Shown: piece by piece, positions 1 to 64,000 of the stretch
Layout of the letters: every line of letters starts with the position of its first letter
Position numbering within the stretch: the first letter of the stretch is position 1
Assembly: GCF_009695875.1 (NCBI RefSeq)
Contig: NZ_VUNC01000002.1
Span: 1-64,000, forward strand
DNA: 64,000 nt
Direction of reading: 5' to 3'
Origin: Olsenella porci
GTDB lineage: Bacteria; Actinomycetota; Coriobacteriia; Coriobacteriales; Atopobiaceae
Translations under genes and position numbers: made by a program
The notes under the pieces: generated by a model
The model's input: the letters and a program-made list of their open reading frames with translations, nothing else
The model's database searches: none
What the model was told of the DNA's origin: nothing

Positions 1-110
1 TCGTCGGTTCGGGGCTGAGCCTAGTTGGTGAAAGTGGTGAAACTACGCTGGTTTGGCTGGCGCATTCGCGCTGGTCGGATTGGGGCGCGTGTTGGTCAAT
101 CTGGTGAAAC

Positions 111-2025
111 CTAAGCTAGCGCTATCACGAGGCGCCAGGAGCCCGCCGTCAGAGTCGTGGTCTCCCTCTGCGCGTAGGCCACCGAGCCGTCCGCGAGGTG
201 GAGCTCCAGCGCCAGCTCGACGGAGCCCGAACCCTCGGGCGCGGCCCAGAGCGCGAGGCGCCCCGAGGCCCCCGCGGCCCAGCGGGCGTTCGCCGAGACG
301 GCCTGGGGGGCCGCCGCCGTCGCGAGCTTCGCGTAGCCGCCCCAGGCGGTGGGTGCCCAGTCCGGGGCGCCGGAGGCCCCCGCGGTCACGCTGGGCGCGA
401 TCTCGCCCGCGAGCGTGCCGCCCTGCTCCGCCGCCGTCAGCTGCTCGTCCCCGCCCGAGGCGGACGCGGACCAGCCTGCGAACGAGTATCCGCTGCGCGA
501 GAAGGCGTTGGCGGCGAGCGTCACGTCGGTCCCGTAGGTGGCGGCGGTGGGTGCCATGGACCCTGCCGTGGCCCCGTTGCCGTCGTAGGCGATCGTGTAG
601 GAGTTGGGCGCCCACTGGGCGTAGAGGGTGACAGTCGCGCCGTCGCCCGCCGCGAGGTTCCTGGTCGTGGCGCCGAGGGCGATGACCGTCCCCTGCCGTC
701 GGCCTTGGTGTTCCAGGACGTCACGTGCCAGCCGGTGCGCGTGTAGGCGGAGCCGTCGGGCGCCTTGAGGTCCTTGCCCCACTCGCAGGCCATGTCGGCG
801 ATCGACCCCTTTGCGTCCGCAGAGTTCTTATCGAACCTGACTGTGTACCTGTCGCTCCTCCAGTTGGCGGAGTAAGACCTGTCTCCCGTTGAGCCCGTTG
901 GGATGGTGACCGACGTCTGCGGGGTGGTCCCGTTGGAGCCCGTCCAGCCGAGGAACACGTGGTGGTCGCGCGTGGGCGTCGGGATCGTCACCGGCGCGTC
1001 GCCGATGTGGTAGGTGGTCGGGGCGGCCTGCGACCCGAACGTGCCGCCCGCGAGGTCGTAGGTGATCTTGTACGCCGTCTGGTTGAGGCGGATGTTGAGC
1101 TGGGTGTCGTAATCGGGCACCGTCTCGGAGGTGGGCGACGCCGGGTCGAGCTCGAAGCCCTCCGCGGGCCGTATGTCCCTCAGCTCAATCTTGCTGCCGT
1201 AGTCGTGCTTCTCCCAGAAGTCGCTGACGCCGGTGCCGACCCTGCTGCCGTTCACGTACATGTCGAAGGTGACGATCTTCCTGTCTCCCCAGCTCCCGAG
1301 GCTCTTGCCGTCCCAGGCGCCGGAGTTGTTCCTGACCTTGCCGTCGATGATCACGTTCACGTCCACGTAGTACTGGTTGATCTTCCACACGGCGTAGAGG
1401 TCCGTCTTGGGCGACTTCTCAAGGATCCAGTCGCCGTTGACGGCGTTGGTCACGGAGTAGTCGGCCGCCGTGTCGGAGGCGTTCGCCGACCAGCCGAGCA
1501 GGGTGAAGGTCTTTGGCATGGTGTACGACTCCCAGCCCGTGCCGAAGGACGGGCTTTTGAAGGACGTGCGGGGGAGCGTGCCATTGGGGACCTTGGTCTG
1601 CCTGGTGGCGTCGTAGGTCAACTGCGTCCCGAAGTCCTGCCTCCAGGAGGTCGCCCCGAGTAGGAAGTAGTTCTTTGCGGTCCCGTTGTTACCCTCGCCG
1701 TTCTTGAGCCCGCCCATCCAGTGCGCGATGGTGTCGGTGTAGGTGTTGACCTTCCACTGCGCGTAGAGGGTGACGCCGTCCTGCTTGCCGGACCCGGACG
1801 ACCTGTAGGAGAAGCTTGCGCCGTCCGCGTAGCTTGTCCCGGACCCGTCCGCCTTGGTGTCAAAATTCACAAACTTGACATCGAAATAGTTCGTCTCGGA
1901 AATTAGTGTTGTGTGGCTGGTCCCACCTTTGCGGAGACGCTGGAGACGATGTCCGAATGCCCATAGGCGCTCTTGTCGAACTTGATCGTGAAGGTGGTCG
2001 TCTCGCCCCTACGACCACGTAGGAC
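111..2025 (-). pseudogene. Frameshifted InlB-type repeat (Listeria-Bacteroides repeat) surface protein
   Basis: This is the remnant of a large secreted or surface protein made of InlB B-type repeats, recognised by recurring blocks such as VTLYAQW, FLGWTG, SYSANW and YTVRFDKN. Such repeats belong to cell-surface adhesin-like proteins in Gram-positive gut bacteria. The reading frame is broken. A long piece (about 690-1870) ends its sensible sequence at WNTKADGRG near 690-700. The repeat then resumes in another frame as GTVIALGATTRNLAAGDGATV and runs to a stop at 111. Restoring one base to give ADGSGT, as seen in another repeat near 1845, joins the two pieces. Upstream, a further repeat fragment reading TFTIKFDKSAYGHSD at about 1940-2016 hits a stop. 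No start codon, signal peptide or LPXTG-type anchor is visible. Either this is a decayed gene or there are sequencing errors at more than one point. Confidence 0.8.
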
Positions 2026-2040
2026 TGTTGTTGGAATGAC

Positions 2041-2760
2041 TATTAATGCGCATGCATTCGGATAGATATCTAAGGTATATACGTAAGCAACATATAATGG
2101 GACTAAATCAATAGATATCTACTTCAGGCCAATATAATGTCAAAAAGTAAAGAATTAAAAGATGCGGAGGGGGCTTTTCAATGAGTCAATTATTGGGCAC
2201 GTTGCTAACAAGCTTGCTGTCAATCGGAACTACCTTATTTTTAAAAGATGCGTTATTTAATAAAAACTGGGATAAAATTAATAAAGAGCTTGAGATCTCA
2301 AATAAATTAGCAAGCTTGTCAGATGGTCCTCAGAGTAAAGCAGTGGGAAAAATCTTAAAACTACATGCTGAAGAACGAGTTTGCCGGTACCTTAATTGTG
2401 TTGGCTCAAATGAGAGTGTCGGAATAAAACGGCTTCCAGATCAAACTTCGGCTGGTGTTGCAGCATTCGTATCATCGCTAATTTTCATCATCATGCTAGC
2501 TGTTTGTAACGGGTCTTTAGATGTGTGCTTATTGATGAGTTGTATAATAATATTCTTTTTAACAAGCTATATTTTCAAATGTATGCAATACGGAAAGGTC
2601 TTGCATCTACAAGAATATATAAATTATCTTCGTAAACGCATACAATACTCCGCTATTCGCCTTACTTTTCAACGAGATTTGGAATTGATGGATATATATA
2701 AGGAGATTTTTCGCGAAGAAGGTAAACAGGTGAATGACTCTGAGGGGTAATGTAATGATG
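2041..2760. other. AT-rich island
   Basis: Base composition drops abruptly here compared with the GC-rich flanks; long A/T stretches surround and include the small membrane protein gene at 2181. The change is clear by eye and suggests recent acquisition from a low-GC donor. The boundaries fall between the decayed InlB-repeat gene on the left and the IS remnants on the right. I see no obvious direct repeats flanking the island. Confidence 0.6.
2181..2750 (+). CDS. Hypothetical membrane protein in AT-rich island
   Basis: I do not recognise this 189-residue protein. The N-terminus (MSQLLGTLLTSLLSIG) is weakly hydrophobic and is followed by a charged, lysine-rich segment to about residue 80. Two adjacent membrane segments follow at about 93-112 (VAAFVSSLIFIIMLAV) and 115-135 (CLLMSCIIIFFLTSYIF), and then a basic cytoplasmic-looking tail. 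The ATG is preceded by a good purine-rich ribosome site (GGAGGGGG, 2166-2173). Codon use is AT-rich, unlike all neighbours, which points to horizontal transfer. A charged N-domain plus a two-helix hairpin recalls small effector or immunity-type membrane proteins, but nothing here proves a function. Confidence 0.65.
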   Translation: MSQLLGTLLTSLLSIGTTLFLKDALFNKNWDKINKELEISNKLASLSDGPQSKAVGKILKLHAEERVCRYLNCVGSNESVGIKRLPDQTSAGVAAFVSSLIFIIMLAVCNGSLDVCLLMSCIIIFFLTSYIFKCMQYGKVLHLQEYINYLRKRIQYSAIRLTFQRDLELMDIYKEIFREEGKQVNDSEG

Positions 2761-3048
2761 CTTTCGGAATAAGCTAACTGTGGCTCCCGCTTCGCTGTGC
2801 TTGCCGACCTGGCCTCGAGGTAGAAGTTGTCAATCTCCATCGTCCCTGCCGAGTGGACGTCAGAAGCACTCCAATCTTGCTATGGCGCATCTGATGCGAG
2901 TGAGGGCCGTGGACTAGGCTTCGTGGCCGTAGCCTACGAACCGCTGGAGCTTCGCAGCGTTGGCGGACTCGCATGTTGTTTGTTTTTTACCGGACGGGAC
3001 TGCGGTGGTGATCCTGGACCAGGAAAAGGTTACACGGAGGACCGCATG

Positions 3049-3427
3049 CACGGCACGGAGCAGCGCAAGCTGGCAATCGAGACCTACGTCAAGTTCGACC
3101 TGAGCGCGGCAGACACCGTTGCCGAGCTAGGCTACCCGACGAGGCATTCGCTCAGGGCCTGGCACAAGGACCATCTGGAGCATGGGGAGGTCAGGCCCCC
3201 CGAAGCGGCAGCGGGAGCCCAGGCTCGCCTTGGAGATGAGGCGGGCTGCCGTGGACTACTACCTCGCGCACGGAAGGAGGCTCGCCAGGACCATGCGCAA
3301 GATGGGCTATCACGCCAGCAGGGAGTACCTCTGCGATTGGATCGACGAGCTCGCCCCGGGCAAAGGAAGTACAGGGGGACGAACCCGAAAAGTGAACTGC
3401 GCCCCAAAACTTGGACGCGATAAATAA
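3049..3427 (+). pseudogene. IS3-type OrfA (helix-turn-helix) remnant, two frameshifts
   Basis: This is a broken first ORF of an IS3-family-like transposase. The ATG at 3049 follows an ACACGGAGG ribosome site and encodes MHGTEQRKLAIETYVKFDLS, ADTVAELGYPTRHSLRAWHK, a typical OrfA helix-turn-helix. The frame is lost in a run of six C (3193-3202). It continues one frame over as PPKRQREPRLALEMRRAAVD, then RTMRKMGYHASREYLCDWID. A second shift near GCCCCGGGCAAAGG leads to QRKYRGTNPKSE. The IS3-family element at 3393 then cuts it off, and no matching continuation is visible beyond 4869. It was therefore a degraded element before, or when, the second IS landed. Confidence 0.75.
3393..3416. repeat. Left terminal inverted repeat of the IS3-family element
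   Basis: This 24-bp end begins TGAACTGCGCCCC and pairs with 4846-4869 at 19 of 24 positions. It lies just beyond the orfB stop codon (orfB runs on the minus strand). Confidence 0.85.
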
Positions 3428-3433
3428 TAACCG

Positions 3434-4351
3434 CTAGGCTGTCTCCCGGAGGGCCTGGTCCCGGAACTCGACCGGGGTCAGGCCCTTCAGCCTGACCTGG
3501 CGCCTCACGTGGTTCCAATGCTGGATGTACGCCTCGAGGTCGCGCTTGAAGCTCTCGAAGTCGCTCCAGTCGCGTCCCCGGAAGAACTCGTCCTTGATGT
3601 GCCCGAAGACCTGTTCGGTCGCGCCGTTGTCGATGCAGTTGCCCTTGCGCGACATGCTCTGCACGAAGCCGTTCTCCCTGAGCTTCGCGACGTAGGACGC
3701 GTGCCGGTGCTGCCAGCCCATGTCGGAGTGCAGGACCGGCGCCGCGCCCTCGGGCTTGGCGGCCACGAGCATGGCGAGCATCTCCTCCTGCTGGGCGAGG
3801 TCGGGGCGCTCGGAGACCGACCAGGCCACGATCTCCCTGCTGCCGAAGTCGCACGCGGGCGCGAGGTTGGCCCTGCCGAACCCGCAATTGAACTCGGTGA
3901 CGTCGGTGCCCATCTTCTGCCACGGCCCGTCGGCGGCGAAGTCGCGGCCGATGACGTTCTCGAAGGTCTCGCCGACCTTCCCCCTGTACGAGCCGTGCCC
4001 GTGGCGGTCCGTCTCGCGTCGGATGCCGCAGCTGAGGCCCATCTCGTCCGTCATCCTGAGCACGGTCTTGTCTGCGATGCGGACCCCGTCCACCGCGCGC
4101 AGCTCCATGGCCACCTGCCTGTGGCCGACGCCGTTGGGGAGCCTGCCGAAGATCTCCGTCACCCTGGCGCGCAGCTCCGGCCTGGTGGGGGCCTTGGGAT
4201 GGGACAGCGCGTAGTAGTAGCCCGGCCTGGCGAGTCCGGCGGCCCCCAGCAGGTCGGAGAGGCCGTGTCCCTGCCCTGAAAGCTCGGCGACCGCTAGGGC
4301 CTTCTCCCGGTTCGGGAGCGCGGCTCCGCCTCCGGGGCTATCGATTTTCTT
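3434..4351 (-). CDS. IS3-family transposase OrfB (rve/DDE integrase domain)
   Basis: This is the catalytic half of the transposase, normally made as an OrfAB fusion by -1 frameshifting; the listed start is the first lysine codon at the candidate slip site, not a true start codon. It has an HTH_21-like N-part (YYYALSHPKAPTRPELRARV) and then a DDE integrase core. Visible catalytic residues are Asp in MGTDVTEF, Asp in LHSDMGWQH and Glu in DNGATEQVFGHIKDEFF. The C-terminus (FESFKRDLEAYIQHWNHVRR, then KGLTPVEFR) is the usual IS150-group ending. The frame is open without lesions, so this half looks intact. Confidence 0.85.
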   Translation of the reverse strand, partial: KKIDSPGGGAALPNREKALAVAELSGQGHGLSDLLGAAGLARPGYYYALSHPKAPTRPELRARVTEIFGRLPNGVGHRQVAMELRAVDGVRIADKTVLRMTDEMGLSCGIRRETDRHGHGSYRGKVGETFENVIGRDFAADGPWQKMGTDVTEFNCGFGRANLAPACDFGSREIVAWSVSERPDLAQQEEMLAMLVAAKPEGAAPVLHSDMGWQHRHASYVAKLRENGFVQSMSRKGNCIDNGATEQVFGHIKDEFFRGRDWSDFESFKRDLEAYIQHWNHVRRQVRLKGLTPVEFRDQALRETA

Positions 4352-4809
4352 GGGTACGCCACCTGCGCCCCGGGCCTCCCGGCCTCGCGCCCGGGCTCCT
4401 GCTCGCGGGTCATCGGCGCGGCCTTCGAGCCCGACCCCCTCGGCCTGCCCCTCGGCCTGGGCCTGAGCGCCTCGGCGCCGCCCCCGCGGTACGGCCGGCA
4501 CCACTGGTCCAGCGGGCTGGAGCTCGCGATTCCGAAGCGCTCCATCGCCCCCGGCTTGGACATCCCGCCCTCCACCACGGCCCTGGCCGCGGCGACCTTG
4601 GTCTCGAAGTCGTATCTCGCGTGCTTCTTGCCCATTTTCAGCAGCCCGTCCCTCCCGACGGCCCGGTACGTCAGCTGCCATTTTCGCACGGCCTTGGCAG
4701 GGATGCCCAGGCTCTTGGCGACGGACTCGCACCCCCGGCCCTCGTCGAACATCCCGGCGGCCAGCTCCCTGACCGATCGGTCGTGCCTGCATCGCGGGTC
4801 GATGGACAT
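4294..4809 (-). CDS. IS3-family transposase OrfA (helix-turn-helix)
   Basis: OrfA binds the element ends and multimerises with OrfB. The start at 4809 (MSIDPRCRHDRSV) is preferred because GGGAGG lies 7 nt upstream; further upstream ATGs fall at or inside the terminal repeat. Two helix-turn-helix segments are visible, VRELAAGMFDEGRGCESVAK and then TKVAAARAVVEGGMSKPGAM, followed by the basic GGAEALRPRPRGRP link typical of the IS150 group. The region where a leucine zipper is expected reads EPGREAGRP, QVAYP, IAPEAEP: proline stands at several positions where I expect leucine, which would break a coiled coil. The -1 shift into orfB probably happens at the A-run AGAAAA (complement of 4345-4350). 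Confidence 0.8.
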   Translation of the reverse strand: MSIDPRCRHDRSVRELAAGMFDEGRGCESVAKSLGIPAKAVRKWQLTYRAVGRDGLLKMGKKHARYDFETKVAAARAVVEGGMSKPGAMERFGIASSSPLDQWCRPYRGGGAEALRPRPRGRPRGSGSKAAPMTREQEPGREAGRPGAQVAYPRKSIAPEAEPRSRTGRRP

Positions 4810-4845
4810 GGAAAAGCCTCCCATCTCTCGGACTTTCATTTCCAT

Positions 4846-4869
4846 GTCCAAGAAATGGGAGGCAGTTCA
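4846..4869. repeat. Right terminal inverted repeat of the IS3-family element
   Basis: This 24-bp end finishes GGCAGTTCA and is the partner of 3393-3416. It is the promoter-proximal end, just upstream of orfA. Confidence 0.85.
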
Positions 4870-4925
4870 GAGGCGGGACCCCCTCCTTTCGAATTGAGTC
4901 ATGACGGGGAGGGCCACCCGGCAGA

Positions 4926-4950
4926 CGCCCGTCGCGTAGCGCGACGGGCG
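4926..4950. repeat. Perfect 11-bp hairpin (CGCCCGTCGCG / CGCGACGGGCG)
   Basis: Arms 4926-4936 and 4940-4950 are exact reverse complements around TAG. No T-run follows on either strand, so this is not a standard intrinsic terminator. It resembles a repetitive extragenic palindrome, but I see only one copy in the window. Confidence 0.6.
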
Positions 4951-5214
4951 ATGTAGCAAGCGAGACGACCCGCCCACAGCCCCGCCCGCCGGAATCGGGT
5001 CTCACGCCGCGGGGACCGGCAGGACCCCTCCCTGCAACTGGCCAGGGGCTCGCCGCGCCAGGAGGAACTCGTAACGAACACGCGCTCGCGTACGCCCTCG
5101 GAGTCCCAAGCTAGCTGCGCCACCATCCGTGCGTCATAGTTTCGCGCTGGCATGATTCCTGCAACCACGGGCAGCGCCTGAAGCAATTGGCTTGCATCTT
5201 TAAAGATCTAGCCT

Positions 5215-5240
5215 GGGACTCTCGAAATCGCGAGGGTCCC
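5215..5240 (-). terminator. Possible weak terminator of the secreted repeat protein
   Basis: Arms GGGACTCTCG and CGAGGGTCCC pair at 9 of 10 positions around AAATCG, about 47 bp beyond the stop of the minus-strand gene at 5287. There is no clear U-tract after it, so it may be only a hairpin. Confidence 0.35.
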
Positions 5241-5286
5241 GGGCCGTATCATGGCTCGCTACATATGGGTGCGGGTAGTGAGAAAT

Positions 5287-7644
5287 CTAGCCCACGTCGA
5301 GGATTTCTACGCTATAACACCAAGGACTCTTGCCTATCGGGTTGGCCTCGGAAGGCCATCCGCCCTTCTTGTTGTCGAAAGCGGCAGTCACATGCTGGCC
5401 GTCGTACGAGCCCATTTCGCTCGGCATAGATATAACGTAGGTCTTCAACCCGTCGGTGGTCATTTCCCCTAGGGCTTCATACCACTCAATCTCCTGTGGC
5501 TCGTCGAGTACGAAGAGCGTATAGGTATCGGAAAGCATTATGCCGTAGCCTGGATAGCTTCTCATATAATCGGCCTCCGAGGGATTTACTACCCCAAGGC
5601 CCACGCATAGGTCGAGCGCCTCGTCACCTGTCATCTTCCGCACGGTGCCCGTGAGCACGACGAGTCCTTTTGCCTTTGCATTGGATATTACCCATGTGCA
5701 CTTGGGCACCTTCTTACCGTCTTCTAGATGCCAGGAGCCCTTGAGGGGAGAGTTGGACTCGTCAACTAGGTTCAGGCTTACGGGGACCTCATCACCCGTA
5801 AGCTGCTTGTGGAGCTCAAAGGCGGACTTCTCCAAGCCCTCGCATTGCGCGGTGTTGAGGTCGAGGTAGAACCACGCATTTAGATCGATGCACTGTAGGA
5901 CTGGGTCGAAATGCTGCGTGAGCTTGGCTTTACCAGCAGCGCCGCCTTCCAGGTCTATGTCTGCGACAGTAAGGTCCTTCCAGCCAAGAGCTAGGGAGGG
6001 CATGATGCCGATCTTGGCATTTGCGTTTGCAGTAATGGTCGGGTTGCCGAGGTCATCCCTCCTCGTTGCTGAGAACCTCCAGTTTTCTAGGGCAACGCTT
6101 ACCGTCTCCTCAGGGGAAGCAGTAAGCTCAACGCTGCCATCGGCATGGAACGTGGCAAAGAGCTGAAATACCAGGGGGACCTTAGGATCTGGACTGTAGA
6201 ATACGCCCAACCTATAGATCAGATGCTCACCATCAGCGTCTGTGGAGTTGGAAATGTTTGCATTGACGTCTGTGCCAATGTCGAAGTCGGTCTGAAGCTT
6301 CGTAAAGCCCTTCAAATAGTTATAGTCAATGTCTACGTTGATCTTTGGGTTGACCGTAATCGAGGCGTCAACTGACAGGTTGCTCGATTCGCCATCCTTC
6401 AGGCCAAGGTACTTTCTTACATCCTCTGTGGTGATCTTCCTGGTTAGCCCATCTCGTGCGACTTCTCCAGTGAATGTCATGCCTGTAGCGTTCGACTTGA
6501 TGCCCCCCTTCGTTCGGTAGAGGTCATTATTGGCGGCGAAATCGACCTCTGCATCTCCCTGCGACGGCCTACGTGTAGGACGAGATGCACCCGCCGCCTC
6601 AAGCTCGCTCTCGGGGACGAACATCCAATCGCCTGATTGCTGGGGGTCACTCTTCATTGAGAGTTGCTTTACGTAGTCGACGGGATTTGCCTTTTCGCCG
6701 CTCACCACGGTTGAGCCACCGCTTTGAGCGACCTTATCAACCTTGATTGCGGTCATCGCGTAGGGGTCGGTTGGGTTCACGACGACGATGTCGTCCTTTT
6801 CGAGCTGCCTTGCCTGGTCGGTGGGGATCGTCGCGCTCTTCCCGTCTGCTGAGACGGTCCCGGTGACTGACTTCGTGTTATCCATGTACGAGAGCTGGGT
6901 GCCGTAGTCGCCCGACGTGGAGTCGACGTCATCCGGCGCCCACACGGCCTCGTATGTGGCGTCCCCCTGGCAGGCCATTCCATCCGAGACGCCGTCTCCC
7001 CATCCTCGGAACTCGTACCGGTCGCGAGTGGGGTTATCGGGCAGCTGAACTGCCTGGCCAATCTTGAGCTTCTGCTCGGAAACCACCTTCGTGCCCTGGT
7101 CGGTCTCCGTTACGAACTTGACGGTATAGGTTCCACCGCCAACCCCATACCAGCCAATGCCCTCGGCACGCCAACCAACCTTGACCAGATAGTCGTTCTC
7201 TCCCTTGCTCGTGGTGTAGTTGTGGGTACCGGTGACTGCATTGGGGTTGTACTGGCGGTAGAGCGGCACGAGTTTGGTGTCCGAGCTGTACCAGCCCACG
7301 CCCTCGTAGCGCCAGCCCACTTTCACGAGATGATCCCTCTCGGCGAGGCTCGTAGTGTAGTGGTGGTCGCCTGCGTTGGGGTTGTAAAGGCGATAGACGG
7401 GCGTGGACGACTTCCCTGGGGCCGTCCATCCCACGCCCTCGTAACGCCAACCTACCGAGACTATGTGGTCCCTCTCCTGTTCGCTGGCGGTGTAGAAGTG
7501 CTCTCCGCTGTTGGGGTTGTAGCAACGGTACATGGGTTGTGTCTTGCCGGCGTCATTTGCCAACGCAGTTGGTGGCGCAATGGCGCCCGTGACTAGCCCG
7601 AGAGCGAGGGCAACCATCGCAAGCATGGTGAAACGCTTCCTCAT
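5287..7644 (-). CDS. Secreted protein with three YNPN (DUF5648-like) repeats and an InlB-type repeat
   Basis: This is a 785-residue exported protein of unknown function. The start at 7644 (MRKRFTMLAMVALALGL) is chosen because GGGAG lies 6 nt upstream. A signal peptide runs to about residue 30 (TALANDA). Three tandem repeats of about 45 residues follow, each with YRxYNPNxxxHxYT and ending VGWRYEGVGW; this repeat is found in surface proteins and is often linked to sugar or wall binding. An InlB-type repeat (YTVKFVTETDQG to YEAVW) covers about 170-235. The remaining 540 residues, rich in beta-strand-like sequence with several Asn/Asp repeats (DIDYNYLKGF, DIGTDVNANISN), I do not recognise. No LPXTG motif or C-terminal membrane anchor is seen, so it may be released or held non-covalently. 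Part of its C-terminal region is duplicated in the next pseudogene. Confidence 0.8.
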   Translation of the reverse strand: MRKRFTMLAMVALALGLVTGAIAPPTALANDAGKTQPMYRCYNPNSGEHFYTASEQERDHIVSVGWRYEGVGWTAPGKSSTPVYRLYNPNAGDHHYTTSLAERDHLVKVGWRYEGVGWYSSDTKLVPLYRQYNPNAVTGTHNYTTSKGENDYLVKVGWRAEGIGWYGVGGGTYTVKFVTETDQGTKVVSEQKLKIGQAVQLPDNPTRDRYEFRGWGDGVSDGMACQGDATYEAVWAPDDVDSTSGDYGTQLSYMDNTKSVTGTVSADGKSATIPTDQARQLEKDDIVVVNPTDPYAMTAIKVDKVAQSGGSTVVSGEKANPVDYVKQLSMKSDPQQSGDWMFVPESELEAAGASRPTRRPSQGDAEVDFAANNDLYRTKGGIKSNATGMTFTGEVARDGLTRKITTEDVRKYLGLKDGESSNLSVDASITVNPKINVDIDYNYLKGFTKLQTDFDIGTDVNANISNSTDADGEHLIYRLGVFYSPDPKVPLVFQLFATFHADGSVELTASPEETVSVALENWRFSATRRDDLGNPTITANANAKIGIMPSLALGWKDLTVADIDLEGGAAGKAKLTQHFDPVLQCIDLNAWFYLDLNTAQCEGLEKSAFELHKQLTGDEVPVSLNLVDESNSPLKGSWHLEDGKKVPKCTWVISNAKAKGLVVLTGTVRKMTGDEALDLCVGLGVVNPSEADYMRSYPGYGIMLSDTYTLFVLDEPQEIEWYEALGEMTTDGLKTYVISMPSEMGSYDGQHVTAAFDNKKGGWPSEANPIGKSPWCYSVEILDVG

Positions 7645-7724
7645 GGTCATCTCCCATCTGTTGTACATGGCTTTCAGGAGATTTTAGGCACAAAGCATTC
7701 AGTGATATCTCAGGTTGCGGTAAG

Positions 7725-8260
7725 CGGTCGTGTGCCCCGGGGCCGTAGCTTTCGCCCCTATCTCCAAGGCTCACGCATAGGTTGAGCACCTCGTCACCTG
7801 TCATCTTCCGCACGGTGCCAGTGAGCACGACGAGGCCCTTCGCCTTGTCGGGGGTTGCGCTCTCCTTTGGCTGAGAGTCCTGCGACTGGATGGCGTCGCC
7901 GTCCGCCACGAGCTTCACGTCCTTCACAACGTAGCGCTGCGTGGTGGACATGGCTGATCCGGAGTTCGAGAGCTGGGAGCACAGGAGTCCGTTGCCCCTG
8001 TTCGAGCCGTGGAACAGGAACTTGTAGGAGCTCCCGTAGCCGTTGCGGGTCATGATGTCGTACGGCACCTGGACCTGCGTCACGCCCGAGCCGTCCCGTG
8101 AGACGACCCACGCGCAGTAGTGCTGCCCGATGCCGGCGGGATTGGCGACAACCAGGCTGGCCGCGCGTCTCTCGCCTGCTGATGCCCGCACCATCGCCGA
8201 CCTCTCGCCTATGCCGTGGGAATGTGGCACCTGCGCGAGGGTAAACTCAGGGGTGTTGCA
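7725..8260 (-). pseudogene. Decayed fragment sharing a C-terminal segment with the secreted repeat protein
   Basis: A minus-strand open stretch reads VANPAGIGQHYCAWVVSRDG, YDIMTRNGYGSSYKFLFHG, then STTQRYVVKDVKLVADGD and KAKGLVVLTGTVRKMTGDEV. The last block is almost the same as KAKGLVVLTGTVRKMTGDEA in the neighbouring gene, and the DNA of about 5601-5670 and 7777-7850 is nearly identical. Downstream of the shared block the reading becomes unlike the neighbour. No ribosome site or signal peptide is apparent upstream. I read it as the residue of a paralogous gene lost by deletion or recombination. Confidence 0.6.
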
Positions 8261-8341
8261 GCCGTCTGGCGCCAGGCGGGGGAGTGCCGACGGCACACGC
8301 CCCGGGCCATGGCCGTGAGACACGAAACCAAAGAGGTGCAC

Positions 8342-8728
8342 ATGAACCAGAGTATGAAGAGGATTAAAATCGCCTGCATCGCCGACCTCATCGTCGGCGT
8401 CGTCACCGTGGTCCTCGGCGTGATCGCCATCGTCTCCAACCCCCTGTCCGTCTCGCACTACATGCTGACCCTGGTGGGTGTCACCGGGGCGTACCTGGGA
8501 CTGAGGGGGTCGATCTGGGCCAACGTCCCGTCCAACGCAAAGCGCATCCGCGACACCAGCTCGGTGATGGTGCTGGTCGAGTTCGTCGCCTCGATCTTCG
8601 TGGTCATGCCACCCGTGCGCGCCGACCGCAACACGGTCTACATGATCCTGGTCCTGCTGGTGCTGGCCCTGGCTCTTGTGTCGTTTGCCAACGCCCGCCA
8701 GGTGGTCGCCGCGCAGAAGGCCAAGTAG
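8342..8728 (+). CDS. Small four-helix membrane protein, function unknown
   Basis: This 128-residue protein has four predicted membrane helices at about 8-30 (IACIADLIVGVVTVVLGVIA), 39-55, 70-88 (SVMVLVEFVASIFVVM) and 99-118, with short loops and a basic tail (QVVAAQKAK). The ATG at 8342 follows GAGGTG at 8334-8339, although the spacing is tight. It stands alone between the pseudogene and the tRNA gene. The architecture (four helices, no soluble domain) is common among uncharacterised actinobacterial proteins; no function can be assigned. Confidence 0.65.
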   Translation: MNQSMKRIKIACIADLIVGVVTVVLGVIAIVSNPLSVSHYMLTLVGVTGAYLGLRGSIWANVPSNAKRIRDTSSVMVLVEFVASIFVVMPPVRADRNTVYMILVLLVLALALVSFANARQVVAAQKAK

Positions 8729-8804
8729 GTGCTTGCTTGTAGTTGGAGTTTGCCCAGTTGGAGAGGCGCATCCAAACTTTTTTCCAAATTAGTCAAATTC
8801 CCGC

Positions 8805-8832
8805 TTGACCCATTTTGAGCCTTTGGTAATAT
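8805..8832 (+). promoter_or_regulatory. Promoter of tRNA-Ala
   Basis: TTGACC at 8805-8810 and TAATAT at 8827-8832 are separated by 16 bp, ending 21 bp before the tRNA. This is a near-consensus housekeeping sigma promoter. Confidence 0.75.
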
Positions 8833-8853
8833 AGCTACCGCACCAACGCGAAC

Positions 8854-8929
8854 GGGGAATTAGCTCAGTTGGGAGAGCGCATGACTGGCAGTCATGAGGT
8901 CAGGGGTTCGAATCCCCTATTCTCCACCA
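8854..8929 (+). tRNA. tRNA-Ala (anticodon GGC)
   Basis: It folds as a full cloverleaf. The acceptor stem is GGGGAAT with ATTCTCC, the D arm is GCTC/GAGC, the anticodon stem is CATGA/TCATG with loop CTGGCAG (anticodon GGC, reading GCC and GCU), and the T arm is AGGGG/CCCCT around TTCGAAT. The CCA end is encoded (8927-8929). It marks the border between the accessory left end and the conserved operons; I could not find a second copy of its 3' end that would show an integrated element. Confidence 0.95.
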
Positions 8930-8940
8930 TGTAAGATATG

Positions 8941-8970
8941 CCCGGGCATCTAAGATGTCCGGGTTTTTTG
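8941..8970 (+). terminator. Intrinsic terminator after tRNA-Ala
   Basis: CCCGGGCAT and ATGTCCGGG pair (one G-U) around CTAAG and are followed by six T, 12 nt after the tRNA 3' end. Confidence 0.9.
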
Positions 8971-8995
8971 TTAGCCCGAGCGAGAGGGGACTCCC

Positions 8996-9376
8996 ATGGC
9001 ACAAGAGGAAGATCCGGTCCAGCTGTTCAACATGCACATCTCCCACATCGGGATCAACGCCACGAGCGACGAGGAGGCGGAGCAGATCGTCTCCAAGTTC
9101 CAGACGCTGATGGGGCTGCAGCGCAACGTGGTGGCGCCCGTCTCCGTGTTTGCCGGAACGCTGGTGGAGGTGATGCGTCCCGGCAGCAACAGGGGAGAGA
9201 AGGGCCACATCGGCCTCTACGTCAACGACATCCCGGCGGCAGAGCGCTGGTTCGAGGCCCGCGGGTTCCAGATCGACCAGAACGCCCGCGCGCTCAACCC
9301 CGACGGGTCCACGCACCTGGTGTACTTCAAGGATCAGATTGCGGGGTTCGCGATCCATCTGACCTGCGACGAGTAG
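8996..9376 (+). CDS. VOC (glyoxalase-like) superfamily protein
   Basis: This 126-residue protein has the paired beta-alpha-beta-beta-beta pattern of the vicinal-oxygen-chelate fold. The first module opens with MHISHIGINATSDEEAEQIV and the second with GHIGLYVNDIPAAERWFEAR. The end reads HLVYFKDQIAGFAIHLTCDE. Histidines in HISHIG, GHIG and AIHL sit where metal ligands are expected in the family, but the substrate cannot be read from sequence. Coriobacterial relatives are often named as sugar-acid aldolase-linked proteins, which I cannot support here. The ATG follows GAGAGGGG. It is monocistronic, between the tRNA terminator and a long gene-free spacer. Confidence 0.75.
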   Translation: MAQEEDPVQLFNMHISHIGINATSDEEAEQIVSKFQTLMGLQRNVVAPVSVFAGTLVEVMRPGSNRGEKGHIGLYVNDIPAAERWFEARGFQIDQNARALNPDGSTHLVYFKDQIAGFAIHLTCDE

Positions 9377-9461
9377 GGGTCGTGGACGGAGCGCGGACTC
9401 ACGCGAAAGGTGCGCTGGGTCTCTCGCGCGCTTCGAGGAGTACGGCTTTGGGCTAAGAGGG

Positions 9462-9481
9462 GCGCACCCGGCCGGGTGCGC
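9462..9481. repeat. Perfect 20-bp palindrome
   Basis: GCGCACCCGG is followed directly by its reverse complement CCGGGTGCGC with no loop. It lies 86 bp beyond the VOC gene stop and has no T-run, so it may be an operator or a weak terminator. Confidence 0.6.
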
Positions 9482-9700
9482 GGGCTGCGCCTGCGTCTGT
9501 GGCGTGTGTCTCGCTTGGCATATGTGTGGTGGGGGCTCCACGGTATGGGTGAGGCCCTTCTTGGGCGTCTTGATTGACCTGGGAAAGACCGGCTAAGAGT
9601 GGGGCGATGGGTTGGGGGCTGGAGCTTTCGCGGCGAGTGGAGTCACCGAGCCTGCTGGTGGGGTGGCTAGAATGCACCTGCCTTGCGTGTCCATAGGGGG

Positions 9701-9852
9701 TGCTTAGCGATACTACGCCTCTTGTGATTTGAGGGTTTGGCTGCTTAGGAAGCCTAGGTCTCATGGGAGTTTTGGGCCTTTGAGTCCCAAGAGGTCTAGG
9801 TTTGTTAAGCAGCTGATCGTCGAAAATGCATGAGGGCTAATGGTGCTAAGCG
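9701..9852. repeat. Inverted repeat array, cluster 1 (2 forward + 2 reverse copies)
   Basis: There are four copies of TGCTTA-N6-CTAG-N-CCTC-W-TG: forward at 9701 and 9742, and reverse ending at 9811 and 9852. The same-side pitch is 41 bp on both sides, and the inner opposed pair spans 70 bp (9742-9811). The reverse copy ending at 9852 starts CGCTTA. Spacer sequences between copies are not conserved. Confidence 0.8.
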
Positions 9853-10003
9853 GCGGCTCCCATCATCCGTTTGAGGTATGTGAGGTTGAGTCTCGTTGAT
9901 GCACCGCGAGTGCAAGATGCATGGTGTTGGGGGTATCGGGCTCGGCTGCCTTGGGCGTCACGTATAATCCTAGGGATTATGCCTGAACGTCGAAGGGGTA
10001 CGC

Positions 10004-11989
10004 TTGATTGCTCTTGCGGACAAGATCAGCAAGTCCTTTGGCGGCCGTGTCCTGTACGCGGCCGCAACTCTGCAGCTGAACGCCGGCGAGCGCTGGGGCC
10101 TTGTGGGGCCCAACGGCGCCGGCAAGACGACCCTGCTCAAGATCATCATGGGGCAGGAGTCTCCCGACGAGGGAACCGTGAGCTTTGCCAAGGACACGAC
10201 CGTCGGGTACCTGGAGCAGGAGACCAAGCTCGTGGGCGGCAAGTCCGCGCTGCAGGAGGTCGTTGACTCCGCGCACGAGATCAAGGACCTCGAGGCACGC
10301 ATAGAGGAGATGGAGCAGCGCATAAGCTCGTCTCAGCCAGGACCCGAGCAGGACGCCCTCCTCGCCAGCTACGGCAGCGCGCAGGACCGCTTTGAGCGCC
10401 TGGGTGGCTACGAGCTGGAGGCCCGCGCTCGGCAGATCCTCTCGGGCCTGGGCTTTCCCGTGGAGGACTTTGACAAGCCGGCGGAGGAGTTCTCGGGCGG
10501 CTGGCAGATGCGCATTTCGCTCTCCAAGCTCCTTCTGCGGCACCCCGACCTGCTTCTCCTGGACGAGCCGACCAACCACCTGGACCTGGAGAGCGTGAAG
10601 TGGCTGGAGCAGTTCCTCTCGTCCTACGACGGGGCGGTGCTGCTGGTCTCGCACGACCGCTCGTTCATGGACTCCTGCGTGAGCCACATCGCCGCGCTGG
10701 AGAACAAGCGCCTGGTCACCTACGTGGGCAACTACTCCAGCTACCTGCAACAGCGTGAGGACAACCTGGAGCAGCTCCGTGCCAAGCGCGAGGCCCAGGA
10801 GCGCGACATCCAGCACCTGGAGGTCTTTATCGAGCGCTTTAGGTACAAGCCGACCAAGGCGCGCCAGGTGCAGGAGCGCATCAAGATGCTCGAGAAGGTC
10901 AAGTCAGAGCTCGTGGTGCTTCCCGAGTCGTCCAAGAAGGTGCACTTCAAGTTTCCCGAGCCGCCCCGCACGGGCGACATGGTCGTGAGCGTGGACGACG
11001 TGTCCAAGCACTACGAGGACAACGACGTGTACGACCACGTGAGCCTCAAGCTCTACCGCGGCGACCACGCCGTGCTCGTGGGCCCCAACGGCGCAGGCAA
11101 GTCAACGCTGATGAAGCTGGTCAACGGGCACGAGCGGCCCACGAGCGGGCGCATCGAGCTGGGCCAGAACGTGACGCAGGCCTACTATGCGCAGCACCAG
11201 CTCGAGACCCTGCACGAGGGCAACACCGTTCTGCAGGAGATGGACGCGGCGGCCCCCGGCTGGACCACCTCCGAGGAGCGCAGGCTCCTGGGCGCCTTCC
11301 TATTCCACGGGGACGACGTGGACAAGCGGGTGGGCGTGCTCTCCGGCGGCGAGAAGGCACGACTGGCCTTGGCCCGCATGCTCGTGGCGCCCGACCCGCT
11401 GCTGTGCCTGGACGAGCCCACCAACCACCTGGACATCGACTCGGTCGACGTGCTTGAGCAGGCCCTGGTGACGTTCCCCGGCACGATCATCCTGATCTCG
11501 CACGACGAGCACCTGGTGAGGGCGGTTGCCAACAAGGTCATCGACGTGCGTGACCACAAGGTCACCGTGTACGATGGCGACTACGACTACTACCTGTACA
11601 AGCGCGCCGAGCTTGAGGCACGGGAGCAGGGCGGCGACGCCGCTGGTGCCCCCAAGCCCAGCGCACCGCAGGAGGACGACTCCCGCTCTCAGGGCCGCAA
11701 CGTTAAGACCAAGGAGCAGCGTCGTGCCGAGGCCCAGGCGCGCAACGCCGCCAACCGGGCCCTGAAGGAGGAGCGCAAGAGGCTCCGGCAGGTTGAGGCG
11801 GCCCTGAAGCCCGCGCAGAAGCGTTACGACGAGCTGGTGGCGATGATGGCGGACGAGGAGCTGTACAACGACGCCGACAAGTTTGACAAGTGCATGAGGG
11901 AGTACAACGCCCTGGCGAAGAAGATCCCCTCGCTGGAGGAGGAGTGGCTCGAGCTCAGCACCCGGATCGAGGAGGGTGCCGATGCCTAG
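10004..11989 (+). CDS. ABC-F family ATPase (translation factor type)
   Basis: ABC-F proteins bind the ribosomal E site and act on stalled or antibiotic-bound ribosomes; they are not transporters. This one has 661 residues. ATPase domain 1 has Walker [10 protein letters not shown] at 35-43, signature [12 protein letters not shown] and Walker [13 protein letters not shown]. An inter-domain linker with basic helices ([20 protein letters not shown]) follows. Domain 2 has [22 protein letters not shown] and [12 protein letters not shown] long charged coiled coil closes the protein (about 560-660). No membrane helices are present. The start is TTG at 10004 after GAAGGGG. It heads the operon that runs to 20296 and overlaps the next gene by 8 nt. 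Confidence 0.9.
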
Positions 11990-12635
11990 GTTCAGGCAGG
12001 ACGACACCGATGCTGGCCTGGACAAGACGGTCCTGACGCCGGGCACCGGTGCAAAGGCCTCGGGCACGGCGACCAGGCGCATGCCGCAGCAGACGCGTCA
12101 GCGGGCGGATGCGGGCTATAACCAGACCTCCTTCCAGCCGCAGTCCAACCAGGCCTACGGGCAGGACCCCTACTACCGCCCGCAGGCAGACGCCACCTAC
12201 GGCCAGGACCCCTACCAGCAGTACAGCGCAACCTCACGGCCGCAGTACCAGCAGCGCCAGGCCGTCCCCAGCCCTCCCCAGGCGGACCCGTATCTGGGGG
12301 AGAGGAACGAGCGCCGCTCCCGCAAGCCGTCCACTGGCCATGGCGGGAGGGCCGTCCCCGCGCTCCTCTCCGTGCTTTCCGTCCTGTGCAGGGTAGCGGC
12401 GATAGCCCTCGCGCTCCTCTCGGTGGCCAACGCCTTTGTGCTGGGGTCGCTGCGCATCAGGCTCGTGGCGATTACGGCCATGGTGTCGACGTGGCTCCCC
12501 CCGGCGCTCTCGGGCGCCTTTGTGTTCGAGACGCCCTTTGGCGGCGTCATGCGCGGGGACTTCATGGTCGCCGCCGTCGTGCTGTTCGTGGTTGACTGGG
12601 CGCTGGCCAAGGCCGCGCACTCCCTGAGGAGGTAG
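11982..12635 (+). CDS. Membrane protein with Q/Y-rich N-terminal region
   Basis: This 217-residue protein is not recognised as a named family. The first 100 residues are low-complexity, rich in Gln, Tyr and Pro, with a repeated [21 protein letters not shown] unit; the rest carries about three hydrophobic helices ([27 protein letters not shown] region; [16 protein letters not shown]). ATG 11982 is taken as the start because GGAGGG ends 5 nt upstream; a GTG at 11976 is in frame. It overlaps the ABC-F stop and is followed 2 nt later by the site-2 protease gene, so the two are probably co-translated. The disordered N-terminus suggests a cytoplasmic protein-interaction tail. Confidence 0.7.
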
Positions 12636-12637
12636 GG

Positions 12638-13309
12638 ATGCTCTCCCTCTCGCTGTCGCGCATCCTGGCGTCGCTCGCCTCGGTCGCCCTGGTCATGGTT
12701 GCCGTGATTCCCCACGAGGTGGCGCACGGCTGGGTGGCATGGAAGCTCGGTGACCCCACGGCAAAGGAGGCCGGGCGTCTGTCGCTCAACCCGCTCAAGC
12801 ACCTGGACCCGTTTGGCTCCGTCGTGCTGCCGCTGCTGATGTCGCTCCTGGGAGGTCCCGTCTTCGCCTACGCCAAGCCCGTGCCGTACAACCCGTACCG
12901 CCTGCGCGACGAGCGCCGGGACGAGGTCCTGGTGGCTCTTGCGGGACCGGCCTGCAACCTGCTCGAGGCGCTGGTCTCCGCAATCCTGTTCCGCGCCCTC
13001 TTCACCCAGTGGGGTGGCGCACAGGACGCCCTGTACTGGGTGCTCGTGGCGCTGTCGCAGTTCACCTACCTCAACTGCGGGCTGGCGTTCTTCAACCTGA
13101 TCCCGCTGCCGCCGCTCGACGGATCCAAGGTCATCTCGCCTCTCCTCTCCGCCCAGGGGCGCGAGCGCTACCGCATGATGCAGGCCTACTCCATGCCCGT
13201 GCTGATCATCCTGCTGTACGTTCTCCCCTCGCTTGCTGGCATCGACCCCGTGAGCTGGTACCTGGACGCGACGGCATATGGGTTGGGTGGTCTTCTCCTT
13301 GGCGCGTAG
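12638..13309 (+). CDS. M50-family site-2 protease-like membrane metalloprotease
   Basis: This is a predicted zinc intramembrane protease of the compact SpoIVFB/Rv-type group, 223 residues. The zinc motif HEVAH is at 26-30 in the first membrane segment. The conserved central AGPACNLLEA segment and the third-ligand motif NLIPLPPLDG are both present, so all catalytic elements are intact. Four to six membrane helices are predicted and there is no PDZ domain, which agrees with the short subclass. The gene order site-2 protease, scpA, scpB, pseudouridine synthase is a well-known conserved cluster in Gram-positive bacteria. The C-terminus overlaps the putative scpA start by 32 nt. The substrate is unknown. 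Confidence 0.85.
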   Translation: MLSLSLSRILASLASVALVMVAVIPHEVAHGWVAWKLGDPTAKEAGRLSLNPLKHLDPFGSVVLPLLMSLLGGPVFAYAKPVPYNPYRLRDERRDEVLVALAGPACNLLEALVSAILFRALFTQWGGAQDALYWVLVALSQFTYLNCGLAFFNLIPLPPLDGSKVISPLLSAQGRERYRMMQAYSMPVLIILLYVLPSLAGIDPVSWYLDATAYGLGGLLLGA

Positions 13310-14126
13310 CGGTTCATACAAGGTAAGGACGCAGGCGTACAGCGGCCCCTTCGACCTCCTGCTGCAGCTGGTCAGCCGGCAGAAGGTCGACATTGGTTCG
13401 ATATCGATCGCCGAGGTTGCCGACCAGTACATCGACGAGGTCGATGCCATGGGAGAGCTGGACCTGGACGTTGCCAGCGACTTCCTCCTGGTGGCATCGA
13501 CGTTGCTCGAGATCAAGGCGGCGTCCCTCGTTCCCGAGCACCCAGCGGGGAGGGTAAGCGACGCGGAGGGGGACGAGGATGACGACCTCTTGGGCCTCTC
13601 GCCTGACGAGGCGCGCGAGGTCCTGGTTGCCAGGCTGGTGGCGTACAAGCAGTTCAGGAATGCGGCGGCGGCCCTGGGGAGCAGGCTCGAGGCCGAGGGA
13701 CGCATGGTCCCGCGCACGGCAGGACCCGACCCGGAGTTCCTGGGGTTGATGCCGGACTACCTCAAGGGAATCACGCTGCGTTCCCTGGCGGTTATCTGCG
13801 CGGACCTGGACAGCAGGCGGCAGGGCTTCCTCCTTGAGGCCGAGCACGTGGCGCCAAAGCGGCTCCCAATCGCCCTCACCGTGGCGTCGGTGGACCGCGT
13901 GACCCGCGCGCATCCGCTGACCACGTTCAGCGAGCTGTTGGACGGAGACGAGCGTGCCGAGACCCTCGTGGCGACCTTCCTCGCCATACTGGAGCTGTGC
14001 AAGCGCGGTATGGTCACGCTCTCGCAGGCGAGGGTGTTTGGCGAGATCGAGGTCGCCCGCGTTGAGGGTGCGCCGCCGTTCGAGCTGGACAGCTCCGACC
14101 TCACGAGCATTGAGGAGGACTCCTGA
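13278..14126 (+). CDS. scpA: Segregation and condensation protein A (kleisin)
   Basis: ScpA is the kleisin subunit that bridges SMC heads in the bacterial condensin. The N-terminal signature YSGPFDLLLQLVSRQKVDIG and EVADQYIDEVDAM are classic for the family, as are LDLDVASDFLLVASTLLEIK and the C-terminal winged-helix part (TLVATFLAILELCKRGMVTL). Its length (about 270-282 residues) is normal. The start is uncertain: ATG 13278 lies inside the protease gene, and GTG 13287 or TTG 13299 are alternatives closer to the conserved region. It overlaps scpB by one base (TGATG). An acidic insert (DAEGDEDDD) sits in the middle, as in many relatives. Confidence 0.92.
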   Translation: MGWVVFSLARSGSYKVRTQAYSGPFDLLLQLVSRQKVDIGSISIAEVADQYIDEVDAMGELDLDVASDFLLVASTLLEIKAASLVPEHPAGRVSDAEGDEDDDLLGLSPDEAREVLVARLVAYKQFRNAAAALGSRLEAEGRMVPRTAGPDPEFLGLMPDYLKGITLRSLAVICADLDSRRQGFLLEAEHVAPKRLPIALTVASVDRVTRAHPLTTFSELLDGDERAETLVATFLAILELCKRGMVTLSQARVFGEIEVARVEGAPPFELDSSDLTSIEEDS

Positions 14127-14884
14127 TGCAGGATCTAGAGAACCTTGGACCCGACTCCACCAAGGGGGCCCTGGAGGCCCTCCTCCTGGTCTCGTCCGAC
14201 CCCGTCCCCGCCACGGACCTGGCGGGAATCCTGGGCATAGCCCCGGGCGAGGCGGCGTCGCTGCTGGCGGAGCTCTCCGCCGAGTACGCGGACGCCAACC
14301 GCGGCTTTCAGCTGAGGGAGGTCGCCGGCGGGTGGAGGCTGTTCACGCACCCCGCCTACCACGATGCGGTGGAGAGGTACGTGCTGTCCTGGGACACCCG
14401 GCACCTCTCGCAGGCGGCGCTCGAGACCCTGGCGGTCATCGCCTACCACCAGCCGGTCACGCGCGAGGGCGTGAAGGCCGTACGTGGGGTCAACTCCGAC
14501 GGCGTGATCTCGTCCCTGCGCGAGAAGGGCCTGGTGCGCGAGGTCGGGCGCGAGGGGGACAGGAGCCGCGCCGCCCTCTACGGCACCACGCGCCGCTTTT
14601 TGGAGGAGTTCGGTCTCAAGTCGCTACGGGACCTGCCGCCCCTGGAGGACTTCGCGCCCGACGAGGAGTCGCGCCAGTTCATTCGCGAGCGCCTCTCAGG
14701 CCGCGCGGTGTCGTCCACCCTGGAGGAGGCCTCCGAGGACATGGAGGACGAGCGTGAGCTGCTGGGCGACGACTTTGGCGGGGACGAGGGCGATGAGCCC
14801 GCCCAGCAGGATGCCGAGTCCGGACAGGATGACGTGGCGGCGGCGGACGCGGACGAGACGAGCGGGGTGACGACGAGTGAGTGA
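14126..14884 (+). CDS. scpB: Segregation and condensation protein B
   Basis: ScpB is the winged-helix partner (KITE protein) of ScpA in the SMC complex. Two tandem winged helices are visible: ALEALLLVSSDPVPATDLAG near the start, and LSQAALETLAVIAYHQPVTR followed by the RGVNSDGVISSLREKGLV block, the most conserved stretch in the family. An acidic, disordered tail of about 60 residues (EDMEDERELLGDDFGGDEGD) extends the protein beyond the usual 190, giving 252. The start codon overlaps the scpA stop and the stop overlaps the next start, so translation is coupled along the operon. Confidence 0.93.
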   Translation: MQDLENLGPDSTKGALEALLLVSSDPVPATDLAGILGIAPGEAASLLAELSAEYADANRGFQLREVAGGWRLFTHPAYHDAVERYVLSWDTRHLSQAALETLAVIAYHQPVTREGVKAVRGVNSDGVISSLREKGLVREVGREGDRSRAALYGTTRRFLEEFGLKSLRDLPPLEDFAPDEESRQFIRERLSGRAVSSTLEEASEDMEDERELLGDDFGGDEGDEPAQQDAESGQDDVAAADADETSGVTTSE

Positions 14885-15686
14885 GACGGACGACATCCAC
14901 TACACCATGCGACTGCAGCGGTTCCTCGCGCGCGCGGGCGTCGCGAGCCGCCGCAAGTCAGAGGACCTGATGACCGCCGGTCGCGTGAGGGTCAACGGCG
15001 AAGTGGTGACCGAGCTGGGGAGCAAGGTCACACCCGATCTCGACGTGGTGGAGGTCGACGGCAGGAGGGTCCGCCTTGAGGACGGGCACGCCTACATCAT
15101 GCTCTACAAGCCGGCGGGCTACCTCACCACCATGAGCGACCCGGAGGGCCGCCCCTGCGTGGCCTCGCTCGTGCCTACCGACCGCTACCCGGGGCTGTTC
15201 CCCGTGGGTAGGCTTGACGGCGACACGACCGGGCTACTGCTATTCACCACCAACGGGGACGTGGCAAACGGCATGCTCCACCCCTCGCGTCACGTGTGGA
15301 AGCACTACGTGGCCCTGGTCAGGGGCGTCCCCACGCAGCAGGAGCTCGGCAGGCTGCGGAGTGGCGTCTACCTGCGTGGCGGCAGCGCCCAGCCCGCAAA
15401 GGCCAAGGTGCTCTCGCCCCGCGACCCCGCCGCCATCCCCGTTATTCCCGAGGGATTGCCCATGGGGATGTCGGTCGTGGGGCTGCGCATCCACGAGGGA
15501 CGCAAGCACCAGGTCAAGCGCATGCTCAAGGCCGTGGGCCACGAGGTCGTTCGGCTGCATCGCGACGAGTTTGGCCCGCTGGAGCTGACGGGGCTCCTGC
15601 CCGGGCAGTGGAGGCCGCTCACCCCCGCGGAGGTCCGCTCCGTGGAGGCGCTCGCGACGGGGGAGAGGGGAGACGACCGTGCGTAG
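14877..15686 (+). CDS. S4-domain 16S/23S rRNA pseudouridine synthase (RsuA/RluB family)
   Basis: It converts a uridine in ribosomal RNA to pseudouridine. The N-terminus is an S4 RNA-binding domain (MRLQRFLARAGVASRRKSED to about residue 65). The catalytic domain carries the family motif GRLDGDTTGLLLFTTNGD with the catalytic Asp at residue 114, then KHYVALVRG and GRKHQVKRMLKAVGHEV. The 269-residue length fits RluB/RsuA. It follows ScpB in the same order as in many Firmicutes and Actinobacteria, where this gene is named rluB. The GTG at 14877 overlaps the scpB stop; an internal ATG at 14907 starts the S4 domain directly. Confidence 0.9.
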   Translation: MSETDDIHYTMRLQRFLARAGVASRRKSEDLMTAGRVRVNGEVVTELGSKVTPDLDVVEVDGRRVRLEDGHAYIMLYKPAGYLTTMSDPEGRPCVASLVPTDRYPGLFPVGRLDGDTTGLLLFTTNGDVANGMLHPSRHVWKHYVALVRGVPTQQELGRLRSGVYLRGGSAQPAKAKVLSPRDPAAIPVIPEGLPMGMSVVGLRIHEGRKHQVKRMLKAVGHEVVRLHRDEFGPLELTGLLPGQWRPLTPAEVRSVEALATGERGDDRA

Positions 15687-16356
15687 GCAGAGGATCCTGG
15701 TCACTCGGCATCCAGAGACCAGGGCCAACATCGCGGGGACGCTCTCGGGGCGCAGCGACGTGGACCTGTCGGCTGAGGGTGAGGACCAGATGTACCGTGC
15801 CATCCGCGCCATCGTGGCGTGGCGGCCCGACCGCATCTGGACGTCGCCCCTCTCGCGGTGCCAGTCCATCGCACGCGAGGCGGCTAACGCCCTGGGCATC
15901 CCCTGCGAGGTCAACCCCAACCTGGCCGAGATCGAGTTTGGCCGGGCGCAGGGCCTCACGCTGGCTCAGGTGAGGGAGCTGGGCTACGACTTCCCCTGGC
16001 AGCTGGACGGCGAGGGCAGGTCGCGTCCCATCCAGGGGGGCGAGAGCTTTGAGCACCTGTACGCGCGGGCGGGAGCCCTGCTGGAACAGCTGAGGCCGCT
16101 CGAGGGCCGAACCTCCTGCGTCACGCACGGCGGCTTCACAAGGGCCCTGCTGGGCCGCATGATGAGCGTCCCCCTCGACACCTTCTGGAACGTGCGCATC
16201 CCCAACGTCAGCTCGCAGGTCATCACCTGCGACGACGGGACGTTTCGCCTGGCATCGCTGGGGCTCGCACCCGAGGAGGTCGTCCGCAGGTCCGAGAACC
16301 CCGCCCTGCTGGGCAGGGACACAACAGAGAAGCTATCTGGGAGTGATGACGAGTGA
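15679..16356 (+). CDS. Histidine phosphatase superfamily protein (RHPET variant)
   Basis: This 225-residue protein has the phosphoglycerate-mutase/acid-phosphatase fold. The catalytic loop is TRHPETRAN at 9-17; His11 would be phosphorylated. Most relatives have RHGET, so proline replaces the usual glycine. Other conserved parts are WTSPLSRCQSIAREA, a Glu in LAEIEFG, and the second active-site histidine in SCVTHGGFTRAL. Substrates across this superfamily range from sugar phosphates to cobalamin precursors, and nothing here picks one. The GTG at 15679 follows GGGGAGAGGGG. It overlaps both neighbours, between the pseudouridine synthase and cmk. Confidence 0.82.
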   Translation: MRRQRILVTRHPETRANIAGTLSGRSDVDLSAEGEDQMYRAIRAIVAWRPDRIWTSPLSRCQSIAREAANALGIPCEVNPNLAEIEFGRAQGLTLAQVRELGYDFPWQLDGEGRSRPIQGGESFEHLYARAGALLEQLRPLEGRTSCVTHGGFTRALLGRMMSVPLDTFWNVRIPNVSSQVITCDDGTFRLASLGLAPEEVVRRSENPALLGRDTTEKLSGSDDE

Positions 16357-18032
16357 TAGTAGCCATCGACGGGCCGGCGGGCTCGGGCAAGTCCACGGTT
16401 GCGCGTGCGGTCGCCAAGAGGTGCGGCCTCACGTACCTGGACACGGGCGCGATGTACCGCACCGTGGCGCTGAGGTGCCTGCAGCGCTCGATCGACCTCT
16501 CTAACGCCGAGGCGGTCACCGCGGTCGCCCGGGGCTGCGACATCTCGTTTGGCGTCGCCGAGGACGGTTCCCAGACGGTGAGCGAGGCGGGGGAGGACGT
16601 CACCTCCGCCATCAGGACCGCCGAGGTCGACCACAACGTCTCGGCCGCCGCGGCCGTGCCCGCCGTGCGCGAGGCCATGGTCGCCCGGCAGCGCGAGCTC
16701 GGCAGCGCGGGCAACGTGGTGGCCGAGGGGCGCGACATCGGCACGGTCGTGTTCCCCAACGCGGAGGTCAAGGTGTTCCTCACCGCAGATCCCAAGGCGC
16801 GGGCACACCGCCGTGCCGTGCAGCGAGGGGGCGAGGCGGCAGGGGCCGACACCGCCGAGGAGCAGAGGATCCTCGACGATCTGGTCAGGCGCGACCGCAT
16901 CGACTCCACCCGCGAGGACTCCCCACTCAGGCCCGCCGAGGGCAGCGTGAAGATGGACTCCTCCTCCATGACCGTCGAGGAGGAGGTTCAGAGGATAGTC
17001 TCGCTCATGGTCGCCGCAGGGTGGCGGGGCAAGGGCGCCGACGCGGCAGGCGGGGGAGAGGAGTCTGGCCACGAGGCCGCGGCGGATTCCGCCGGCGCCT
17101 CGGGTGACTCCAACGGGACGGCAAGCCCCGAGCCCGTGGCGGACGGCGCTAACGCGGCCAGTTCCAAGGAAGGCGCTGCCGGGGCGAAGGCTAACGGCAA
17201 AGCTAAGGTGCCCGGGGTGCCAGAGGGAGGGGTTGGCGGGGACGTCGAGAAGCCCGTCTCCCCCAAGGTAGCCGCTGCGACGGAGACCCCTGCCCGCAAG
17301 CGAGACCGCATGCGCGCCTTTGCCGGCAACTCGTTTGACGACTATTTTGACCACGACATGAGGGACTTCCCCGCACCCAGCCGCGCGATGCTCCGCTTTG
17401 TGGCGGCTGTGGTGGGCGGTGTGACCAAGGTCCTGTGGCCGTGGACCATCGAGGACGGCGAGAAGCTCTGGGGCGACGAGCGCGGCCGCGTGATCGTGAT
17501 GAACCACACCTCGATGCTCGACCCCATCTGCATCATCGTGAGCGCCCTGTTCCACGGGCAGCGCGTGAGGTGCGTTTACAAGAGCGAGTTCGACTCCGCC
17601 AAGATCGTGACCTGGCTCTTTAGTCGAGCGGGCGCCATTCCCGTGGTCAGGGGCACCGCCGACGTAAAGGCCGTGCGCAGGGCCGAACGCGCCCTCAAGC
17701 GCGGCGAGATGGTGCTGGTGTTCCCCGAGGGCACGCGCGTGAAGTCCGACGACCAGGAGGTCACCATCCACGGCGGGTTTGCCCTGATGGCGCAGCTCGC
17801 AAAGGCGCCCGTGCAGCCCATGGCCATCGTGGGCGCACGGGACATCACGCCCAAGGGGTCGCACCTCAAGCGGTTTGGCAGGGTGTACCTCAAGGTCGGG
17901 GACTGCATCACCTTTGACGAGCTGGGTGTGAGGGGTAAGAAGGCACGCAACGCAAAGATGGAGGAGGTCGCCATGGGGCGCGTGTACCAGCTTCGCGACG
18001 AGCTCCGCCGCGAGCATCCCGGAAAGATGTAG
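16353..18032 (+). CDS. cmk: Cytidylate kinase fused to a PlsC-type acyltransferase
   Basis: This is a 559-residue fusion of two enzymes. Residues 1 to about 225 are cytidylate kinase (CMP to CDP), with P-loop GPAGSGKST at 7-15, YLDTGAMYRTVALRC, the CMP-site GRDIGTVVFPNAEVKVFLTA and RDRIDSTREDSPL. A flexible Ala/Gly/Glu-rich linker covers about 226-330. Residues about 345-559 are a 1-acylglycerol-3-phosphate acyltransferase with NHTSMLD at 384-390 (catalytic His-Asp) and VFPEGTR at 456-462. No frameshift is needed: the frame is continuous. The kinase part supplies nucleotides and the acyltransferase part would make phosphatidic acid at the membrane. The GTG start overlaps the previous stop (GTGA). 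ispH follows 9 nt later. Confidence 0.9.
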   Translation: MIVAIDGPAGSGKSTVARAVAKRCGLTYLDTGAMYRTVALRCLQRSIDLSNAEAVTAVARGCDISFGVAEDGSQTVSEAGEDVTSAIRTAEVDHNVSAAAAVPAVREAMVARQRELGSAGNVVAEGRDIGTVVFPNAEVKVFLTADPKARAHRRAVQRGGEAAGADTAEEQRILDDLVRRDRIDSTREDSPLRPAEGSVKMDSSSMTVEEEVQRIVSLMVAAGWRGKGADAAGGGEESGHEAAADSAGASGDSNGTASPEPVADGANAASSKEGAAGAKANGKAKVPGVPEGGVGGDVEKPVSPKVAAATETPARKRDRMRAFAGNSFDDYFDHDMRDFPAPSRAMLRFVAAVVGGVTKVLWPWTIEDGEKLWGDERGRVIVMNHTSMLDPICIIVSALFHGQRVRCVYKSEFDSAKIVTWLFSRAGAIPVVRGTADVKAVRRAERALKRGEMVLVFPEGTRVKSDDQEVTIHGGFALMAQLAKAPVQPMAIVGARDITPKGSHLKRFGRVYLKVGDCITFDELGVRGKKARNAKMEEVAMGRVYQLRDELRREHPGKM

Positions 18033-18041
18033 GAGGCTGCC

Positions 18042-18884
18042 ATGAGAGTCGAGGTCGCAAGCCAGGCGGGAGCCTGCTACGGCGTGGAGCGCGCACTGCG
18101 GTTGGTCAGGGACTCCGTCCAGACGGAACGGGGCCAGGTGCACACGCTTGGGCCGCTCATCCACAACCCCCAGGTGGTCGCGGAGCTGGCACAGGCGGGC
18201 GTCTCCCCCGTGTCGTCGCCCGAGGACGTCGATGGCGGCACCCTGGTGCTGCGGACGCACGGCGTGACCCCGCAGGAGGAGCGCAGCGCCAACGAGCACG
18301 CCGACCGCGTGATCAACGCCACCTGCCCGTTCGTGCTGCGCGCCCACCAAAGTGCCCGCGCCCTGTACGACCAGGGCTACCAGGTGATCATCGTGGGCGA
18401 GAAGGGCCACCCCGAGGTCCTGGGGACCCTGGGCAACGCCCCCGGCGCCGTGGTGGTCCAGAACGTCTCCGAGCTCGAGGGCATCAAGGTCGGCAAGCGC
18501 GTGGGCATCGTGGTCCAGACCACGCAGGCCAGGGACAACCTAAGGGCGATCGTTTCCGCCCTCATCGGCAGGTGCGAGGAGCTCAGGCTGCACGACACCA
18601 TCTGCGAGGCCACCTCCAGCAGGCAGGCCGCGGCGGCGGAGCTCTCGGCGCGCGCGGACGTGATGGTCGTGATCGGGGGCAGGAACTCCGCCAACACCAC
18701 GCGCCTGGCCAAGATCTGCTCCGCCCGCTGCCCGCGCACTCACCACATCGAGTCTGCCTCCGAGCTCCAGGCGGGGTGGTTCGACGGAGCAGACCTGGTG
18801 GGCATCACTGCCGGGGCTTCCACGCCGCAGGAGCAGATCGACACGGTCTGCTCCGCCGTCGAGGGAATGGGCGGCACGCGATGA
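18042..18884 (+). CDS. ispH: 4-hydroxy-3-methylbut-2-enyl diphosphate reductase
   Basis: IspH performs the last step of the MEP isoprenoid pathway, making IPP and DMAPP with a [4Fe-4S] cluster. The three cluster cysteines are present: Cys12 (GACYGV), Cys95 (NATCPF) and Cys188 (DTICEAT). Substrate histidines His41 (LIHNPQ), His73 (RTHG) and His123 (KGHPEV) are visible, as is GGRNSANTTRLA. At 280 residues it is a normal single-domain IspH without the S1 fusion seen in some anaerobes. An AGGAGG ribosome site precedes the ATG. The stop overlaps the next start (ATGA). Confidence 0.95.
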   Translation: MRVEVASQAGACYGVERALRLVRDSVQTERGQVHTLGPLIHNPQVVAELAQAGVSPVSSPEDVDGGTLVLRTHGVTPQEERSANEHADRVINATCPFVLRAHQSARALYDQGYQVIIVGEKGHPEVLGTLGNAPGAVVVQNVSELEGIKVGKRVGIVVQTTQARDNLRAIVSALIGRCEELRLHDTICEATSSRQAAAAELSARADVMVVIGGRNSANTTRLAKICSARCPRTHHIESASELQAGWFDGADLVGITAGASTPQEQIDTVCSAVEGMGGTR

Positions 18885-20296
18885 GGGCCAGCCAGCAGGG
18901 CAGGGCCGACTACGCCTCCACGCGCCCCCAGGCCACGGGTGCCGTGGTGGCGAGCGTCGAGGAGGGAAGCCCCGCTTGGGAGGCGGGCATCGAGCCCGGC
19001 ATGCGGGTGGAGACCGTCAACGGCAAGCCGCTCCGCGACATCATCGACTGGCGGTGGGAGGCCTCCGACGCCACCTGCCAGCTGAGCGTGTTCACGCCTG
19101 ACGACGGGCTCACCTATCCCTGCACGCTGGAACGCGAGGCAGGGCAGGACTGGGGCATCGAGTTCGAGGACGTGCTGTTCGACGGCATCCGCACCTGCGT
19201 CAACGCTTGCCAGTTCTGCTTCATGCGCATGCTGCCCGACGACGCCCGCGCCTCCCTCAGCCTGCGCGACGACGACTACCGGCTCTCGTTTCTCCAGGGC
19301 AACTTCGTCACGCTCACCAACGTGACGGACGACGACCTTGCCCGCATCATCGAGTGCCGGCTGGAGCCCATGAACGTCTCGCTCCACGCCGTGTCGCCCG
19401 ATGTCAGGAGGTCGCTCATCGGCCCGCACGCCCAGCGGGGCCTGGACGTTCTGCAGGCGCTCTGCGACGCCGGGCTTGAGGTCCATGGGCAGATCGTGCT
19501 CTGCGCCGGGATCAACGACGGCGAGGAGCTCCGCCGCACGCTCGACTGGGTGGAGGAGAGGGACAACATCACCTCGCTGGCGCTCGTCCCCATGGGCTAC
19601 ACCAAGTACTCGCGGAACTTCTCCCACTCGTTCTCCGAGGACGTGGAGGCGTCCCGCGAGGTCGTCCGGCTCATCGAGCCCTATCAGCGCCGTGCCAGGG
19701 AGCGGCTGGGCCGCACACGGTTCCAGCTCTCGGACGAGTTCTACCTCGACGCCCAGCTGCCCGTTCCGGAGTCCGAGACCTACGACGGCTACCCGCAGTT
19801 CTACGACGGCATTGGCATGCTCAGGAGCTTCCTGGACGAGGCCCGCGACATCTGCCAGGACCACGCGGACGAGCTCGACGGCATCGTGGACGCGCTTCGC
19901 TCGCGTGGGCTCCGCGCGCTCGCGGTGTGCGGCGAGGCGGCAGAGGGCGTTATCCGCGGCTTCTGCGCCGCGTGGGCTCGGGGGCTGGTCTCCGCCCTCG
20001 CCATCCACAACGACTACTACGGCGGCGACGTCAACGTGACGGGCCTCATCGTGTCCGTGGACCTGCTGGCCCAGCTCCCAAAGGACCTCTCGGGGACGGT
20101 CGTGCTGCTCCCCGAGGTCATGTTCAACTTTGACAAGGTCACGCTCGACGGTGGCTCGCAGGCGCAGATCCTCGACGAGATAGACCGTCGCGGCGGCAGG
20201 GCGGTCGTGTGCCAGACGACCCCCTCCGCCATGGTCGACGCCCTCCGCTGCCAGCTGGACCCGAAAAGAGACCAGGCTCACGATGGACGTTCATGA
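18881..20296 (+). CDS. DUF512 family iron-sulfur protein with PDZ-like N-terminus
   Basis: This 471-residue protein matches the DUF512 (radical-SAM-like) family, which in many anaerobes and cyanobacteria lies beside der. Residues about 15-75 form a PDZ-like module (VASVEEGSPAWEAGIEPGMR). A cysteine cluster follows, TCVNACQFCFMRMLPDDARA, of CxxxCxxC form, which should bind [4Fe-4S]. Then come SLHAVSPDVRRSLIG, LAGIN-like QIVLCAGINDGEEL and a C-terminal part with LLPEVMFNFDKVTLDG. The biochemical reaction of the family is not established to my knowledge. The ATG at 18881 overlaps the ispH stop. It ends the operon; a truncated DUF1287 fragment overlaps its last codons. Confidence 0.88.
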   Translation: MRASQQGRADYASTRPQATGAVVASVEEGSPAWEAGIEPGMRVETVNGKPLRDIIDWRWEASDATCQLSVFTPDDGLTYPCTLEREAGQDWGIEFEDVLFDGIRTCVNACQFCFMRMLPDDARASLSLRDDDYRLSFLQGNFVTLTNVTDDDLARIIECRLEPMNVSLHAVSPDVRRSLIGPHAQRGLDVLQALCDAGLEVHGQIVLCAGINDGEELRRTLDWVEERDNITSLALVPMGYTKYSRNFSHSFSEDVEASREVVRLIEPYQRRARERLGRTRFQLSDEFYLDAQLPVPESETYDGYPQFYDGIGMLRSFLDEARDICQDHADELDGIVDALRSRGLRALAVCGEAAEGVIRGFCAAWARGLVSALAIHNDYYGGDVNVTGLIVSVDLLAQLPKDLSGTVVLLPEVMFNFDKVTLDGGSQAQILDEIDRRGGRAVVCQTTPSAMVDALRCQLDPKRDQAHDGRS

Positions 20297-20483
20297 CATC
20301 GGCAGTTGGCGGGGCGGGGACATCGTAGTCTTCAGCAATCACGCCGATGTCGTCTCGGACGGGAGGAACGGTGATGGCGTGCCGTATGTGATCCACCACA
20401 ACGACCCGTTTCAGACGTCCTACGAGCAGGACATCCTCCAGAGCCGGGACGGCATCGTAGGGCATTGCCGGATGTCCGAGTGA
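20283..20483 (+). pseudogene. C-terminal fragment of a DUF1287 protein
   Basis: These 66 codons read SWRGGDIVVFSNHADVVSDG then NGDGVPYVIHHNDPFQ and YEQDILQSRDGIVGHCRMSE. They match the C-terminal third of DUF1287 proteins (GDIV, HIGIVSDRRN, PLVIHN, GHYR pattern), which are normally near 200 residues and exported. The N-terminal two thirds and signal sequence are missing. The ATG at 20283 lies inside the last codons of the DUF512 gene, so the break point is at the operon end. It is most likely non-functional debris, although it could still be translated by reinitiation. Confidence 0.65.
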
Positions 20484-20679
20484 GCGAGGAAGCGCTGACG
20501 GGGACGGCCTCGTAGTGCCGTGGGCCTCTATATTGAACGGGGTCGTCGCTTCGTCGTTGACCGCAGCGCTCGCCTTTCTCGATCAAAATAGCAGAGCCTG
20601 AGAAATGACGGAGGCCGTTGTGGGATGGAATCGCCAAACGCGGTGGAGGGGCTGCGCCTACATTGACCGCGACGCATCG

Positions 20680-20913
20680 TGCTTAATCCCACTAGGCCTC
20701 CTGCCAAATTCATGACATGATGCATAATCCCGCTAGCACACTTATCGATTCGGAACTAAATGCTTAATCGCCCTAGCCCTCATGTGGGTTGGAGGAGAGA
20801 GAACCAGCATGAGGCCTAGCATCGCTAAGCACCTCGGTTCCAAACCCACAAGAGGAGTAGCGCCTCTAAGCATCCCGGCTCCAGATCCACAAGAGACCGG
20901 GACATGTTAAGCA
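20680..20913. repeat. Inverted repeat array, cluster 2 (3 forward + 3 reverse copies)
   Basis: There are six copies of TGCTTA-N6-CTAG-N-CCTC-W-TG. Forward copies start at 20680, 20721 and 20761; reverse copies end at 20831, 20872 and 20913. The pitch is 41, 40, 41 and 41 bp, and the inner opposed pair spans 71 bp. The copy at 20721 is the most diverged (TGCATA). Copies at 20761, 20872 and 20913 extend into TGTGG. The 13-17 bp spacers between copies do not resemble each other. Confidence 0.85.
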
Positions 20914-21128
20914 GGCACGGATTTCCCCTCTCCGCAACGCCACTTCCCGCCGGGATCGCACGCATGACCATCCTCTTCTTTGCCTATTGATGCCAACGGG
21001 TGAGTTAACGCGACGAGTCCGCATGGCTGACCCCCATCTCTTTCACCCCTGAGACAAGCCGTCGCCACCGCCACGCCCGTCTCGGCCAACTGCTGAACGA
21101 GCTTCTCCCGTGCCACCGGCAAAGGTCG

Positions 21129-21145
21129 ACCAACCTTTGGTTGGT
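21129..21145. repeat. Short perfect hairpin upstream of der
   Basis: ACCAACC and GGTTGGT pair around TTT. No T-run follows, so termination is not indicated. Its place about 120 bp before der suggests leader structure or an operator. Confidence 0.4.
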
Positions 21146-21266
21146 GCGGGGGCAAGACACACTACGAGAAAATATATGGTAATAGAGGGGTAGGAATTGC
21201 TCGGCCCGTGGTCGCGATACTGTCGCATGCTAGACTTCACGGGATGGAACCAGAGCAAGGAGAATC

Positions 21267-22595
21267 ATGCCCAAGCCAATCGTGGCGGTCGTAGGCCGCC
21301 CCAACGTAGGAAAGTCCACCCTGGTCAACCGCATCGCCGTGAGCAGGGACGCCATCGTCCACGAGTCGCGCGGAGTCACCAGGGACCGCTCGTACCACGA
21401 GGCCGACTGGAATGGCCGCGACTTCGTGCTGATCGACACCGGCGGCATCGAGTCAGTTAAGAGCAAGGACGTCTTTGCCCCCAGGATCCGCGAGCAGGCG
21501 CTCGCCGCCTGCGAGGAGGCGGACGTCATCGTATTCGTCGTGGACGGCTCGGTGGGCGTCACGGACGAGGACGAGGAGGTCGCCCGCGTTGTCCGGCGCT
21601 CCAACAAGCCCGTGATCCTGGTGGTCAACAAGGTCGACAACCCGTCCAGCGAGGACGAGGCCTGGCCGTTCTACTCCCTTGGCGTGGGAGAGCCGCATGC
21701 CATCTCGGCAAACCACGGTTACGGCACGGGGGACCTGCTCGACGAGGTCGTGGCCAATTTCCCGCCCGAAGACGAGGAGTCCGAGGAGGACGACGGCTAC
21801 CTGGGTGTGGCCATCATCGGGCGTCCCAACGTGGGCAAGTCCTCCCTCGCCAACCGACTCGCCAAGCGCAACCGCTCGATCGTCTCGGACGTTGCCGGCA
21901 CCACTCGCGACGCCGTGGACACCCTGATCGAGTGGAAGGGCAACCGCATCAGGCTCGTTGACACCGCGGGCATGCGCAAGAAGTCACAGGTTCACGAGGA
22001 CGTGGAGTACTACAGCCTGGTGCGCGGGCTCCAGGCCATGGACCGCGCGGAGGTGTGCATCCTCGTGGTGGACGCCTCGGTGGGCGTGACCGAGCAAGAC
22101 CAGAAGCTGCTGGGCATGGCCGTGGACCGCGGCTGCGCTGTGGTGATGGCCCTCAACAAGTGGGACCTTATTGACACCCAGGAGAAGCGCGACCGCGTGA
22201 TGGAGTCGCTCGACATGCGGATGGGCTACGCGCCCTGGGTGCCCTACGTCAACATCTCGGCCCTGACGGGGCGCGCCGTCGACAAGATCCTCGCCGCAAC
22301 GCTCGCCGCGGCGGAGGCGCATCAGCGCGAGGTCAAGACCTCCGACATCAACAAGCTGCTTGCCCAGCTAAGGGAGGGCGGCCACACCGTCACCGACAAG
22401 AACCGCCGTCTCAAGATCCACTACGGCACCCAGACGGGAACCAAGCCGCCCTCGTTCACCTTCTGGTGCAATGCGCCCGACCTCATCGACGACAACTACG
22501 AGCGGTTCCTCGAGAACCGTATGCGCTCCACCTTCGACTTTGGCGGGACCCCCATTCGCCTCAAGTTCAAGCGGAAGGACGACACCAGAAAATGA
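21267..22595 (+). CDS. der: Ribosome biogenesis GTPase Der (EngA)
   Basis: Der is the double GTPase required for 50S subunit assembly. The first G-domain has GRPNVGKST at 10-18, DTGG and NKVD. The second has GRPNVGKSS near 188, DTAGMRKKSQVHEDVEYYS and NKWDLID. A C-terminal KH-like domain (INKLLAQLREGGHTVTDKNR, then LKIHYGTQTGTKPPSFTFWC) binds rRNA. Its 442 residues are typical. AAGGAG precedes the ATG. Its stop overlaps the plsY start (ATGA), giving a der-plsY-gpsA coupling that is common in Gram-positive bacteria. Confidence 0.96.
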   Translation: MPKPIVAVVGRPNVGKSTLVNRIAVSRDAIVHESRGVTRDRSYHEADWNGRDFVLIDTGGIESVKSKDVFAPRIREQALAACEEADVIVFVVDGSVGVTDEDEEVARVVRRSNKPVILVVNKVDNPSSEDEAWPFYSLGVGEPHAISANHGYGTGDLLDEVVANFPPEDEESEEDDGYLGVAIIGRPNVGKSSLANRLAKRNRSIVSDVAGTTRDAVDTLIEWKGNRIRLVDTAGMRKKSQVHEDVEYYSLVRGLQAMDRAEVCILVVDASVGVTEQDQKLLGMAVDRGCAVVMALNKWDLIDTQEKRDRVMESLDMRMGYAPWVPYVNISALTGRAVDKILAATLAAAEAHQREVKTSDINKLLAQLREGGHTVTDKNRRLKIHYGTQTGTKPPSFTFWCNAPDLIDDNYERFLENRMRSTFDFGGTPIRLKFKRKDDTRK

Positions 22596-23260
22596 CATCC
22601 CTGGTCGTGGCGACGCTTGGCTGCTGCATCGCGTCGTTCCTCGTCTGCGGCATCCCCTTTGGGCTCCTGATCGCCAGGGGCTCGGAGGGGCACGTGGACG
22701 TGCGCAAGGTGGGTTCGGGCAACATCGGGATGACCAACGTCGCGCGCTCCGTGGGTGCGCGCGCCGCCCTCCTCACGTTCTTGTGCGACGCCGGCAAGGG
22801 CGTCCTGTGCACCATCGTCGCACGCCTGGTGATAGCTGCCGTCGCGTTTGGCGGCGACGCCTCCATGGTGGCGCCGTTCACCCCGTTTGGCCTTGCGTCC
22901 ACGCTGGTGTACGCCTCCTGCGTGCTGGGCCACGTCTTCTCTCCCTACCTGCACTTCCACGGCGGCAAGGGGATTTCGGTGGGCTTTGGTGCCGGCCTGG
23001 GCATGTACTGGCCCGTGGGCGTGGGCCTGCTCGTGGTGTTCCTGCTGTTCGCGGTGCCCTCGCGCTACGTTTCGCTCGGCTCCATCTGCGCGGCGGCCTC
23101 GCTGCCGGTGATCTGCCTCGCCCTGGGCTTTGGGCCTCTCAACACGCTGCCCATGGCAATCGTGGCGGTGGTGGTCATCTGGTCGCACCGCCAGAACATC
23201 AGGAAGCTCGCGCGTCACGAGGAGCGCCAGTTCACCGTCCGCAAGGGGGGCGAGAGGTGA
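22592..23260 (+). CDS. plsY: Glycerol-3-phosphate acyltransferase PlsY
   Basis: PlsY transfers the acyl group from acyl-phosphate to glycerol 3-phosphate, the first step of phospholipid synthesis in most bacteria. The 222-residue protein has five or more membrane helices. The three family motifs are visible: VRKVGSGNIGMTNVARSVG (motif 1), HVFSPYLHFHGGKGISVGFG (motif 2) and VIWSHRQNIRKLARHEE (motif 3). The ATG overlaps the der stop and the TGA overlaps the gpsA ATG, so all three are translationally linked. Together with gpsA and the PlsC domain at 16353 it provides the phosphatidic acid route. Confidence 0.94.
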   Translation: MTSLVVATLGCCIASFLVCGIPFGLLIARGSEGHVDVRKVGSGNIGMTNVARSVGARAALLTFLCDAGKGVLCTIVARLVIAAVAFGGDASMVAPFTPFGLASTLVYASCVLGHVFSPYLHFHGGKGISVGFGAGLGMYWPVGVGLLVVFLLFAVPSRYVSLGSICAAASLPVICLALGFGPLNTLPMAIVAVVVIWSHRQNIRKLARHEERQFTVRKGGER

Positions 23261-24270
23261 TGGGCATCCAGCGGGTCGCGGTCATAGGGACGGGCTCGTG
23301 GGGCACCGCAGCCTCGGGGCTTCTCGCCAGGAACTGCGCTGACGTCACGCTCCTGGCGCGCTCCGGTGCCGTCGCAGACTCCATCAACCAGGCGCACAGG
23401 AACCCGCGGCACTTGCGGGGCTACGTGCTCCCCGACAACGTGGGGGCCACCACCCAGGCGCCGGAGGCGCTCGAGGGCTCCGACGCCGTGGTGGTTGCGA
23501 CGCCGTCGGCCTTCCTCCGCTCGACCATGCGCTCCGTCGCGCCCCACGTGCCGGCTGGCGTCCCCGTCGTGGTCCTGACCAAGGGCATGGAGGAGGGCAC
23601 CCTCGAGCTGATGAGCGAGGTCGTGGGCGACGAGGTGGGCGAACCCTGCCGCATCGCCGCCCTGAGCGGGCCCAACCACGCGGAGGAAATCTGCCGCGAC
23701 ATGGTGTCGGCCGCCGTTGTCGCCTCGCCCGACGAGGGGGTCACCCGAGCCGCGAGGGACATGTTCGTCTCGCCCGACTTCAGGGTGTACTGCTCGCACG
23801 ACCTCCGCGGCGTGGAGGTGTGCGGGGCCGTGAAGAACGTGATCGCCATTGCCTGCGGCATCTGCTGGGGCCTGGGCATGGGAGACAACACGCTCGCCGT
23901 GCTAATGACGCGCGGGCTGGCCGAGATCGGCCGCATCGTAAGCGCCGTTGGCGGCGACCCCATGACCTGCATGGGGCTCGCGGGGATGGGCGACCTGGTG
24001 GCCACCTGCACGTCGTCCCACTCGCGCAACCGCACCTTTGGCGAGGCCTTTGCCCGCGGCACGTCGCTCGAGGAGTACGAGGCCAGAACGGGGATGGTCG
24101 TCGAGGGCGCCAAGGCCGTGAGGGGCACCTGGGAGCTTGCATGTGAACGTGGCATCGAGACCCCTATCACGAGGGCCGTTCACGCTATCCTGTACGAGGG
24201 CATGCCCATGGACGAGGCACGGCACTCGCTTTTGGACAGGGACCCAAACGAGGAGTTCTACGGCCTCTGA
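23260..24270 (+). CDS. gpsA: NAD(P)H-dependent glycerol-3-phosphate dehydrogenase
   Basis: GpsA reduces dihydroxyacetone phosphate to sn-glycerol 3-phosphate, the substrate of the adjacent PlsY. The 336-residue protein has the NAD-binding GTGSWGTA at 10-17, SGPNHAEEIC, the catalytic Lys in CGAVKNVIAIACG (about residue 192), and GLAGMGDLVATC with SRNRTFG. All are standard for the family. The start is the ATG that overlaps the plsY stop (TGATG). Confidence 0.95.
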   Translation: MGIQRVAVIGTGSWGTAASGLLARNCADVTLLARSGAVADSINQAHRNPRHLRGYVLPDNVGATTQAPEALEGSDAVVVATPSAFLRSTMRSVAPHVPAGVPVVVLTKGMEEGTLELMSEVVGDEVGEPCRIAALSGPNHAEEICRDMVSAAVVASPDEGVTRAARDMFVSPDFRVYCSHDLRGVEVCGAVKNVIAIACGICWGLGMGDNTLAVLMTRGLAEIGRIVSAVGGDPMTCMGLAGMGDLVATCTSSHSRNRTFGEAFARGTSLEEYEARTGMVVEGAKAVRGTWELACERGIETPITRAVHAILYEGMPMDEARHSLLDRDPNEEFYGL

Positions 24271-24305
24271 CGGGGTCGGGACAACGGAATACGGAGGTTG
24301 GACCC

Positions 24306-24986
24306 ATGACGCAAAGGGCTGCGCGCATCGCACCCTCTATTCTCTCCGCCGACTTCACCAGGCTGGGGGAGGAGCTCGACTCAATTGCGGGGGCAGACTA
24401 CGTCCACTACGACGTCATGGACGGGCACTTTGTGCCCAACCTCTCGTTTGGGCCGGGCATCCTGAGGCAGGTCAAGTGTCACACTCAGATGCCGGTCGAC
24501 GTGCATCTTATGGTCGAGGACCCCGAGCAGAGCGTAGGCTGGTACCTGGAGGCCGGCGCCGACATCGTGACCTTTCACTACGAGGCGCAGCGCCATGCGC
24601 ACAGGCTCGCCACGCTCATTCGCGAGCACGGTGCGCTCGCCTCGGTGGCGATCAACCCGGGCACGCCCGTCGCGGCGCTGTCCTCCATCCTTCCCTACGT
24701 TGACATGGTCCTGGTGATGACCGTAGACCCCGGCTACGGTGGCCAGAGCTTCATCGAGGGGTCATGCGAGAAGCTCGGCGAGCTCCGCTCGCTCTGCTCC
24801 TCGCTGGGCGTGTCGCCGCTCGTCGAGGTCGACGGCGGAATTGGCGTCGCCAACGCTGAGCGCGTGTGCGCCGCGGGGGCGGACGTCCTTGTGGCGGGAA
24901 GCGCGGTCTTTGGCGCCCCGGACAGGGGAGTTGCAATAGAGACGATCCGCGAGGCAGGAACCCGCGGCATAGCTGGGAGGGCCTAG
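24306..24986 (+). CDS. rpe: Ribulose-phosphate 3-epimerase
   Basis: Rpe interconverts ribulose 5-phosphate and xylulose 5-phosphate in the pentose phosphate pathway. The TIM-barrel motifs are all present: APSILSADF, HYDVMDGHFVPNLSFGP (metal-binding His/Asp), DVHLMVEDPE, MTVDPGYGGQSFI and the phosphate-binding EVDGGIG and ADVLVAGSAVFG. The length of 226 residues is normal. Spacing to gpsA is 35 bp and to the next gene 3 bp. Confidence 0.95.
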   Translation: MTQRAARIAPSILSADFTRLGEELDSIAGADYVHYDVMDGHFVPNLSFGPGILRQVKCHTQMPVDVHLMVEDPEQSVGWYLEAGADIVTFHYEAQRHAHRLATLIREHGALASVAINPGTPVAALSSILPYVDMVLVMTVDPGYGGQSFIEGSCEKLGELRSLCSSLGVSPLVEVDGGIGVANAERVCAAGADVLVAGSAVFGAPDRGVAIETIREAGTRGIAGRA

Positions 24987-24989
24987 GGA

Positions 24990-26168
24990 ATGCCGCAGCG
25001 CTACGTGTACCTGGACTACGCCGCCTCTGCACCCATGTGCGAGGAGGCACTGCGGGCGGAGGCCGACTACGAGTCGTCCCGCATCGCGGGGGCAAACCCA
25101 AACTCGCTCCACACCCTGGGACGCGAGGCGGACCGGGCTCTGGATGGCGCGAGGAGGGACCTCGCAAGGTGCCTGGGGGGCTCGTTCCGCCCGGCAGACG
25201 TCATCTTCACCTCGGGTGGCACCGAGTCAAACAACCTCGCGCTGTTTGGCATGGCGATGGGGGCGCGGGACCGCGACCGCCGTCGCACGCGCGTGGTGGT
25301 CTCTGCCATCGAGCACGACTCCGAGCTCGACGTGATTCCCGCGCTGCGCGACCGCGGGTTCGAGGTGTCGCTCGTCTCGCCCGACCGCGACGGCGTGGTG
25401 ACCGCGGATGCCGTGCGAGAGCTGATGGGAATCGACGTCGCGCTCGCCTCGGTGATGGCTGCAAACAACGAGACGGGCATCGTGCAACCCGTGGGGCAGA
25501 TCGCCAAGGCCGCCCACGCTGCGGGGGCGCTGTTCCACACCGATGCCGCCCAGGCCTTTGGCAAGGTGCCGCTCGACCTCGCAAACGTGGACGCGGTGAG
25601 CCTGGGGGCGCACAAGATCGGTGGCCCCGTGGGCATTGGCGCACTTGCCATCCGCGGGCGCTGCCCCCTCAGGCCCCAGAGCTTTGGCGGAGGGCAGGAG
25701 CAGGGGAGGCGCCCGGGCACCCAGAGCGTGAGGGACGCCCTCGCCTTCGCCGCCGCCGCTCGCGCGTGCTTTGCGGACCTCGACGGTACGGCGCGGACGG
25801 TCCGCAACAGGGCGGCGCGGCTCACGGAGCGGCTGTGCGGGGAGGGCACCGGCATCGTCGCCACCTCAAACGTCCCCGTGGGCCCCGGCAGGCTCCCCGG
25901 CATCGTGTCGGTCATGGCGCCGGGTCTGGACTCCGAGACCCTGATCCTCAAGCTCGACCAGGAGGGGTTTGAGGTCTCCGCCGGCTCCGCCTGCTCGTCG
26001 GGATCGCTCGACGCCAGCCACGTGCTCACCGCGATGGGCATCCCGCGTGAGCAGGCCCTGGGCTCGCTCAGGGTCTCGTTTGACCAGAGGGTTCCCCAGG
26101 ACGACCTGGACGCCTTCGCAAGCGCGCTCCTTAGGATTGTCGCCGCCGAGCGCGGCACCACCAGATAA
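24990..26168 (+). CDS. Cysteine desulfurase (NifS/IscS-like, class V aminotransferase)
   Basis: This PLP enzyme takes sulfur from cysteine for Fe-S clusters or tRNA thiolation. The 392-residue protein starts YVYLDYAASAPM. It has TSGGTESNNLA, the aspartate of HTDAAQAFGKV, the PLP lysine Lys209 in GAHKIGGP, and the persulfide cysteine Cys335 in SAGSACSSGS. The loop with SACSSG suggests the group I (IscS/NifS) type. No iscU or mnmA gene is adjacent, so the sulfur acceptor is not indicated by context. The ATG follows an AGGGA site. Confidence 0.9.
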   Translation: MPQRYVYLDYAASAPMCEEALRAEADYESSRIAGANPNSLHTLGREADRALDGARRDLARCLGGSFRPADVIFTSGGTESNNLALFGMAMGARDRDRRRTRVVVSAIEHDSELDVIPALRDRGFEVSLVSPDRDGVVTADAVRELMGIDVALASVMAANNETGIVQPVGQIAKAAHAAGALFHTDAAQAFGKVPLDLANVDAVSLGAHKIGGPVGIGALAIRGRCPLRPQSFGGGQEQGRRPGTQSVRDALAFAAAARACFADLDGTARTVRNRAARLTERLCGEGTGIVATSNVPVGPGRLPGIVSVMAPGLDSETLILKLDQEGFEVSAGSACSSGSLDASHVLTAMGIPREQALGSLRVSFDQRVPQDDLDAFASALLRIVAAERGTTR

Positions 26169-26202
26169 CGTCCCCGTGCCATCCGGCAAAGGAGAGAAGA
26201 AC

Positions 26203-26925
26203 ATGTCCGAATCACAGGCTCTGCTGCGACTCCAAGAGATCGACCTGCAGCTCATGCGCGACAGCCACGCCTTGAGGCAGATGCCCCAGCAGAAGAGGCT
26301 CGCGGCTCTGGCCCAGGCCAAGAAGAAGCTCAAGTCCGAGTCGCAGAAGATCGTTGGCCAGCGCAAGGACGCCCAGATGGAGTTGGACGATAACGAGGAG
26401 CGTCACATCAGGCTGCTCCAGATCATGGACGAGGTGAGGGAGAAGGCCCAGGAGTCCGGCTACCGCGAGGTGGGGGACATCGAGTCCCAGCTGACCTCGC
26501 TCGCCAAGAAGGTCGAGAAGCTGGAGTTTGCCCACGGCGAGCTTCAGGCGTCGCTCGGCAAGCTCGAGAAGGCGGAGGCAAACGCGCGTGCGCTCGGCGA
26601 GCGCCTGGACCGTGAGGGAGAGGAGCTCGAGGCCTCGTACAAGCGTGACAGTGCCGACATCATGGCGCGAGTTAGGGAGCTCGCCCGCGAGCGCAAGGCG
26701 GTCCTGGCACAGCTCTCGCCCCAGACCGCGCAGACCTACGACGAGAAGTCCAAGCGCTTTGGTGGGCTTGCGGTCGAGCGGCTCCAGGGCAACGTGCCCT
26801 CTGTGTGCCGCGTCAAGCTGCAGCCCAGCCAGTACGGTGACCTGAGAAGCGCGGGCGAGCCCATAGCGGAGTGCCCGTACTGCCACCGCATGCTCGTGGT
26901 GGAGGGTGCCCTCGATGCGGAGTAG
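26203..26925 (+). CDS. Coiled-coil protein with C-terminal zinc-ribbon (COG1579-type)
   Basis: The 240-residue protein has a long helical, charged N-part (ALLRLQEIDLQLMRDSHALR to about residue 180), forming an antiparallel coiled coil, and a short C-terminal ribbon. This architecture is that of the COG1579 family of putative nucleic-acid-binding proteins. The second cysteine knuckle is intact (CPYC). The first knuckle reads SVCRVKL with only one Cys where CxxC is expected, so zinc binding may be altered. The ATG at 26203 follows AAAGGAGAG. The next gene, coaBC, starts inside its last codons. Confidence 0.85.
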   Translation: MSESQALLRLQEIDLQLMRDSHALRQMPQQKRLAALAQAKKKLKSESQKIVGQRKDAQMELDDNEERHIRLLQIMDEVREKAQESGYREVGDIESQLTSLAKKVEKLEFAHGELQASLGKLEKAEANARALGERLDREGEELEASYKRDSADIMARVRELARERKAVLAQLSPQTAQTYDEKSKRFGGLAVERLQGNVPSVCRVKLQPSQYGDLRSAGEPIAECPYCHRMLVVEGALDAE

Positions 26926-28141
26926 CGAGGGGGAGGGCCGCGGCTACGTCCTCCTCGCCGTGTGCGGGGGGATCGCCGCGTACAAGGCGTGCGAGGTGCT
27001 GCGTTCCCTGCAGAAGGCGGGGCGTGACGTGCGCGTGGTCATGACCGAGGACGCCATGCGATTTGTGGGGACCGTCACCTTCGAGGCGCTGTCCAAGCAC
27101 CCCGTGGTCACCTCTCTCTATGGCAACCCCGGCGACCCCATTCCGCACATCAGGCTGGCGGAGGGGGCGGACCTGGCACTCGTGGTCCCCGCTACCGCCA
27201 ACGTGATGGCGAAGATGGCAGCGGGCATCGCGGACGACGCGCTCACGTCCACGCTGCTCGCCACAACCTGCCCCGTACTGGTGGCGCCCGCCATGAACGT
27301 GCACATGTGGAGGAACCCCGCCACCCAGGCCAACGTGGCGACGCTAGGGAAGAGGGGCGTGCGCTTTGTGATGCCCGACTCCGGTATGCTGGCGTGCGGC
27401 GAGGTGGGGGAGGGCAAGCTCGCCCCGGTCAATGCCATCGCCTCCGCGGCGCTCGGCGCGCTGGGCGACGACGATGTGCCACGCGACCTCGAGGGGGTCC
27501 GCCTCCTGGTGACGGCGGGGCCCACGCACGAGGCGATCGACCCGGTACGCTACATCGCCAACTCCTCGAGCGGGAAGATGGGGTACGCCATTGCGACAGC
27601 CGCCGCCGCCAGAGGAGCTGACGTCACGCTCGTGTCGGGGCCAGTCTCGCTTGCCGCCCCCGCTGGTGTGCGCGTGGTGTCTGTCGTCTCCGCCAGCCAG
27701 ATGCGGGATGCCGCCGTCGATGCCTTCCATGACTGTGACGCTGCCATCTGCGCCGCCGCCGTCTCGGACTACACCCCTGCCGAGCCCGCCGATCACAAGC
27801 TCAAGAAGTCGAGCGAGCCCCTCTCGTCCATTAGTCTCGTCGAGACGGCGGACATCCTCGCCGAGCTCTGCTCTGTGCGAGGGGATCGTCCCGTGGTAGG
27901 TTTTGCCGCCGAGACCACCGACCTGCTCCAGAACGCGGAGCGAAAGCTCCGGTCCAAGGGTGCCAGCATGATTGTTGCCAACGACGTGTCGCGCGACGAC
28001 TCCACGTTTGGCTCCGACACGGACCGCGTGGCGTTCGTCTCCGCCGACGGCGTGGAGGAATTCCCCTGCCTGCCCAAGGCCGAGGTCGCTAGCCGCATCC
28101 TTGACCGCTTGTCCCCCATGATCCGGGTGGCGCAAAAGTGA
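26915..28141 (+). CDS. coaBC: Bifunctional phosphopantothenoylcysteine decarboxylase/synthase
   Basis: CoaBC joins cysteine to 4'-phosphopantothenate and decarboxylates the product on the way to coenzyme A. The N-terminal flavin domain (CoaC) shows VCGGIAAYKACEVLRSLQKA, PAMNVHMW and the Cys of SGMLACGEVGEGKL. The C-terminal domain (CoaB) shows VTAGPTHEAIDPVRYIANS then SSGKMGYAIA, and AAAVSDYTPAEPADHKLKK. The length of 408 residues is normal. The ATG at 26915 is chosen (GGAGGG 8 nt upstream); GTG 26906 is an in-frame alternative. Confidence 0.95.
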   Translation: MRSSEGEGRGYVLLAVCGGIAAYKACEVLRSLQKAGRDVRVVMTEDAMRFVGTVTFEALSKHPVVTSLYGNPGDPIPHIRLAEGADLALVVPATANVMAKMAAGIADDALTSTLLATTCPVLVAPAMNVHMWRNPATQANVATLGKRGVRFVMPDSGMLACGEVGEGKLAPVNAIASAALGALGDDDVPRDLEGVRLLVTAGPTHEAIDPVRYIANSSSGKMGYAIATAAAARGADVTLVSGPVSLAAPAGVRVVSVVSASQMRDAAVDAFHDCDAAICAAAVSDYTPAEPADHKLKKSSEPLSSISLVETADILAELCSVRGDRPVVGFAAETTDLLQNAERKLRSKGASMIVANDVSRDDSTFGSDTDRVAFVSADGVEEFPCLPKAEVASRILDRLSPMIRVAQK

Positions 28142-28995
28142 GGGGAGAGGCACTCTGCCTGGGATGCCACCTCTCCACCGCTGGCGGTTACGCGGCCATG
28201 GGCAGGACCGCCCAATCCCTTGGCGCCACGACCTTTGCCTTCTTCACGAGGAACCCACGCGGCGGAAACGTGAAGCCACTGGATCCCGAGGACGTCGGGG
28301 GCCTCAAGCGGGTCATGAGGGAAGCCGGCATCGGTCCCCTGGTGGCTCACGCGCCCTACACCATGAACCTGTGCTCCGGCAGGGAGCGCACCGTGGAGTT
28401 TGCGCGGGACGCCCTCGCGGACGACCTGGAGCGCATGGAGTCGCTTCCCGGCAACCTGTATAACCTACACCCCGGAAGCCATGTGGGCCAGGGAGTGGAC
28501 GAGGGCATCCGCCTGATCGTCGAGGGCCTCAACCAGTGTCTGGTACCGGGTCAGCGCACCACCGTGCTGCTCGAGACCATGGCGGGCAAGGGCACGGAGG
28601 TGGGCTCCCGCTTTGAGGAGCTGGCACGTATCATCGACGGCGTGGAGCACGACGAGCTCTTGGGGGTGTGCCTTGACACCTGCCACGTGAGCGACGCGGG
28701 CTACGACATCGCCGCGGACCTGGACGGGGTAATCGACGAGTTCGACCGCGTGATCGGGCTCGACCGGCTGCGCGCCCTCCACCTCAACGACTCCAAGAAC
28801 CCCTGCGGGTCGCACAAGGACAGGCACGAGCGCATCGGCAGGGGCACCCTGGGGGTCGCCACCTTCGAGCGCATCGTGAACGACCCCCGCACGCGGGACC
28901 TCCCCATGATCCTCGAGACGCCAAACGACCTCGAGGGCTACGGGGACGAGATTCGTCTCCTCAGGACGCTGGCCCGGGAGGGAAGGGAACACTGA
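28138..28995 (+). CDS. nfo: Endonuclease IV (AP endonuclease)
   Basis: Nfo cuts at abasic sites in base-excision repair and uses three zinc ions. The 285-residue TIM barrel shows HLSTAGGY at the start, then AHAPYTMNLCS, NLHPGSHVGQG, LLETMAGKGTEVGSRFEELA, VCLDTCHVSDAGYD, LHLNDSKNPCGSHKDRHERI and ILETPND, which are the family signatures and metal ligands. The GTG start overlaps the coaBC stop (GTGA). It ends 1 bp before the next GTG start. Confidence 0.95.
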   Translation: MRGEALCLGCHLSTAGGYAAMGRTAQSLGATTFAFFTRNPRGGNVKPLDPEDVGGLKRVMREAGIGPLVAHAPYTMNLCSGRERTVEFARDALADDLERMESLPGNLYNLHPGSHVGQGVDEGIRLIVEGLNQCLVPGQRTTVLLETMAGKGTEVGSRFEELARIIDGVEHDELLGVCLDTCHVSDAGYDIAADLDGVIDEFDRVIGLDRLRALHLNDSKNPCGSHKDRHERIGRGTLGVATFERIVNDPRTRDLPMILETPNDLEGYGDEIRLLRTLAREGREH

Positions 28996-28996
28996 C

Positions 28997-30814
28997 GTGG
29001 GAATCCTGATTGGCTGCGAGCACCTCTCGATGGAGTGGCCGGGCAAGACGGTCCTCAAGGACCAGACCATCGGCATCAACGAGGGGGAGAGGATTGGCAT
29101 AGTAGGTAGGAACGGTGACGGCAAGTCGACGCTCCTCGACCTCGTCGCCCGTCGCGTGACTCCCGACTCCGGCGAGGTTACCTACCGAAGCAACATCACC
29201 GTGGGAATGCTGGGACAATCCGACTCGCTGGACGACGACGAGACGGTCGGCCACGCCGTGGTGGGCGACGTCCCAGAATACGTGTGGGCCTCGGACCCCA
29301 AGGTCCGCTCCATCGTGGACGAGCTGCTGGGAGACGTCCCCTGGGACGCCCGCATAGGCGAGCTCTCGGGCGGCCAGCGCAGGCGCGCGGACCTCGCTCG
29401 CGTCCTCGCCGGCGACTGGGACGTGCTGCTGATGGACGAGCCCACCAACCACCTGGACATGGGCGCCATCACCTGGCTCGCCGAGCACCTCAAGCGCCGT
29501 TGGCCGCAAGGCACGGGCGCCCTTCTCGTTGTGACGCACGACCGCTGGTTCCTGGACGAGGTCTGCGAGCACATGTGGGAGGTCCATGACGGGGTCATAG
29601 ACCCCTTTGAGGGCGGCTACTCCGCCTACATCCAGCAGCGCGTGGAGCGCCAGCGCCAGGCGGCTGCAAGCGAGGCCAGGCGCCAGAACATCCTGCGCAA
29701 GGAGCTCAACTGGCTCGCCCACGGCGCCAAGGCACGCTCGAGCAAGCCCAAGTTCCGAATCGACGCCGCCATGGCGCTGCTCGCCGACGACCCTCCCGTG
29801 AGGAACGAGGTCGAGCTCAAGAGGCTCGCGGTAAGCCGGCTGGGAAAGCGTGTCATCGAGATGAAGAACGTGACCGTCTCTTACGGCGACCACGTGGTGC
29901 TCTCTGGCATCGACTGGCTGATAGGCCCGGGGGACCGCGTGGGAATCCTGGGCGAGAACGGCGCGGGCAAGTCGTCGCTGCTCAAGGTCATGACCGGGCG
30001 TCTCCTCCCCAGCAAGGGCTACGTCAAGATCGGCAAGTCGGTCAAGTTCGGCTTCCTGTCGCAGAACCTCGCGCGCCTCGCCAAGAGCGAGGACCTGCGC
30101 GTCTCCGAGCTCATGGCAACATACAAGAGCCACTACTACATCGACGGCAAGGAGCAGACCCCCGAGCAGCTGCTCGAGCGCCTGGGCTTCTCGCGCAGGG
30201 AGTTTCCCACCTTCATACGCGACCTCTCCGGAGGTCAGCGCAGGCGGCTCGCCATCATGTGCGTGCTGCTGGAGGAACCCAACGTCCTCGTGCTCGACGA
30301 GCCCGGCAACGACCTCGACACCGACATGCTCGCCGTGTTCGAGGACCTCCTCGACACGTGGCCGGGCACCCTCATCCTGGTCTCGCACGACCGCTACCTC
30401 ATGGAGCGCGTCACCGACGACCAGTATGCCATCCTGAACGGCCATCTCCGCCACGTCCCGGGCGGGGTGGACGAGTACCTTAGCCTCTTGAATGCGTCCC
30501 AACAAAAGAGGGATGTGACTTCAGCCGCCTCTGGTCCTAGCCTAGGGGAGGCGACCAAGGCTGCTGCGACGGGGGAGACGGGCCTTTCCAACGCGGAGCG
30601 CAGGGAGCTCAAGAAGCGGTTTGACGCCGTCGCGAGAAAGCTCGACAAGGTCTCCGGCGAGCCGGACCGCATCCGCGCCCTCATGGCGCAGAGCGACCCG
30701 TCCGACTACGAGGGCCTCATGAGGCTCCAGCAGCAGGCGCAGGACGCGCAGGACGAGGTCGACTCGCTCGAGGGCGAGTGGCTCGAGCTCGCCGAACGAC
30801 TGGGGATCGACTAG
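28997..30814 (+). CDS. ABC-F family ATPase (Uup-like)
   Basis: This is the second ABC-F protein of the window, 605 residues. Domain 1 has GRNGDGKS at 37-44, LSGGQRRRADLAR and [11 protein letters not shown]. Domain 2 has GENGAGKSS, LSGGQRRRLAIM and VLDEPGNDLD, where Gly-Asn-Asp replaces the usual Thr-Asn-His, resembling the Uup branch (DEPTNDLD). A C-terminal coiled coil (ERRELKKRFDAVARKLDKV to the end) is also Uup-like; Uup binds branched DNA and affects ribosomes in E. coli. The GTG start is 1 bp after nfo. It is less similar to the ABC-F at 10004, so this is not a recent duplicate. Confidence 0.88.
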   Translation: MGILIGCEHLSMEWPGKTVLKDQTIGINEGERIGIVGRNGDGKSTLLDLVARRVTPDSGEVTYRSNITVGMLGQSDSLDDDETVGHAVVGDVPEYVWASDPKVRSIVDELLGDVPWDARIGELSGGQRRRADLARVLAGDWDVLLMDEPTNHLDMGAITWLAEHLKRRWPQGTGALLVVTHDRWFLDEVCEHMWEVHDGVIDPFEGGYSAYIQQRVERQRQAAASEARRQNILRKELNWLAHGAKARSSKPKFRIDAAMALLADDPPVRNEVELKRLAVSRLGKRVIEMKNVTVSYGDHVVLSGIDWLIGPGDRVGILGENGAGKSSLLKVMTGRLLPSKGYVKIGKSVKFGFLSQNLARLAKSEDLRVSELMATYKSHYYIDGKEQTPEQLLERLGFSRREFPTFIRDLSGGQRRRLAIMCVLLEEPNVLVLDEPGNDLDTDMLAVFEDLLDTWPGTLILVSHDRYLMERVTDDQYAILNGHLRHVPGGVDEYLSLLNASQQKRDVTSAASGPSLGEATKAAATGETGLSNAERRELKKRFDAVARKLDKVSGEPDRIRALMAQSDPSDYEGLMRLQQQAQDAQDEVDSLEGEWLELAERLGID

Positions 30815-30828
30815 GAAGGCGGAATCGC

Positions 30829-32568
30829 GTGACGGAGCTGCTCTCTAGGTTCCTCGGGCCTTATCGGGGGAAGGTGGTCCTGGCCGTCACGACGAAGTTC
30901 GTCGAGGTGCTCTTTGACCTTCTCACCCCCGTCATAGTCGCCCGCATGATCGACCGTGGCATCGCAAATGGCGACGTCGGCCTGGTGGAGAGGTACGCCC
31001 TCTTGCTCGTGCTGTTCGCCGCGCTGGGCTACTGCTTCACCCTGGTCTGCCAGAAGATGGCGGCCCTGGTCTCGCAGGGCTCTGGCACCGACATGAGAAA
31101 CGCGGTCTTCCGCCGCATCTGCTCCCTCTCGGCGGCAGACGTTGATGCCCTAGGCGGCGACTCCCTGGTGACCCGCGTGACCAACGACGTCAACCAAGTG
31201 CAGGTCGCCGTGGCCCTGGGCATCCGCCAACTCGTGCGCTGGCCACTCCTGGCCATCGGCTCCATCGTCGCCGCCTGCCTTATCGACCCCTCGCTGGGGT
31301 CGATCCTGCTGGGGTGCATGGCGGTCGTGTGCCTGGTCTTCTGGCTGGTCATGTCACGCTCCGTCCCGCTCTTCCAGCGCATGCAGGAGGGCCTGGAGAG
31401 GATCACTCTCATCGTGAGGGAGGCCCTCTCGGGCGTCAGGGTCATCCGCGCCTTCAGGCGCGAATCCTTCGAGTCGCACAGGTTCCACCAGGCGTCTGAC
31501 GAGCAGACGCGCTCCGCAGTGCGGGCAGGTACCCTAGGCGCCGTCCTCAACCCGGCGACGCTCATCGCCCTCGACCTGGGCATCGTCGCAATCCTGTGGT
31601 CCGGCTCGTTCAGGATCCAGGCCGGCACGCTCACCCAGGGCGAGATCGTGGCCTTCGTCAACTACATGACGCAGACCCTGCTCGCCGTCGCCTACGTCGC
31701 CAACCTGGTGGTCACCTTCACCAGGGGCGCCGCCTCGGGCGAGAGGGTCATGCAGGTCCTGCACCGCGAGCCCTCCGTCACTGATGGTTCGGCAACGCAG
31801 CTCGCGCTTCCCCCCGCGGGCAAGGCGCCGGCCCTCGAGCTGAGGGGCGTGGGCTTCTCCTACGCAGACAGCTCTCGGCCCGCTTTGGACGGTGTGACGC
31901 TCAAGGTCGCCGAGGGAGGCACGCTCGGCATCATCGGCGGCACGGGCTCGGGAAAGTCGAGCTTGGCCAACCTCCTCCCCAGGCTCTACGATGCGACCGA
32001 GGGCTCTGTCCTCGTCCTGGGGACCGACGTGCGCGAATATCCCCTGGAACAGCTTCGCGAAGTGGTCTCGCTGGTGCCCCAGCGCGCCTCGCTCGTGAGC
32101 GGAACCATCCGGAGCAACCTGCTCTGGAGGAGGCCCCAAGCGACCGACGACGAGCTCTGGGAGGCGCTCAGGCTCGCCCAGGCGGCAGACTTCGTGGCCC
32201 AGAAGCAGCACGGCCTGGACGAGCCAGTCGAGGCGCGGGGGATGAACTTCTCCGGCGGGCAGCGCCAGCGCCTCACCATCGCAAGGGCGCTCGTGGGCCA
32301 CCCCCGGGTCCTCGTGCTGGACGACTCGGCCTCCGCGCTCGACTTCGCCACGGACGCCCGCCTGCGCGCGGCGCTCTCGACGCTTCCCGAGACCGCAACG
32401 GTGATCATCTCCCAGCGCGTCTCGGCCGTGATGGGGGCTGACCAGATCCTCGTGCTTGACCACGGCAGGAAGGCTGGCTTGGGCACGCACCACGATCTCC
32501 TTTCCTCGTGCGGGCTCTACCGCGAGATCGTGGAGTCGCAGCTCTCCAGGGAAGAGGCGATGCGCTGA
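30829..32568 (+). CDS. ABC exporter subunit 1 (degenerate catalytic site)
   Basis: This is a half-transporter of the exporter type, 579 residues, with six membrane helices (about 1-310) and one ATPase domain. Walker A is GGTGSGKSS near 373, the signature is FSGGQRQRLTIA and Walker B is VLVLDDSASALD. The catalytic Glu after Walker B is Asp, as in heterodimeric exporters with one degenerate site. The GTG at 30829 follows AGGAAGG. The gene overlaps its partner at 32568 by TGATG. Substrate is unknown; related pairs export drugs, lipids or peptides. Confidence 0.9.
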   Translation: MTELLSRFLGPYRGKVVLAVTTKFVEVLFDLLTPVIVARMIDRGIANGDVGLVERYALLLVLFAALGYCFTLVCQKMAALVSQGSGTDMRNAVFRRICSLSAADVDALGGDSLVTRVTNDVNQVQVAVALGIRQLVRWPLLAIGSIVAACLIDPSLGSILLGCMAVVCLVFWLVMSRSVPLFQRMQEGLERITLIVREALSGVRVIRAFRRESFESHRFHQASDEQTRSAVRAGTLGAVLNPATLIALDLGIVAILWSGSFRIQAGTLTQGEIVAFVNYMTQTLLAVAYVANLVVTFTRGAASGERVMQVLHREPSVTDGSATQLALPPAGKAPALELRGVGFSYADSSRPALDGVTLKVAEGGTLGIIGGTGSGKSSLANLLPRLYDATEGSVLVLGTDVREYPLEQLREVVSLVPQRASLVSGTIRSNLLWRRPQATDDELWEALRLAQAADFVAQKQHGLDEPVEARGMNFSGGQRQRLTIARALVGHPRVLVLDDSASALDFATDARLRAALSTLPETATVIISQRVSAVMGADQILVLDHGRKAGLGTHHDLLSSCGLYREIVESQLSREEAMR

Positions 32569-34439
32569 TGGCAAACCCCTACACCTCGTCCGCGACGGCA
32601 CAGGGAACGCTCTCCAACGTGAGGGGCTTCGACCCCGGCGATGGGGGAGATGCGTCCCTGGACGAGGCCGCCCTCTCCTACTCCTCGGGCCAAGTCGTGG
32701 GCAGGGTCCTGAGGTACGCAGGGCCGCATGCGTGGCTCCTCCTGCTTTCGTTCGCCTGCACCGTAGTGACCTCGGTTCTTCAGCTGTACGTGCCGATCCT
32801 CGTGGGCAGGACGATAGACACCATGGTGGGAGAGGGACGCGTGGACTTCGCCTCGCTCTCGCCCCTCCTGGCAGGGCTGGTGGCCGTGGTGGTCGCGGCG
32901 GCGGCGACGCAGTGGCTCGCCTCGTTCGTGACCACGCGCCTTGCCTACGAGACCGCGCGCGACCTGCGCAACGACGCCTACGACAAGCTCGACCGGCTCC
33001 CGCTGTCGTTCGTGGACTCGCATAGCCACGGCGACCTGCTCACCCGCGTGGTCAACGACGTGGATGCCGTGGGCGACGGCGTGCTCCAGGGGCTGACGCA
33101 GCTCTTCTCGGGCATCGTCACCATCGTCGCGACCATCGGATTCATGCTGTCCCTCTCTGTCCCCGTGGCGCTCGTGGTGATCGTGCTCACACCCCTCTCG
33201 ATCCTCGTGGCATGGGGGGTGGCACGGTTCTCGACCAAGAGCTTTGCCTCCCAGCAGCGCATCCAGGGCGAGCTCGGGGGCCTCGTAGAGGAGGTCGTCT
33301 CAAACCAGAAGCTCGTGGAGGCCTTCGCGCAGGGCGACGCCTTTGCCGAGAGATTCGAAGAAATCAACTCCAGGCTCTATGGGGCGGGCGAGCGGGCCCA
33401 GTTCGTGAGCTCCCTCTCCAACCCCTCCACCAGGCTCGTCAACAACATCACCTACGCGGCGGTTGCCGTCGTGGGATGCCTCTGCGTCATCACCGGAAGT
33501 CCCTCCCCCCTGACCGTTGGGCAGGTCCAGAGCTTCCTTGCCTACGCCAACCAATACATGAAGCCCTTCAACGCTGTCTCGGCCGTGGTCACGCAGGTGC
33601 AGGGCGCCTTCGCCTCGGGCAGGAGGCTCCTCGCGCTCCTCGATGCGCCAGAGCAGGTGCCGGACGCGTCGGATGCCGAGGAGCTGCATGACCCCAGGGG
33701 GAGCCTCCAGCTGAGCCACGTGTGCTTCTCCTACGTCAAGGGCCGCCCGCTCCTGAGGGACGTGGATGTTGCGATTCCCGCCGGGAGCAGGTTCGCCCTG
33801 GTCGGTCCCACGGGGTGCGGCAAGACCACGCTGATCAACCTCCTGCTGAGGTTCTACGACGTTGACTCCGGCAGCATCCTCGTGGATGGCCATGACATCC
33901 AGGAACTCACCAGGGGCAGCCTGCGTGCCGCGTTTGGCATGGTGCTACAGGACACCTGGCTCTTCGAGGGCACGGTGAGGGACAACATCGCCTACGGCAA
34001 GCCCGGCGCCACCATGGACGAGGTCGTCGAGGCCGCAAAGCGAGCCCACGCGCACAAGTTCGTGATGCAGCTCCCCAAGGGGTACGACACAGTGGTGGGA
34101 GGCTCGGGCGAGACGCTCTCTCAGGGTCAGATGCAACTCCTCTGCATCGCCCGCGTCATGCTCGCCGACCCTCCCATCCTTCTGCTGGACGAGGCAACGA
34201 GCTCCATCGACACCAGGACGGAGCTGCAGGTCCAGGGCGCCTTTGACGTCATGATGGAGAACCGCACCTCGCTCGTGGTGGCGCATAGGCTCTCGACCAT
34301 CCGCAACGCCGACTGCATCCTGGTCATGCGCGACGGCCAGATCATCGAGCGCGGCACGCACGACGAGCTGCTTGCCCGCGGCGGCTTCTACGCGCGGCTG
34401 TACCAAAGCCAGTTTGCCCAGTCCGCCTCGGGCGCGTAG
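32568..34439 (+). CDS. ABC exporter subunit 2 (catalytic partner)
   Basis: This is the second half-transporter, 623 residues, with a longer N-terminal cytoplasmic leader (to about 50), six membrane helices and one ATPase domain. Walker A is GPTGCGKTT, Walker B with the catalytic Glu is ILLLDEATSSID, and the signature is LSQGQMQLL, where Gln replaces the first Gly of LSGGQ. The deviant signature here and the Asp in subunit 1 would meet in the same interface site, leaving one fully active site. This fits the TM287/288- or BmrCD-like type. The pair forms the end of the der operon. Confidence 0.9.
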   Translation: MANPYTSSATAQGTLSNVRGFDPGDGGDASLDEAALSYSSGQVVGRVLRYAGPHAWLLLLSFACTVVTSVLQLYVPILVGRTIDTMVGEGRVDFASLSPLLAGLVAVVVAAAATQWLASFVTTRLAYETARDLRNDAYDKLDRLPLSFVDSHSHGDLLTRVVNDVDAVGDGVLQGLTQLFSGIVTIVATIGFMLSLSVPVALVVIVLTPLSILVAWGVARFSTKSFASQQRIQGELGGLVEEVVSNQKLVEAFAQGDAFAERFEEINSRLYGAGERAQFVSSLSNPSTRLVNNITYAAVAVVGCLCVITGSPSPLTVGQVQSFLAYANQYMKPFNAVSAVVTQVQGAFASGRRLLALLDAPEQVPDASDAEELHDPRGSLQLSHVCFSYVKGRPLLRDVDVAIPAGSRFALVGPTGCGKTTLINLLLRFYDVDSGSILVDGHDIQELTRGSLRAAFGMVLQDTWLFEGTVRDNIAYGKPGATMDEVVEAAKRAHAHKFVMQLPKGYDTVVGGSGETLSQGQMQLLCIARVMLADPPILLLDEATSSIDTRTELQVQGAFDVMMENRTSLVVAHRLSTIRNADCILVMRDGQIIERGTHDELLARGGFYARLYQSQFAQSASGA

Positions 34440-34562
34440 CGCTCCAGACGCCCCTCGCCTTTCTACCGTCCGCCAGACGAACCCGCGGGTGACATATCAA
34501 CGACCGTATCATCGGTTCCGTCGCTCAATCGGGGTCCGTGCAAACAGGAGGGGGTGCCAGGC

Positions 34563-36038
34563 ATGGGCGATCCAACTTGGGACGTCGTCGTTGTCGGGGC
34601 GGGGGTGTGCGGCTGCGCCATAGCGCGCGAGCTCTCCCGGCTCCAGGCGAGCGTCCTCGTGGTGGAGGCACGCGAGGACGTGTGCTGCGGTACCTCCAAG
34701 GCAAACTCCGCCATCGTGCACGCAGGATTTGACGCGCCGACCGGCTCGCTCATGGCCAGGCTCAACGTGGAGGGCGCCTCCCTCTTCCCCCAGTTGTCGC
34801 GCGACCTCGACTTTGCCTACGAGCGAATTGGGTCGCTCGTGGTGTGCACCCGCGAGGAGGACCTCCCCGCCCTTCGGGCACTCCTTGAGCGGGGCAGGGC
34901 AAACGGCGTCCCCGAGCTCTCCATCGTGGGGAGGGACGACCTGGTGCGGATGGAGCCCAACGTGTCCGACGCAGCGGTTGCCGCGCTGTGGGCGCCCACG
35001 GGCGGCATCTGCGACCCCTTTGACCTCACCTGTGCCCTTGCGGAGAACGCCGCGGCAAACGGCGTGTCCTTCTCCCTCAACGAGCGCGTGACGGGACTCC
35101 ACAGGCTTCCCGACGACACCTGGGGGGTCTCGACCACGCGGGGCACAAGGGTCGCGCGGGTCGTGGTCAACGCTGCCGGGGTCCATGCCGACGAGGTGCA
35201 CGGCATGGCGTCGATTCAGCCCATGAAGATCGTTCCCAGGCGGGGGCAGTACGAGCTTCTCGACACCACCGCGGGGAACCACGTGCGGCATACGGTGTTC
35301 GCGCTTCCCACCAAGATGGGGAAGGGCGTGCTGGTGACGCCCACTGTCCATGGCAACCTGCTAGTGGGGCCCACGGCCGAGGACATCGAGGACAAGGATG
35401 GGACCCAGACCACCGCGGAGGGCCTTGCCAGGGTCCGTGAGGCGAGCATGCTTACGGTGCGCGACATTCCCTTCCGGGAGACGATCACGTCGTTCTCCGG
35501 CCTCAGGGCGCACCGTCCCGAGCACGAGTTTGCCATCGGCGAGGTGCCCGACGCGCCCGGGTTCGTGGACTGCGCCGGAATCGAGAGCCCCGGCCTCAGC
35601 GCCAGCCCCGCCATCGGCCGCATGGTCGCGGGGATCGTCCGCGACATCCTTGGCCTCTCGGAGCGGGAGGGATTCGTCGCTACCAGGAGGGGCTTCCCGC
35701 GTCTCGACCGGATCTCTCTTGAGGACTGGGACGAGCTCGTGCGCAAGGACCCCGCATACGGGCGCGTGGTGTGCCGTTGCTGCCGCGTGAGCGAGGCGCA
35801 GATACGGGACGCCTGCCGCAGGGTCCCTGGCGCGAGGAGCGTCGATGGCGTCAAGCGACGCGTGGGGGCGACCATGGGAAGGTGCCAGGGCGGCTTCTGC
35901 ACGCCCCGCATCATGCAGATCCTCTGCGAGGAGGTTCCAGACCTCGACTTGCTCGGCGTCTGCAAGTCGGGCCCGGGCTCGGAGCTCGCTGTCGCAAGGG
36001 ACAAGGACGGGATTGGGGGCGAGGCACATGAGGCCTGA
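34563..36038 (+). CDS. FAD-dependent oxidoreductase (GlpA/DAO type) with C-terminal BFD-like domain
   Basis: The 491-residue protein has an FAD-binding DAO domain (VVVGAGVCGCAIARELSR near residue 8) and a GlpA-like core (NAAGVHADEVH, RPRRGQYELLD-like VPRRGQYELLD, GLRAHRPEHEF, ESPGLSASPAIG). The last 90 residues carry a BFD-type [2Fe-2S] domain with VCRCC and GRCQGGFC. Together with the next two genes it forms the GlpA-like/NAD-FAD oxidoreductase/DUF1667 cluster found in many anaerobes, which is often labelled glycerol-3-phosphate dehydrogenase GlpABC-like. The substrate is not proven. ATG 34563 is chosen because AGGAGGGGG lies upstream; a GTG at 34554 is in frame. Confidence 0.88.
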   Translation: MGDPTWDVVVVGAGVCGCAIARELSRLQASVLVVEAREDVCCGTSKANSAIVHAGFDAPTGSLMARLNVEGASLFPQLSRDLDFAYERIGSLVVCTREEDLPALRALLERGRANGVPELSIVGRDDLVRMEPNVSDAAVAALWAPTGGICDPFDLTCALAENAAANGVSFSLNERVTGLHRLPDDTWGVSTTRGTRVARVVVNAAGVHADEVHGMASIQPMKIVPRRGQYELLDTTAGNHVRHTVFALPTKMGKGVLVTPTVHGNLLVGPTAEDIEDKDGTQTTAEGLARVREASMLTVRDIPFRETITSFSGLRAHRPEHEFAIGEVPDAPGFVDCAGIESPGLSASPAIGRMVAGIVRDILGLSEREGFVATRRGFPRLDRISLEDWDELVRKDPAYGRVVCRCCRVSEAQIRDACRRVPGARSVDGVKRRVGATMGRCQGGFCTPRIMQILCEEVPDLDLLGVCKSGPGSELAVARDKDGIGGEAHEA

Positions 36039-37317
36039 GGCGATTTCCAGGCTGGCAGACTACGACGTGGCGGTCGTCGGCGGGGGCTCAGCGGGGCTTT
36101 CCGCCGCCATCGCCGCGTACGATGCCGGAGCGACCCGCGTCCTGGTCCTGGAGCGCGACGTGCGGCTGGGCGGCATCCTCAATCAGTGCATCCACAACGG
36201 GTTTGGCCTGCACCGGTTTGGCGAGGAGCTGACCGGCCCCGAGTACGCCGCCCGCTATGAGAGGGCGCTGGGGGAGAGGCCCATCGACGTCATGACCCAG
36301 ACCACGGTCCTTAGGGTGGTCCCGGGCCAGGGCATCGTGGCGGTGAGTCCCGAGCACGGCGTGTTCCGCATCTGCTGCAAGGCGGTCGTTCTCGCCATGG
36401 GCTGCCGCGAGAGGCCTCGCGGCGCGCTCGACATCCCGGGCACGCGCCCAGCCGGCGTGTTCACCGCGGGAACCGCGCAGCACCTGGTCAACGTTGAGGG
36501 CGTCCTTCCCGGCAGGGAGGTCGTGATCCTGGGGTCTGGCGACATCGGACTGATCATGGCGCGTCGCCTCACGCTCGAGGGCGCGCACGTGCGGTGCGTG
36601 GCCGAGCTCATGCCCTACTCCGGGGGACTCAAGAGGAACATCGTGCAGTGCCTCGACGACTTTGGGATTCCCCTGCTCCTCTCCCATACCGTGGTGGGCG
36701 TGGAGGGCCAGGGGCGCGTCTCGGCCATTACCCTTGCCAAGGTCGACGACCGCCTCCGCCCCATACCGGGCACCGAGGAGCGCATCCCCTGCGACACGCT
36801 CCTCCTCTCTGTTGGACTGCTTCCCGAAAACGAGCTCTCGCGCGAGGCGGGCGTGAGGATCAATCCGGCCACCCGTGGTGCGTACGTGGACGACTCGCTC
36901 ATGACGAGCGTGCCCGGGGTTTTCGCCTGCGGCAACGTGCTGCACGTCCACGACCTGGTTGACTTTGTGAGCGAGGAGGCGGCACATGCCGGCGAGTGCG
37001 CGGCTCGCTACGCGATGGGTGATGGGTCCACGGACACTGGGGTCGCCGTTACGGTGGTAGCCGGTGATGGCGTTCGGTACACGGTGCCCAGCTCCCTCCA
37101 TCCCAGGACGATGCCCGAGGCGGTCACACTGCGCTTTCGCGTCACCGGCGTGCGGGAGCACTGCCGCCTGAGCGCCTACCTGGGCAACGAGCGCGTTTCG
37201 ACCAGGAGGCGCGACATCGTGGTCCCCGGCGAGATGCAGGAGCTCAAGGTGCGTGCGGAGCAGCTTGCCAGCGCCGGGGGAGACGAGCCGCTCACCGTCG
37301 TCGTGGAGGGGGCCTAG
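36028..37317 (+). CDS. NAD(P)/FAD-dependent oxidoreductase
   Basis: The 429-residue flavoprotein has two dinucleotide-binding motifs: VVGGGSAGLSAAIAAY near the start for FAD and ILGSGDIGLIMARR in the middle for NAD(P). GGILNQCIHNGFGL and MGCRERPRGALDIPG are characteristic of this family. It overlaps the upstream gene by 11 nt and is followed 1 bp later by DUF1667. The three proteins probably form one electron-transfer enzyme: NAD(P)H or quinone side, FAD side and Fe-S or metal-binding side. Assignment to a physiological substrate such as glycerol 3-phosphate is inference. Confidence 0.88.
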   Translation: MRPEAISRLADYDVAVVGGGSAGLSAAIAAYDAGATRVLVLERDVRLGGILNQCIHNGFGLHRFGEELTGPEYAARYERALGERPIDVMTQTTVLRVVPGQGIVAVSPEHGVFRICCKAVVLAMGCRERPRGALDIPGTRPAGVFTAGTAQHLVNVEGVLPGREVVILGSGDIGLIMARRLTLEGAHVRCVAELMPYSGGLKRNIVQCLDDFGIPLLLSHTVVGVEGQGRVSAITLAKVDDRLRPIPGTEERIPCDTLLLSVGLLPENELSREAGVRINPATRGAYVDDSLMTSVPGVFACGNVLHVHDLVDFVSEEAAHAGECAARYAMGDGSTDTGVAVTVVAGDGVRYTVPSSLHPRTMPEAVTLRFRVTGVREHCRLSAYLGNERVSTRRRDIVVPGEMQELKVRAEQLASAGGDEPLTVVVEGA

Positions 37318-37318
37318 G

Positions 37319-37681
37319 ATGGAACGCGAAACTCTCACTTGTATACGCTGCCCAAGGGGCTGCCAGGTCACCGTGAGCCTGGAAGGCGGCGAGGTCGTGG
37401 CGGTTGAGGGCAACTGCTGCCCGCGTGGGGAGGCCTACGCCCGCAAGGAGGTCACCGCACCCGAAAGGGTCGTGACCACAACCGTTCCCGTGGACGGCTC
37501 GACGGACTGGGCAGTGGTCTCGGTGAAGACCGCCGGCGATGTCCCCAAGCGCCTCGTCGAGTCCGTGGTGGCTGAGCTATCGGGGGTTAGGGCAGAGGCG
37601 CCCGTCCACATTGGAGACGTCGTCCTGCGCGATGTGTGCGGGACCGGCGTGGACGTGGTGGCCACGCGTGACGCAATCTAG
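37319..37681 (+). CDS. DUF1667 cysteine-rich protein
   Basis: This 120-residue protein begins ERETLTCIRCPRGCQVTVSL, with Cys8, Cys11 and Cys15 and a second pair at NCCPRGEAY (33-34). DUF1667 members carry such cysteines, are thought to bind a metal or Fe-S centre, and occur beside GlpA-like flavoproteins. The rest (VVTTTVPVDG; VPVHIGDVV-like PVHIGDVVLRDVCGTGVDVV) is the conserved C-terminal core. It is the last gene of its operon. Confidence 0.88.
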   Translation: MERETLTCIRCPRGCQVTVSLEGGEVVAVEGNCCPRGEAYARKEVTAPERVVTTTVPVDGSTDWAVVSVKTAGDVPKRLVESVVAELSGVRAEAPVHIGDVVLRDVCGTGVDVVATRDAI

Positions 37682-37774
37682 CGCCAGCCGTGAAAGATGC
37701 TGTCAACGCTGGGGAACAATTGGCTCGGTTGGTCGCCCGGGGTCCTCGGGCGACGAAAGAGGGGAGGCTCCATA

Positions 37775-38587
37775 ATGGCGGACGAAACCGAGACCAACGT
37801 CGCACCGGTCGTGAACAAGCAGGCGCCCATCTTCGAGGCGAGGCTCAGGCACAAGATACTGAGGATGCCCCAGGCAGCATGGGACGCCAGCGGCATCGTC
37901 ATCTTTGGTCGCAAGATCCGCACCCTCGTGTACACCACCGACCTCGCCGTGATCAAGAACTGCAACGCGGACGCGGTCTTCGCCGTGTACCCGTTCACCC
38001 CGCAGCAGTCCATCAGCGACGCGATCATCAGCGCCTCGAGCATCCCCGTGTTCTGCGGCGTCGGTGGCGGAACCACCCGCGGCGTCAGGACCGTGACCCT
38101 TGCCCACGACGTGGAGTGCCAGGGTGCCATGGGCGTGGTCCTCAACTCGCCCGTCTCCAACGTCAACCTTGCCGCTGTGTCGCGTGCCGTGGACATTCCC
38201 ACGGTCATCACGGTAGTGAGTGAGGACACCGACATCGAGGCGCGCCTTCAGGCAGGCGCCGCGATCATAAACGTGGCGGGGGGTGCCAACACGGCCTCGA
38301 TCGTAAGGCACATCCGCGAGAGCTTCCCCAACGTACCCATCATCGCTTCCGCCGGAAGGACCGAGGAGTCCTGCGCCGCCACGGTCGAGGCGGGAGCCAA
38401 CGCCGTGACGTTCACCCCGCCCTCGACGGCGGAGCTCTTCTCCCAGATGATGCGCCAGTACCGCGAGACGCCGGCCCCCGCGCAGAAGGAGCAGACCGTG
38501 GCAGACGTGCTTCGAGCCGCGGGCTTCGCGCGCAGGCCGGGGAGGGGCGACTCCGACCCCACCGCGCAGATGCCTCCCGCAGAGTAG
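37775..38587 (+). CDS. Predicted TIM-barrel (IMPDH/thiazole-synthase-like) protein
   Basis: This 270-residue protein has alternating strand-helix units and ends with a typical phosphate-binding half-barrel: GAAIINVAGGANTASIVRHI, then VPIIASAGRTEESCAATVEA and GANAVTFTPPS. Upstream are NADAVFAVYPFTPQQSISDA and GVGGGTTRGVRT. I cannot name the reaction. The N-terminus (about 20 residues) is polar. GGGGAGG lies upstream of the ATG at 37775. A strong hairpin follows the stop. Its place after the DUF1667 operon with a 93-bp gap suggests its own expression. Confidence 0.65.
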   Translation: MADETETNVAPVVNKQAPIFEARLRHKILRMPQAAWDASGIVIFGRKIRTLVYTTDLAVIKNCNADAVFAVYPFTPQQSISDAIISASSIPVFCGVGGGTTRGVRTVTLAHDVECQGAMGVVLNSPVSNVNLAAVSRAVDIPTVITVVSEDTDIEARLQAGAAIINVAGGANTASIVRHIRESFPNVPIIASAGRTEESCAATVEAGANAVTFTPPSTAELFSQMMRQYRETPAPAQKEQTVADVLRAAGFARRPGRGDSDPTAQMPPAE

Positions 38588-38616
38588 GTTTTGGCGCTGC
38601 GGGACAGCGATTTCTC

Positions 38617-38655
38617 AGGCCAACGCCTCTGGCAATCTGGGGCGTTGGCCTGGTT
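38617..38655 (+). terminator. Terminator after the TIM-barrel gene
   Basis: Arms AGGCCAACGCC (38617-38627) and GGCGTTGGCCT (38641-38651) are exact reverse complements around a 13-nt loop, 30 bp past the stop. The following sequence GGTTCGTTC is only weakly T-rich. Confidence 0.65.
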
Positions 38656-38788
38656 CGTTCGGTCGGCCGCATCGGGGACGCCATCTTCAAAGACCACAGG
38701 TTCGAAGCTTCAACTTTCGTGACGGGATTTCGATAGTCATTGAGCAGATGGGGGTCGTTTCTCGTCATGGGGAAAGAACGCCCCTACA

Positions 38789-38898
38789 TGCTTAACGTTT
38801 CCCAGCCTCTTGTGGGTTTCCGCCATCCAGCTAACAAGGGGGTCAGAGGGGCTAAGCGATCGGGGGTAATTCTGCACGAGGGCTAGCGCTGTTAAGCA
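38789..38898. repeat. Inverted repeat array, cluster 3 (1 forward + 2 reverse copies)
   Basis: A forward copy starts at 38789 (TGCTTA-ACGTTT-CCCA-G-CCTC-TTG then TGGG), and reverse copies end at 38858 and 38898 (pitch 40 bp). The inner opposed pair spans 70 bp. The position one pitch upstream (38748) ends in CATGGGG but has lost the TGCTTA start, so a fourth copy may have decayed. Confidence 0.78.
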
Positions 38899-39157
38899 CG
38901 CGCGCCGCCCCGTTAATGCCGGCGATGCTCGCCGCAGCAAACGTTCTTGCAGGTGACGTGCAGCCTTGGCCTTCTCGTCTGAGGGAGGCAAAAGCGCGCA
39001 AAGCGCAAACCCCAGGACTCCCGCCATTTCCCCATTCTCCTCCATGCCCTTCAAAGTAGGCGCGCATACAATAGCTGCGGGTAGAGAGTCGTTCCGGCGC
39101 AATGCCGCAACTCTTGCCCATTTACTCCAACCCTTTTGGACTCTTATGTGTGAAAGA

Positions 39158-39187
39158 CAGGTACCTGGCCATCGATTCAGGCACCTG
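39158..39187. promoter_or_regulatory. Two 10-bp palindromes spaced 20 bp (candidate operator)
   Basis: CAGGTACCTG (39158-39167) and CAGGCACCTG (39178-39187) start exactly 20 bp apart, two helical turns, about 70-100 bp before the LTA-synthase-type start. The spacing suggests two dimers of one regulator on the same face. The regulator is unknown. Confidence 0.45.
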
Positions 39188-39256
39188 CCTTGTGTTTGCC
39201 TGTAGAATGCTCTGTTGTTTTGCCTGTCCAAGTGACAAATGGGGGAACTTCCAAAG

Positions 39257-41464
39257 ATGTCCGACATGACTACCGCCATCGCGTCCGGCCTGCTGGGCCT
39301 AGCGTCCGCCGCCTTGTGCGTGCTCCTCGTCTTTGCTCGAACCAAGGGCGTTTGGCCCTTCGCCAACGGGGGAGAGGAGAGACCATCCGGCGGCACGATC
39401 GCCTACGTCGGCTTCAACGTGTTCGTTGCCGTGGTGGTCGCGATCATCGGCTTCCTCCGGCTTGACCTTGCGCCCATCTGGGAGGTCGCCATCGTGGCGG
39501 TCCTTCTCGTCCTCTTCTCCTACCTCGAGCTGCTCAGGGGCGGCTTCCTCGCCTCCCTCTCGGGCAGGTTTGGGAAGGCGGGCACGGTCATCAAGAACAT
39601 TATCGCTTTCCTGGGCGCCGCCTTCCTGGGCATGTGCGCGCTCGAGCTCCCCTGGAACAGGTACTTCCCGTTCTTCCCGCCCAACACCTTCGCCATCGAG
39701 TTCGTCCTCATCTGCCTGGCGCTCCTCGCCCTCGTCTTCATCGTCCAGCGCCATGGAGGTGCTGCGGTTGGTGGCGTCCTCGCCCTGTTCCTCATCGGCA
39801 TGGCCCAGTTCTTCGTGAGGGAGTTCAAGGGAACCGCGCTCCTGCCCTCCGACGTCCTTGCGGCGGGAACCGCCGCCGAAGTCGCAGGTGGCTACACCTA
39901 CACGGTCACGGACATGTGCCTGTGGGGTCTGCTGTGCGTTGCGGGGGCTGCCCTGCTCCTCTCGCTCATCGTTCCCTCGGCGTGGCGTGAGGACAATCCG
40001 GCGCAGGACACCGACCCCTCTGGCGAGGACAGCGATGCCAAGTCCAAGGCAGGCCGGGGGGGCGCCCGTCGCGTCCTTCTCAACCTGCTCGTTGCCGCCG
40101 TCTCCGTCGGAGCAATCGCGCTCCTGGTCCTGGTCCCCTCGTGGAGGGACGACCTGGGCGTGACGTTTGGCAACTACTGGTTTGCCATGGACTACTATGA
40201 CCAGCAGGGCTTCCTCCCCGGCTTCATCACCGCCGCTCGCGACCTGCCCATCAAGAAGCCCGAGGGCTACTCGGACTCCTCGGCAGAGAAGGCCGAGGAG
40301 CAGCTCGCCGGCGAGTACGACGCGAGCGACTCCGCCAAGACCTACGCCGAGGCTGCGGCGCAGTTCAGCTCCACCAAGCCCACCGTCATCGTGGTCATGA
40401 ACGAGAGCTTCTCCGACCTTGCCACCGACTACGACGGGCTGGGCATCGGCTACACAGGCCCCCAGTTCCTCCAGACCGGCATGACCGACTCCCTGTCGCA
40501 GGGGAGCCTGGCCGTCTCGGTCATCGGCGGTGGCACCTGCAACACCGAGTTCGAGGCAAACACCGGAAACTCCATGGCCTTCATCGGCGACGGAAAGTAC
40601 CCCTACATGCTCTATGACCTCTCGGACGTGGACTCGCTCGCCAAGAAGTTCAAGGCGCTGGGGTACGACACCACCGCAATCCACCCCAACAACGGGGCAA
40701 ACTGGAAGCGCAACCGCGTGTATCCCGAGCTCGGTTTTGACAACTTCCTCACGATCGATGACTTCCAGGGTGCCGAGGTCTACCACAACGGCGTCTCGGA
40801 CCAGGAGACCTACAAGAAGATCCTGGAGCTCCTGCAGACCGACGACAACCCCCAGTACATCCTCGATGTCACGATGCAAAACCACAGCGGCTACGAGACC
40901 AATAACATCCCCGCAAGCGACCTCGTGGACTACGAGGTGCCCGGCGTCGACTCCGAGACCAACTCCAAGCTCTCCGAGTACCTGGCCTGCATCCAGAAGA
41001 GCGACGAGGCGCTGCAGTACTTCGTGACCGAGCTTCGCAAGCTCAACAAGCCCGTGGTGCTGCTGTTCTTTGGCGACCACCAACCCGAGTTCACCCCCAC
41101 GCTCCAGAAGGCGCTCTATCCCGACGAGGACGACCTCTCCGCAATGGAACGCACGCACCAGACCTCCTACGTGCTGTGGGCCAACTACGACGTGGCGGGC
41201 AACTCTCAGACGGCCGAGACGGACAACATCTCGCCTAACTACCTTGCCGCCAAGCTCTCGAGCGTCATCGGCGCGCCGCTCACCACGTACCAGAAGGCGA
41301 GCCTCCAGCTTCGAACCACCTTCCCCGCGGTCAACATCTACGGGTACCGCGACTCCAGCGGAACCTGGCATTCGCTCTACCAGGACGATGGGACAACGCT
41401 CGCGGAGGATCTCAACGAGATGAGTTCGATCCAGTACTACAACTTCGCCCAGAAGGTGGAGTAG
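39257..41464 (+). CDS. LTA-synthase-type membrane sulfatase-fold phosphotransferase
   Basis: This 735-residue protein has about six membrane helices (residues 5-310) and an extracellular sulfatase-like domain (about 370-735), as in lipoteichoic-acid synthases and phosphoglycerol transferases. The metal/nucleophile motif GGTCNTEFE has the likely catalytic Thr427. VVMNESFSD and FFGDHQPE supply further metal ligands. HPNNGANWKRNRVYPELGFD matches the substrate loop of this group. ATG 39257 (GGGGGAA about 9 nt upstream) is preferred to ATG 39239. It probably builds a polyglycerol-phosphate-type or related wall polymer. Neighbouring phosphatidyltransferase and carboxypeptidase genes agree with an envelope role. 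Confidence 0.88.
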   Translation: MSDMTTAIASGLLGLASAALCVLLVFARTKGVWPFANGGEERPSGGTIAYVGFNVFVAVVVAIIGFLRLDLAPIWEVAIVAVLLVLFSYLELLRGGFLASLSGRFGKAGTVIKNIIAFLGAAFLGMCALELPWNRYFPFFPPNTFAIEFVLICLALLALVFIVQRHGGAAVGGVLALFLIGMAQFFVREFKGTALLPSDVLAAGTAAEVAGGYTYTVTDMCLWGLLCVAGAALLLSLIVPSAWREDNPAQDTDPSGEDSDAKSKAGRGGARRVLLNLLVAAVSVGAIALLVLVPSWRDDLGVTFGNYWFAMDYYDQQGFLPGFITAARDLPIKKPEGYSDSSAEKAEEQLAGEYDASDSAKTYAEAAAQFSSTKPTVIVVMNESFSDLATDYDGLGIGYTGPQFLQTGMTDSLSQGSLAVSVIGGGTCNTEFEANTGNSMAFIGDGKYPYMLYDLSDVDSLAKKFKALGYDTTAIHPNNGANWKRNRVYPELGFDNFLTIDDFQGAEVYHNGVSDQETYKKILELLQTDDNPQYILDVTMQNHSGYETNNIPASDLVDYEVPGVDSETNSKLSEYLACIQKSDEALQYFVTELRKLNKPVVLLFFGDHQPEFTPTLQKALYPDEDDLSAMERTHQTSYVLWANYDVAGNSQTAETDNISPNYLAAKLSSVIGAPLTTYQKASLQLRTTFPAVNIYGYRDSSGTWHSLYQDDGTTLAEDLNEMSSIQYYNFAQKVE

Positions 41465-41587
41465 CCCCACACGCCCCGGGATAACGGACCCGAGGCAAGG
41501 GGTTCTCCCCTACGTTCGAAGCCTTTGTGTGCCGTCTCGCTATTGCGGTACTATCAGATGGCTTTCACTACAGGCACTTGCGGTGAT

Positions 41588-42367
41588 ATGGGAGTTCCAT
41601 TGGCCGAGACCAAGGAAAAGATCAAGAGGCAGGGCAAGAACCTCGCCGACCATGATGCTGCCGTGGCCCAGGCCGCGGGAACGACCACGGATCCCGTCGG
41701 GACCCCCAACAACCCCTCCAACCAGGTGCTCACCGTCGCCAACTGCATCACGCTCTGCCGGTTCGTGCTCACTGTCGCCTTCCTCGTCCAGTTCGTAAAC
41801 GGCGGGAACAGGGCGGTCGCCCTCAGCTGCTACGCCATCGCCGCCGTCACCGACTTCCTCGATGGTCAGGTGGCAAGACGAACCCAGACCGTGAGCTGGG
41901 TCGGCAAGATCATGGACCCGATCATGGACCGCGTGCTGCTCTTTACGGGCGTGCTCGGCCTGATGATCACGGGGGAGCTCCCCATCTGGGTCGCCGTGTT
42001 CGTGATCGGTCGCGACGTGGTCCTGTTCCTGGGCGAGCTCAGGCTCCAGCGCTACCGTACCCGCCCCGTCGACGTGATCTACATCGGCAAGGTGGCCACC
42101 GCACTGCTCATGACGGGCTTCTGCGACCTGCTCCTGTCCGTTCCCCAGATTCCCGCGCTCCACCTGGTCCACGTGGCGTGGCTCCCGGGGTTCAACGACG
42201 TGGGGGCGGCGCTGGGCATCTACTTCGTGTACGCGGGAGTCGTGTGCTCGTTCATCACGGCCGTGCGGTACTTCCAGATCGGCTTCGCCATCAAGCACGA
42301 GGTTCTCGCGGAGCGCGCCAAGGCAGCCCAGGAGGGCGATTCGGAGGACTCTGGGAGCGTGAGGTAG
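41588..42367 (+). CDS. pgsA: CDP-alcohol phosphatidyltransferase (PgsA-like)
   Basis: This enzyme class moves a phosphatidyl group from CDP-diacylglycerol to an alcohol, most often glycerol 3-phosphate (PgsA). The signature D-G-x2-A-R-x8-G-x3-D-x3-D is seen as FLDGQVARRTQTVSW then GKIMDPIMDR. Six membrane helices follow the first 45 soluble residues, which is an unusually long N-terminal tail (LAETKEKIKRQGKNLADHD). The start is uncertain: ATG 41588 is used, but ATG 41558 and TTG 41525 are in frame. Phosphatidylglycerol made here would feed the LTA-type synthase just upstream. The gap to the next gene is 1 bp. Confidence 0.82.
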   Translation: MGVPLAETKEKIKRQGKNLADHDAAVAQAAGTTTDPVGTPNNPSNQVLTVANCITLCRFVLTVAFLVQFVNGGNRAVALSCYAIAAVTDFLDGQVARRTQTVSWVGKIMDPIMDRVLLFTGVLGLMITGELPIWVAVFVIGRDVVLFLGELRLQRYRTRPVDVIYIGKVATALLMTGFCDLLLSVPQIPALHLVHVAWLPGFNDVGAALGIYFVYAGVVCSFITAVRYFQIGFAIKHEVLAERAKAAQEGDSEDSGSVR

Positions 42368-42368
42368 C

Positions 42369-43538
42369 GTGCGCGCCCCCATGCGTCGCCTTGCCTTCGC
42401 CCTCGCGACTCTCGCCCTTTCCGCACTGGCGCTCGTCTGCTCCCCGTCCCTCGCACTCGCAGCCACGGGCGCCGCCGCACCCACGCTCTCCGAGGCTCAG
42501 GCCTACTGCGTCATGGACCAGGGCGGGAACGTGCTGAGCGAGAGCAACGCCTACGCCGAGATGCCCATGGCGTCCATAACCAAGATCATGACCGCCATCG
42601 TCGCGCTCGACTCGGGCAAGTCGATGGACGATACCTGCACCATCACCGAGGAGGACTTCGAAGCGGGGGCTCAGCTGGTGGGCTACACCAGCACCGACAC
42701 ACCCAGCTTCTACGACCTCATGATGTCGATGCTCGTCTACTCCGGAAACGACGCGGCCGACAACGTCGCCATCAACGTCGCCGGGAGCGTCGACGCCTTC
42801 GTTGAGCTTATGAACAAGAAGGCGCAGGAGCTGGGGCTCACGCACACACACTTTGCCAACCCCTCCGGCCTCGAGGCGGACGGGCACTATTCCTGCGCGC
42901 ATGACCTTGCCGTCCTGGGACGCTACGCGCTCGAGAACTACCCCTTCATTGCGCAGGCGGTCATGACGCGCAGCTACACCGTCACGGCGGGTGGCGCATC
43001 CGTAACCCTGCACTCCACCGACGACCTCATGGACACCTACGTGGGACTGTGCGGCATCAAGACCGGCAAGGTCGAGTTTGGCACCAGCTTCCTGGGCTCC
43101 GCCAAGCGTTGGGGCGTCCAGCTCTTCACCTGCGTCCTGGGGTGCTCCACCAACGACGGCAGGTTCAAGGACACCGAGACCCTCATGGACTGGGCGTTCG
43201 ACACCTACCTCAACCACGTGAGCTTTGTTCGCAGGGGACAGGTCATCCGCGTCGCCAACTGCTCCACCAGCTTCTTTGGCAAGCTGCTCGTGAGCAGCAC
43301 GGCCAACGCGAATGGTCGCTCGTATCCCAAGGCGGACATCTCGTACACCACTAACCTGTTCAACGCCAACAACCTCGTGGACCCCGGCGGGGCCTACGGC
43401 ATGGCGGAGTGGACGCAGGATGGCAGGAGGGTCTGCAGCACCACCTACGTGGCAGGCACGCGGCTCTACCGGATTCCGGCGTTCAACATCTTCGAGCTGC
43501 CGCTGTTCTACACGATCCCGCAGGGCGACGCGGCGTAG
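42369..43538 (+). CDS. D-alanyl-D-alanine carboxypeptidase (peptidase S11)
   Basis: This penicillin-binding enzyme trims the terminal D-Ala of the peptidoglycan stem. An N-terminal signal peptide (FALATLALSALALVCSPSLA) precedes the transpeptidase-like domain. The three active-site motifs are intact: SITK (SxxK), YSGN (SxN) and IKTGKVEFG (KTG). The 389-residue length fits the DacA/DacF group. A C-terminal segment after about 300 may be a beta-rich domain; there is no clear C-terminal amphipathic anchor. The GTG at 42369 overlaps the downstream part of a GAGG site; ATG 42381 is an alternative. Confidence 0.92.
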   Translation: MRAPMRRLAFALATLALSALALVCSPSLALAATGAAAPTLSEAQAYCVMDQGGNVLSESNAYAEMPMASITKIMTAIVALDSGKSMDDTCTITEEDFEAGAQLVGYTSTDTPSFYDLMMSMLVYSGNDAADNVAINVAGSVDAFVELMNKKAQELGLTHTHFANPSGLEADGHYSCAHDLAVLGRYALENYPFIAQAVMTRSYTVTAGGASVTLHSTDDLMDTYVGLCGIKTGKVEFGTSFLGSAKRWGVQLFTCVLGCSTNDGRFKDTETLMDWAFDTYLNHVSFVRRGQVIRVANCSTSFFGKLLVSSTANANGRSYPKADISYTTNLFNANNLVDPGGAYGMAEWTQDGRRVCSTTYVAGTRLYRIPAFNIFELPLFYTIPQGDAA

Positions 43539-43551
43539 GGGAGGACCCGCA

Positions 43552-44394
43552 ATGGAACGTTCCCCGCTGTACGAGGAGCACCTGCTCCTTGGTGGCACCT
43601 TTGACGGGGGAGAGGGACGCCGACTCCTGGGTCCCAGCTCCTATCCCATTGGCTCCACAGGTGAGCCAGACCCCGTGGACGGCAGCGTCCTCGTCGACCT
43701 CAGCGGAATACCAACCATTCTGATCTCTGGCGATGGCTCCCAGCAGTTTGCCGAGGCAACCCTCGCGGGAAGTCGCCTCGCAGTAGGCGAGACGGCATTC
43801 GAGGCGTCCCTCTTGGGCGACGGCTCCATGGCCTCCGTCCCCCTCGCCTCCAGGACCGGACGGCAGGAGTACGTGCTCTGGGACCTCACCCCCAGGGGAG
43901 AGACCCTTTTTGCCTGGCTTGGTTTCGTGAAGGGCATCGAGAGTGACGGCTTCCGTCCCTATGGGGGCGTCAGCCTCGAGGAGGTGGGCGAGAGGCTCGT
44001 GCCCCTCCTCCTGTGGGGGAGCACCGCCACGGCCGTCCTCTCGGACTACGCCCGCGGCGGGGAGGGTGTCCCAACCCCGGGTGGAGTGGGCAACCTCATG
44101 CTGGACGGCAGGATCGAGTCTCTCGTCGCCTCGCCAAAACTGGGCGACGAACCCGCGTACCTCCTTCTCGTTCCACCCGCCTTCGCGCGCGTCATGTGGA
44201 GGAGCCTCCTCTCGTTCCCCTCGGTTTCCCCGCTCGGTACCACGGGGCTAGCCGCCAGGGTCGAACAGGCACTTCCTTGGATGCCCTTCCTCGGCACCAC
44301 GGATACCCTCAAGCTCGATGCAAACGAGCTTCTCTCCCATGGCCTCGTCCGCGAGGAGGGCGGCTTCATCGGTTCCCGTGGCATCTTTGGCTGA
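43552..44394 (+). CDS. GcvT-like (aminomethyltransferase/folate-binding fold) protein
   Basis: This 280-residue protein resembles GcvT/YgfZ family members: an early LVDLSGIPTILISGDGSQQF segment (the GcvT pattern of an acidic, glycine-rich turn), LVGETAF-like AVGETAFEASLLG, and a C-terminal PWMPFLGTTDTLKLDANELL. It lacks most residues used by glycine cleavage T protein to bind tetrahydrofolate that I could identify with confidence, so its role could be Fe-S repair (YgfZ-like) or something else. ATG 43552 follows GAGGACC; it is 13 bp after the carboxypeptidase stop. A strong hairpin starts directly after its stop. Confidence 0.6.
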   Translation: MERSPLYEEHLLLGGTFDGGEGRRLLGPSSYPIGSTGEPDPVDGSVLVDLSGIPTILISGDGSQQFAEATLAGSRLAVGETAFEASLLGDGSMASVPLASRTGRQEYVLWDLTPRGETLFAWLGFVKGIESDGFRPYGGVSLEEVGERLVPLLLWGSTATAVLSDYARGGEGVPTPGGVGNLMLDGRIESLVASPKLGDEPAYLLLVPPAFARVMWRSLLSFPSVSPLGTTGLAARVEQALPWMPFLGTTDTLKLDANELLSHGLVREEGGFIGSRGIFG

Positions 44395-44440
44395 CGGTTG
44401 ATAGCTACATTCCCTTTAGGGTATGTAGCTAAGGCAACCG
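44395..44440 (+). terminator. Long hairpin directly after the GcvT-like gene
   Basis: CGGTTG pairs with CAACCG on the outside. Inside, TAGCTACATTCCC (44402-44414) pairs with GGGTATGTAGCTA (44419-44431) at 12 of 13 positions around TTTA. The stem starts on the base after the stop codon. No U-tract follows, so a role in mRNA protection is also possible. Confidence 0.55.
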
Positions 44441-44516
44441 CAACCAACGGCGAGGCATATCCCTTGGCGACTCCGCCGCTCAGGGTTCCTCAGACGCCAG
44501 CCAGCAGGGAGGTAGC

Positions 44517-44897
44517 ATGAAGTATTCCATCAACGCCCCCGGCGCACCCGAGCCCCTGGGCGCCTACTCCCAGGGAACGACCGCCGGGAGACTCATCTTC
44601 GCCTCGGGCCAGGTGGCCGTAGACCCCCATGATCCCCAGCGGCTCGTGGACGGTGGAGTGCGCGAGCAGACCGACCGTATCATCCAGGTCTTCGAGACCC
44701 TCCTCGACGAGTGCGGATGCTCCCTCTCGGACGTGGCCCAGACCACGCTCTACCTCACCGACCTGAACCTACTTCCCGCCGTCGACGAGGTCTATGCCAG
44801 GAGGTTCCCCACTCCCGCGCCGGCGCGTTCCGTCGTTGAGGTGGCAGCCCTGCCACTGGGCGCGCTGGTGGAGATGGACTGCATCGCCTGCAGGTAG
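44517..44897 (+). CDS. RidA/YjgF family enamine/imine deaminase
   Basis: RidA proteins hydrolyse reactive enamines made by PLP enzymes such as threonine dehydratase. This 126-residue protein has the family block GAYSQGTTAGRLIFASGQVA, then TLYLTDLNLLPAVDEVYARR, and the active-site arginine in PARSVVEVAALPLGALVEMD. It has the usual length and forms trimers in characterised members. GGGAGG precedes the ATG. It is followed by the FHA gene after 42 bp. Confidence 0.92.
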   Translation: MKYSINAPGAPEPLGAYSQGTTAGRLIFASGQVAVDPHDPQRLVDGGVREQTDRIIQVFETLLDECGCSLSDVAQTTLYLTDLNLLPAVDEVYARRFPTPAPARSVVEVAALPLGALVEMDCIACR

Positions 44898-44939
44898 CGG
44901 TATCATGTTCTGAAATGCAATCGATCTGATGGGAGAAGC

Positions 44940-45371
44940 ATGCAGTCCAAGGACACAAATGCAGAGATGGGCGCAACCGAGATCTTTCGCATGCCCTCCA
45001 CAGAGGCAACCTCGCCCGACATCATGGGGCAGGCACAGCCCAACAATCCCACCCTCACCATCGTCAAGGGCCCCCAGACCGGGTCGGTCTTCGAGCTCAC
45101 CGACAAGGTGGTAAGCATCGGGAGAGACCCCAGCAACAGCGTGTTCCTCAACGACATGACGGTGTCGCGCCACCACGCGCGCCTGGACCTCTCCGGCCTG
45201 GGCTCCGGCTTCGCGACCATCGAGGACCTCGGGTCCCTAAACGGCACCTGGGTCGACGGCGCCATCGTTAACCGCGCCATGCTCAAGGACGGCTCCACCA
45301 TCCAGATCGGCACCTTCCGCATGGTGTTCCACGCCAACCGCCGCGCAACCAGGATCGAGACTGGGAACTAA
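44940..45371 (+). CDS. FHA-domain protein (GarA/OdhI-like)
   Basis: This 143-residue protein has one forkhead-associated domain (about 35-130) with KVVSIGRDPSNSVFL, VSRHHARLDL and DLGSLNGTWVDG, the phosphothreonine-binding residues. The N-terminal tail contains ATEIFRMPS. In GarA and OdhI of Actinobacteria the N-terminal Thr is phosphorylated and the FHA domain binds it, controlling 2-oxoglutarate metabolism. The gene is followed 2 bp later by the MerR-type gene, as in Mycobacterium, where the pair is Rv1827-Rv1828. The typical ETTSV motif is not exact here. Confidence 0.85.
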   Translation: MQSKDTNAEMGATEIFRMPSTEATSPDIMGQAQPNNPTLTIVKGPQTGSVFELTDKVVSIGRDPSNSVFLNDMTVSRHHARLDLSGLGSGFATIEDLGSLNGTWVDGAIVNRAMLKDGSTIQIGTFRMVFHANRRATRIETGN

Positions 45372-45373
45372 GG

Positions 45374-46102
45374 ATGCCTGACGCCGGGTACCTCACAATC
45401 GGCAAGGTCGTGAAGAAGCTCCAGGCCCAGTATCCCGACCTCTCCATCTCCAAGGTCCGCTACCTCGAGGACGAGGGGCTTCTCAACCCCTCGAGAACGC
45501 CCTCGGGGTACCGCCTGTACTCGCAGCACGACGTCCATAGGCTCGAGACCATCCTCTACCTCCAGAAGAACCGGTTCCTGCCGCTCTCGGTCATCAAAGA
45601 GCAGCTGGACGGCAAGACAGGGGAGGGCGGCTCAGCGTTGGACGCAATCTCGTCCCCCACTCTGCTCCCGCAGGACGAGGAGGCAGCCGAGAAGCTCCAC
45701 CCCATCGACCGCATGCCCGAGCTCCTTGGCGTGCCGGTCAGCTTCGTGCGGCAGCTCTCCGAGGCGGGCGTGATCCCCCTCAAGAAGTCCCCTCACGGCA
45801 GAGACTTGGTGGACGGAAGGGACTTCCCCCTCATCCGGGCGTGCGACGAGCTGCGCCACTTTGGGATTGGCCCCAAGAACCTGCGCCAGTACGTCACGGC
45901 GGCCAACAGGGAGAGCGCCATGTTTGAGCAGGCGCTCGTGGTGTTCGCCCGCAAGGGCGGCGGGGTCGAGATGGAACTGACCGACGAGAACCGCAAGCAG
46001 TTTGGCATGGCCTTTCAGCAGATGCTCGTGCTCACCGACCAGGTGAGGGACACGCTCATCAGACGGCAGATTTCCAAGACCTTCAGCCAGATGGAGCAGT
46101 AG
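45374..46102 (+). CDS. MerR-family regulator (FtsR-like)
   Basis: The 242-residue protein has a MerR helix-turn-helix (LTIGKVVKKLQAQYP then SISKVRYLEDEGLLNPSRTP and GYRLYSQHDVHRLETI) and a second winged-helix-like part (PIDRMPELLGVPVSFVRQLS). This length and the position after an FHA protein match FtsR (Rv1828), which activates ftsZ in Corynebacterium and binds DNA as a dimer. The effector domain lacks the metal-binding cysteines of classical MerR proteins. Co-occurrence with FHA and a distance of 2 bp support co-transcription. Confidence 0.82.
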   Translation: MPDAGYLTIGKVVKKLQAQYPDLSISKVRYLEDEGLLNPSRTPSGYRLYSQHDVHRLETILYLQKNRFLPLSVIKEQLDGKTGEGGSALDAISSPTLLPQDEEAAEKLHPIDRMPELLGVPVSFVRQLSEAGVIPLKKSPHGRDLVDGRDFPLIRACDELRHFGIGPKNLRQYVTAANRESAMFEQALVVFARKGGGVEMELTDENRKQFGMAFQQMLVLTDQVRDTLIRRQISKTFSQMEQ

Positions 46103-46157
46103 AGGGAGTAACATCGTCTGCGGTATGTGGGACCCCCGCAGCGAGAAAGGAACTCCC

Positions 46158-46691
46158 GTGTCTACCGTCGACCTTGAGAAGTACATCATCGACATCCCCG
46201 ACTACCCCGAGCCCGGCGTGATCTTCAAGGACATCACCCCCCTCATGGCCTCCCCCGAGGGGCTGCACGAGGCCGTGGACCAGATTGCCGACCACTTCAA
46301 GGATGCGGGTGTCACCAAGGTCATGGGCGCGGAGGCCAGGGGCTTCCTCATCGGTGCCCCCGTCGCATACCGCCTGGGTGCCGGCTTCGTCCCCGCGCGC
46401 AAGCCGGGCAAGCTCCCGCGCGAGGTCTACACCCAGGACTACGCACTTGAGTACGGCACGGACGAGCTCCAGATGCACAAGGACGCCGTCACCGCCGACG
46501 ACCGCGTGCTCATCGTGGACGACCTCGTCGCCACGGGTGGCACCGCCGTCGCAACCGCCAAGCTCGCTCTTCAGGGCGGCGCGACCGTTGTTGGCTTCTC
46601 CTTCGTCCTCGAGCTCGAGTTCCTCAACCCCCGCAAGGTCATAGGCGAGGAGTTTGACCAGGACGTGTTCACGCTCATCAAGGTGCATTAG
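46158..46691 (+). CDS. apt: Adenine phosphoribosyltransferase
   Basis: Apt salvages adenine to AMP using PRPP. The 177-residue protein has the usual elements: IPDYPEPGVIFKDITPLM, GAEARGFLIGAPVAYRLG, ARKPGKLPREV and the PRPP-binding loop VLIVDDLVATGGTA. The GTG at 46158 follows AAAGGAA. It fits purine salvage with the permease at 55210. A strong terminator follows it. Confidence 0.95.
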   Translation: MSTVDLEKYIIDIPDYPEPGVIFKDITPLMASPEGLHEAVDQIADHFKDAGVTKVMGAEARGFLIGAPVAYRLGAGFVPARKPGKLPREVYTQDYALEYGTDELQMHKDAVTADDRVLIVDDLVATGGTAVATAKLALQGGATVVGFSFVLELEFLNPRKVIGEEFDQDVFTLIKVH

Positions 46692-46728
46692 AAGCACACA
46701 AGCACTATCTTTGCTGAAACGTGCAGGT

Positions 46729-46764
46729 AGCGGCCCCGCCATCTTGCTGGCGGGGCCGCTCTTT
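46729..46764 (+). terminator. Intrinsic terminator after apt
   Basis: Arms AGCGGCCCCGCC (46729-46740) and GGCGGGGCCGCT (46749-46760) are exact, around ATCTTGCT, and are followed by CTTTGGG. Confidence 0.85.
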
Positions 46765-46846
46765 GGGTGGCTTGGAGGAGGCTTTTGATGCCCTTCGCGT
46801 CGCTGGCGCTAGAATGTATGGGTCCAGATTACGGAAGGATGGTCTC

Positions 46847-48130
46847 ATGAAGTTCTCTTCCCACAGGGAGTCAATCGCGCGCAGGGCAGTTTGTGCTGGT
46901 CTCGCCGCGACCCTCGCCCTCGGGAGCGTGCCCACCGCCGCCCTGGCGGTCGACCAGTCGGACCTCGATGCGGCGTCCCAGAAGATCGAGACGCTGAGCA
47001 AGGAGGCCGAGTCGCTCCAGTCCTCGCTCTCCGAGACGACCCAGAAGCTCGAGGACACCCAATACCAGATCGACGAGAAGCAGTCGCAGATAGACGATGA
47101 CCAGCAGAAGGTCGCCCAGGCGCAACAGGAGCTGGAGCAGAGCCTGCGCAACGACTACAAGTCGGGCGGCATTGACCTCACCTCGGTCGTGCTGGGCTCC
47201 TCGAACATCAGCGACCTCGTCTCTCGCCTGTACTACGCAACCAAGGTGAACGAGTCGCGATCCGAGAAGATCGAGTCCGTCAAGCAGATGCAGGAGCAGC
47301 TGCAGGCGGAGCAAGCGAGCCTGAAGGAGCAGCAGTCACAGCAGCAGTCTGCGGTCGACACGCTCAACAGCCAGCTTGCCGACTACAACGACAAGATCTC
47401 GGAGGCCCAGAGCTACTACAACAGCCTGAGTGCCGAGCAGCAGGCACAGATTCAGGCGCAGGCGCAGGCTGCTGCGGAGGCGTCACAGTCTGACGGCAGC
47501 GGCGACTCGTCGGCGACCGCAGCGGTGCTCCAGCAGGTCACTCAGGGGAGCTCCTCGTCCACGTCCTCCACGGGATCTGCGGCTTCCTCAACCTCCGGTA
47601 GCTCCACCTCCGGAAGCACCTCGTCCGGCGACTCCAGCTCGGGATCTAGCTCAAGCGGCAGCACGGGCAACTCGGGCTCTTCAAGCTCCGGGTCTTCCAA
47701 CTCCTCGAGTTCCAACAAGGGCAGCTCATCTAGCGGCTCCTCGAGCTCCAGCTCCAGCTCGTCGGGCAATAGCAGCTCCTCCACGACTGGCGGCGCCTCG
47801 GGCGGCGGGCTCAGCACCGCCTACTCCATGATCGGAGTGCCGTACGTGTGGGGTGGCACCTCCGCGAGTGGCGTCGACTGCTCCGGCCTGGTCTGCTATT
47901 CCTACGGCTACAAGCGCGGCCGCACCACCTACGACATGATCGCCTCGCTCAAGGCCTCCGGCGACTGGAAGACCAGCATGAGCGACCTCAAGGTGGGCGA
48001 CCTCGTGTTCCCCAGCTCGGGTCACGTGGGCATCTACATCGGCAACGGCCAGATGATTCATGCCCCGTATCCCGGCAGGACGGTTTGCATCGCCTCCGTG
48101 TACTCCTTCATCGGCGGCGGAACGTACTAG
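46847..48130 (+). CDS. NlpC/P60 peptidoglycan hydrolase with coiled coil and Ser/Gly linker
   Basis: This exported endopeptidase cuts peptide stems of peptidoglycan. The 427 residues comprise a signal peptide (GLAATLALGSVPTAALA), an antiparallel coiled coil (about 28-210, DQSDLDAASQKIETLSKEAE onwards), a Ser/Gly-rich flexible linker of about 90 residues (about 230-318), and the NlpC/P60 domain. The catalytic Cys is in GVDCSGLVC, the first His in SGHVGIYIG and the third residue in MIHAPYP. This layout matches the PcsB/RipA-like hydrolases that need activation by FtsEX or similar. GGAAGGA precedes the ATG by a short gap. A terminator follows. Confidence 0.92.
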   Translation: MKFSSHRESIARRAVCAGLAATLALGSVPTAALAVDQSDLDAASQKIETLSKEAESLQSSLSETTQKLEDTQYQIDEKQSQIDDDQQKVAQAQQELEQSLRNDYKSGGIDLTSVVLGSSNISDLVSRLYYATKVNESRSEKIESVKQMQEQLQAEQASLKEQQSQQQSAVDTLNSQLADYNDKISEAQSYYNSLSAEQQAQIQAQAQAAAEASQSDGSGDSSATAAVLQQVTQGSSSSTSSTGSAASSTSGSSTSGSTSSGDSSSGSSSSGSTGNSGSSSSGSSNSSSSNKGSSSSGSSSSSSSSSGNSSSSTTGGASGGGLSTAYSMIGVPYVWGGTSASGVDCSGLVCYSYGYKRGRTTYDMIASLKASGDWKTSMSDLKVGDLVFPSSGHVGIYIGNGQMIHAPYPGRTVCIASVYSFIGGGTY

Positions 48131-48151
48131 GCTCATGCCAACGCACCATCG

Positions 48152-48195
48152 GAGGGGCGGGATTTCGGCAGGCTTGCCGCACCCGCCCCTCTTCC
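48152..48195 (+). terminator. Terminator after the NlpC/P60 gene
   Basis: GAGGGGCGGG (48152-48161) and CCCGCCCCTC (48182-48191) pair around a 20-nt loop that itself holds GGCAGGCTTGCC. TTCCTT follows. Confidence 0.7.
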
Positions 48196-48246
48196 TTATC
48201 CCGACGCTTCAACACCGCCCCGTGTCCTACCATGGGACGGTGGTTT

Positions 48247-49878
48247 ATGGAAAACGAGGAAAGCGGGGCTCTCGGTATGGTGTTGGGCGCAGGGCGCAGG
48301 GGAGTCACCTGGAGGCTCTCAAGGAGGTTTCAGGTCGACATGGTCTGGGAGGGCGTCCTCGTTGGCTTGGCAGGCGGGGGAGTCGTCACGCTGTATCGCC
48401 TGTCCCTCTCCTTTGCCGAACGCGCCCTTAGGGGCACCATCGCACTTGCCAGGACGAGCCTAATCGTGACGGTGCTCTTCGCGATGTTCCTCGTCGCAGC
48501 GTGCCTCGCCGTCGGAAGGCTCATGACCTGGGAGCCCTTCACCCAGGGCTCCGGAATCCCCCAGACGGACGCGGAGGTCATCGGCAAGCTCGACATGCCC
48601 TGGCACCGCGTGATGCTCGCAAAGTTCGCCGAGGGAACCCTATGTGCCTTCTCGGGCCTGTCCCTGGGCAGGGAGGGCCCCAGCGTGCAGCTGGGTGCCA
48701 TGGGCGGCAAGGCGGTCTCACGCGCCCTCGGTCGCGGCAGGGGAGAGGAGCGCCTTCTCGTGACGTGCGGCGCCGCCGCCGGGATGTCCGCCGCCTTCAA
48801 CGCCCCGCTCACGGGCGTGCTTTTTGCCCTGGAGGAGATCCACAAGGAGTTCTCGGCCCCTCTCATCATCTCGGTCATGGCCTCGTCCATTGCCTCCGAC
48901 TTCCTGGTGTCACAGGTGCTGGGGGTCAAGCCGGTCCTCCAGTTCGTCTTCTCGCGCGACCTCCCGCATCCCCTGTATGCCTACGTGGTGATGCTTGCGC
49001 TCTTCTGCGGAGTTGCGGGGGCCCTCCACAACAGGGGGATGTTCGCCTGCACGGAGCGCCTGTACTCCCGAATCACCAGGGGCGTGCCGTATTCCAGGAT
49101 CGCCATCCCCTTTGCGCTCGCACTCCCCATCGCCTTCCTGGCGCCGCAGTTGATGTGCGGCGGCGACGCAATCCTGGAGCAGATCGCCGCGCCCGGAAAC
49201 CTGGCGCTGGGCACCATCGTGCTGCTACTTGTGGGAAAGTATCTGTACACGACCGTGAGCTTTGCCTCGGGCGCCCCGGGCGGAACGCTATTCCCCCTCT
49301 GCGTCATGGGCGTGCTCTGCGGTCTCCTGTTTGGCACCTTCGCCAACCAGTACCTGGGCCTCCCCGCATCGTACGTCACCAACTTCGTGGTGCTGGGCAT
49401 TGCGGGGCTCTTCGCGTCCGTGGTGCAGGCGCCCGTCACCGCCGTGGTGCTGGCCTTCGAGCTCACGGGAAGCCTCGACGCCATGCTGAGCGCCTCGATT
49501 GTCTCCATGGTCTCGTATGTCACCGCGAGCCTGCTTGGGGTCGACCCGTTCTACGAGCACCTGCTCTCGAGGCTCCTTGGCTCCACCAAGCCCACCCGCG
49601 GCACACGAGCGGGCGGCGAGAGGGAGCTGCACAGTTACACCGTCGGCGCGGGAAGCAGGATGGAGGGTCGCACCCTTGCCGAGATACCCTGGCCGGAGGG
49701 GGCCAGGGTGGTGACCATCAGCCGCGGGTCCACCGAGATCGTCCCCACGGGGTCGACCAAGCTGCTCGCTCTGGACGAGATCCTGGTGATCATGACCGCA
49801 GGTGGCGAGAGCGACCGAGCTGTCTGGAACCTCGCGCGAGGCTCGGTGACCACTGAGCGCACTCCGCGCTCGCGCTAG
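48247..49878 (+). CDS. ClC-family chloride/proton transporter with C-terminal TrkA_C domain
   Basis: This 543-residue protein has about ten or more membrane helices and ClC signatures: GSGIPQTDAEVIG, GREGPSVQLGAMGG with the gating Glu, FALEEIHKEFS with a second Glu used by exchangers, and GAPGGTLFPLC in the last pore region. A TrkA_C (RCK_C-like) domain closes the protein (YTVGAGSRMEGRTLAEIPWP to the end), a ligand-sensing module found on some ClC proteins. Both glutamates suggest H+/Cl- antiport. ATG 48247 is chosen for GGACGGTGG upstream; ATG 48232 is in frame. Confidence 0.9.
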   Translation: MENEESGALGMVLGAGRRGVTWRLSRRFQVDMVWEGVLVGLAGGGVVTLYRLSLSFAERALRGTIALARTSLIVTVLFAMFLVAACLAVGRLMTWEPFTQGSGIPQTDAEVIGKLDMPWHRVMLAKFAEGTLCAFSGLSLGREGPSVQLGAMGGKAVSRALGRGRGEERLLVTCGAAAGMSAAFNAPLTGVLFALEEIHKEFSAPLIISVMASSIASDFLVSQVLGVKPVLQFVFSRDLPHPLYAYVVMLALFCGVAGALHNRGMFACTERLYSRITRGVPYSRIAIPFALALPIAFLAPQLMCGGDAILEQIAAPGNLALGTIVLLLVGKYLYTTVSFASGAPGGTLFPLCVMGVLCGLLFGTFANQYLGLPASYVTNFVVLGIAGLFASVVQAPVTAVVLAFELTGSLDAMLSASIVSMVSYVTASLLGVDPFYEHLLSRLLGSTKPTRGTRAGGERELHSYTVGAGSRMEGRTLAEIPWPEGARVVTISRGSTEIVPTGSTKLLALDEILVIMTAGGESDRAVWNLARGSVTTERTPRSR

Positions 49879-49994
49879 CGCCCGGGTCCCAGGGTTCAGT
49901 ATTCGTGATCCACGTGTGCCAGGTTGCCGTACGAGGTACCCTCGAATGGTAGCCGTCAGGCGTGAGTGCCAAGCGCCGTCAGGGAGGAACGAAG

Positions 49995-50769
49995 GTGCCG
50001 ATTGATTCGAGTGCGAAGAGGGTAGTGCCCATGGCGCCAAGCGAATGCCCGTTTGGGACTCAGTGCGCCTTCCACAGGAACGGCGCGGTCTGCATGAGCC
50101 AGATACGCCTCTTCGCCGGCCTCGACCTCGAGGCAAGGCGTGAGCTCCTCTCGCATGCCACGCAGACCACCTACCAGCGGGGCGACATCATCGTCGCCGA
50201 GGGTGACCCCATCGACTCCATACTCATCGTGCGCTCGGGCCGCATCAAGACCTTCCGCGTGGACCCCAGCGGCGAGGAGACAGTTCTCGACATCCTGCAC
50301 GACGGCCAGGCCATCTGGCACGGGATGTTCCTGGAGGACAACGTCTTACCACTACTCGGTGGGGTGCCTCTCGCGCGTCGAGGTGTGCCGCATCCACAGC
50401 AAGAGCTTCGAAAAGCTGATCGCCCAGCGCCCCGAAGTGGCCATGGGCCTGATCAGGATGGTCTGCACCGAGCTCGATGACGCGGAGGAGAAGGTCATGA
50501 TGCTCGGGATTCGCGAGCCGCGCCGTCGGCTTGCCGGCTTCCTCCTGCTGAGGGACCACCGCTGCCTGGGGGGCGAGATCTCGCTCAAGCTCGAGGACAT
50601 CGCTGCCTCCGTTGGCCTGAGGCCCGAGACCGTCTCGCGCAACCTGGCCTCCCTGGAGCGCGAGGGCGTGGTGAAGCGGCTTGGGCGCGGGCGCCTCAAG
50701 GTCATGGACCCCGAGGCGCTCCGCAAGATTTCGGGTGGTTCTGCCGATGCCCCACAATATGAGGTATGA
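49995..50769 (+). pseudogene. Fnr/Crp-family regulator broken by one extra base
   Basis: The start is GTG 49995 after AGGGAGGAAC. It encodes SECPFGTQCAFHRNGAVCMS, with three N-terminal cysteines as in Fnr, and an effector-binding barrel (RRELLSHATQTTYQRGDIIV and so on). The frame breaks at FLEDNV near 50346. The sensible sequence resumes in the next frame as YHYSVGCLSRVEVCRIHSKS and ends with the helix-turn-helix LEDIAASVGLRPETVSRNLA. Removing one T of the pair at 50346-50347 joins the halves. A fourth cysteine in SVGC is where Fnr has its last cluster ligand. It lies directly before pflA, so it was probably an oxygen- or redox-sensing regulator of pfl. A sequencing error cannot be excluded. 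Confidence 0.85.
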
Positions 50770-50791
50770 AATACCCTGACCTTTTCGTTAC

Positions 50792-50805
50792 TTGACCAGA
50801 ATCAT
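50792..50805. promoter_or_regulatory. Fnr/Crp-box-like site upstream of pflA
   Basis: TTGAC-CAGA-ATCAT matches the Fnr consensus TTGAT-N4-ATCAA at 8 of 10 positions. It lies 69 bp before the pflA start, between the regulator gene and pflA. Confidence 0.55.
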
Positions 50806-50821
50806 GGAACGCATGCGGTCC

Positions 50822-50868
50822 CCTCGGATAGATTGTCCCTGTCACCAAGACGAAACAATCCGAGGGGG
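50822..50868 (+). promoter_or_regulatory. Hairpin that can cover the pflA ribosome site
   Basis: CCTCGGAT-AG-ATTGT (50822-50836) can pair with ACAATCCGAGG (50855-50865). The right arm runs into the GAGGGGG ribosome site (50862-50868) of pflA. A cis-acting translation control or an mRNA-stability element is possible. Confidence 0.45.
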
Positions 50869-50873
50869 CTGTC

Positions 50874-51602
50874 GTGCTGGGTAGGGTTCACTCAACAGAG
50901 TCGTTTGGCTCCGCAGACGGCCCCGGCGTGCGCTTCGTCGTCTTCCTCCAGGGCTGCGACATGAGGTGCCGCTACTGCCACAACGCGGACACCTGGGACA
51001 GGGACGGCGGCCAGCTTCTCTCCGCAACGCAGATTCTGGACAAGGCCGAGCGGTACCGCTCGTACTGGGGGCCGGAAGGTGGCATCACGGTCAGTGGGGG
51101 AGAGGCGCTTCTCCAGGCGGACTTCGTTGCCGAGCTCTTTGAGGAGGCACGCAAGCGGGGGATTGGAACCTGCCTTGACACCTCGCTCCAGCCCTTCACG
51201 CGCGACGAGCCGTTCTTCTCCACGTTCCGTCGCCTCATCAAGTTCTGCGACTTCGTGCTGGCAGACATCAAGCATATTGACCCGGAGCGCCACAGGTGGC
51301 TGACGGGACACGACAACGAGAACATCCTCGATGGCCTGCGCTTTCTGGCGGAGGTGGGGGAGCCGGTGTGGATACGCCAGGTTCTGGTCCCGGGCGTCAC
51401 GGACGACGACGGGCAGCTGCGAGCCACCAGGGCGTTTGTGGACGGTCTTCCCAACGTCGAGCGCGTGGAGGTCCTCCCATACCACACGCTGGGCAAGTTC
51501 AAGTGGGACGAGCTGGGAATCCCGTATCCGCTCGAGGGCGTGGAACCTCCGAGCCAGGAGAGCATTGAGCACGCGAGGCGCATCCTCTGCAAGGGGGAGT
51601 AG
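50874..51602 (+). CDS. pflA: Pyruvate formate-lyase activating enzyme
   Basis: PflA is a radical-SAM enzyme that installs the glycyl radical in pyruvate formate-lyase. The 242-residue protein has the cluster motif CDMRCRYC with Cys28, Cys32 and Cys35, the SAM/GGE segment [13 protein letters not shown], and the typical DTSLQPF (related to the usual DT-G) and [17 protein letters not shown]. The GTG at 50874 is preceded by GAGGGGG. It is followed 41 bp later by pflB, its partner. Confidence 0.95.
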
Positions 51603-51643
51603 GGCCTCTCAAATATTCGCCAGTAACGATGGAAGGAGCACCG

Positions 51644-53914
51644 ATGCACATGAGGGAAGAGTGGGGCGGCTTCACAGCTGGACACTGGACGGACGACGTC
51701 AACGTCCGCGACTTCGTCCAGCGCAACTACACGCCCTACGACGGAGACGAGTCGTTCCTTGAGGGCCCCACCAAGGCGACCGACACCCTATGGGGCAAGG
51801 TCCAGGAGCTGCAGGCGCAGGAGCGCGCCAACGGCGGGGTCCTCGACTGCGAGACCGAGGTCGTCTCGGGCCTGACCGCCTACGGTCCCGGGTACATCGA
51901 CCCCGAGCTCAAGGACCTGGAGAAGGTCGTGGGGCTGCAGACCGACAAGCCTCTCAAGCGAGCCTTCATGCCCTACGGCGGCATCAAGATGGCCGAGCAG
52001 GCAGCCGAGAGCTACGGCTACAAGATCAACCCCAAGTACCACAAGATCTTCAACGAGTACCACAAGACCCACAACCAGGCGGTCTTCGACGCGTACACGC
52101 CGGAGATGCGCGCGGCGCGCCACAGCCACGTGATCACCGGCCTGCCCGACACCTACGGCCGTGGCCGCATCGTGGGCGACTACAGGCGCGTGGCGCTCTA
52201 TGGCATCGACTTCCTGATCGCCAAGAAGCAGGAGGACCTCCTCAACTGCGGCGACGGCACCATGACCGACGACGTGATCAGGCTCCGCGAGGAGATCGCC
52301 GAGCAGATCCGCGCCCTCAAGGGCATGAAGGAGATGGCCGCCGCCTACGGGTACGACATCAGCCAGCCCGCGCGTGACGCCCACGAGGCCGTGCAGTGGC
52401 TCTACTTTGGCTACCTTGCCGCCATCAAGACCCAGAACGGCGCCGCCATGTCCGTGGGTCGCATCTCCACGTTCCTGGACATCTACATGCAGCGCGACCT
52501 TGCGGCGGGCAAGATCACTGAGTCCGAGGCCCAGGAGCTCATCGACCACCTGGTCCTCAAGTTCCGCATGGTCAAGTTCGCCCGCATCCCCTCGTACAAC
52601 GAGCTGTTCTCGGGCGACCCCGTGTGGGCGACGCTCGAGGTCGCTGGCCTTGGCCAGGACGGTCGCTCCATGGTGACCAAGAACGACTTCCGCTTCCTCC
52701 ACACGCTCGAGAACATGGGGCCGGCGCCCGAGCCCAACCTCACGGTGCTGTACTCCAAGCGCCTTCCCGAGGCCTTCCGTCGCTACGCCGCCAAGATCTC
52801 CATCGACACCTCGTCCATCCAGTACGAGAACGACGACGTCATGCGCCCGGTCTGGGGTGACGACTACAGCATTTGCTGCTGCGTCTCCGCGACCGAGACG
52901 GGCAAAGAGATGCAATTCTTCGGTGCCCGAGCCAACCTTGCCAAGTGCCTCAACTACGCCATCAACGGTGGCAAGGACGCAAAGTTCAACGACAAGCAGG
53001 GCAACCACATGCAGGTCGGTCCTGAGCTTGCGCCCATCACGTCCGAGTACCTTGACTACGACGAGGTTATGCACAAGTTCGACCTCATGATGGACTGGCT
53101 CGCCGGCCTCTACGTCAACATCCTCGACCTCATTCAGTACATGCACGACAAGTACTACTACGAGGCCGCCGAGATGGCGCTCATCGACACCAACGTGCGG
53201 CGCACCTTCGCAACGGGCATCGCGGGCTTCTCTCACGTGGTCGACTCCCTGAGCGCCATCAAGTACGCCAAGGTCAAGACCGTTCGAGACGAGAGCGGCC
53301 TCGTGGTCGACTACAAGGTCGAGGGTGACTTCCCGCGCTACGGCAACGACGACGACAGGGCCGACGACATCGCCGTGTGGCTGCTCAAGACCTTCATGAC
53401 CAAGATCCGCAAGCACCACACCTATCGCAACTCCGAGCCCACGACCTCGATCCTGACCATCACGTCCAACGTGGTGTACGGCAAGGCGACCGGCGCGCTG
53501 CCTGACGGGCGCCCCGCCTACACGCCGTTCTCGCCCGGCGCCAACCCCTCCTACGGAGCCGAGAAGAACGGGCTTCTCGCCTCGCTCAACTCCGTCGCCA
53601 AGCTCCCGTACGAGTACGCGCTCGACGGCATCTCCAACACCCAGACCATCAACCCGGGTGCCTTGGGCAACGACGAGGGGCAGCGCATCGGCAACCTGGT
53701 CCACGTGCTGGACGGCTACTTTAGCGAGGGCGCGCATCACCTCAACGTGAACGTATTTGGCGTCGACAAGCTCAAGGACGCCATGGAGCACCCCGAGAAG
53801 CCCGAGTACGCCAACTTCACCATCCGCGTCTCTGGCTACGCCGTCAAGTTCATCGACCTAACGCACGAGCAGCAGCTCGACGTCATCGCGCGCACCTGCC
53901 ACGACCGCATGTAG
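51644..53914 (+). CDS. pflB: Pyruvate formate-lyase (formate acetyltransferase)
   Basis: PflB converts pyruvate and CoA to acetyl-CoA and formate in anaerobes. The 756-residue protein begins [20 protein letters not shown] and has the active-site cysteines at 411-413 ([12 protein letters not shown]) and the radical Gly731 in RVSGYAVKF near the C-terminus. ATG 51644 is used because GGAAGGAG lies 5 nt upstream; ATG 51629 is in frame. A perfect 14-bp hairpin terminator follows. No formate channel (focA) is adjacent. Confidence 0.97.
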
Positions 53915-53948
53915 GTTCTGCTGTAGGTCCTGTCAGAAGCTTACGCAC

Positions 53949-53990
53949 GGGGAGGGCGACCACGAGAATTGGTCGCCCTCCCCATTCTTC
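53949..53990 (+). terminator. Terminator after pflB
   Basis: Arms GGGGAGGGCGACCA (53949-53962) and TGGTCGCCCTCCCC (53970-53983) are exact, around CGAGAAT, followed by ATTCTTC. Confidence 0.9.
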
Positions 53991-54040
53991 GAACTAATTT
54001 CCCACTTTACATAACATATATTATCGCGGTTATATAAGGG

Positions 54041-54078
54041 GAAAGAAAAGGGCGCCTCCCACTTTGGAACGACGCCCT
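54041..54078 (-). terminator. Intrinsic terminator after trxB (minus strand)
   Basis: Read on the minus strand, AGGGCGTC (complement of 54071-54078) pairs with GGCGCCCT (complement of 54049-54056), eight pairs with one G-U, followed by TTTCTTTC. It lies about 25 bp past the trxB stop. Confidence 0.7.
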
Positions 54079-54103
54079 CTGGCATCCCACGTTTCTGGCG
54101 AAG

Positions 54104-55054
54104 CTACCCCTCGAGCGGCTGTCCGAGGAACGTGGCAACGCTGGTTGCCGCGACGGCGCCATCGGACGCAGCCGTGATGACCTGCCTGAGCGGGGTACGC
54201 CTGACGTCTCCGGCTGCATAGAGTCCCGGCGTACGCGTTGCCATGTGGTCATCGGTAACGACGTAGCCCCTGGGATCGAGCTCAGCAAGTCCCTCGACGA
54301 GGCTGGAGCCAGGAACGCGTCCGACGAAGACGAAAACGCCAAAGGAGCCCTCGTCGTATTTCTCGGTCGTCTCGCGTCCGCTGAGATTGTCTCGAAGCGT
54401 GACCCCGCTCAGGAGCGTCCCGCCCGTCACGGAAACGAGCGACGTGTTGAACCTGACTTCGAGCTTGGGGTTCTGGCTCACCTCGCGAGCGACGAGCGCC
54501 GTGGCGCGCAGGTGGTCCTTCCTCACCAGCAGCGTGACCTTGCTTGCGAACTTTGACAGGAAGAGCGCCTCCTCGCAGGCGGAGTTGCCGCCGCCCACCA
54601 CGAACACCTGCTTGCCGCGATAGAACATGCCATCGCACGTGGCGCAGTACGAGACGCCGTGGCCGCGAAACTCCCTTTCGCCCTCAAAGCCCGCCTCGCG
54701 CGGCGAGGCTCCTCCGGCAAGGATGACTGCCTTGGAGGCATAGCTCCCAGAGGACGTGGCAACGGTGAAGATTCCGGTCGTATCGTCCCGCTCGATTGAT
54801 CTGACATCTTCCATGCGGATGTCTGCGCCAAACTCCTCGGCCTGCCCCTTCATTGCGTCAGAGAGGCTAAAGCCGTCGGTGTGCGGCAGACCCGGGTAGT
54901 TGTCTATCTCACTCGTGAGGATGGCCTGGCCGCCCACGGCCTCCTGCTCGAGGGTAACGGTGTCGAGCAAAGCGCGTGCGGCATACAAAGATGCAGAGAG
55001 TCCCGCAGGGCCGCCACCGACAATGACCAAATCCCTTATATGCTGGGTGCTCAT
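54104..55054 (-). CDS. trxB: Thioredoxin reductase-type FAD/NAD(P)-dependent oxidoreductase
   Basis: TrxB passes electrons from NADPH to thioredoxin. The 316-residue protein has the FAD motif VIVGGGPAGLSASLYAARA, the redox-active disulfide SYCATCDGMF, the NADPH-binding VVGGGNSACEEALFLSKF, and the C-terminal GLYAAGDVRRTPLRQVITA, all standard. ATG 55054 (MSTQHIRDLVIVGGG) is used because GGGGAG lies upstream; an ATG at 55084 is in frame. No thioredoxin or peroxiredoxin gene is next to it, so the partner is elsewhere. It is on the minus strand, with its own terminator. Confidence 0.92.
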   Translation of the reverse strand: MSTQHIRDLVIVGGGPAGLSASLYAARALLDTVTLEQEAVGGQAILTSEIDNYPGLPHTDGFSLSDAMKGQAEEFGADIRMEDVRSIERDDTTGIFTVATSSGSYASKAVILAGGASPREAGFEGEREFRGHGVSYCATCDGMFYRGKQVFVVGGGNSACEEALFLSKFASKVTLLVRKDHLRATALVAREVSQNPKLEVRFNTSLVSVTGGTLLSGVTLRDNLSGRETTEKYDEGSFGVFVFVGRVPGSSLVEGLAELDPRGYVVTDDHMATRTPGLYAAGDVRRTPLRQVITAASDGAVAATSVATFLGQPLEG

Positions 55055-55156
55055 GGTGCACTCCCCTTTCGTTGACTGTTGCACGTATACCCCATATGGG
55101 GCAACGACAGTTATGTTAGGCAGAGACTCACATATCTTTCATGGGGCGTAGACATG

Positions 55157-55189
55157 AAAAAGGGACCCGCCCCTGTGGGCGGGTCCCTT
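55157..55189 (-). terminator. Terminator after the purine permease (minus strand)
   Basis: The perfect 13-bp stem AAGGGACCCGCCC / GGGCGGGTCCCTT with a 4-nt loop is followed on the minus strand by a T-run (complement of AAAA at 55157-55161). It is 21 bp past the stop of the gene at 55210. Confidence 0.9.
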
Positions 55190-55209
55190 GACCAGATCTG
55201 TTTGGAAGC

Positions 55210-56523
55210 CTAGACGAGCAGGAAGTAGACGATGAAGGCGATGGTGGCCACCCACATGAGCGGCTTGATCTCCTTGATCTTGCCGGTGACGGCGGCAACG
55301 ATCACGTAGGCGATGAAGCCGAGGCCGATGCCGTCGGAGATGGAATAGGTGAAGGGGATGCCCGCGATGACCATGAACGCGGGGAAGCCCTGGAGCACGT
55401 CGGACCAGTCGATGTCAACGACGTCGCCCATCATGAGGAAGCCGACGATAACGAGGGCACCGCAGGTGGCGGCGGAGTTAACGATGGTGATGACGGGGGC
55501 GAAGAACGCAGCGAGGATGAAGAGGACGCCGGTGGTCACCGAGGTCAGGCCGGTACGGCCGCCGTCTGCGGCGCCAGAGGACGACTCGACGAACGTGGTG
55601 ATGGAGGAGGCGCCGACGAAGCCACCGACCGCGGCGGCGATGGAGTCGACGGTCAGGATCTGGCGGATGTCCTCCACGTTGCCGTCCTCGGTGAGGAAGT
55701 CGCCCTGCTTGGCGACCGCCATGGCGGTGCCCATGGTGTCGAAGAAGTCGGACATCATGAGCGAGAAGGCGAACACGAGGAGCGCGGGAGTGGCGAACAC
55801 CTTGGCGATGCCCATGACGCCGTTGGCGTCGGTCTGGAACGGCGCCGCGAAGGTCGAGAAGTCAAGGCCGGAGACGATGCCGCTGGGGGCCTGGGTGACG
55901 CCCAGAGGGATGCCTGCGACCATGGCGATGATGATGCCCCAGAGCAGGGCACCCTTGACGTTCATGACGAAGAGGATGACCGAGGCGATGATGGAGATCA
56001 TGCCAACGATGAACCCGGGGTCCGTGACGTTGCCAAGCGCCACCATCGTGCTCTCGTTGGCGACGATGACGCCACCGTCCTTGAGGCCGATCATCGCGAT
56101 GAAGAGTCCAAGTCCAACCGAGATCGCATGGCGAAGCGAAACGGGGATGGCGTCCATGACGGCCTCGCGCAGCCCGCAGAGAACCAGGACTGTGATCGCG
56201 ACGCCCTCGATGAAGACGACGGCCATGGCGGCGTGCCAGTCACCGTTGGTCATGCCAGTGAGGGTGTAGGCGACGACGGCGTTGATGCCCATGCCCGAGG
56301 CGCAGGCAAGAGGGCGGTTGGCGAACAGGCCCATGCAAATCGTCATGATGCCGGCGCCAAGGCAGGTAGCGGTGACGGCTGCCATCGCGGGAACGCCCGC
56401 CTCCTGGAGAAGGGCGGGGTTGACGGCGATGATGTACGCCATGGCCAGGAACGTGGTGAGTCCCGCTCGCACCTCCTGGCCGACCGACGAGCCCCTCTCG
56501 CCCGTCTTGAAGAACTTGTCCAT
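55210..56523 (-). CDS. NCS2-family purine permease (adenine/hypoxanthine/guanine type)
   Basis: This 437-residue transporter has about 12-14 membrane helices and the AzgA/PbuG-branch pattern: GLTTFLAMAYIIAVNPALL, MGLFANRPLACASGMGINAV, GVGLFIAMIGLKDGGVI-like region, FSLMMSDFFDTMGTAMAVAK and VGASSITTFVESSSGAADGG. The substrate is inferred as hypoxanthine, adenine or guanine from family membership. ATG 56523 follows GAGAGAGG. It pairs with apt for purine salvage. No purine riboswitch is seen in the 119-bp upstream gap. Confidence 0.88.
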   Translation of the reverse strand: MDKFFKTGERGSSVGQEVRAGLTTFLAMAYIIAVNPALLQEAGVPAMAAVTATCLGAGIMTICMGLFANRPLACASGMGINAVVAYTLTGMTNGDWHAAMAVVFIEGVAITVLVLCGLREAVMDAIPVSLRHAISVGLGLFIAMIGLKDGGVIVANESTMVALGNVTDPGFIVGMISIIASVILFVMNVKGALLWGIIIAMVAGIPLGVTQAPSGIVSGLDFSTFAAPFQTDANGVMGIAKVFATPALLVFAFSLMMSDFFDTMGTAMAVAKQGDFLTEDGNVEDIRQILTVDSIAAAVGGFVGASSITTFVESSSGAADGGRTGLTSVTTGVLFILAAFFAPVITIVNSAATCGALVIVGFLMMGDVVDIDWSDVLQGFPAFMVIAGIPFTYSISDGIGLGFIAYVIVAAVTGKIKEIKPLMWVATIAFIVYFLLV

Positions 56524-56642
56524 GTTGAGACCTCTCTCCCATGCCACCAGAGAACAACAGAAACCGGCGGACACCTGGCAGCATGCCCCCACCAGCCAAT
56601 CTCACGGCCGCTCACACGGCCGGGAAACCCAGAAGGAAGAAA

Positions 56643-57098
56643 CTAGACCCCAGAGGAGCCGAACCCGCCGGCCCCACGATCGGTATCGTCGAGCTCACCC
56701 TTCTCAACCAGCTTGACGAAGGGAACCTGAAGGATGACGAGTTGGGCGATGCGCTCACCGCGCTCAATGTGAATGTCTTTGACGGGGTCGAGATTGATGG
56801 CGCAGACTTTGAGCTCGCCGCGATAGTGAGAGTCTATGAGACCGGGGGTGTTTGCCATTGACAGGCCCTCGCGTAGAGCGAGGCCGCTACGCGGCTGAAC
56901 GTATCCCGCATAGCCCTCGGGAATGGCAACCGCCAACCCGGTGGAGACGAGCCTGCGCTCAAATGGCTTAAGGACCACGTCCTCGCTCGACCTGAGGTCA
57001 AGCCCGGCATCGCCGGCGTATGCATACGACGGGAGCTCGACCCCCCCGTCGATACGCTTGACCGCTACCTGGATATGAGCCTGCTCGTCCCTGCTCAT
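56643..57098 (-). CDS. dut: dUTP diphosphatase
   Basis: Dut hydrolyses dUTP to dUMP and pyrophosphate, keeping uracil out of DNA. The 151-residue trimeric type shows all five motifs in order: [34 protein letters not shown] and [10 protein letters not shown]. It lies 15 bp downstream of nrdR on the same strand, a sensible nucleotide-metabolism pair. Confidence 0.95.
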
Positions 57099-57113
57099 CT
57101 GACCTCCAACCTG

Positions 57114-57572
57114 CTAGGACTGCTCTTCCATGATGCTCTTGAGCTCCTCGCTGAACTCGTCGATGTCCTTGAAGTCGCGATAAACCGAGGCGAATCGTAC
57201 ATAGGCGACCTTGTCAATGTCCACGAGCCTCTGGAGGACCATCTTGCCAATCTCCTGCGAGGAGACCTCGGTCTGCCCCTTGTCCCTCAGCTCGTTCTCG
57301 ATGCTATCGATGAGGGCGTCGAGGCTCTCGATGGGGATGTCTCGCTTGACGGTGGCTGCAACGAGGCCACGCATCACCTTCTGCCTGTTGAAGGTCTCCT
57401 TGCGCCCATCCTTCTTCACAACCAGCAGGGGCATATCCTCCCTGCGCTCGTAGGTGGTGAAGCGAGTGCCGCATCGAACGCACTCACGCCTTCTCCTGAT
57501 GGCGTCGTGGCTCTCGGACGGACGAGAATCTACAACCTTTGATTCCTCACAACCACACTTTGGACAGCGCAT
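57114..57572 (-). CDS. nrdR: Transcriptional repressor NrdR
   Basis: NrdR senses ATP/dATP and represses ribonucleotide reductase genes. The 152-residue protein has the N-terminal zinc ribbon (MRCPKCGCEESKVVDSRPS and ECVRCGTRFTTYER) and an ATP-cone (VVKKDGRKETFNRQKVMRGL to about residue 140). ATG 57572 follows GGAGGAAG. The regulated nrd genes are not in the window. Confidence 0.95.
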   Translation of the reverse strand: MRCPKCGCEESKVVDSRPSESHDAIRRRRECVRCGTRFTTYERREDMPLLVVKKDGRKETFNRQKVMRGLVAATVKRDIPIESLDALIDSIENELRDKGQTEVSSQEIGKMVLQRLVDIDKVAYVRFASVYRDFKDIDEFSEELKSIMEEQS

Positions 57573-57651
57573 CTTCCTCCATCGGTAGACGACGCGCATA
57601 AAGGTATCACAGAAGCAGCACCAAAAGACAAAAGACCTAGAAAGGAAACCA

Positions 57652-57665
57652 AGCGTTTAAACGCT
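57652..57665. repeat. 14-bp palindrome between nrdR and the LysM gene
   Basis: AGCGTTTAAACGCT is a perfect palindrome 47 bp past the LysM gene stop. On the minus strand it is followed by TGGTTTCCTTTC, so it may terminate that gene. Confidence 0.45.
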
Positions 57666-57712
57666 GGCCCCCTATTCCAGGCCTTTCCCAAAATGGGCCT
57701 TGCGGCCCTCTC

Positions 57713-58162
57713 CTAGTTGTGAGAGACAGGAATCTGAAGCTGTTGTCCCACGCTGAGGGGGCTGCTTCCGAGTCCGTTGCGCTCAGAGATCCACTGCACG
57801 AGGTCGGAGGTCGAGACACCCTGTACAGGATGGCTCTCCGCGATGGACCAAACGGTGTCGCCACTTGCTACGCTGACGGTGGCAACTTGAGCCTGCCCCA
57901 AAACTTCGTCACGCTGCGAGGACTGAGCTGCCCCAGAGATCCCAACGCCGGCGAGCGAGACGGCACACACCATCGCAGCGACAATGATGAGTCCCCTTAC
58001 GCGTGAGCGGAGTTCACGCTCCTGCACGGGGGATGCATCATCCCCCGTGCATCCCCCCTGGAACACGCGAAGTCGGGGCTGCTCCTCGCTTGGTTGAAGG
58101 GCAAGGGATCCGTAGCACTGGTAGCCCTGATTCTGCGATGCGCTTGCATATGAGTTGTTCAT
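57713..58162 (-). CDS. LysM-domain membrane protein (YneA-like SOS cell-division inhibitor)
   Basis: The 149-residue protein starts MNNSYASASQNQGYQCYGSL (AAGGAG upstream of ATG 58162), has one membrane helix (LIIVAAMVCAVSLAGVGIS) and a C-terminal LysM domain (VASGDTVWSIAESHPVQGVS to the end). This is the layout of YneA and relatives, which are divergent from lexA and block septation during DNA damage. The divergent promoter region with SOS boxes supports the assignment. Activity is not demonstrated; the domain order and synteny are the evidence. In-frame sequence upstream of the ATG extends to 58273 but has no ribosome site. Confidence 0.82.
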   Translation of the reverse strand: MNNSYASASQNQGYQCYGSLALQPSEEQPRLRVFQGGCTGDDASPVQERELRSRVRGLIIVAAMVCAVSLAGVGISGAAQSSQRDEVLGQAQVATVSVASGDTVWSIAESHPVQGVSTSDLVQWISERNGLGSSPLSVGQQLQIPVSHN

Positions 58163-58221
58163 ATCTAATGTCTCCTTCGAATGTGTTGCCGTAGGTATAC
58201 CAATCACCCCGGACACAAATT

Positions 58222-58306
58222 CGAACGATGGGTTCGTGTTTGGAACACGTGTACTATGATAGGTATCGAACATATGTGCGTCAATGCAAAACCGAACATT
58301 TGTTTG
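58222..58306. promoter_or_regulatory. Divergent lexA/LysM control region with up to four SOS-box-like sites
   Basis: Gram-positive LexA boxes follow CGAAC-N4-GTTCG. Here CGAACATTTGTTTG (58293-58306) is a good match. CGAACATATGTGCG (58267-58280) and GGAACACGTGTACT (58242-58255) are partial matches. CGAACGATGGGTTCG (58222-58236) has the arms but a 5-bp centre. They lie between the divergent starts, as expected for autoregulated lexA and an SOS division inhibitor. Confidence 0.75.
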
Positions 58307-58354
58307 TGCTTAGTCTGCTCGTGAGGTACACTTAGAACCGAAGAAGGGAGAACC

Positions 58355-59002
58355 ATGGCAAGGGACCATCTGAGCAAGCGCCAGCAGCAGATTTATGACT
58401 TCATCTGCGCTTACACTACCGAGCACGGCTATCCGCCCTCGGTGAGGGAGATCGGGTCCGCAGTGGGTCTCGCCTCTCCCTCAACCGTTCATATGCATCT
58501 GAAGGTCCTCCAGGAGCATGGCCTCATCAAGAGGGATTCCAAGAAGCCTCGCACCATCGAGGTGGTTGCCGAGGGAGACGCACCGTCCCAGCCACTCGCA
58601 AAGGTCTCGCAGGACCTCGACCACAATGTGATCACACTGCCACTAGTTGGGAGGGTCGCTGCCGGCCAGCCCATCCTTGCGGAGCAGAACGTGGAGGAGA
58701 GCCTCTCCCTGCCCACGAGCATCGTGGGGGACTCCAGCTCCTTCATCCTGAGGGTGAGGGGGTGCTCCATGATCAACGCGGGCATCCTCGATGGAGACCT
58801 GATCGTCGTGAAGGAGCAGAGCGACGCGCATGATGGCGAGATCGTTGTTGCCCTCATTGACGACTCCGCCACCGTCAAGACCTTCTACCGCGAGGAGGGC
58901 CGGGTGCGTCTTCAGCCAGAGAACGACACGATGGAGCCCATCTACGTCAAGAACCCCAAGATTCTCGGCAGGGTCACCGCGCTCATCCGCTCCATCTCGT
59001 AG
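58355..59002 (+). CDS. lexA: LexA repressor
   Basis: LexA represses SOS genes and cleaves itself when RecA is activated. The 215-residue protein has the N-terminal winged helix (LSKRQQQIYDFICAYTTEHG and GLASPSTVHMHLKVLQEHGL) and a C-terminal S24 peptidase domain. The cleavage bond Ala103-Gly104, Ser138 (GCSMINAG) and Lys175 (ATVKTFY) are in place. GAAGGGAG precedes the ATG. It is followed 6 bp later by a DUF1624 gene. Confidence 0.96.
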   Translation: MARDHLSKRQQQIYDFICAYTTEHGYPPSVREIGSAVGLASPSTVHMHLKVLQEHGLIKRDSKKPRTIEVVAEGDAPSQPLAKVSQDLDHNVITLPLVGRVAAGQPILAEQNVEESLSLPTSIVGDSSSFILRVRGCSMINAGILDGDLIVVKEQSDAHDGEIVVALIDDSATVKTFYREEGRVRLQPENDTMEPIYVKNPKILGRVTALIRSIS

Positions 59003-59007
59003 CAGGC

Positions 59008-59772
59008 GTGAGCGGCACTGACGCTGCGGCCCAAAAGGTAAGGACGGGTCGCATCCACCTCATTGATTCAATACGCGGGTTCACCATCATCTCTATGGTG
59101 CTGTTCCACCTCTGCTACGACCTGAGGTTTATCAACGGCGTCCAGCTGTCCTTCTTCCGACCGTCGTTCATGGACGTGTGGAGGGATTCGATAAGCTGGA
59201 CCTTCCTCTTTGTGGCAGGACTCATGTACGCGCAGTCGCACGACAACGCCCGAAGGGGCGCCAAGTACCTGCTCGTCGGCCTGGCGGTCCGCATTGCCAC
59301 CACGGTTGCGAATGTGGATGTACCCGTAAGGTTTGGCATCTTCTTCTGCATGGGGGCATGCACCCTCGCCTGTCTTCTGCTCGACCGGTGCCGGCTACTC
59401 CCCCGCTCGGTCCCCGCTTGTCTCGCCTTGGCTGGAGCCTTCCTCCTCGTCCTCGGAGTCAACTCGGGTTATGTGGGCATCGACAATTGGGTTGTCAGAC
59501 TCCCCGGCGAGCTGTACTCCTGGGGTGGCCTCGCCTGGCTCGGGTTTCCCTCCCCAACCTTTGAGTCTGGCGACTATTACCCACTCCTCCCCTACCTTCT
59601 CATGTACCTCTCCGGGGCGACGCTCGGAAGGCACCTGAGGGAGAAAGGAGGCTATCCGGCGTGGGCATACGCGCAGGGGCCACGATGGCTCGAGTTTCTC
59701 GGCAGGCACACGATCGCGGTGTACCTGCTCCACCAGCCAATCATCCTCCTGGCCTTGGGGGACCTGCTGTAG
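59008..59772 (+). CDS. DUF1624 membrane protein (putative acyltransferase)
   Basis: The 254-residue protein has about seven or eight membrane helices and the DUF1624 pattern: LIDSIRGFTIISMVLFHLCY near the start, FLFVAGLMYAQSHDNARRGA, and the C-terminal LEFLGRHTIAVYLLHQPIIL. This family is related to heparan-alpha-glucosaminide N-acetyltransferase-type enzymes and OafA-like acyltransferases; a histidine in FHLCYD is the candidate active-site residue. The GTG start is 5 bp after lexA, so it is co-transcribed and may be part of the SOS transcript. No substrate can be assigned. Confidence 0.82.
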   Translation: MSGTDAAAQKVRTGRIHLIDSIRGFTIISMVLFHLCYDLRFINGVQLSFFRPSFMDVWRDSISWTFLFVAGLMYAQSHDNARRGAKYLLVGLAVRIATTVANVDVPVRFGIFFCMGACTLACLLLDRCRLLPRSVPACLALAGAFLLVLGVNSGYVGIDNWVVRLPGELYSWGGLAWLGFPSPTFESGDYYPLLPYLLMYLSGATLGRHLREKGGYPAWAYAQGPRWLEFLGRHTIAVYLLHQPIILLALGDLL

Positions 59773-59841
59773 GGGCTTCTGTCTCGTGCAACAGACGCGG
59801 GCTGCACGGGCCTCGTCTGTTGTGCGGGGCGTGTTATGGCC

Positions 59842-61143
59842 CTATTCTGCCTGCTCCTCGCAGATGTACGGGGCTAGCGTCTGCGCCATTCTCTTGGATG
59901 CCTTCACGGTAGCTTGCAGACCGTCCTGCGTGTACTGCTCCCTCACGACCTGGCAGCGCTCATGGACCATCTTGAGGAGGAGACCCTTTTCGTAGGGCAC
60001 GCACACCGTTAATGTCTGGTCGCCAGACGCCGCCTCCTGGGAGACCTTGAGAAGGAGACCTCGGACGCCGGTGCCGTCGAGCGCGCTGATCATCACCGAG
60101 TCAGGCCGGAGTTCCTGCAATCGCGACCTCTCCTCGGGAGAAACCAGGTCGCACTTGTTGTAAACGACAATGGAGGGTATTTGGTCGGCGTGAATCTGAG
60201 TGAGGACATCCCTGACAGCTGCAACCTCACGCTCGGAGTTTGGGTCTGACGCGTCAACGACGTTCAGGATGAGGTCTGCCGCACGAACCTCTGCGAGGGT
60301 CGACTTGAATGACTCCACGAGCGTCGTGGGAAGCTTCTGAATGAACCCGACCGTGTCGGTGAGCGTGATGCGACGCCCCTCCTCGAGGTCAACGACGCGA
60401 GTGGTCGGGTCGAGGGTGGCAAACAGCTCGTCTCGAACGTAGACGCCTGCGCCGGTGAGCCGGTTGAGAAGGGTCGACTTCCCCGCGTTGGTGTAGCCTA
60501 CGAGCGAGACCCGGAACACCCCGGACTCCCAGCGGGCCTTGCTCCTGACCTCCCGCCTCGTCTCAACCTGGTCGAGCTCCTTGCGAAGCCAGGAGATGCG
60601 CTTGCGCACCAGGCGTCGGTCGACCTCGAGCTGGCTCTCGCCCTGCCCAAACCTGCTGCCAATGCCACCCCTGGTCTGCTCGCCCACCAGGTGGCTCCAC
60701 ATGCCGCGGAGCCTGGGAAGGACGTACTGCAGCTGTGCGAGCTGTACCTGGAGGCGCCCCTCGTGCGTCTTGGCATGAGTGCCAAAGATGTCGAGGATGA
60801 GGGCGGTTCGGTCGATGACCTTCACGGGCTCGCCTACGGCCTTCTCGAGGTTGGACTGCTGGGACGGGCTCAGCTCGTCGTCGAAGATCACGACGTCGGC
60901 TTCGAGCGCATGGACGAGACGTACGAGCTCCTGCACCTTGCCGCTTCCCATGAACGTGCGAGGCGTGGGCTTGTCGAGCCGCTGGGTGAGCTCGCCGATC
61001 ACTACAGCTCCATCGGTCTCGGCAAGACGCCCTAGCTCTGCCATGGACTCCTCGAGCGGCCAGTCCTCGCGGCCGAGGTCGATGCCAACGAGAATCGCGC
61101 GCTCGGGAACGGGCTTCGTCGAGATGGGCTCAAATCTACTCAT
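59842..61143 (-). CDS. hflX: GTPase HflX
   Basis: HflX is a ribosome-binding GTPase that splits stalled ribosomes, especially after stress. The 433-residue protein has an N-terminal HflX domain (RTFMGSGKVQELVRLVHALE and SPSQQSNLEKAVG), a coiled linker (RGGIGSRFGQGESQLEVDRR) and the GTPase domain with GYTNAGKSTLLNRLTG, DTVGFIQKLP and NKCD. ATG 61143 follows GAGAGGGGCGG. It overlaps the miaA stop by 8 bp, giving the miaB-miaA-hflX order. Confidence 0.95.
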   Translation of the reverse strand: MSRFEPISTKPVPERAILVGIDLGREDWPLEESMAELGRLAETDGAVVIGELTQRLDKPTPRTFMGSGKVQELVRLVHALEADVVIFDDELSPSQQSNLEKAVGEPVKVIDRTALILDIFGTHAKTHEGRLQVQLAQLQYVLPRLRGMWSHLVGEQTRGGIGSRFGQGESQLEVDRRLVRKRISWLRKELDQVETRREVRSKARWESGVFRVSLVGYTNAGKSTLLNRLTGAGVYVRDELFATLDPTTRVVDLEEGRRITLTDTVGFIQKLPTTLVESFKSTLAEVRAADLILNVVDASDPNSEREVAAVRDVLTQIHADQIPSIVVYNKCDLVSPEERSRLQELRPDSVMISALDGTGVRGLLLKVSQEAASGDQTLTVCVPYEKGLLLKMVHERCQVVREQYTQDGLQATVKASKRMAQTLAPYICEEQAE

Positions 61144-62092
61144 CGCAACCGCCCCTCTCCAGCAAGGCATCCGAAAGCCCCTTGAGCACGACGTCGGCCG
61201 CCCCCTTGGTGTCAAGGGCGTCCATGTCGAGCCAGCGAACGCGACCGTCCCTCCTGAACCACGAGATCTGCCGTTTGGCATATCGGCGCGTGCGCATCTT
61301 GACCAGGTCGCGGGCCTCTGCTTCGGTGGTCCTTTCGTCGAGGAGCTCCAAGACCTCCTTGTATCCAATCGCCTGCGATGCGGTGGTCGAGCGCTCCAGT
61401 CCCTCTCCGCGAAGCGTCATGACCTCGTCCACCAGACCTGCGTCGAACATGCCGTCGACGCGCTCGTCGATGCGACGGTAGAGCCGCTGACGTTTCATCT
61501 GGAGCCCGAATATCAGGGCGTCGTAGTGGCTCGCCCTGCTGTGGAGCCCCTCGTGCGTCTTTGCATACGAGTCGCCCTGGTCGAGAAGCTCGAGGGCGCG
61601 GATCACCCGACGCACGTTATGCGGGTGTATGAGGTTTGCAGACTCGGGGTCGCGACGCTCGAGCTCGCGCCACACGGGGTCGCCGCCCTCACTTTCGGCA
61701 AGCCTCTCGTACCTCTCCCTCGCCTCGCTGCCACGCTCGCCCGAGGGGAAGTCCATCTGGTCGATCACGGCGTCGAGGTACAGTCCCGTCCCCCCGCACA
61801 GCACGGGCATCTCGCCCTTCGCAAGCAGGGAGTCGATCGCTGCCCTCGCGTCACGCTGGAACAGTCGAACGGAGTAGTCCTCCCCCACCGGGCAAACGTC
61901 CACCATGAGCAGAGGGCAGCGCCTCTCCCCCACCGGGGTCTTTGCGGTCCCTATGTCCATGCCGCGATAGACCTGCATGGCGTCCGTCGAAACGACGCTC
62001 GTCGAGAGCCTTGTGGCCACCTCCTCGGCGAGCGAGCTCTTCCCCGAGGCGGTGGGGCCGACGATGGCCAGCACGAGCGGCCGCACGCTCAA
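61136..62092 (-). CDS. miaA: tRNA dimethylallyltransferase
   Basis: MiaA adds a dimethylallyl group to A37 of tRNAs reading UNN codons, using DMAPP made through IspH. The 318-residue protein has P-loop VGPTASGKSSLAEEVA, STDAMQVYRGMDIGTAKT, VLCGGTGLYLDAVID and HNVRRVIRALEL. The start is TTG 62092, which overlaps the miaB stop (TTGA); GTG 62086 is in frame. It is followed by hflX in the same transcript. Confidence 0.93.
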   Translation of the reverse strand: MSVRPLVLAIVGPTASGKSSLAEEVATRLSTSVVSTDAMQVYRGMDIGTAKTPVGERRCPLLMVDVCPVGEDYSVRLFQRDARAAIDSLLAKGEMPVLCGGTGLYLDAVIDQMDFPSGERGSEARERYERLAESEGGDPVWRELERRDPESANLIHPHNVRRVIRALELLDQGDSYAKTHEGLHSRASHYDALIFGLQMKRQRLYRRIDERVDGMFDAGLVDEVMTLRGEGLERSTTASQAIGYKEVLELLDERTTEAEARDLVKMRTRRYAKRQISWFRRDGRVRWLDMDALDTKGAADVVLKGLSDALLERGGCDE

Positions 62093-63456
62093 TGCGCCTG
62101 CCCCACGAGGGGACCCCTCAGGTACCAGGTCCTGGCCTCGTCGACCCTGACATCGCACATCTTTCCAACCAGCTCATCGGGAGTCAGGCCCTCGGGAAGT
62201 TCGAAGAGGACGGTCTGGCCCTTCTCGGAGTGCCCGACCATCACGTTTGCGTCCTTCTTGGACGTACCCTCCACAAGGGAGGTGACGACCGTGTGAAGCT
62301 CGGCCTGGTTTGCCTGGTGGGCACAGTCCTCAACGAGCTTGGCAAGGCGATCGAAGCGCTCCTGTATGACCTCCCTGGGCGTGTCGTCCTCGATCTTTGC
62401 GGCGGGAGTCCCGGGACGGCGCGAGTAGATGAACGTGTATGCGGACGAGAAGCCCACCTCCCGAACGAGGGACAGCGTCTGCTCAAAGTCCTGCTCCGTC
62501 TCGCCCGGAAAGCCCACGATGATGTCCGTGGACAGTGCGATGTCGGGCATGGCGGCGCGAAGGTGATCGACCACCTGCAGGTAGCGCTCTCGCGTGTAGC
62601 TGCGATTCATTGCCCTGAGCACACGATTGGAACCGCTCTGGACCGCCAGGTGCAGCTGGGGCATTACGTTGGGGGTCTCTGCCATGGCACGGATGACGTC
62701 ATCCCCAAGGTCCTTGGGATTGGAGGACGTGAAGCGGATTCTCTCCACCCCAGTCCCGCCCACGGAACGCAGGAGCTCGGGGAACCGAGGGCTGCCATAG
62801 AGGTCCCGCCCGTAGGAGTTGACATTCTGCCCCAGGAGCGTAATTTCTCTCACGCCATCCGAGACGAGCCCCTCGCACTCCTCCACCACGCGCTCGAACA
62901 CACGGCTCTTCTCACGCCCGCGCACGTAGGGAACGATGCAGTAGGTGCAGAAATTGTTGCAGCCGGTCATGATGGGGACCCAGGCGTGAAAACGCTGTGC
63001 ACGGTGACTGGGGAGCTCCGTGGAGAAGCCACGTCCCTCCTCCACGGTGTCGACTTCGACCTTGCCCGCGCCGTCGTCCAGGGCCTCCTCAAGAAGGTCG
63101 GGGAGAGACGCGATGGCACTGGTGCCAAACACCACGTCCACGTTGGGAATGCGCTCCTTGAGGGCGGCCCCGTCGCGCTGCCCGATGCAGCCGCCCACGG
63201 CGACAATTCGACGGCCACCCGGTGCCTGGGGAAGCCTGACCAGGTTGGAGGCCTCCCCGTACAGGTGCGTGTCCGCCTTCTCGCGCACACAGCAGGTCAT
63301 GAACACGACGATGTCGGCCTCGGCCGCAGTCTTGACCTCGTTGCAGCCCATGCTGTCGAGGAGACCGCTCACTCGCTCCGAGTCGTGAAGGTTCATCTGG
63401 CACCCAAAGGTGCGGACGCAGTAGGTTCTTCCTACGAGCTTGGGGTGTGTGGGCAC
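62089..63456 (-). CDS. miaB: tRNA-2-methylthio-N6-dimethylallyladenosine synthase
   Basis: MiaB is a radical-SAM enzyme that adds the methylthio group to the base modified by MiaA. The 455-residue protein has three domains: an N-terminal MTTase part with its own cluster cysteines (FGCQMN, GCNEV region, CCVREKADTH and GGCIGQRDG), the radical-SAM core with GCNNFCTYCIVPYVRGRE, and a C-terminal TRAM domain (VVTSLVEGTSKKDANVMVGH). The start is GTG 63456. It lies beside miaA, whose product is its substrate. Confidence 0.95.
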   Translation of the reverse strand: MPTHPKLVGRTYCVRTFGCQMNLHDSERVSGLLDSMGCNEVKTAAEADIVVFMTCCVREKADTHLYGEASNLVRLPQAPGGRRIVAVGGCIGQRDGAALKERIPNVDVVFGTSAIASLPDLLEEALDDGAGKVEVDTVEEGRGFSTELPSHRAQRFHAWVPIMTGCNNFCTYCIVPYVRGREKSRVFERVVEECEGLVSDGVREITLLGQNVNSYGRDLYGSPRFPELLRSVGGTGVERIRFTSSNPKDLGDDVIRAMAETPNVMPQLHLAVQSGSNRVLRAMNRSYTRERYLQVVDHLRAAMPDIALSTDIIVGFPGETEQDFEQTLSLVREVGFSSAYTFIYSRRPGTPAAKIEDDTPREVIQERFDRLAKLVEDCAHQANQAELHTVVTSLVEGTSKKDANVMVGHSEKGQTVLFELPEGLTPDELVGKMCDVRVDEARTWYLRGPLVGQAH

Positions 63457-63458
63457 TC

Positions 63459-63770
63459 CTACATCAACTCCGGACTGTCTGTCTGCCTCGTCCCCGCCTG
63501 CGGGACGAGCCTGTGTACGTATACGGCAATGCGGATGGCGGTACGATTCTCCCCGTTGATCTCTATGTCAGAGAACGTGGGGGCACAGGAGATGTCGACC
63601 CCCGTGGGGATGAGGAAGCCACGGGCGATGGCGATTGCCTTGATCGCCTGGTTCACGGCCCCGGCGCCGACCGCCTGCATGTTGACGGGTACCCCGTCCT
63701 TGACCATCCCGGCGATTGCCCCCGCAACGGATGCGGGGGATGATTTGCTCGAGACCTTAAGAAACTCCAT
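63459..63770 (-). CDS. spoVS: SpoVS-like protein
   Basis: This 103-residue protein is almost all one SpoVS domain: EFLKVSSKSSPASVAGAIAG, MQAVGAGAVNQAIKAIAIAR, GVDISCAPTFSDIEINGENR. SpoVS affects septation and gene expression in spore formers and is also widespread in non-spore-formers such as Coriobacteriia and Thermus, where its role is unclear; it is Alba-like and may bind nucleic acid. ATG 63770 follows GGAG. It is 2 bp from miaB on the same strand. Confidence 0.92.
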   Translation of the reverse strand: MEFLKVSSKSSPASVAGAIAGMVKDGVPVNMQAVGAGAVNQAIKAIAIARGFLIPTGVDISCAPTFSDIEINGENRTAIRIAVYVHRLVPQAGTRQTDSPELM

Positions 63771-63859
63771 GGTGACTCCAAAGCGCAAGCTGCTGTCTTG
63801 GTGGTGTGTTGGTGCCATTTTTAGCCTTGGGCAATTCTACTGCGTTTACCTTGCCTTTT

Positions 63860-63878
63860 GAAGGGTGAGTCACCCTTC
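63860..63878. repeat. Hairpin overlapping the stop codon of the edge gene
   Basis: GAAGGGTGA and TCACCCTTC are exact reverse complements around one G. The arm contains the end gene's stop (63877-63879). The minus-strand side is followed by AAAA, not T, so it is not a typical terminator for that gene. Confidence 0.5.
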
Positions 63879-64000
63879 AGTCGCCCTCGCTCACCTCGAA
63901 GGTGACGGTGACGCGCCCACGGGAGACCCGAACCTTTGGATCCTGCGCAAGCGAGAGGTAGTACCGGTCGGCGAGGAACGAGAAGTCCCTCTCCATGATG
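63877..64000 (-). CDS. C-terminal end of a gene that continues beyond the window
   Basis: The minus strand reads MERDFSFLADRYYLSLAQDP then KVRVSRGRVTVTFEVSEGD and a TGA stop at 63877-63879. The 41 visible residues end in a beta-strand-rich charged sequence. I do not recognise the family. Its start lies outside the window, and it is probably transcribed in the same direction as spoVS. Confidence 0.6.
   Translation of the reverse strand, partial: IMERDFSFLADRYYLSLAQDPKVRVSRGRVTVTFEVSEGD

Follow-up and report, generated by a model that had tools for sequence, protein, structure and literature searches.

Short repeated units face each other in an intergenic gap beside an ABC-F gene of Olsenella porci. 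The window, a stretch of 64,000 nt from contig NZ_VUNC01000002.1, was scanned with a 41-bp profile derived from units found throughout the genome, and three mirror-image arrays comprising 13 units of a 41-bp motif were found. Whichever cut-off between 6 and 16 bits was applied, the profile gave 13 matches in the window and none when the window was reversed; the 7-mer TGCTTAG, which forms the head of the motif, is by itself not significant (5 occurrences for 2.99 expected). The first array consists of two forward-strand units, 9701-9741 (33.9 bits) and 9742-9782 (30.7 bits, pitch of 41 bp), and two reverse-strand units, 9771-9811 (31.8 bits) and 9812-9852 (28.5 bits, again at a pitch of 41 bp). 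Its inner pair (9742-9811) spans 70 bp, the tail of the inner reverse unit overlapping the inner forward unit, and the neighboring gene (10004-11989) codes for an ABC-F-type protein with two ABC_tran stretches and an ABC_tran_Xtn domain. The second array (20680-20913) has three units in each arm: the forward arm (20680-20801) has units starting at 20680, 20721 and 20761 (32.7, 21.6 and 42.5 bits; pitches of 41 and 40 bp) and the reverse arm (20791-20913) has units ending at 20831, 20872 and 20913 (38.4, 37.6 and 29.2 bits). In the third array (38789-38898), a single forward unit (38789-38829, 27.8 bits) faces two reverse units (38818-38898) ending at 38858 and 38898, with a pitch of 40 bp (20.8 and 38.0 bits) and an inner span of 70 bp. 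The original prediction had thus correctly described the layout of the first array and its ABC-F neighbor; its claim that the pitch is exactly 41 bp and the geometry identical to that of the second array holds to within 1 bp, since in the second array the inner span is 71 bp and one of the steps measures 40 bp. This second array occupies an enlarged gap (20297-21266) between a DUF512/radical-SAM gene and der, with 973 nt between the aligned ends; in 20 of 29 relatives this distance does not exceed 246 nt, and in the other nine the first gene was not found at this place. A motif-free scan of these 29 der loci detected no array.

Such arrays are dispersed throughout the 2.36-Mb genome of O. porci. 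Two TGCTTAR heads separated by 34 bp occur 51 times versus never in the reversed control, a sequence-only model retrieves 135 units at an E-value of 0.1 or better, and the profile scan of the loci fetched from this genome delineates 34 clusters with 154 units. The unit consensus is nTGCTTARynnynCTAGnCCTCnTGnnGrTT followed by approximately 10 free bases, and the outer units of the arrays are weaker. In the fetched loci, 89 of 91 same-strand steps measure 40 to 42 bp (40 bp in 6, 41 bp in 75 and 42 bp in 8), the last two being of 81 and 83 bp. Similarly, the inner span is 69 bp (2 arrays), 70 bp (10) or 71 bp (15) in 27 of the 28 two-armed arrays, the last one having a span of 114 bp. The arrays are intergenic and, according to a crude gene caller, 21 of 32 gaps are tandem, 10 convergent and 1 divergent. 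No functional theme emerged among their neighbors, which include enolase, metK, gltX, gdhA, ffh, malQ and other household genes. Three additional arrays of the same genome (C1:368643, C11:142764 and C12:36131) form a second class with the usual head and pitch and a different core, the inner span being 71 bp in two of the three. At one locus (C9:270996-271759), two reverse units occur again at a distance of approximately 530 bp, one as an identical copy, which represents a local duplication of part of the array. A lone high-scoring unit without neighbors was also noted at C8:446482-446519, some 5 kb from the only close homolog, in this genome, of the protein X described below.

When different arrays of O. 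porci were compared, the conserved columns agreed at a mean of 0.82, while agreement at the variable columns was 0.310 versus 0.304 for independent units (755 comparisons). Only three comparisons exceeded a z of 4.5, the remaining spacers being random, which indicates common ancestry for a few of the arrays. Because the spacers are randomized between arrays, the copies appear to be old. This pattern of columns resembles that of sites maintained by base-specific protein contacts, and would suggest a protein that reads each unit.

The distance between the two arms provides further evidence of a physical constraint. In a relative, G084, inner spans of 79, 89, 90, 100, 111, 120, 131, 141, 142, 151, 152 or 173 bp were found. 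When periods between 6 and 42 bp were compared, 15 of its spans were best fitted by 10.4 bp (R of 0.96), a value that none of 20,000 random sets reached; randomization was relied on here, closed-form Rayleigh p-values being invalid at such strength. This set excludes one near-identical copy, and the set of 16 spans gives the same result. The period also persists when spans attributable to a missing 41-bp unit are removed. These 10.4-bp steps are one turn of the DNA helix. In another relative, G099, most inner spans measure 68 or 79 bp, two values having been excluded from the set of other genomes: 90 bp, due to a spurious CCTTAA match, and 150 bp, for which an inner unit at 1654 had been missed (the true span is 68 bp). 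Both arrays of O. uli have an inner span of 57 bp (1499784-1499840 and 1945949-1946005). The constraint on spacing and phasing put forward in the original prediction is therefore supported, by the 69- to 71-bp spans of O. porci and by the helical-repeat steps of G084; of the causes that it proposed, cooperative binding by a protein is somewhat probable and bending around a core complex conjectural.

How widespread the arrays are depends on which part of the unit is sought. With at most one mismatch, the O. porci core pattern yielded no array in 139 other genomes of the family and one single match only. Across approximately 85,000 species, the motif gave four single matches and no array, and phage scans of IMG/VR likewise gave four single matches for the window's motif, none with a neighboring unit, and 0 for the motifs of three relatives. 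The head alone is more widely shared: among 297 genomes of the order, ten that belong to a single other genus within the family contain pairs of GCTTAR separated by 35 bp (between 3 and 294 pairs per genome; 0 to 5 in the reversed control). Altogether, arrays with a CTTA head were identified in 13 genomes besides that of O. porci, two of which (G088 and G112) show one forward pair only; the pitch and mirror layout are alike and the core is species-specific, for example CGGGGTTrTGGCA in G084, CyCrTCCGG in G099, GTTGGAGG in G106, G102 and G109, and CATCsC in G094. The original prediction expected unit and pitch to be conserved in relatives while spacers drift; pitch and mirror layout are indeed kept between species, but the core of the unit is replaced.

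Orthologous loci also show turnover. At one of them, G104 and G099 differ by 164 bp, which corresponds to four units, with flanks 88% alike; at another, G099 and G100 share 94% identity in the neighboring gene, yet the arrays no longer align well. Flanking genes recur between genomes in only a few cases, chiefly at an mfd-X-malQ locus, and an account by conserved position alone was rejected. Several observations accompany these arrays. A second motif, GGCGAGAAGAACC / GGTTCTTCTCGCC, recurs in array centers, in tails and near borders in G084, G104 and G099 (e.g., L128:2300-2720, L130 and L105), sometimes as an inverted pair. Draft contigs often end in or beside arrays (C4, C11 and C13 of G084; C3, C5, C7 and C8 of G099; C1 and C35 of G094), as if these were repeated or strain-variable. 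IS-type integrase (rve) genes are located at 3434-5005 of the window and at L057:175-612, the latter abutting an array near a contig end. In another family of the order, G193 has tandem 41-bp units starting with TGCTTAGCAAC, with a similar head (L116 and L117); this genome, in which no opposed arm was found at either locus, was omitted as probably unrelated.

In G099, a protein of 362 residues, X, is encoded between two arrays. X belongs to a family of proteins of approximately 365 residues with relatives in 128 of 140 genomes of the family, up to 16 copies being present. When 119 genomes from the whole phylum were sampled, a profile of X gave matches at an E-value of 1e-30 in six, each from the order to which the family belongs, and no relative was found on viral contigs. 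The family is characterized by the motifs SPRETKL, (K/R)PDI, ExY.G..H and D..R..EL, in this order. Matches to PD-(D/E)XK families are weak and below curated cut-offs (MTES_1575 in 8 of 36 members, best E-value of 0.0067; DUF2726 in 4 of 36, 13.2 bits for a cut-off of 24.7), and no sequence match was found in the PDB. The only other matches of the 36 members scanned were single chance hits, and no HUH/Y1 family was matched.

Of the first 20 loci, nine have CTTA-head arrays adjoining an X gene, at the mfd-malQ locus in G099, G084 and G088 and beside another X in G102, G103, G106, G109, G093 and G112. No such array was found beside 20 other X genes from the same or sister species, and the nine array-adjoining proteins all fall in one clade of 15 among 41 X proteins (support of 99/99). 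A motif-free periodicity test extended this association beyond the CTTA head: at a z of 5 or more, 30 of 81 X flanks, corresponding to 22 of 41 X genes, all from relatives of O. porci, passed versus none of 58 der flanks, whose windows peak at a z of 4.4 and which derive from 29 relatives, few of them array-rich, so that array density is not fully allowed for; a few of the passing X flanks have odd periods (38, 49 and 56 bp) that may be due to chance. Eight of 16 further X loci from other genera or species passed the same cut-off, one with an odd period of 53 bp. In O. uli, an X gene (C1:1498368-1499462) is likewise flanked by an array (1499743-1499881). Each paralog tends to differ: the four X paralogs of G106 are accompanied by units of 41, 42, 40 and 31 bp, and arrays of 42 bp (L173, L167), 40 bp (L174, L189), 31 bp (L176, L187) and 41 bp with other heads (L166, L168) were found beside X paralogs, often with an opposed arm.

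This linkage is a property of the relatives. The O. porci genome has only two X-family genes (L195 and L200), with no 41-bp array within 600 bp of either. In this genome and in G094, G104 and G100, all of which hold arrays, 27 of the 30 X-family genes tested are array-free on both sides and 3 of 60 flanks pass; in G094, the relatives of X are only distant (best score of 120 bits). Since neither X gene of O. porci lies beside an array, the partner of its arrays is unproven; its X (C8:451552) might act remotely, or a different protein might take this part.

Collectively, the sequence comparisons make it somewhat probable that the arrays are cooperative binding platforms for X-type proteins, approximately 35 of them in O. 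porci, built on a plan common to relatives within the family. Each 41-bp unit would be read by one protein in two parts, the head GCTTAR, common to the species, and the species-specific core. Units would be arranged head-to-tail on one face of the helix, 41 bp being about four turns, and the arms would meet tail-to-tail at the center. As the arms must be in helical register, we infer that two half-filaments touch across or around the center, giving a single, discrete nucleoprotein body. The members of the X family, which combine an N-terminal region of unknown fold with C-terminal PD-(D/E)XK-like motifs, would be the likeliest binders. Each paralog would have its own unit and pitch, kept next to its gene, and in each array-rich genome the unit of one paralog would have spread to many intergenic gaps. 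As to purpose, the arrays may be a dispersed repeat population whose spread or maintenance is aided by X, and they might also insulate or terminate at the ends of genes.

Other explanations have been considered. RNA or DNA hairpins, acting as bidirectional terminators or cruciforms, would account for the location of the O. porci arrays mostly in tandem or convergent gaps, as far as the crude gene calls go, and the opposed conserved blocks are complementary by design. However, the forward and reverse partners of a single array agree at only 0.274 of variable columns, below the 0.304 expected by chance. This lack of complementarity implies that there is neither a hairpin nor selection for pairing, and on this ground hairpins and cruciforms were rejected. 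In addition, 6 of 18 arrays of G084 are in divergent gaps and no array matched Rfam, leaving this explanation highly improbable. An RNA gene or riboswitch was likewise discarded, Rfam giving only a tRNA in the window and nothing in 20 loci of relatives. It is more conceivable, though still rather unlikely, that a transposase-like protein mobilizes the arrays in trans, as miniature mobile elements whose ends carry multiple sites and which, being very short, can be synapsed only in helical phase. Helical quantization, as described for the eliminated sequences of Paramecium in the part of that work consulted (PMC3464196), would fit such elements, as would the array copies of G084, which are 84-91% alike, one pair matching from approximately the first to the last unit, and the gap beside der, enlarged in O. 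porci but in none of the relatives in which its size could be determined. Against this, the randomized spacers of O. porci suggest that its copies are old, units and whole arms vary in number, and inspection by eye of the listed outer flanks revealed no clear target duplication. If X were the transposase-like protein, this possibility would overlap with binding by X.

An unlikely alternative is that a conserved chromosomal protein unrelated to X, such as a nucleoid or domain-boundary factor, binds the arrays, and that X genes merely adjoin them, being for instance insulated or silenced by them. The situation in O. porci, where arrays are kept at some 35 loci among ordinary household genes with the X genes elsewhere, would be expected in such a case, as would the arrays of G094 in the absence of a close X. 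Yet a factor of this kind predicts neither units and pitches that differ between X paralogs of one genome nor the replacement of cores between species. Binding by X-type proteins thus remains the explanation that we favor. It is even possible, if doubtful, that a new type of partnership between DNA and protein extends across the genome, in which X is a fast-radiating family with a nuclease fold, each member owning a private fixed-pitch tandem "address", and that helically phased mirror arrays spread between genes are rewritten in concert with protein specificity, either as within-genome replicators or as a fast-evolving chromosome-organizing code.

The arrays would offer a natural helical-twist experiment. 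With dozens of protein-array pairs open to comparison, they could also make the evolution of DNA-binding specificity readable, and they would offer a first biological lead on the X family, a multi-copy and uncharacterized group of proteins in Olsenella and its relatives.

In the accessible part of the literature searched, no description of such phased mirror arrays was found. Several known systems share some of their features. BIME/REP clusters of enterobacteria are extragenic and mostly downstream of genes, as are the arrays, which differ from them in unit length, the lack of an internal palindrome, the strict 41-bp pitch and the fixed inner span. Multi-site ends of transposons such as Tn7 and Mu, as well as plasmid iterons and centromeres, carry protein sites that are repeated in both direct and inverted orientation, as the arrays do; but those sites are confined to one replicon or two ends, whereas the mirror arrays, with their species-specific cores, are free-standing and number in the dozens. 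Vsr/DUF559-type PD-(D/E)XK proteins, which also occur with AbiEi-like N-terminal regions, resemble X by its SPRETKL-type motifs and its weak MTES_1575 and DUF2726 matches, and no report of repeat arrays linked to them appeared in the accessible part of the literature searched. In the internal eliminated sequences of Paramecium, the end-to-end distance is quantized by the helical repeat, according to the part of the study consulted (PMC3464196), as is the distance between the arms of the arrays; unlike these, they are eukaryotic DNA excised by a domesticated piggyBac transposase and have no tandem units.

The closest parallel is with REPIN-RAYT systems, described, in the portions of the studies consulted, as dispersed, inverted extragenic repeats with a dedicated protein gene flanked by its own type of repeat and with several types per genome (PMC3116915, PMC8266576). 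The arrays and X share these traits, repeats beside the linked gene having been found for 22 of 41 X genes, in relatives and not in O. porci. In contrast to REPINs, the units are not palindromic, the arms are not complementary at variable positions and the units are set in phased tandem arms of one to seven. While RAYTs are Y1/HUH transposases, X has no HUH/Y1 match and is weakly PD-(D/E)XK-like, and the O. porci arrays appear to be old rather than near-identical copies. Dispersed repeats tied to a protein have so far been known mainly from REP/RAYT, and the arrays together with X would be a second, unrelated solution. If this is true, its physical design would be much stricter, with phased tandem units, a helically quantized mirror center and cores changing in step genome-wide. 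On the reading favored here, the arrays and X would play roles comparable to those of REPs and RAYTs, from which they differ in unit, in geometry and in the protein involved.

Follow-up and report, generated by a model that had tools for sequence, protein, structure and literature searches.

An Array of Six Units between the DUF512 Protein Gene and der

Positions 20680–20913 of the window (the whole 64,000-bp stretch of Olsenella porci DNA that was analysed) are filled by six copies of a short motif, and the locus raises the question of what kind of element is formed by two arms of such copies facing each other. The unit coordinates given in the earlier note were correct. The left arm consisted of three plus-strand units located at 20680..20703 (outer, 0 mismatches), 20721..20744 (4 mismatches, pitch 41) and 20761..20784 (inner, 0 mismatches, pitch 40), and the right arm of three minus-strand units located at 20808..20831 (inner, 0 mismatches), 20849..20872 (1 mismatch, pitch 41) and 20890..20913 (outer, 3 mismatches, pitch 41). 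Two of the six, the units starting at 20721 and ending at 20913, were degenerate. The same-side spacings of 41, 40, 41 and 41 bp and the 71-bp span of the inner pair, whose units are separated by a centre of 23 bp (20785..20807), were likewise confirmed on the sequence.

This array, designated array 2, was preceded by a gene coding for a radical-SAM/DUF512 protein (18881..20296, plus strand; PF19238 and PF04459) and followed by a plus-strand gene (21267..22595) with 77–80% identity to family relatives, which we take from its sequence to be der, encoding GTPase Der. Between the DUF512 gene and the array, a short plus-strand reading frame (20283..20483) matched positions 102–162 of the 163 of PF06940 (DUF1287). 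With only the last third of this domain, it is probably a gene remnant.

Two further arrays were present in the window. Array 1 (9701..9852) comprised plus-strand units at 9701 and 9742 and minus-strand units ending at 9811 and 9852, and was located upstream of an ABC-F-type ATPase gene (10004..11989, plus strand; PF00005, PF12848 and PF16326). Array 3 (38789..38898) comprised a plus-strand unit at 38789 (3 mismatches) and minus-strand units ending at 38858 (4 mismatches) and 38898 (0 mismatches). With up to three mismatches allowed, the 24-bp pattern was matched 11 times in the window against 0.22 expected from shuffles, and the window matches fell in these three arrays.

A Genome-Wide Family of Arrays in Olsenella porci

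With up to three mismatches allowed, the unit was matched 146 times in the O. porci genome (G000; 2.36 Mb, 15 contigs), whereas the reversed control gave 9 matches, and the unit matches grouped into about 32 intergenic clusters. The matches were not scattered single copies, nearly all of them being located in inward-facing arrays with a pitch of 40–42 bp. The array at 20680–20913 is real, but its presentation in the earlier note as a local case was too narrow, since it is one of about 32 and its design recurs in other genera.

Parsing resulted in 25 complete two-arm arrays with 132 units. The arms carried one to five units and always faced each other, the same-arm pitch was 41 bp in 74 of the 86 neighbour pairs (40 bp in 5 and 42 bp in 7), and the inner pair spanned 69–71 bp in all 25 arrays. 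A motif-free test, which scored how often 6-mers of intergenic DNA recur at a given lag, also gave a sharp peak at 41 for O. porci.

A weight matrix built from 145 units defined a conserved unit of about 30 bp, TGCTTARYnnYnCTAGSCCTCRTGYGGATTY, which is asymmetric and not palindromic; the remainder of the linker was weakly conserved. The unit is thus longer than the 24 bp initially described, positions 25–31 (YGGATTY) being conserved as well, and to this extent the spacers do resemble one another. Mismatch in the 25 arrays grew from the centre outward (1.0, 0.9, 1.75 and 3.25). In the same arrays, the bases of N6 and of the linker showed no greater likeness within than between arrays, while the boxes were conserved. 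Fresh copying therefore does not explain the conservation of the units, and the lack of excess likeness within arrays indicates that the units are kept singly, the sequence between them drifting and its length not. Such conservation of single units resembles selection. In one O. porci array, the outer right-arm units recur nearly unchanged 530 bp downstream (L047:8189-8230 and 8719-8760), which is a local duplication.

The Same Design with Other Motifs in Related Genomes

Among the relatives searched, the O. porci motif was not found above the reversed control in any other species. The exact pair of O. porci units was absent from the genome contigs (O. porci's own genome left out) and viral contigs, and no match was detected in plasmids, phages or viral contigs. 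The phased-array design itself was present in relatives with other motifs. Such arrays were exposed by the motif-free lag test in relatives from the Atopobiaceae (the family as given by the taxonomy of O. intestinalis), with pitches of 31/32 and 40–43 bp and almost nothing between.

The unit of Olsenella intestinalis (G070) was CAGCGCARAA-N5-TYGAGGGCGYGA (63 matches) and that of Olsenella sp. RGIG8828 (G084) was CGGCGCAAAA-N5-TCGAGTGCGGGA (48 matches), with pitches of 31/32 and 40–43 bp and an inner span of 59–60 bp; G025, a congener of these two, had no arrays. Units of the ACGTCCRACGCGTG type, mostly 30 bp apart, were identified in G024 from genus g25 (71 matches against 6 for the control). 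The genomes G036 and G006 from genus g7, which are about 99% identical and were counted once, carried TGCRWACGACTC units (78–79 matches against 1 for the control) with a pitch of 32, once 22, and three congeners of G036 had at most two matches each to TGCRWACGACTC. The 19 inter-arm gaps of G036 clustered at a period of 10.65 bp (R = 0.95), a value reached by none of 2000 random draws. Together with the pitches found in the relatives, this strengthened the earlier proposal that the spacing of about 41 bp reflects helical phasing.

Arrays of G036 (L204, L222-L239) possess a central asymmetric GCAGGTA site, GCAGGTANATGAGTTGTTG-like, and the arm units stand off this site in steps of about 10.5 bp. 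One of them (L204) has one more 32-bp unit than its counterpart in G006 (L258); arrays change by whole units. In G134 (genus g4), an array of the palindromic unit ACCCAGATCCGGTTCTGGGT with a 41-bp pitch was located beside der (L075:1075-1395), and the same unit array was also found at a few other loci (L213 around 9213-9816). Its likeness to the arrays described here is by eye only, and it was not accepted as a member of the same family. The same genome contains another group of inverted repeats, built of CCAGGTGTATC units, whose two copies are inverted relative to each other and lie about 2 kb apart (L211:3150-3369 and 5467-5600).

Some positions are shared between species. An O. intestinalis array was located between the DUF512 and der genes, the place of the window array at 20680, and a second one upstream of an ABC-F gene, corresponding to the window array at 9701, where only the ABC-F flank was confirmed. 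In G025, the same gene pairs were 88 and 59 bp apart and without arrays. The shared positions may reflect either arrays of ancestral origin whose motif has changed and which were lost repeatedly, or preferred gaps. Homology of the O. porci motif to the motifs of O. intestinalis and RGIG8828 in the same orientation was rejected as not significant (p = 0.14 and 0.77). In the reverse orientation, the comparison with O. intestinalis gave p = 0.003 and that with RGIG8828 p = 0.05, on a CCTC-N6-WTTT core. As several tests had been made, this is no more than a hint, and one that would require the polarity of the arms to have flipped.

A Proposed Phased Platform for a Putative Cooperative Binder

To distinguish a protein-binding array from an RNA stem, the complementarity of paired units was analysed in the 25 arrays. 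For N6, it was 0.48 compared with 0.53 expected from shuffled pairings (p = 0.94), and for all variable positions in same-rank units of the two arms it was not above that of shuffled partners (p = 0.97). The bases that differ between paired units are not compensatory, as had been claimed for the single locus, and the absence of covariation shows that selection does not maintain an RNA stem. The lack of covariation and a pitch that is held while linkers diverge argue for binding by a putative protein, as the earlier note had proposed. As in cooperative arrays, the sites are spaced by whole numbers of helical turns and share one face of the DNA.

The reading held with moderate confidence is that the array at 20680–20913 is a copy of an interspersed extragenic element, a phased and two-fold symmetric platform of double-stranded DNA for a putative cooperative binder. 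Each bipartite unit of about 30 bp would be the site for one sequence-specific protein or dimer. Because the units of one arm are four helical turns apart, all bound proteins would be on one face of the DNA, and because a two-fold axis relates the facing arms, two cooperative rows could join at the centre. At the intergenic places concerned, which seldom lie between divergent promoters, this would produce a compact nucleoprotein knot. The outward rise in mismatches is expected if binding nucleates at the centre. The mixed neighbours, the avoidance of divergent gaps and the two O. intestinalis arrays placed next to the same genes as in the window also count in favour of this reading. From place and design, we infer a role that is more likely to lie in chromosome organisation or topology, as thought for BIME and RIB, than in switching a particular promoter. 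Against such a platform stands the fact that relatives such as the congener G025 do without arrays; the function of the arrays is therefore not essential in the family.

Copying, Insertion Sequences and Transposases

The main rival of the platform is mobility, seen in O. intestinalis and RGIG8828. The arrays could be non-autonomous mobile elements of the foldback or MITE type, with the units serving as transposase or recombinase sites at abutting ends and being moved in trans. In this explanation, which was considered rather unlikely, unit conservation would reflect recognition by the moving enzyme, one not recognised here. In its favour, whole arrays of O. intestinalis and RGIG8828 were near copies, up to 96% identical, and the likeness stopped at the array edges as in mobile repeats, which also speaks against the platform; empty sites in relatives and the resemblance of tandem units in inverted arms to foldback ends point in the same direction.

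The O. porci arrays, however, were far less alike and shared little beyond the sites (the best long pair being 79% identical over 152 bp), so that dispersed near-identical copies with sharp ends were present in G070 and G084 and absent in O. porci. The outer units, which should be the ends of a mobile element, were the most degenerate ones. No target duplication flush with the ends was detected at the 12 arrays having both flanks, all from G070 and G084, the array ends of O. porci being blurred, and membership among MITEs fails on this point in the two genomes.

No autonomous copy or cognate transposase was seen for the two families tested, PF01797 and PF09299. RAYT (PF01797) had no match in the O. 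porci genome, which also counts against mobility, and the matches in G070 and G084 were located away from the arrays, so a link to RAYT was rejected. PF09299 (Mu/Tn7-type transposase) was likewise without a match, but its control was silent too, so that this absence carries little weight. G134 possesses three Y1 (RAYT-like) genes (L142, L144 and L146) unrelated to the arrays, two of them flanked by their own short inverted repeats.

Long inserts within arrays were rejected as autonomous copies, as they are separate insertion sequences; the type names given here are our reading of the insert proteins. A 1.7-kb insert within an O. intestinalis array (L125:9815-11455) is an apparent IS110-type insertion sequence, and the same sequence was found at the edge of another array of this species (L129, from 10730). 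Its entry into the same part of the unit in two arrays suggests a target preference for the unit. At the centre of a G036 array, a 1.3-kb apparent IS1595-type insertion sequence was identified (L222:3503-4800), whereas G006 (L249) has that array without the insert and with arms 92 bp apart. At another locus, an rve_3 transposase frame (Pfam match; L056:175-612) runs into the first unit of the array and takes its stop codon there, and the left arm seems to have been cut by an insertion sequence.

Genomic Setting of the Arrays

The O. porci arrays were intergenic, with about 11 between convergent, 19–20 between co-directional and one between divergent genes. Divergent gaps were avoided (1 of 31 arrays compared with 41 of 220 intergenic regions, p = 0.014), which is moderate evidence and a weaker point of the platform, because gene calls came from a simple model made here and the background was drawn from the same loci.

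A cooperative repressor or activator acting on the arrays as operators of one regulon would be an alternative function, with control over the neighbouring genes. Phased multi-site operators exist, and in co-directional settings the array was located 150–850 bp upstream of a gene. About 11 of 31 arrays, however, were flanked by convergent genes, a setting that offers no promoter, and a single one was flanked by divergent genes. In addition, the Pfam names of 50 flanking proteins were a mixture from housekeeping and transport that shared no theme. A regulon is thus improbable, and assignment to a promoter–operator family was rejected, as the arrays are not at promoters of related genes.

A role at the RNA level, with the inverted arms forming a long transcript hairpin or the bound array blocking RNA polymerase, was judged highly improbable. 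Apart from the inverted arms themselves, it draws on G036, in which a stop codon precedes most arrays by 7–46 bp and some inner units, on visual inspection, look like a hairpin with a T-run. The arms nevertheless do not covary, no Rfam family was matched at the arrays, and intrinsic terminators occurred at array-facing gene ends with a frequency similar to that at other ends (8 of 39 and 15 of 90, respectively). As terminators are not depleted there, the roadblock or terminator role was rejected.

A chromosome-domain mark, i.e., a family of macrodomain or partition sites confined to one region, would account for one motif in tens of copies per chromosome but is scarcely credible, as arrays were present on most of the larger contigs roughly in proportion to length (a weak argument, as the contigs are unordered).

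In line with the earlier statement that no CRISPR gene is nearby, no Cas domain was detected among the neighbours scanned. A CRISPR array, which has units in a single orientation, unique spacers of 20–40 bp and cas genes, was rejected on this result, on the two facing arms and on the conservation of half of the linker.

Comparison with Known Systems

Iteron and centromere arrays of plasmids are phased sites to which one protein binds cooperatively. The arrays resemble them as phased site arrays, the binder here being putative, and differ in having about 32 chromosomal copies, inverted arms and a fixed centre, with no replication or partition gene among the annotated neighbours. The ends of Tn7- and Mu-type transposons carry several bipartite sites of about 22 bp each, pointing inward. 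The arrays likewise possess several inward-pointing bipartite units per arm; unlike such ends, they have no cargo, no target duplication at the arrays of G070 and G084 and, in O. porci, the weakest units outermost, and PF09299 was unmatched, with a silent control.

Foldback transposons (Tetris, PMC4079207; Galileo, PMC3573991) and bacterial MITEs (PMC4596501) share with the arrays inverted arms of tandem units and copies that disperse, as seen in O. intestinalis and RGIG8828. Foldback elements are, however, eukaryotic, and the arrays differ from both groups in their abutting arms, in O. porci units that are kept while linkers drift, in the lack of target duplication at the arrays of G070 and G084 and in the lack of a transposase among the two families tested.

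The arrays are similar to REP, BIME and RIB elements (PMC2817692, PMC3733652) in being interspersed, extragenic, present in tens to hundreds of copies, lineage-specific, provided with inverted partners and entered by insertion sequences. BIMEs bind IHF or gyrase (PMC2817692). The array units, in contrast to those of REP and BIME, are not palindromic units of 20–40 bp and carry no terminal GTAG/CGTC tag; the arms are head-to-tail with a whole-turn pitch and a fixed centre, and the O. porci genome is without RAYT. In location and dispersal the arrays are BIME-like, but they are not BIMEs by definition, as palindromy and RAYT fail. A further hallmark of the RAYT-linked group is binding of gyrase, IHF or Pol I.

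In agreement with the earlier note, no described element with such a design was found in open-licence papers searched with few terms. We regard the arrays as a new element, with the caveat that the binder could belong to a known kind. Tentatively, and with some doubt, the Atopobiaceae may possess a class of chromosomal element not described before, the phased inverted array, read by one fast-evolving DNA-binding system. Its geometry, with a whole-turn pitch, two facing arms and a symmetric centre, would be retained together with some chromosomal positions, whereas the sequence that is read would change throughout the genome from lineage to lineage, in the manner of a protein and its site that co-evolve. 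Among bacterial interspersed repeats, those studied in depth are mostly REPs with palindromic units and a RAYT link, whereas these arrays rest on the helical phase of the DNA double strand. The recurrence of the design under different motifs in several Atopobiaceae genera offers natural replicates for seeking the binder and tracing the change in its specificity, and what would be gained is a novel type of chromosomal platform or, alternatively, of non-autonomous mobile DNA.
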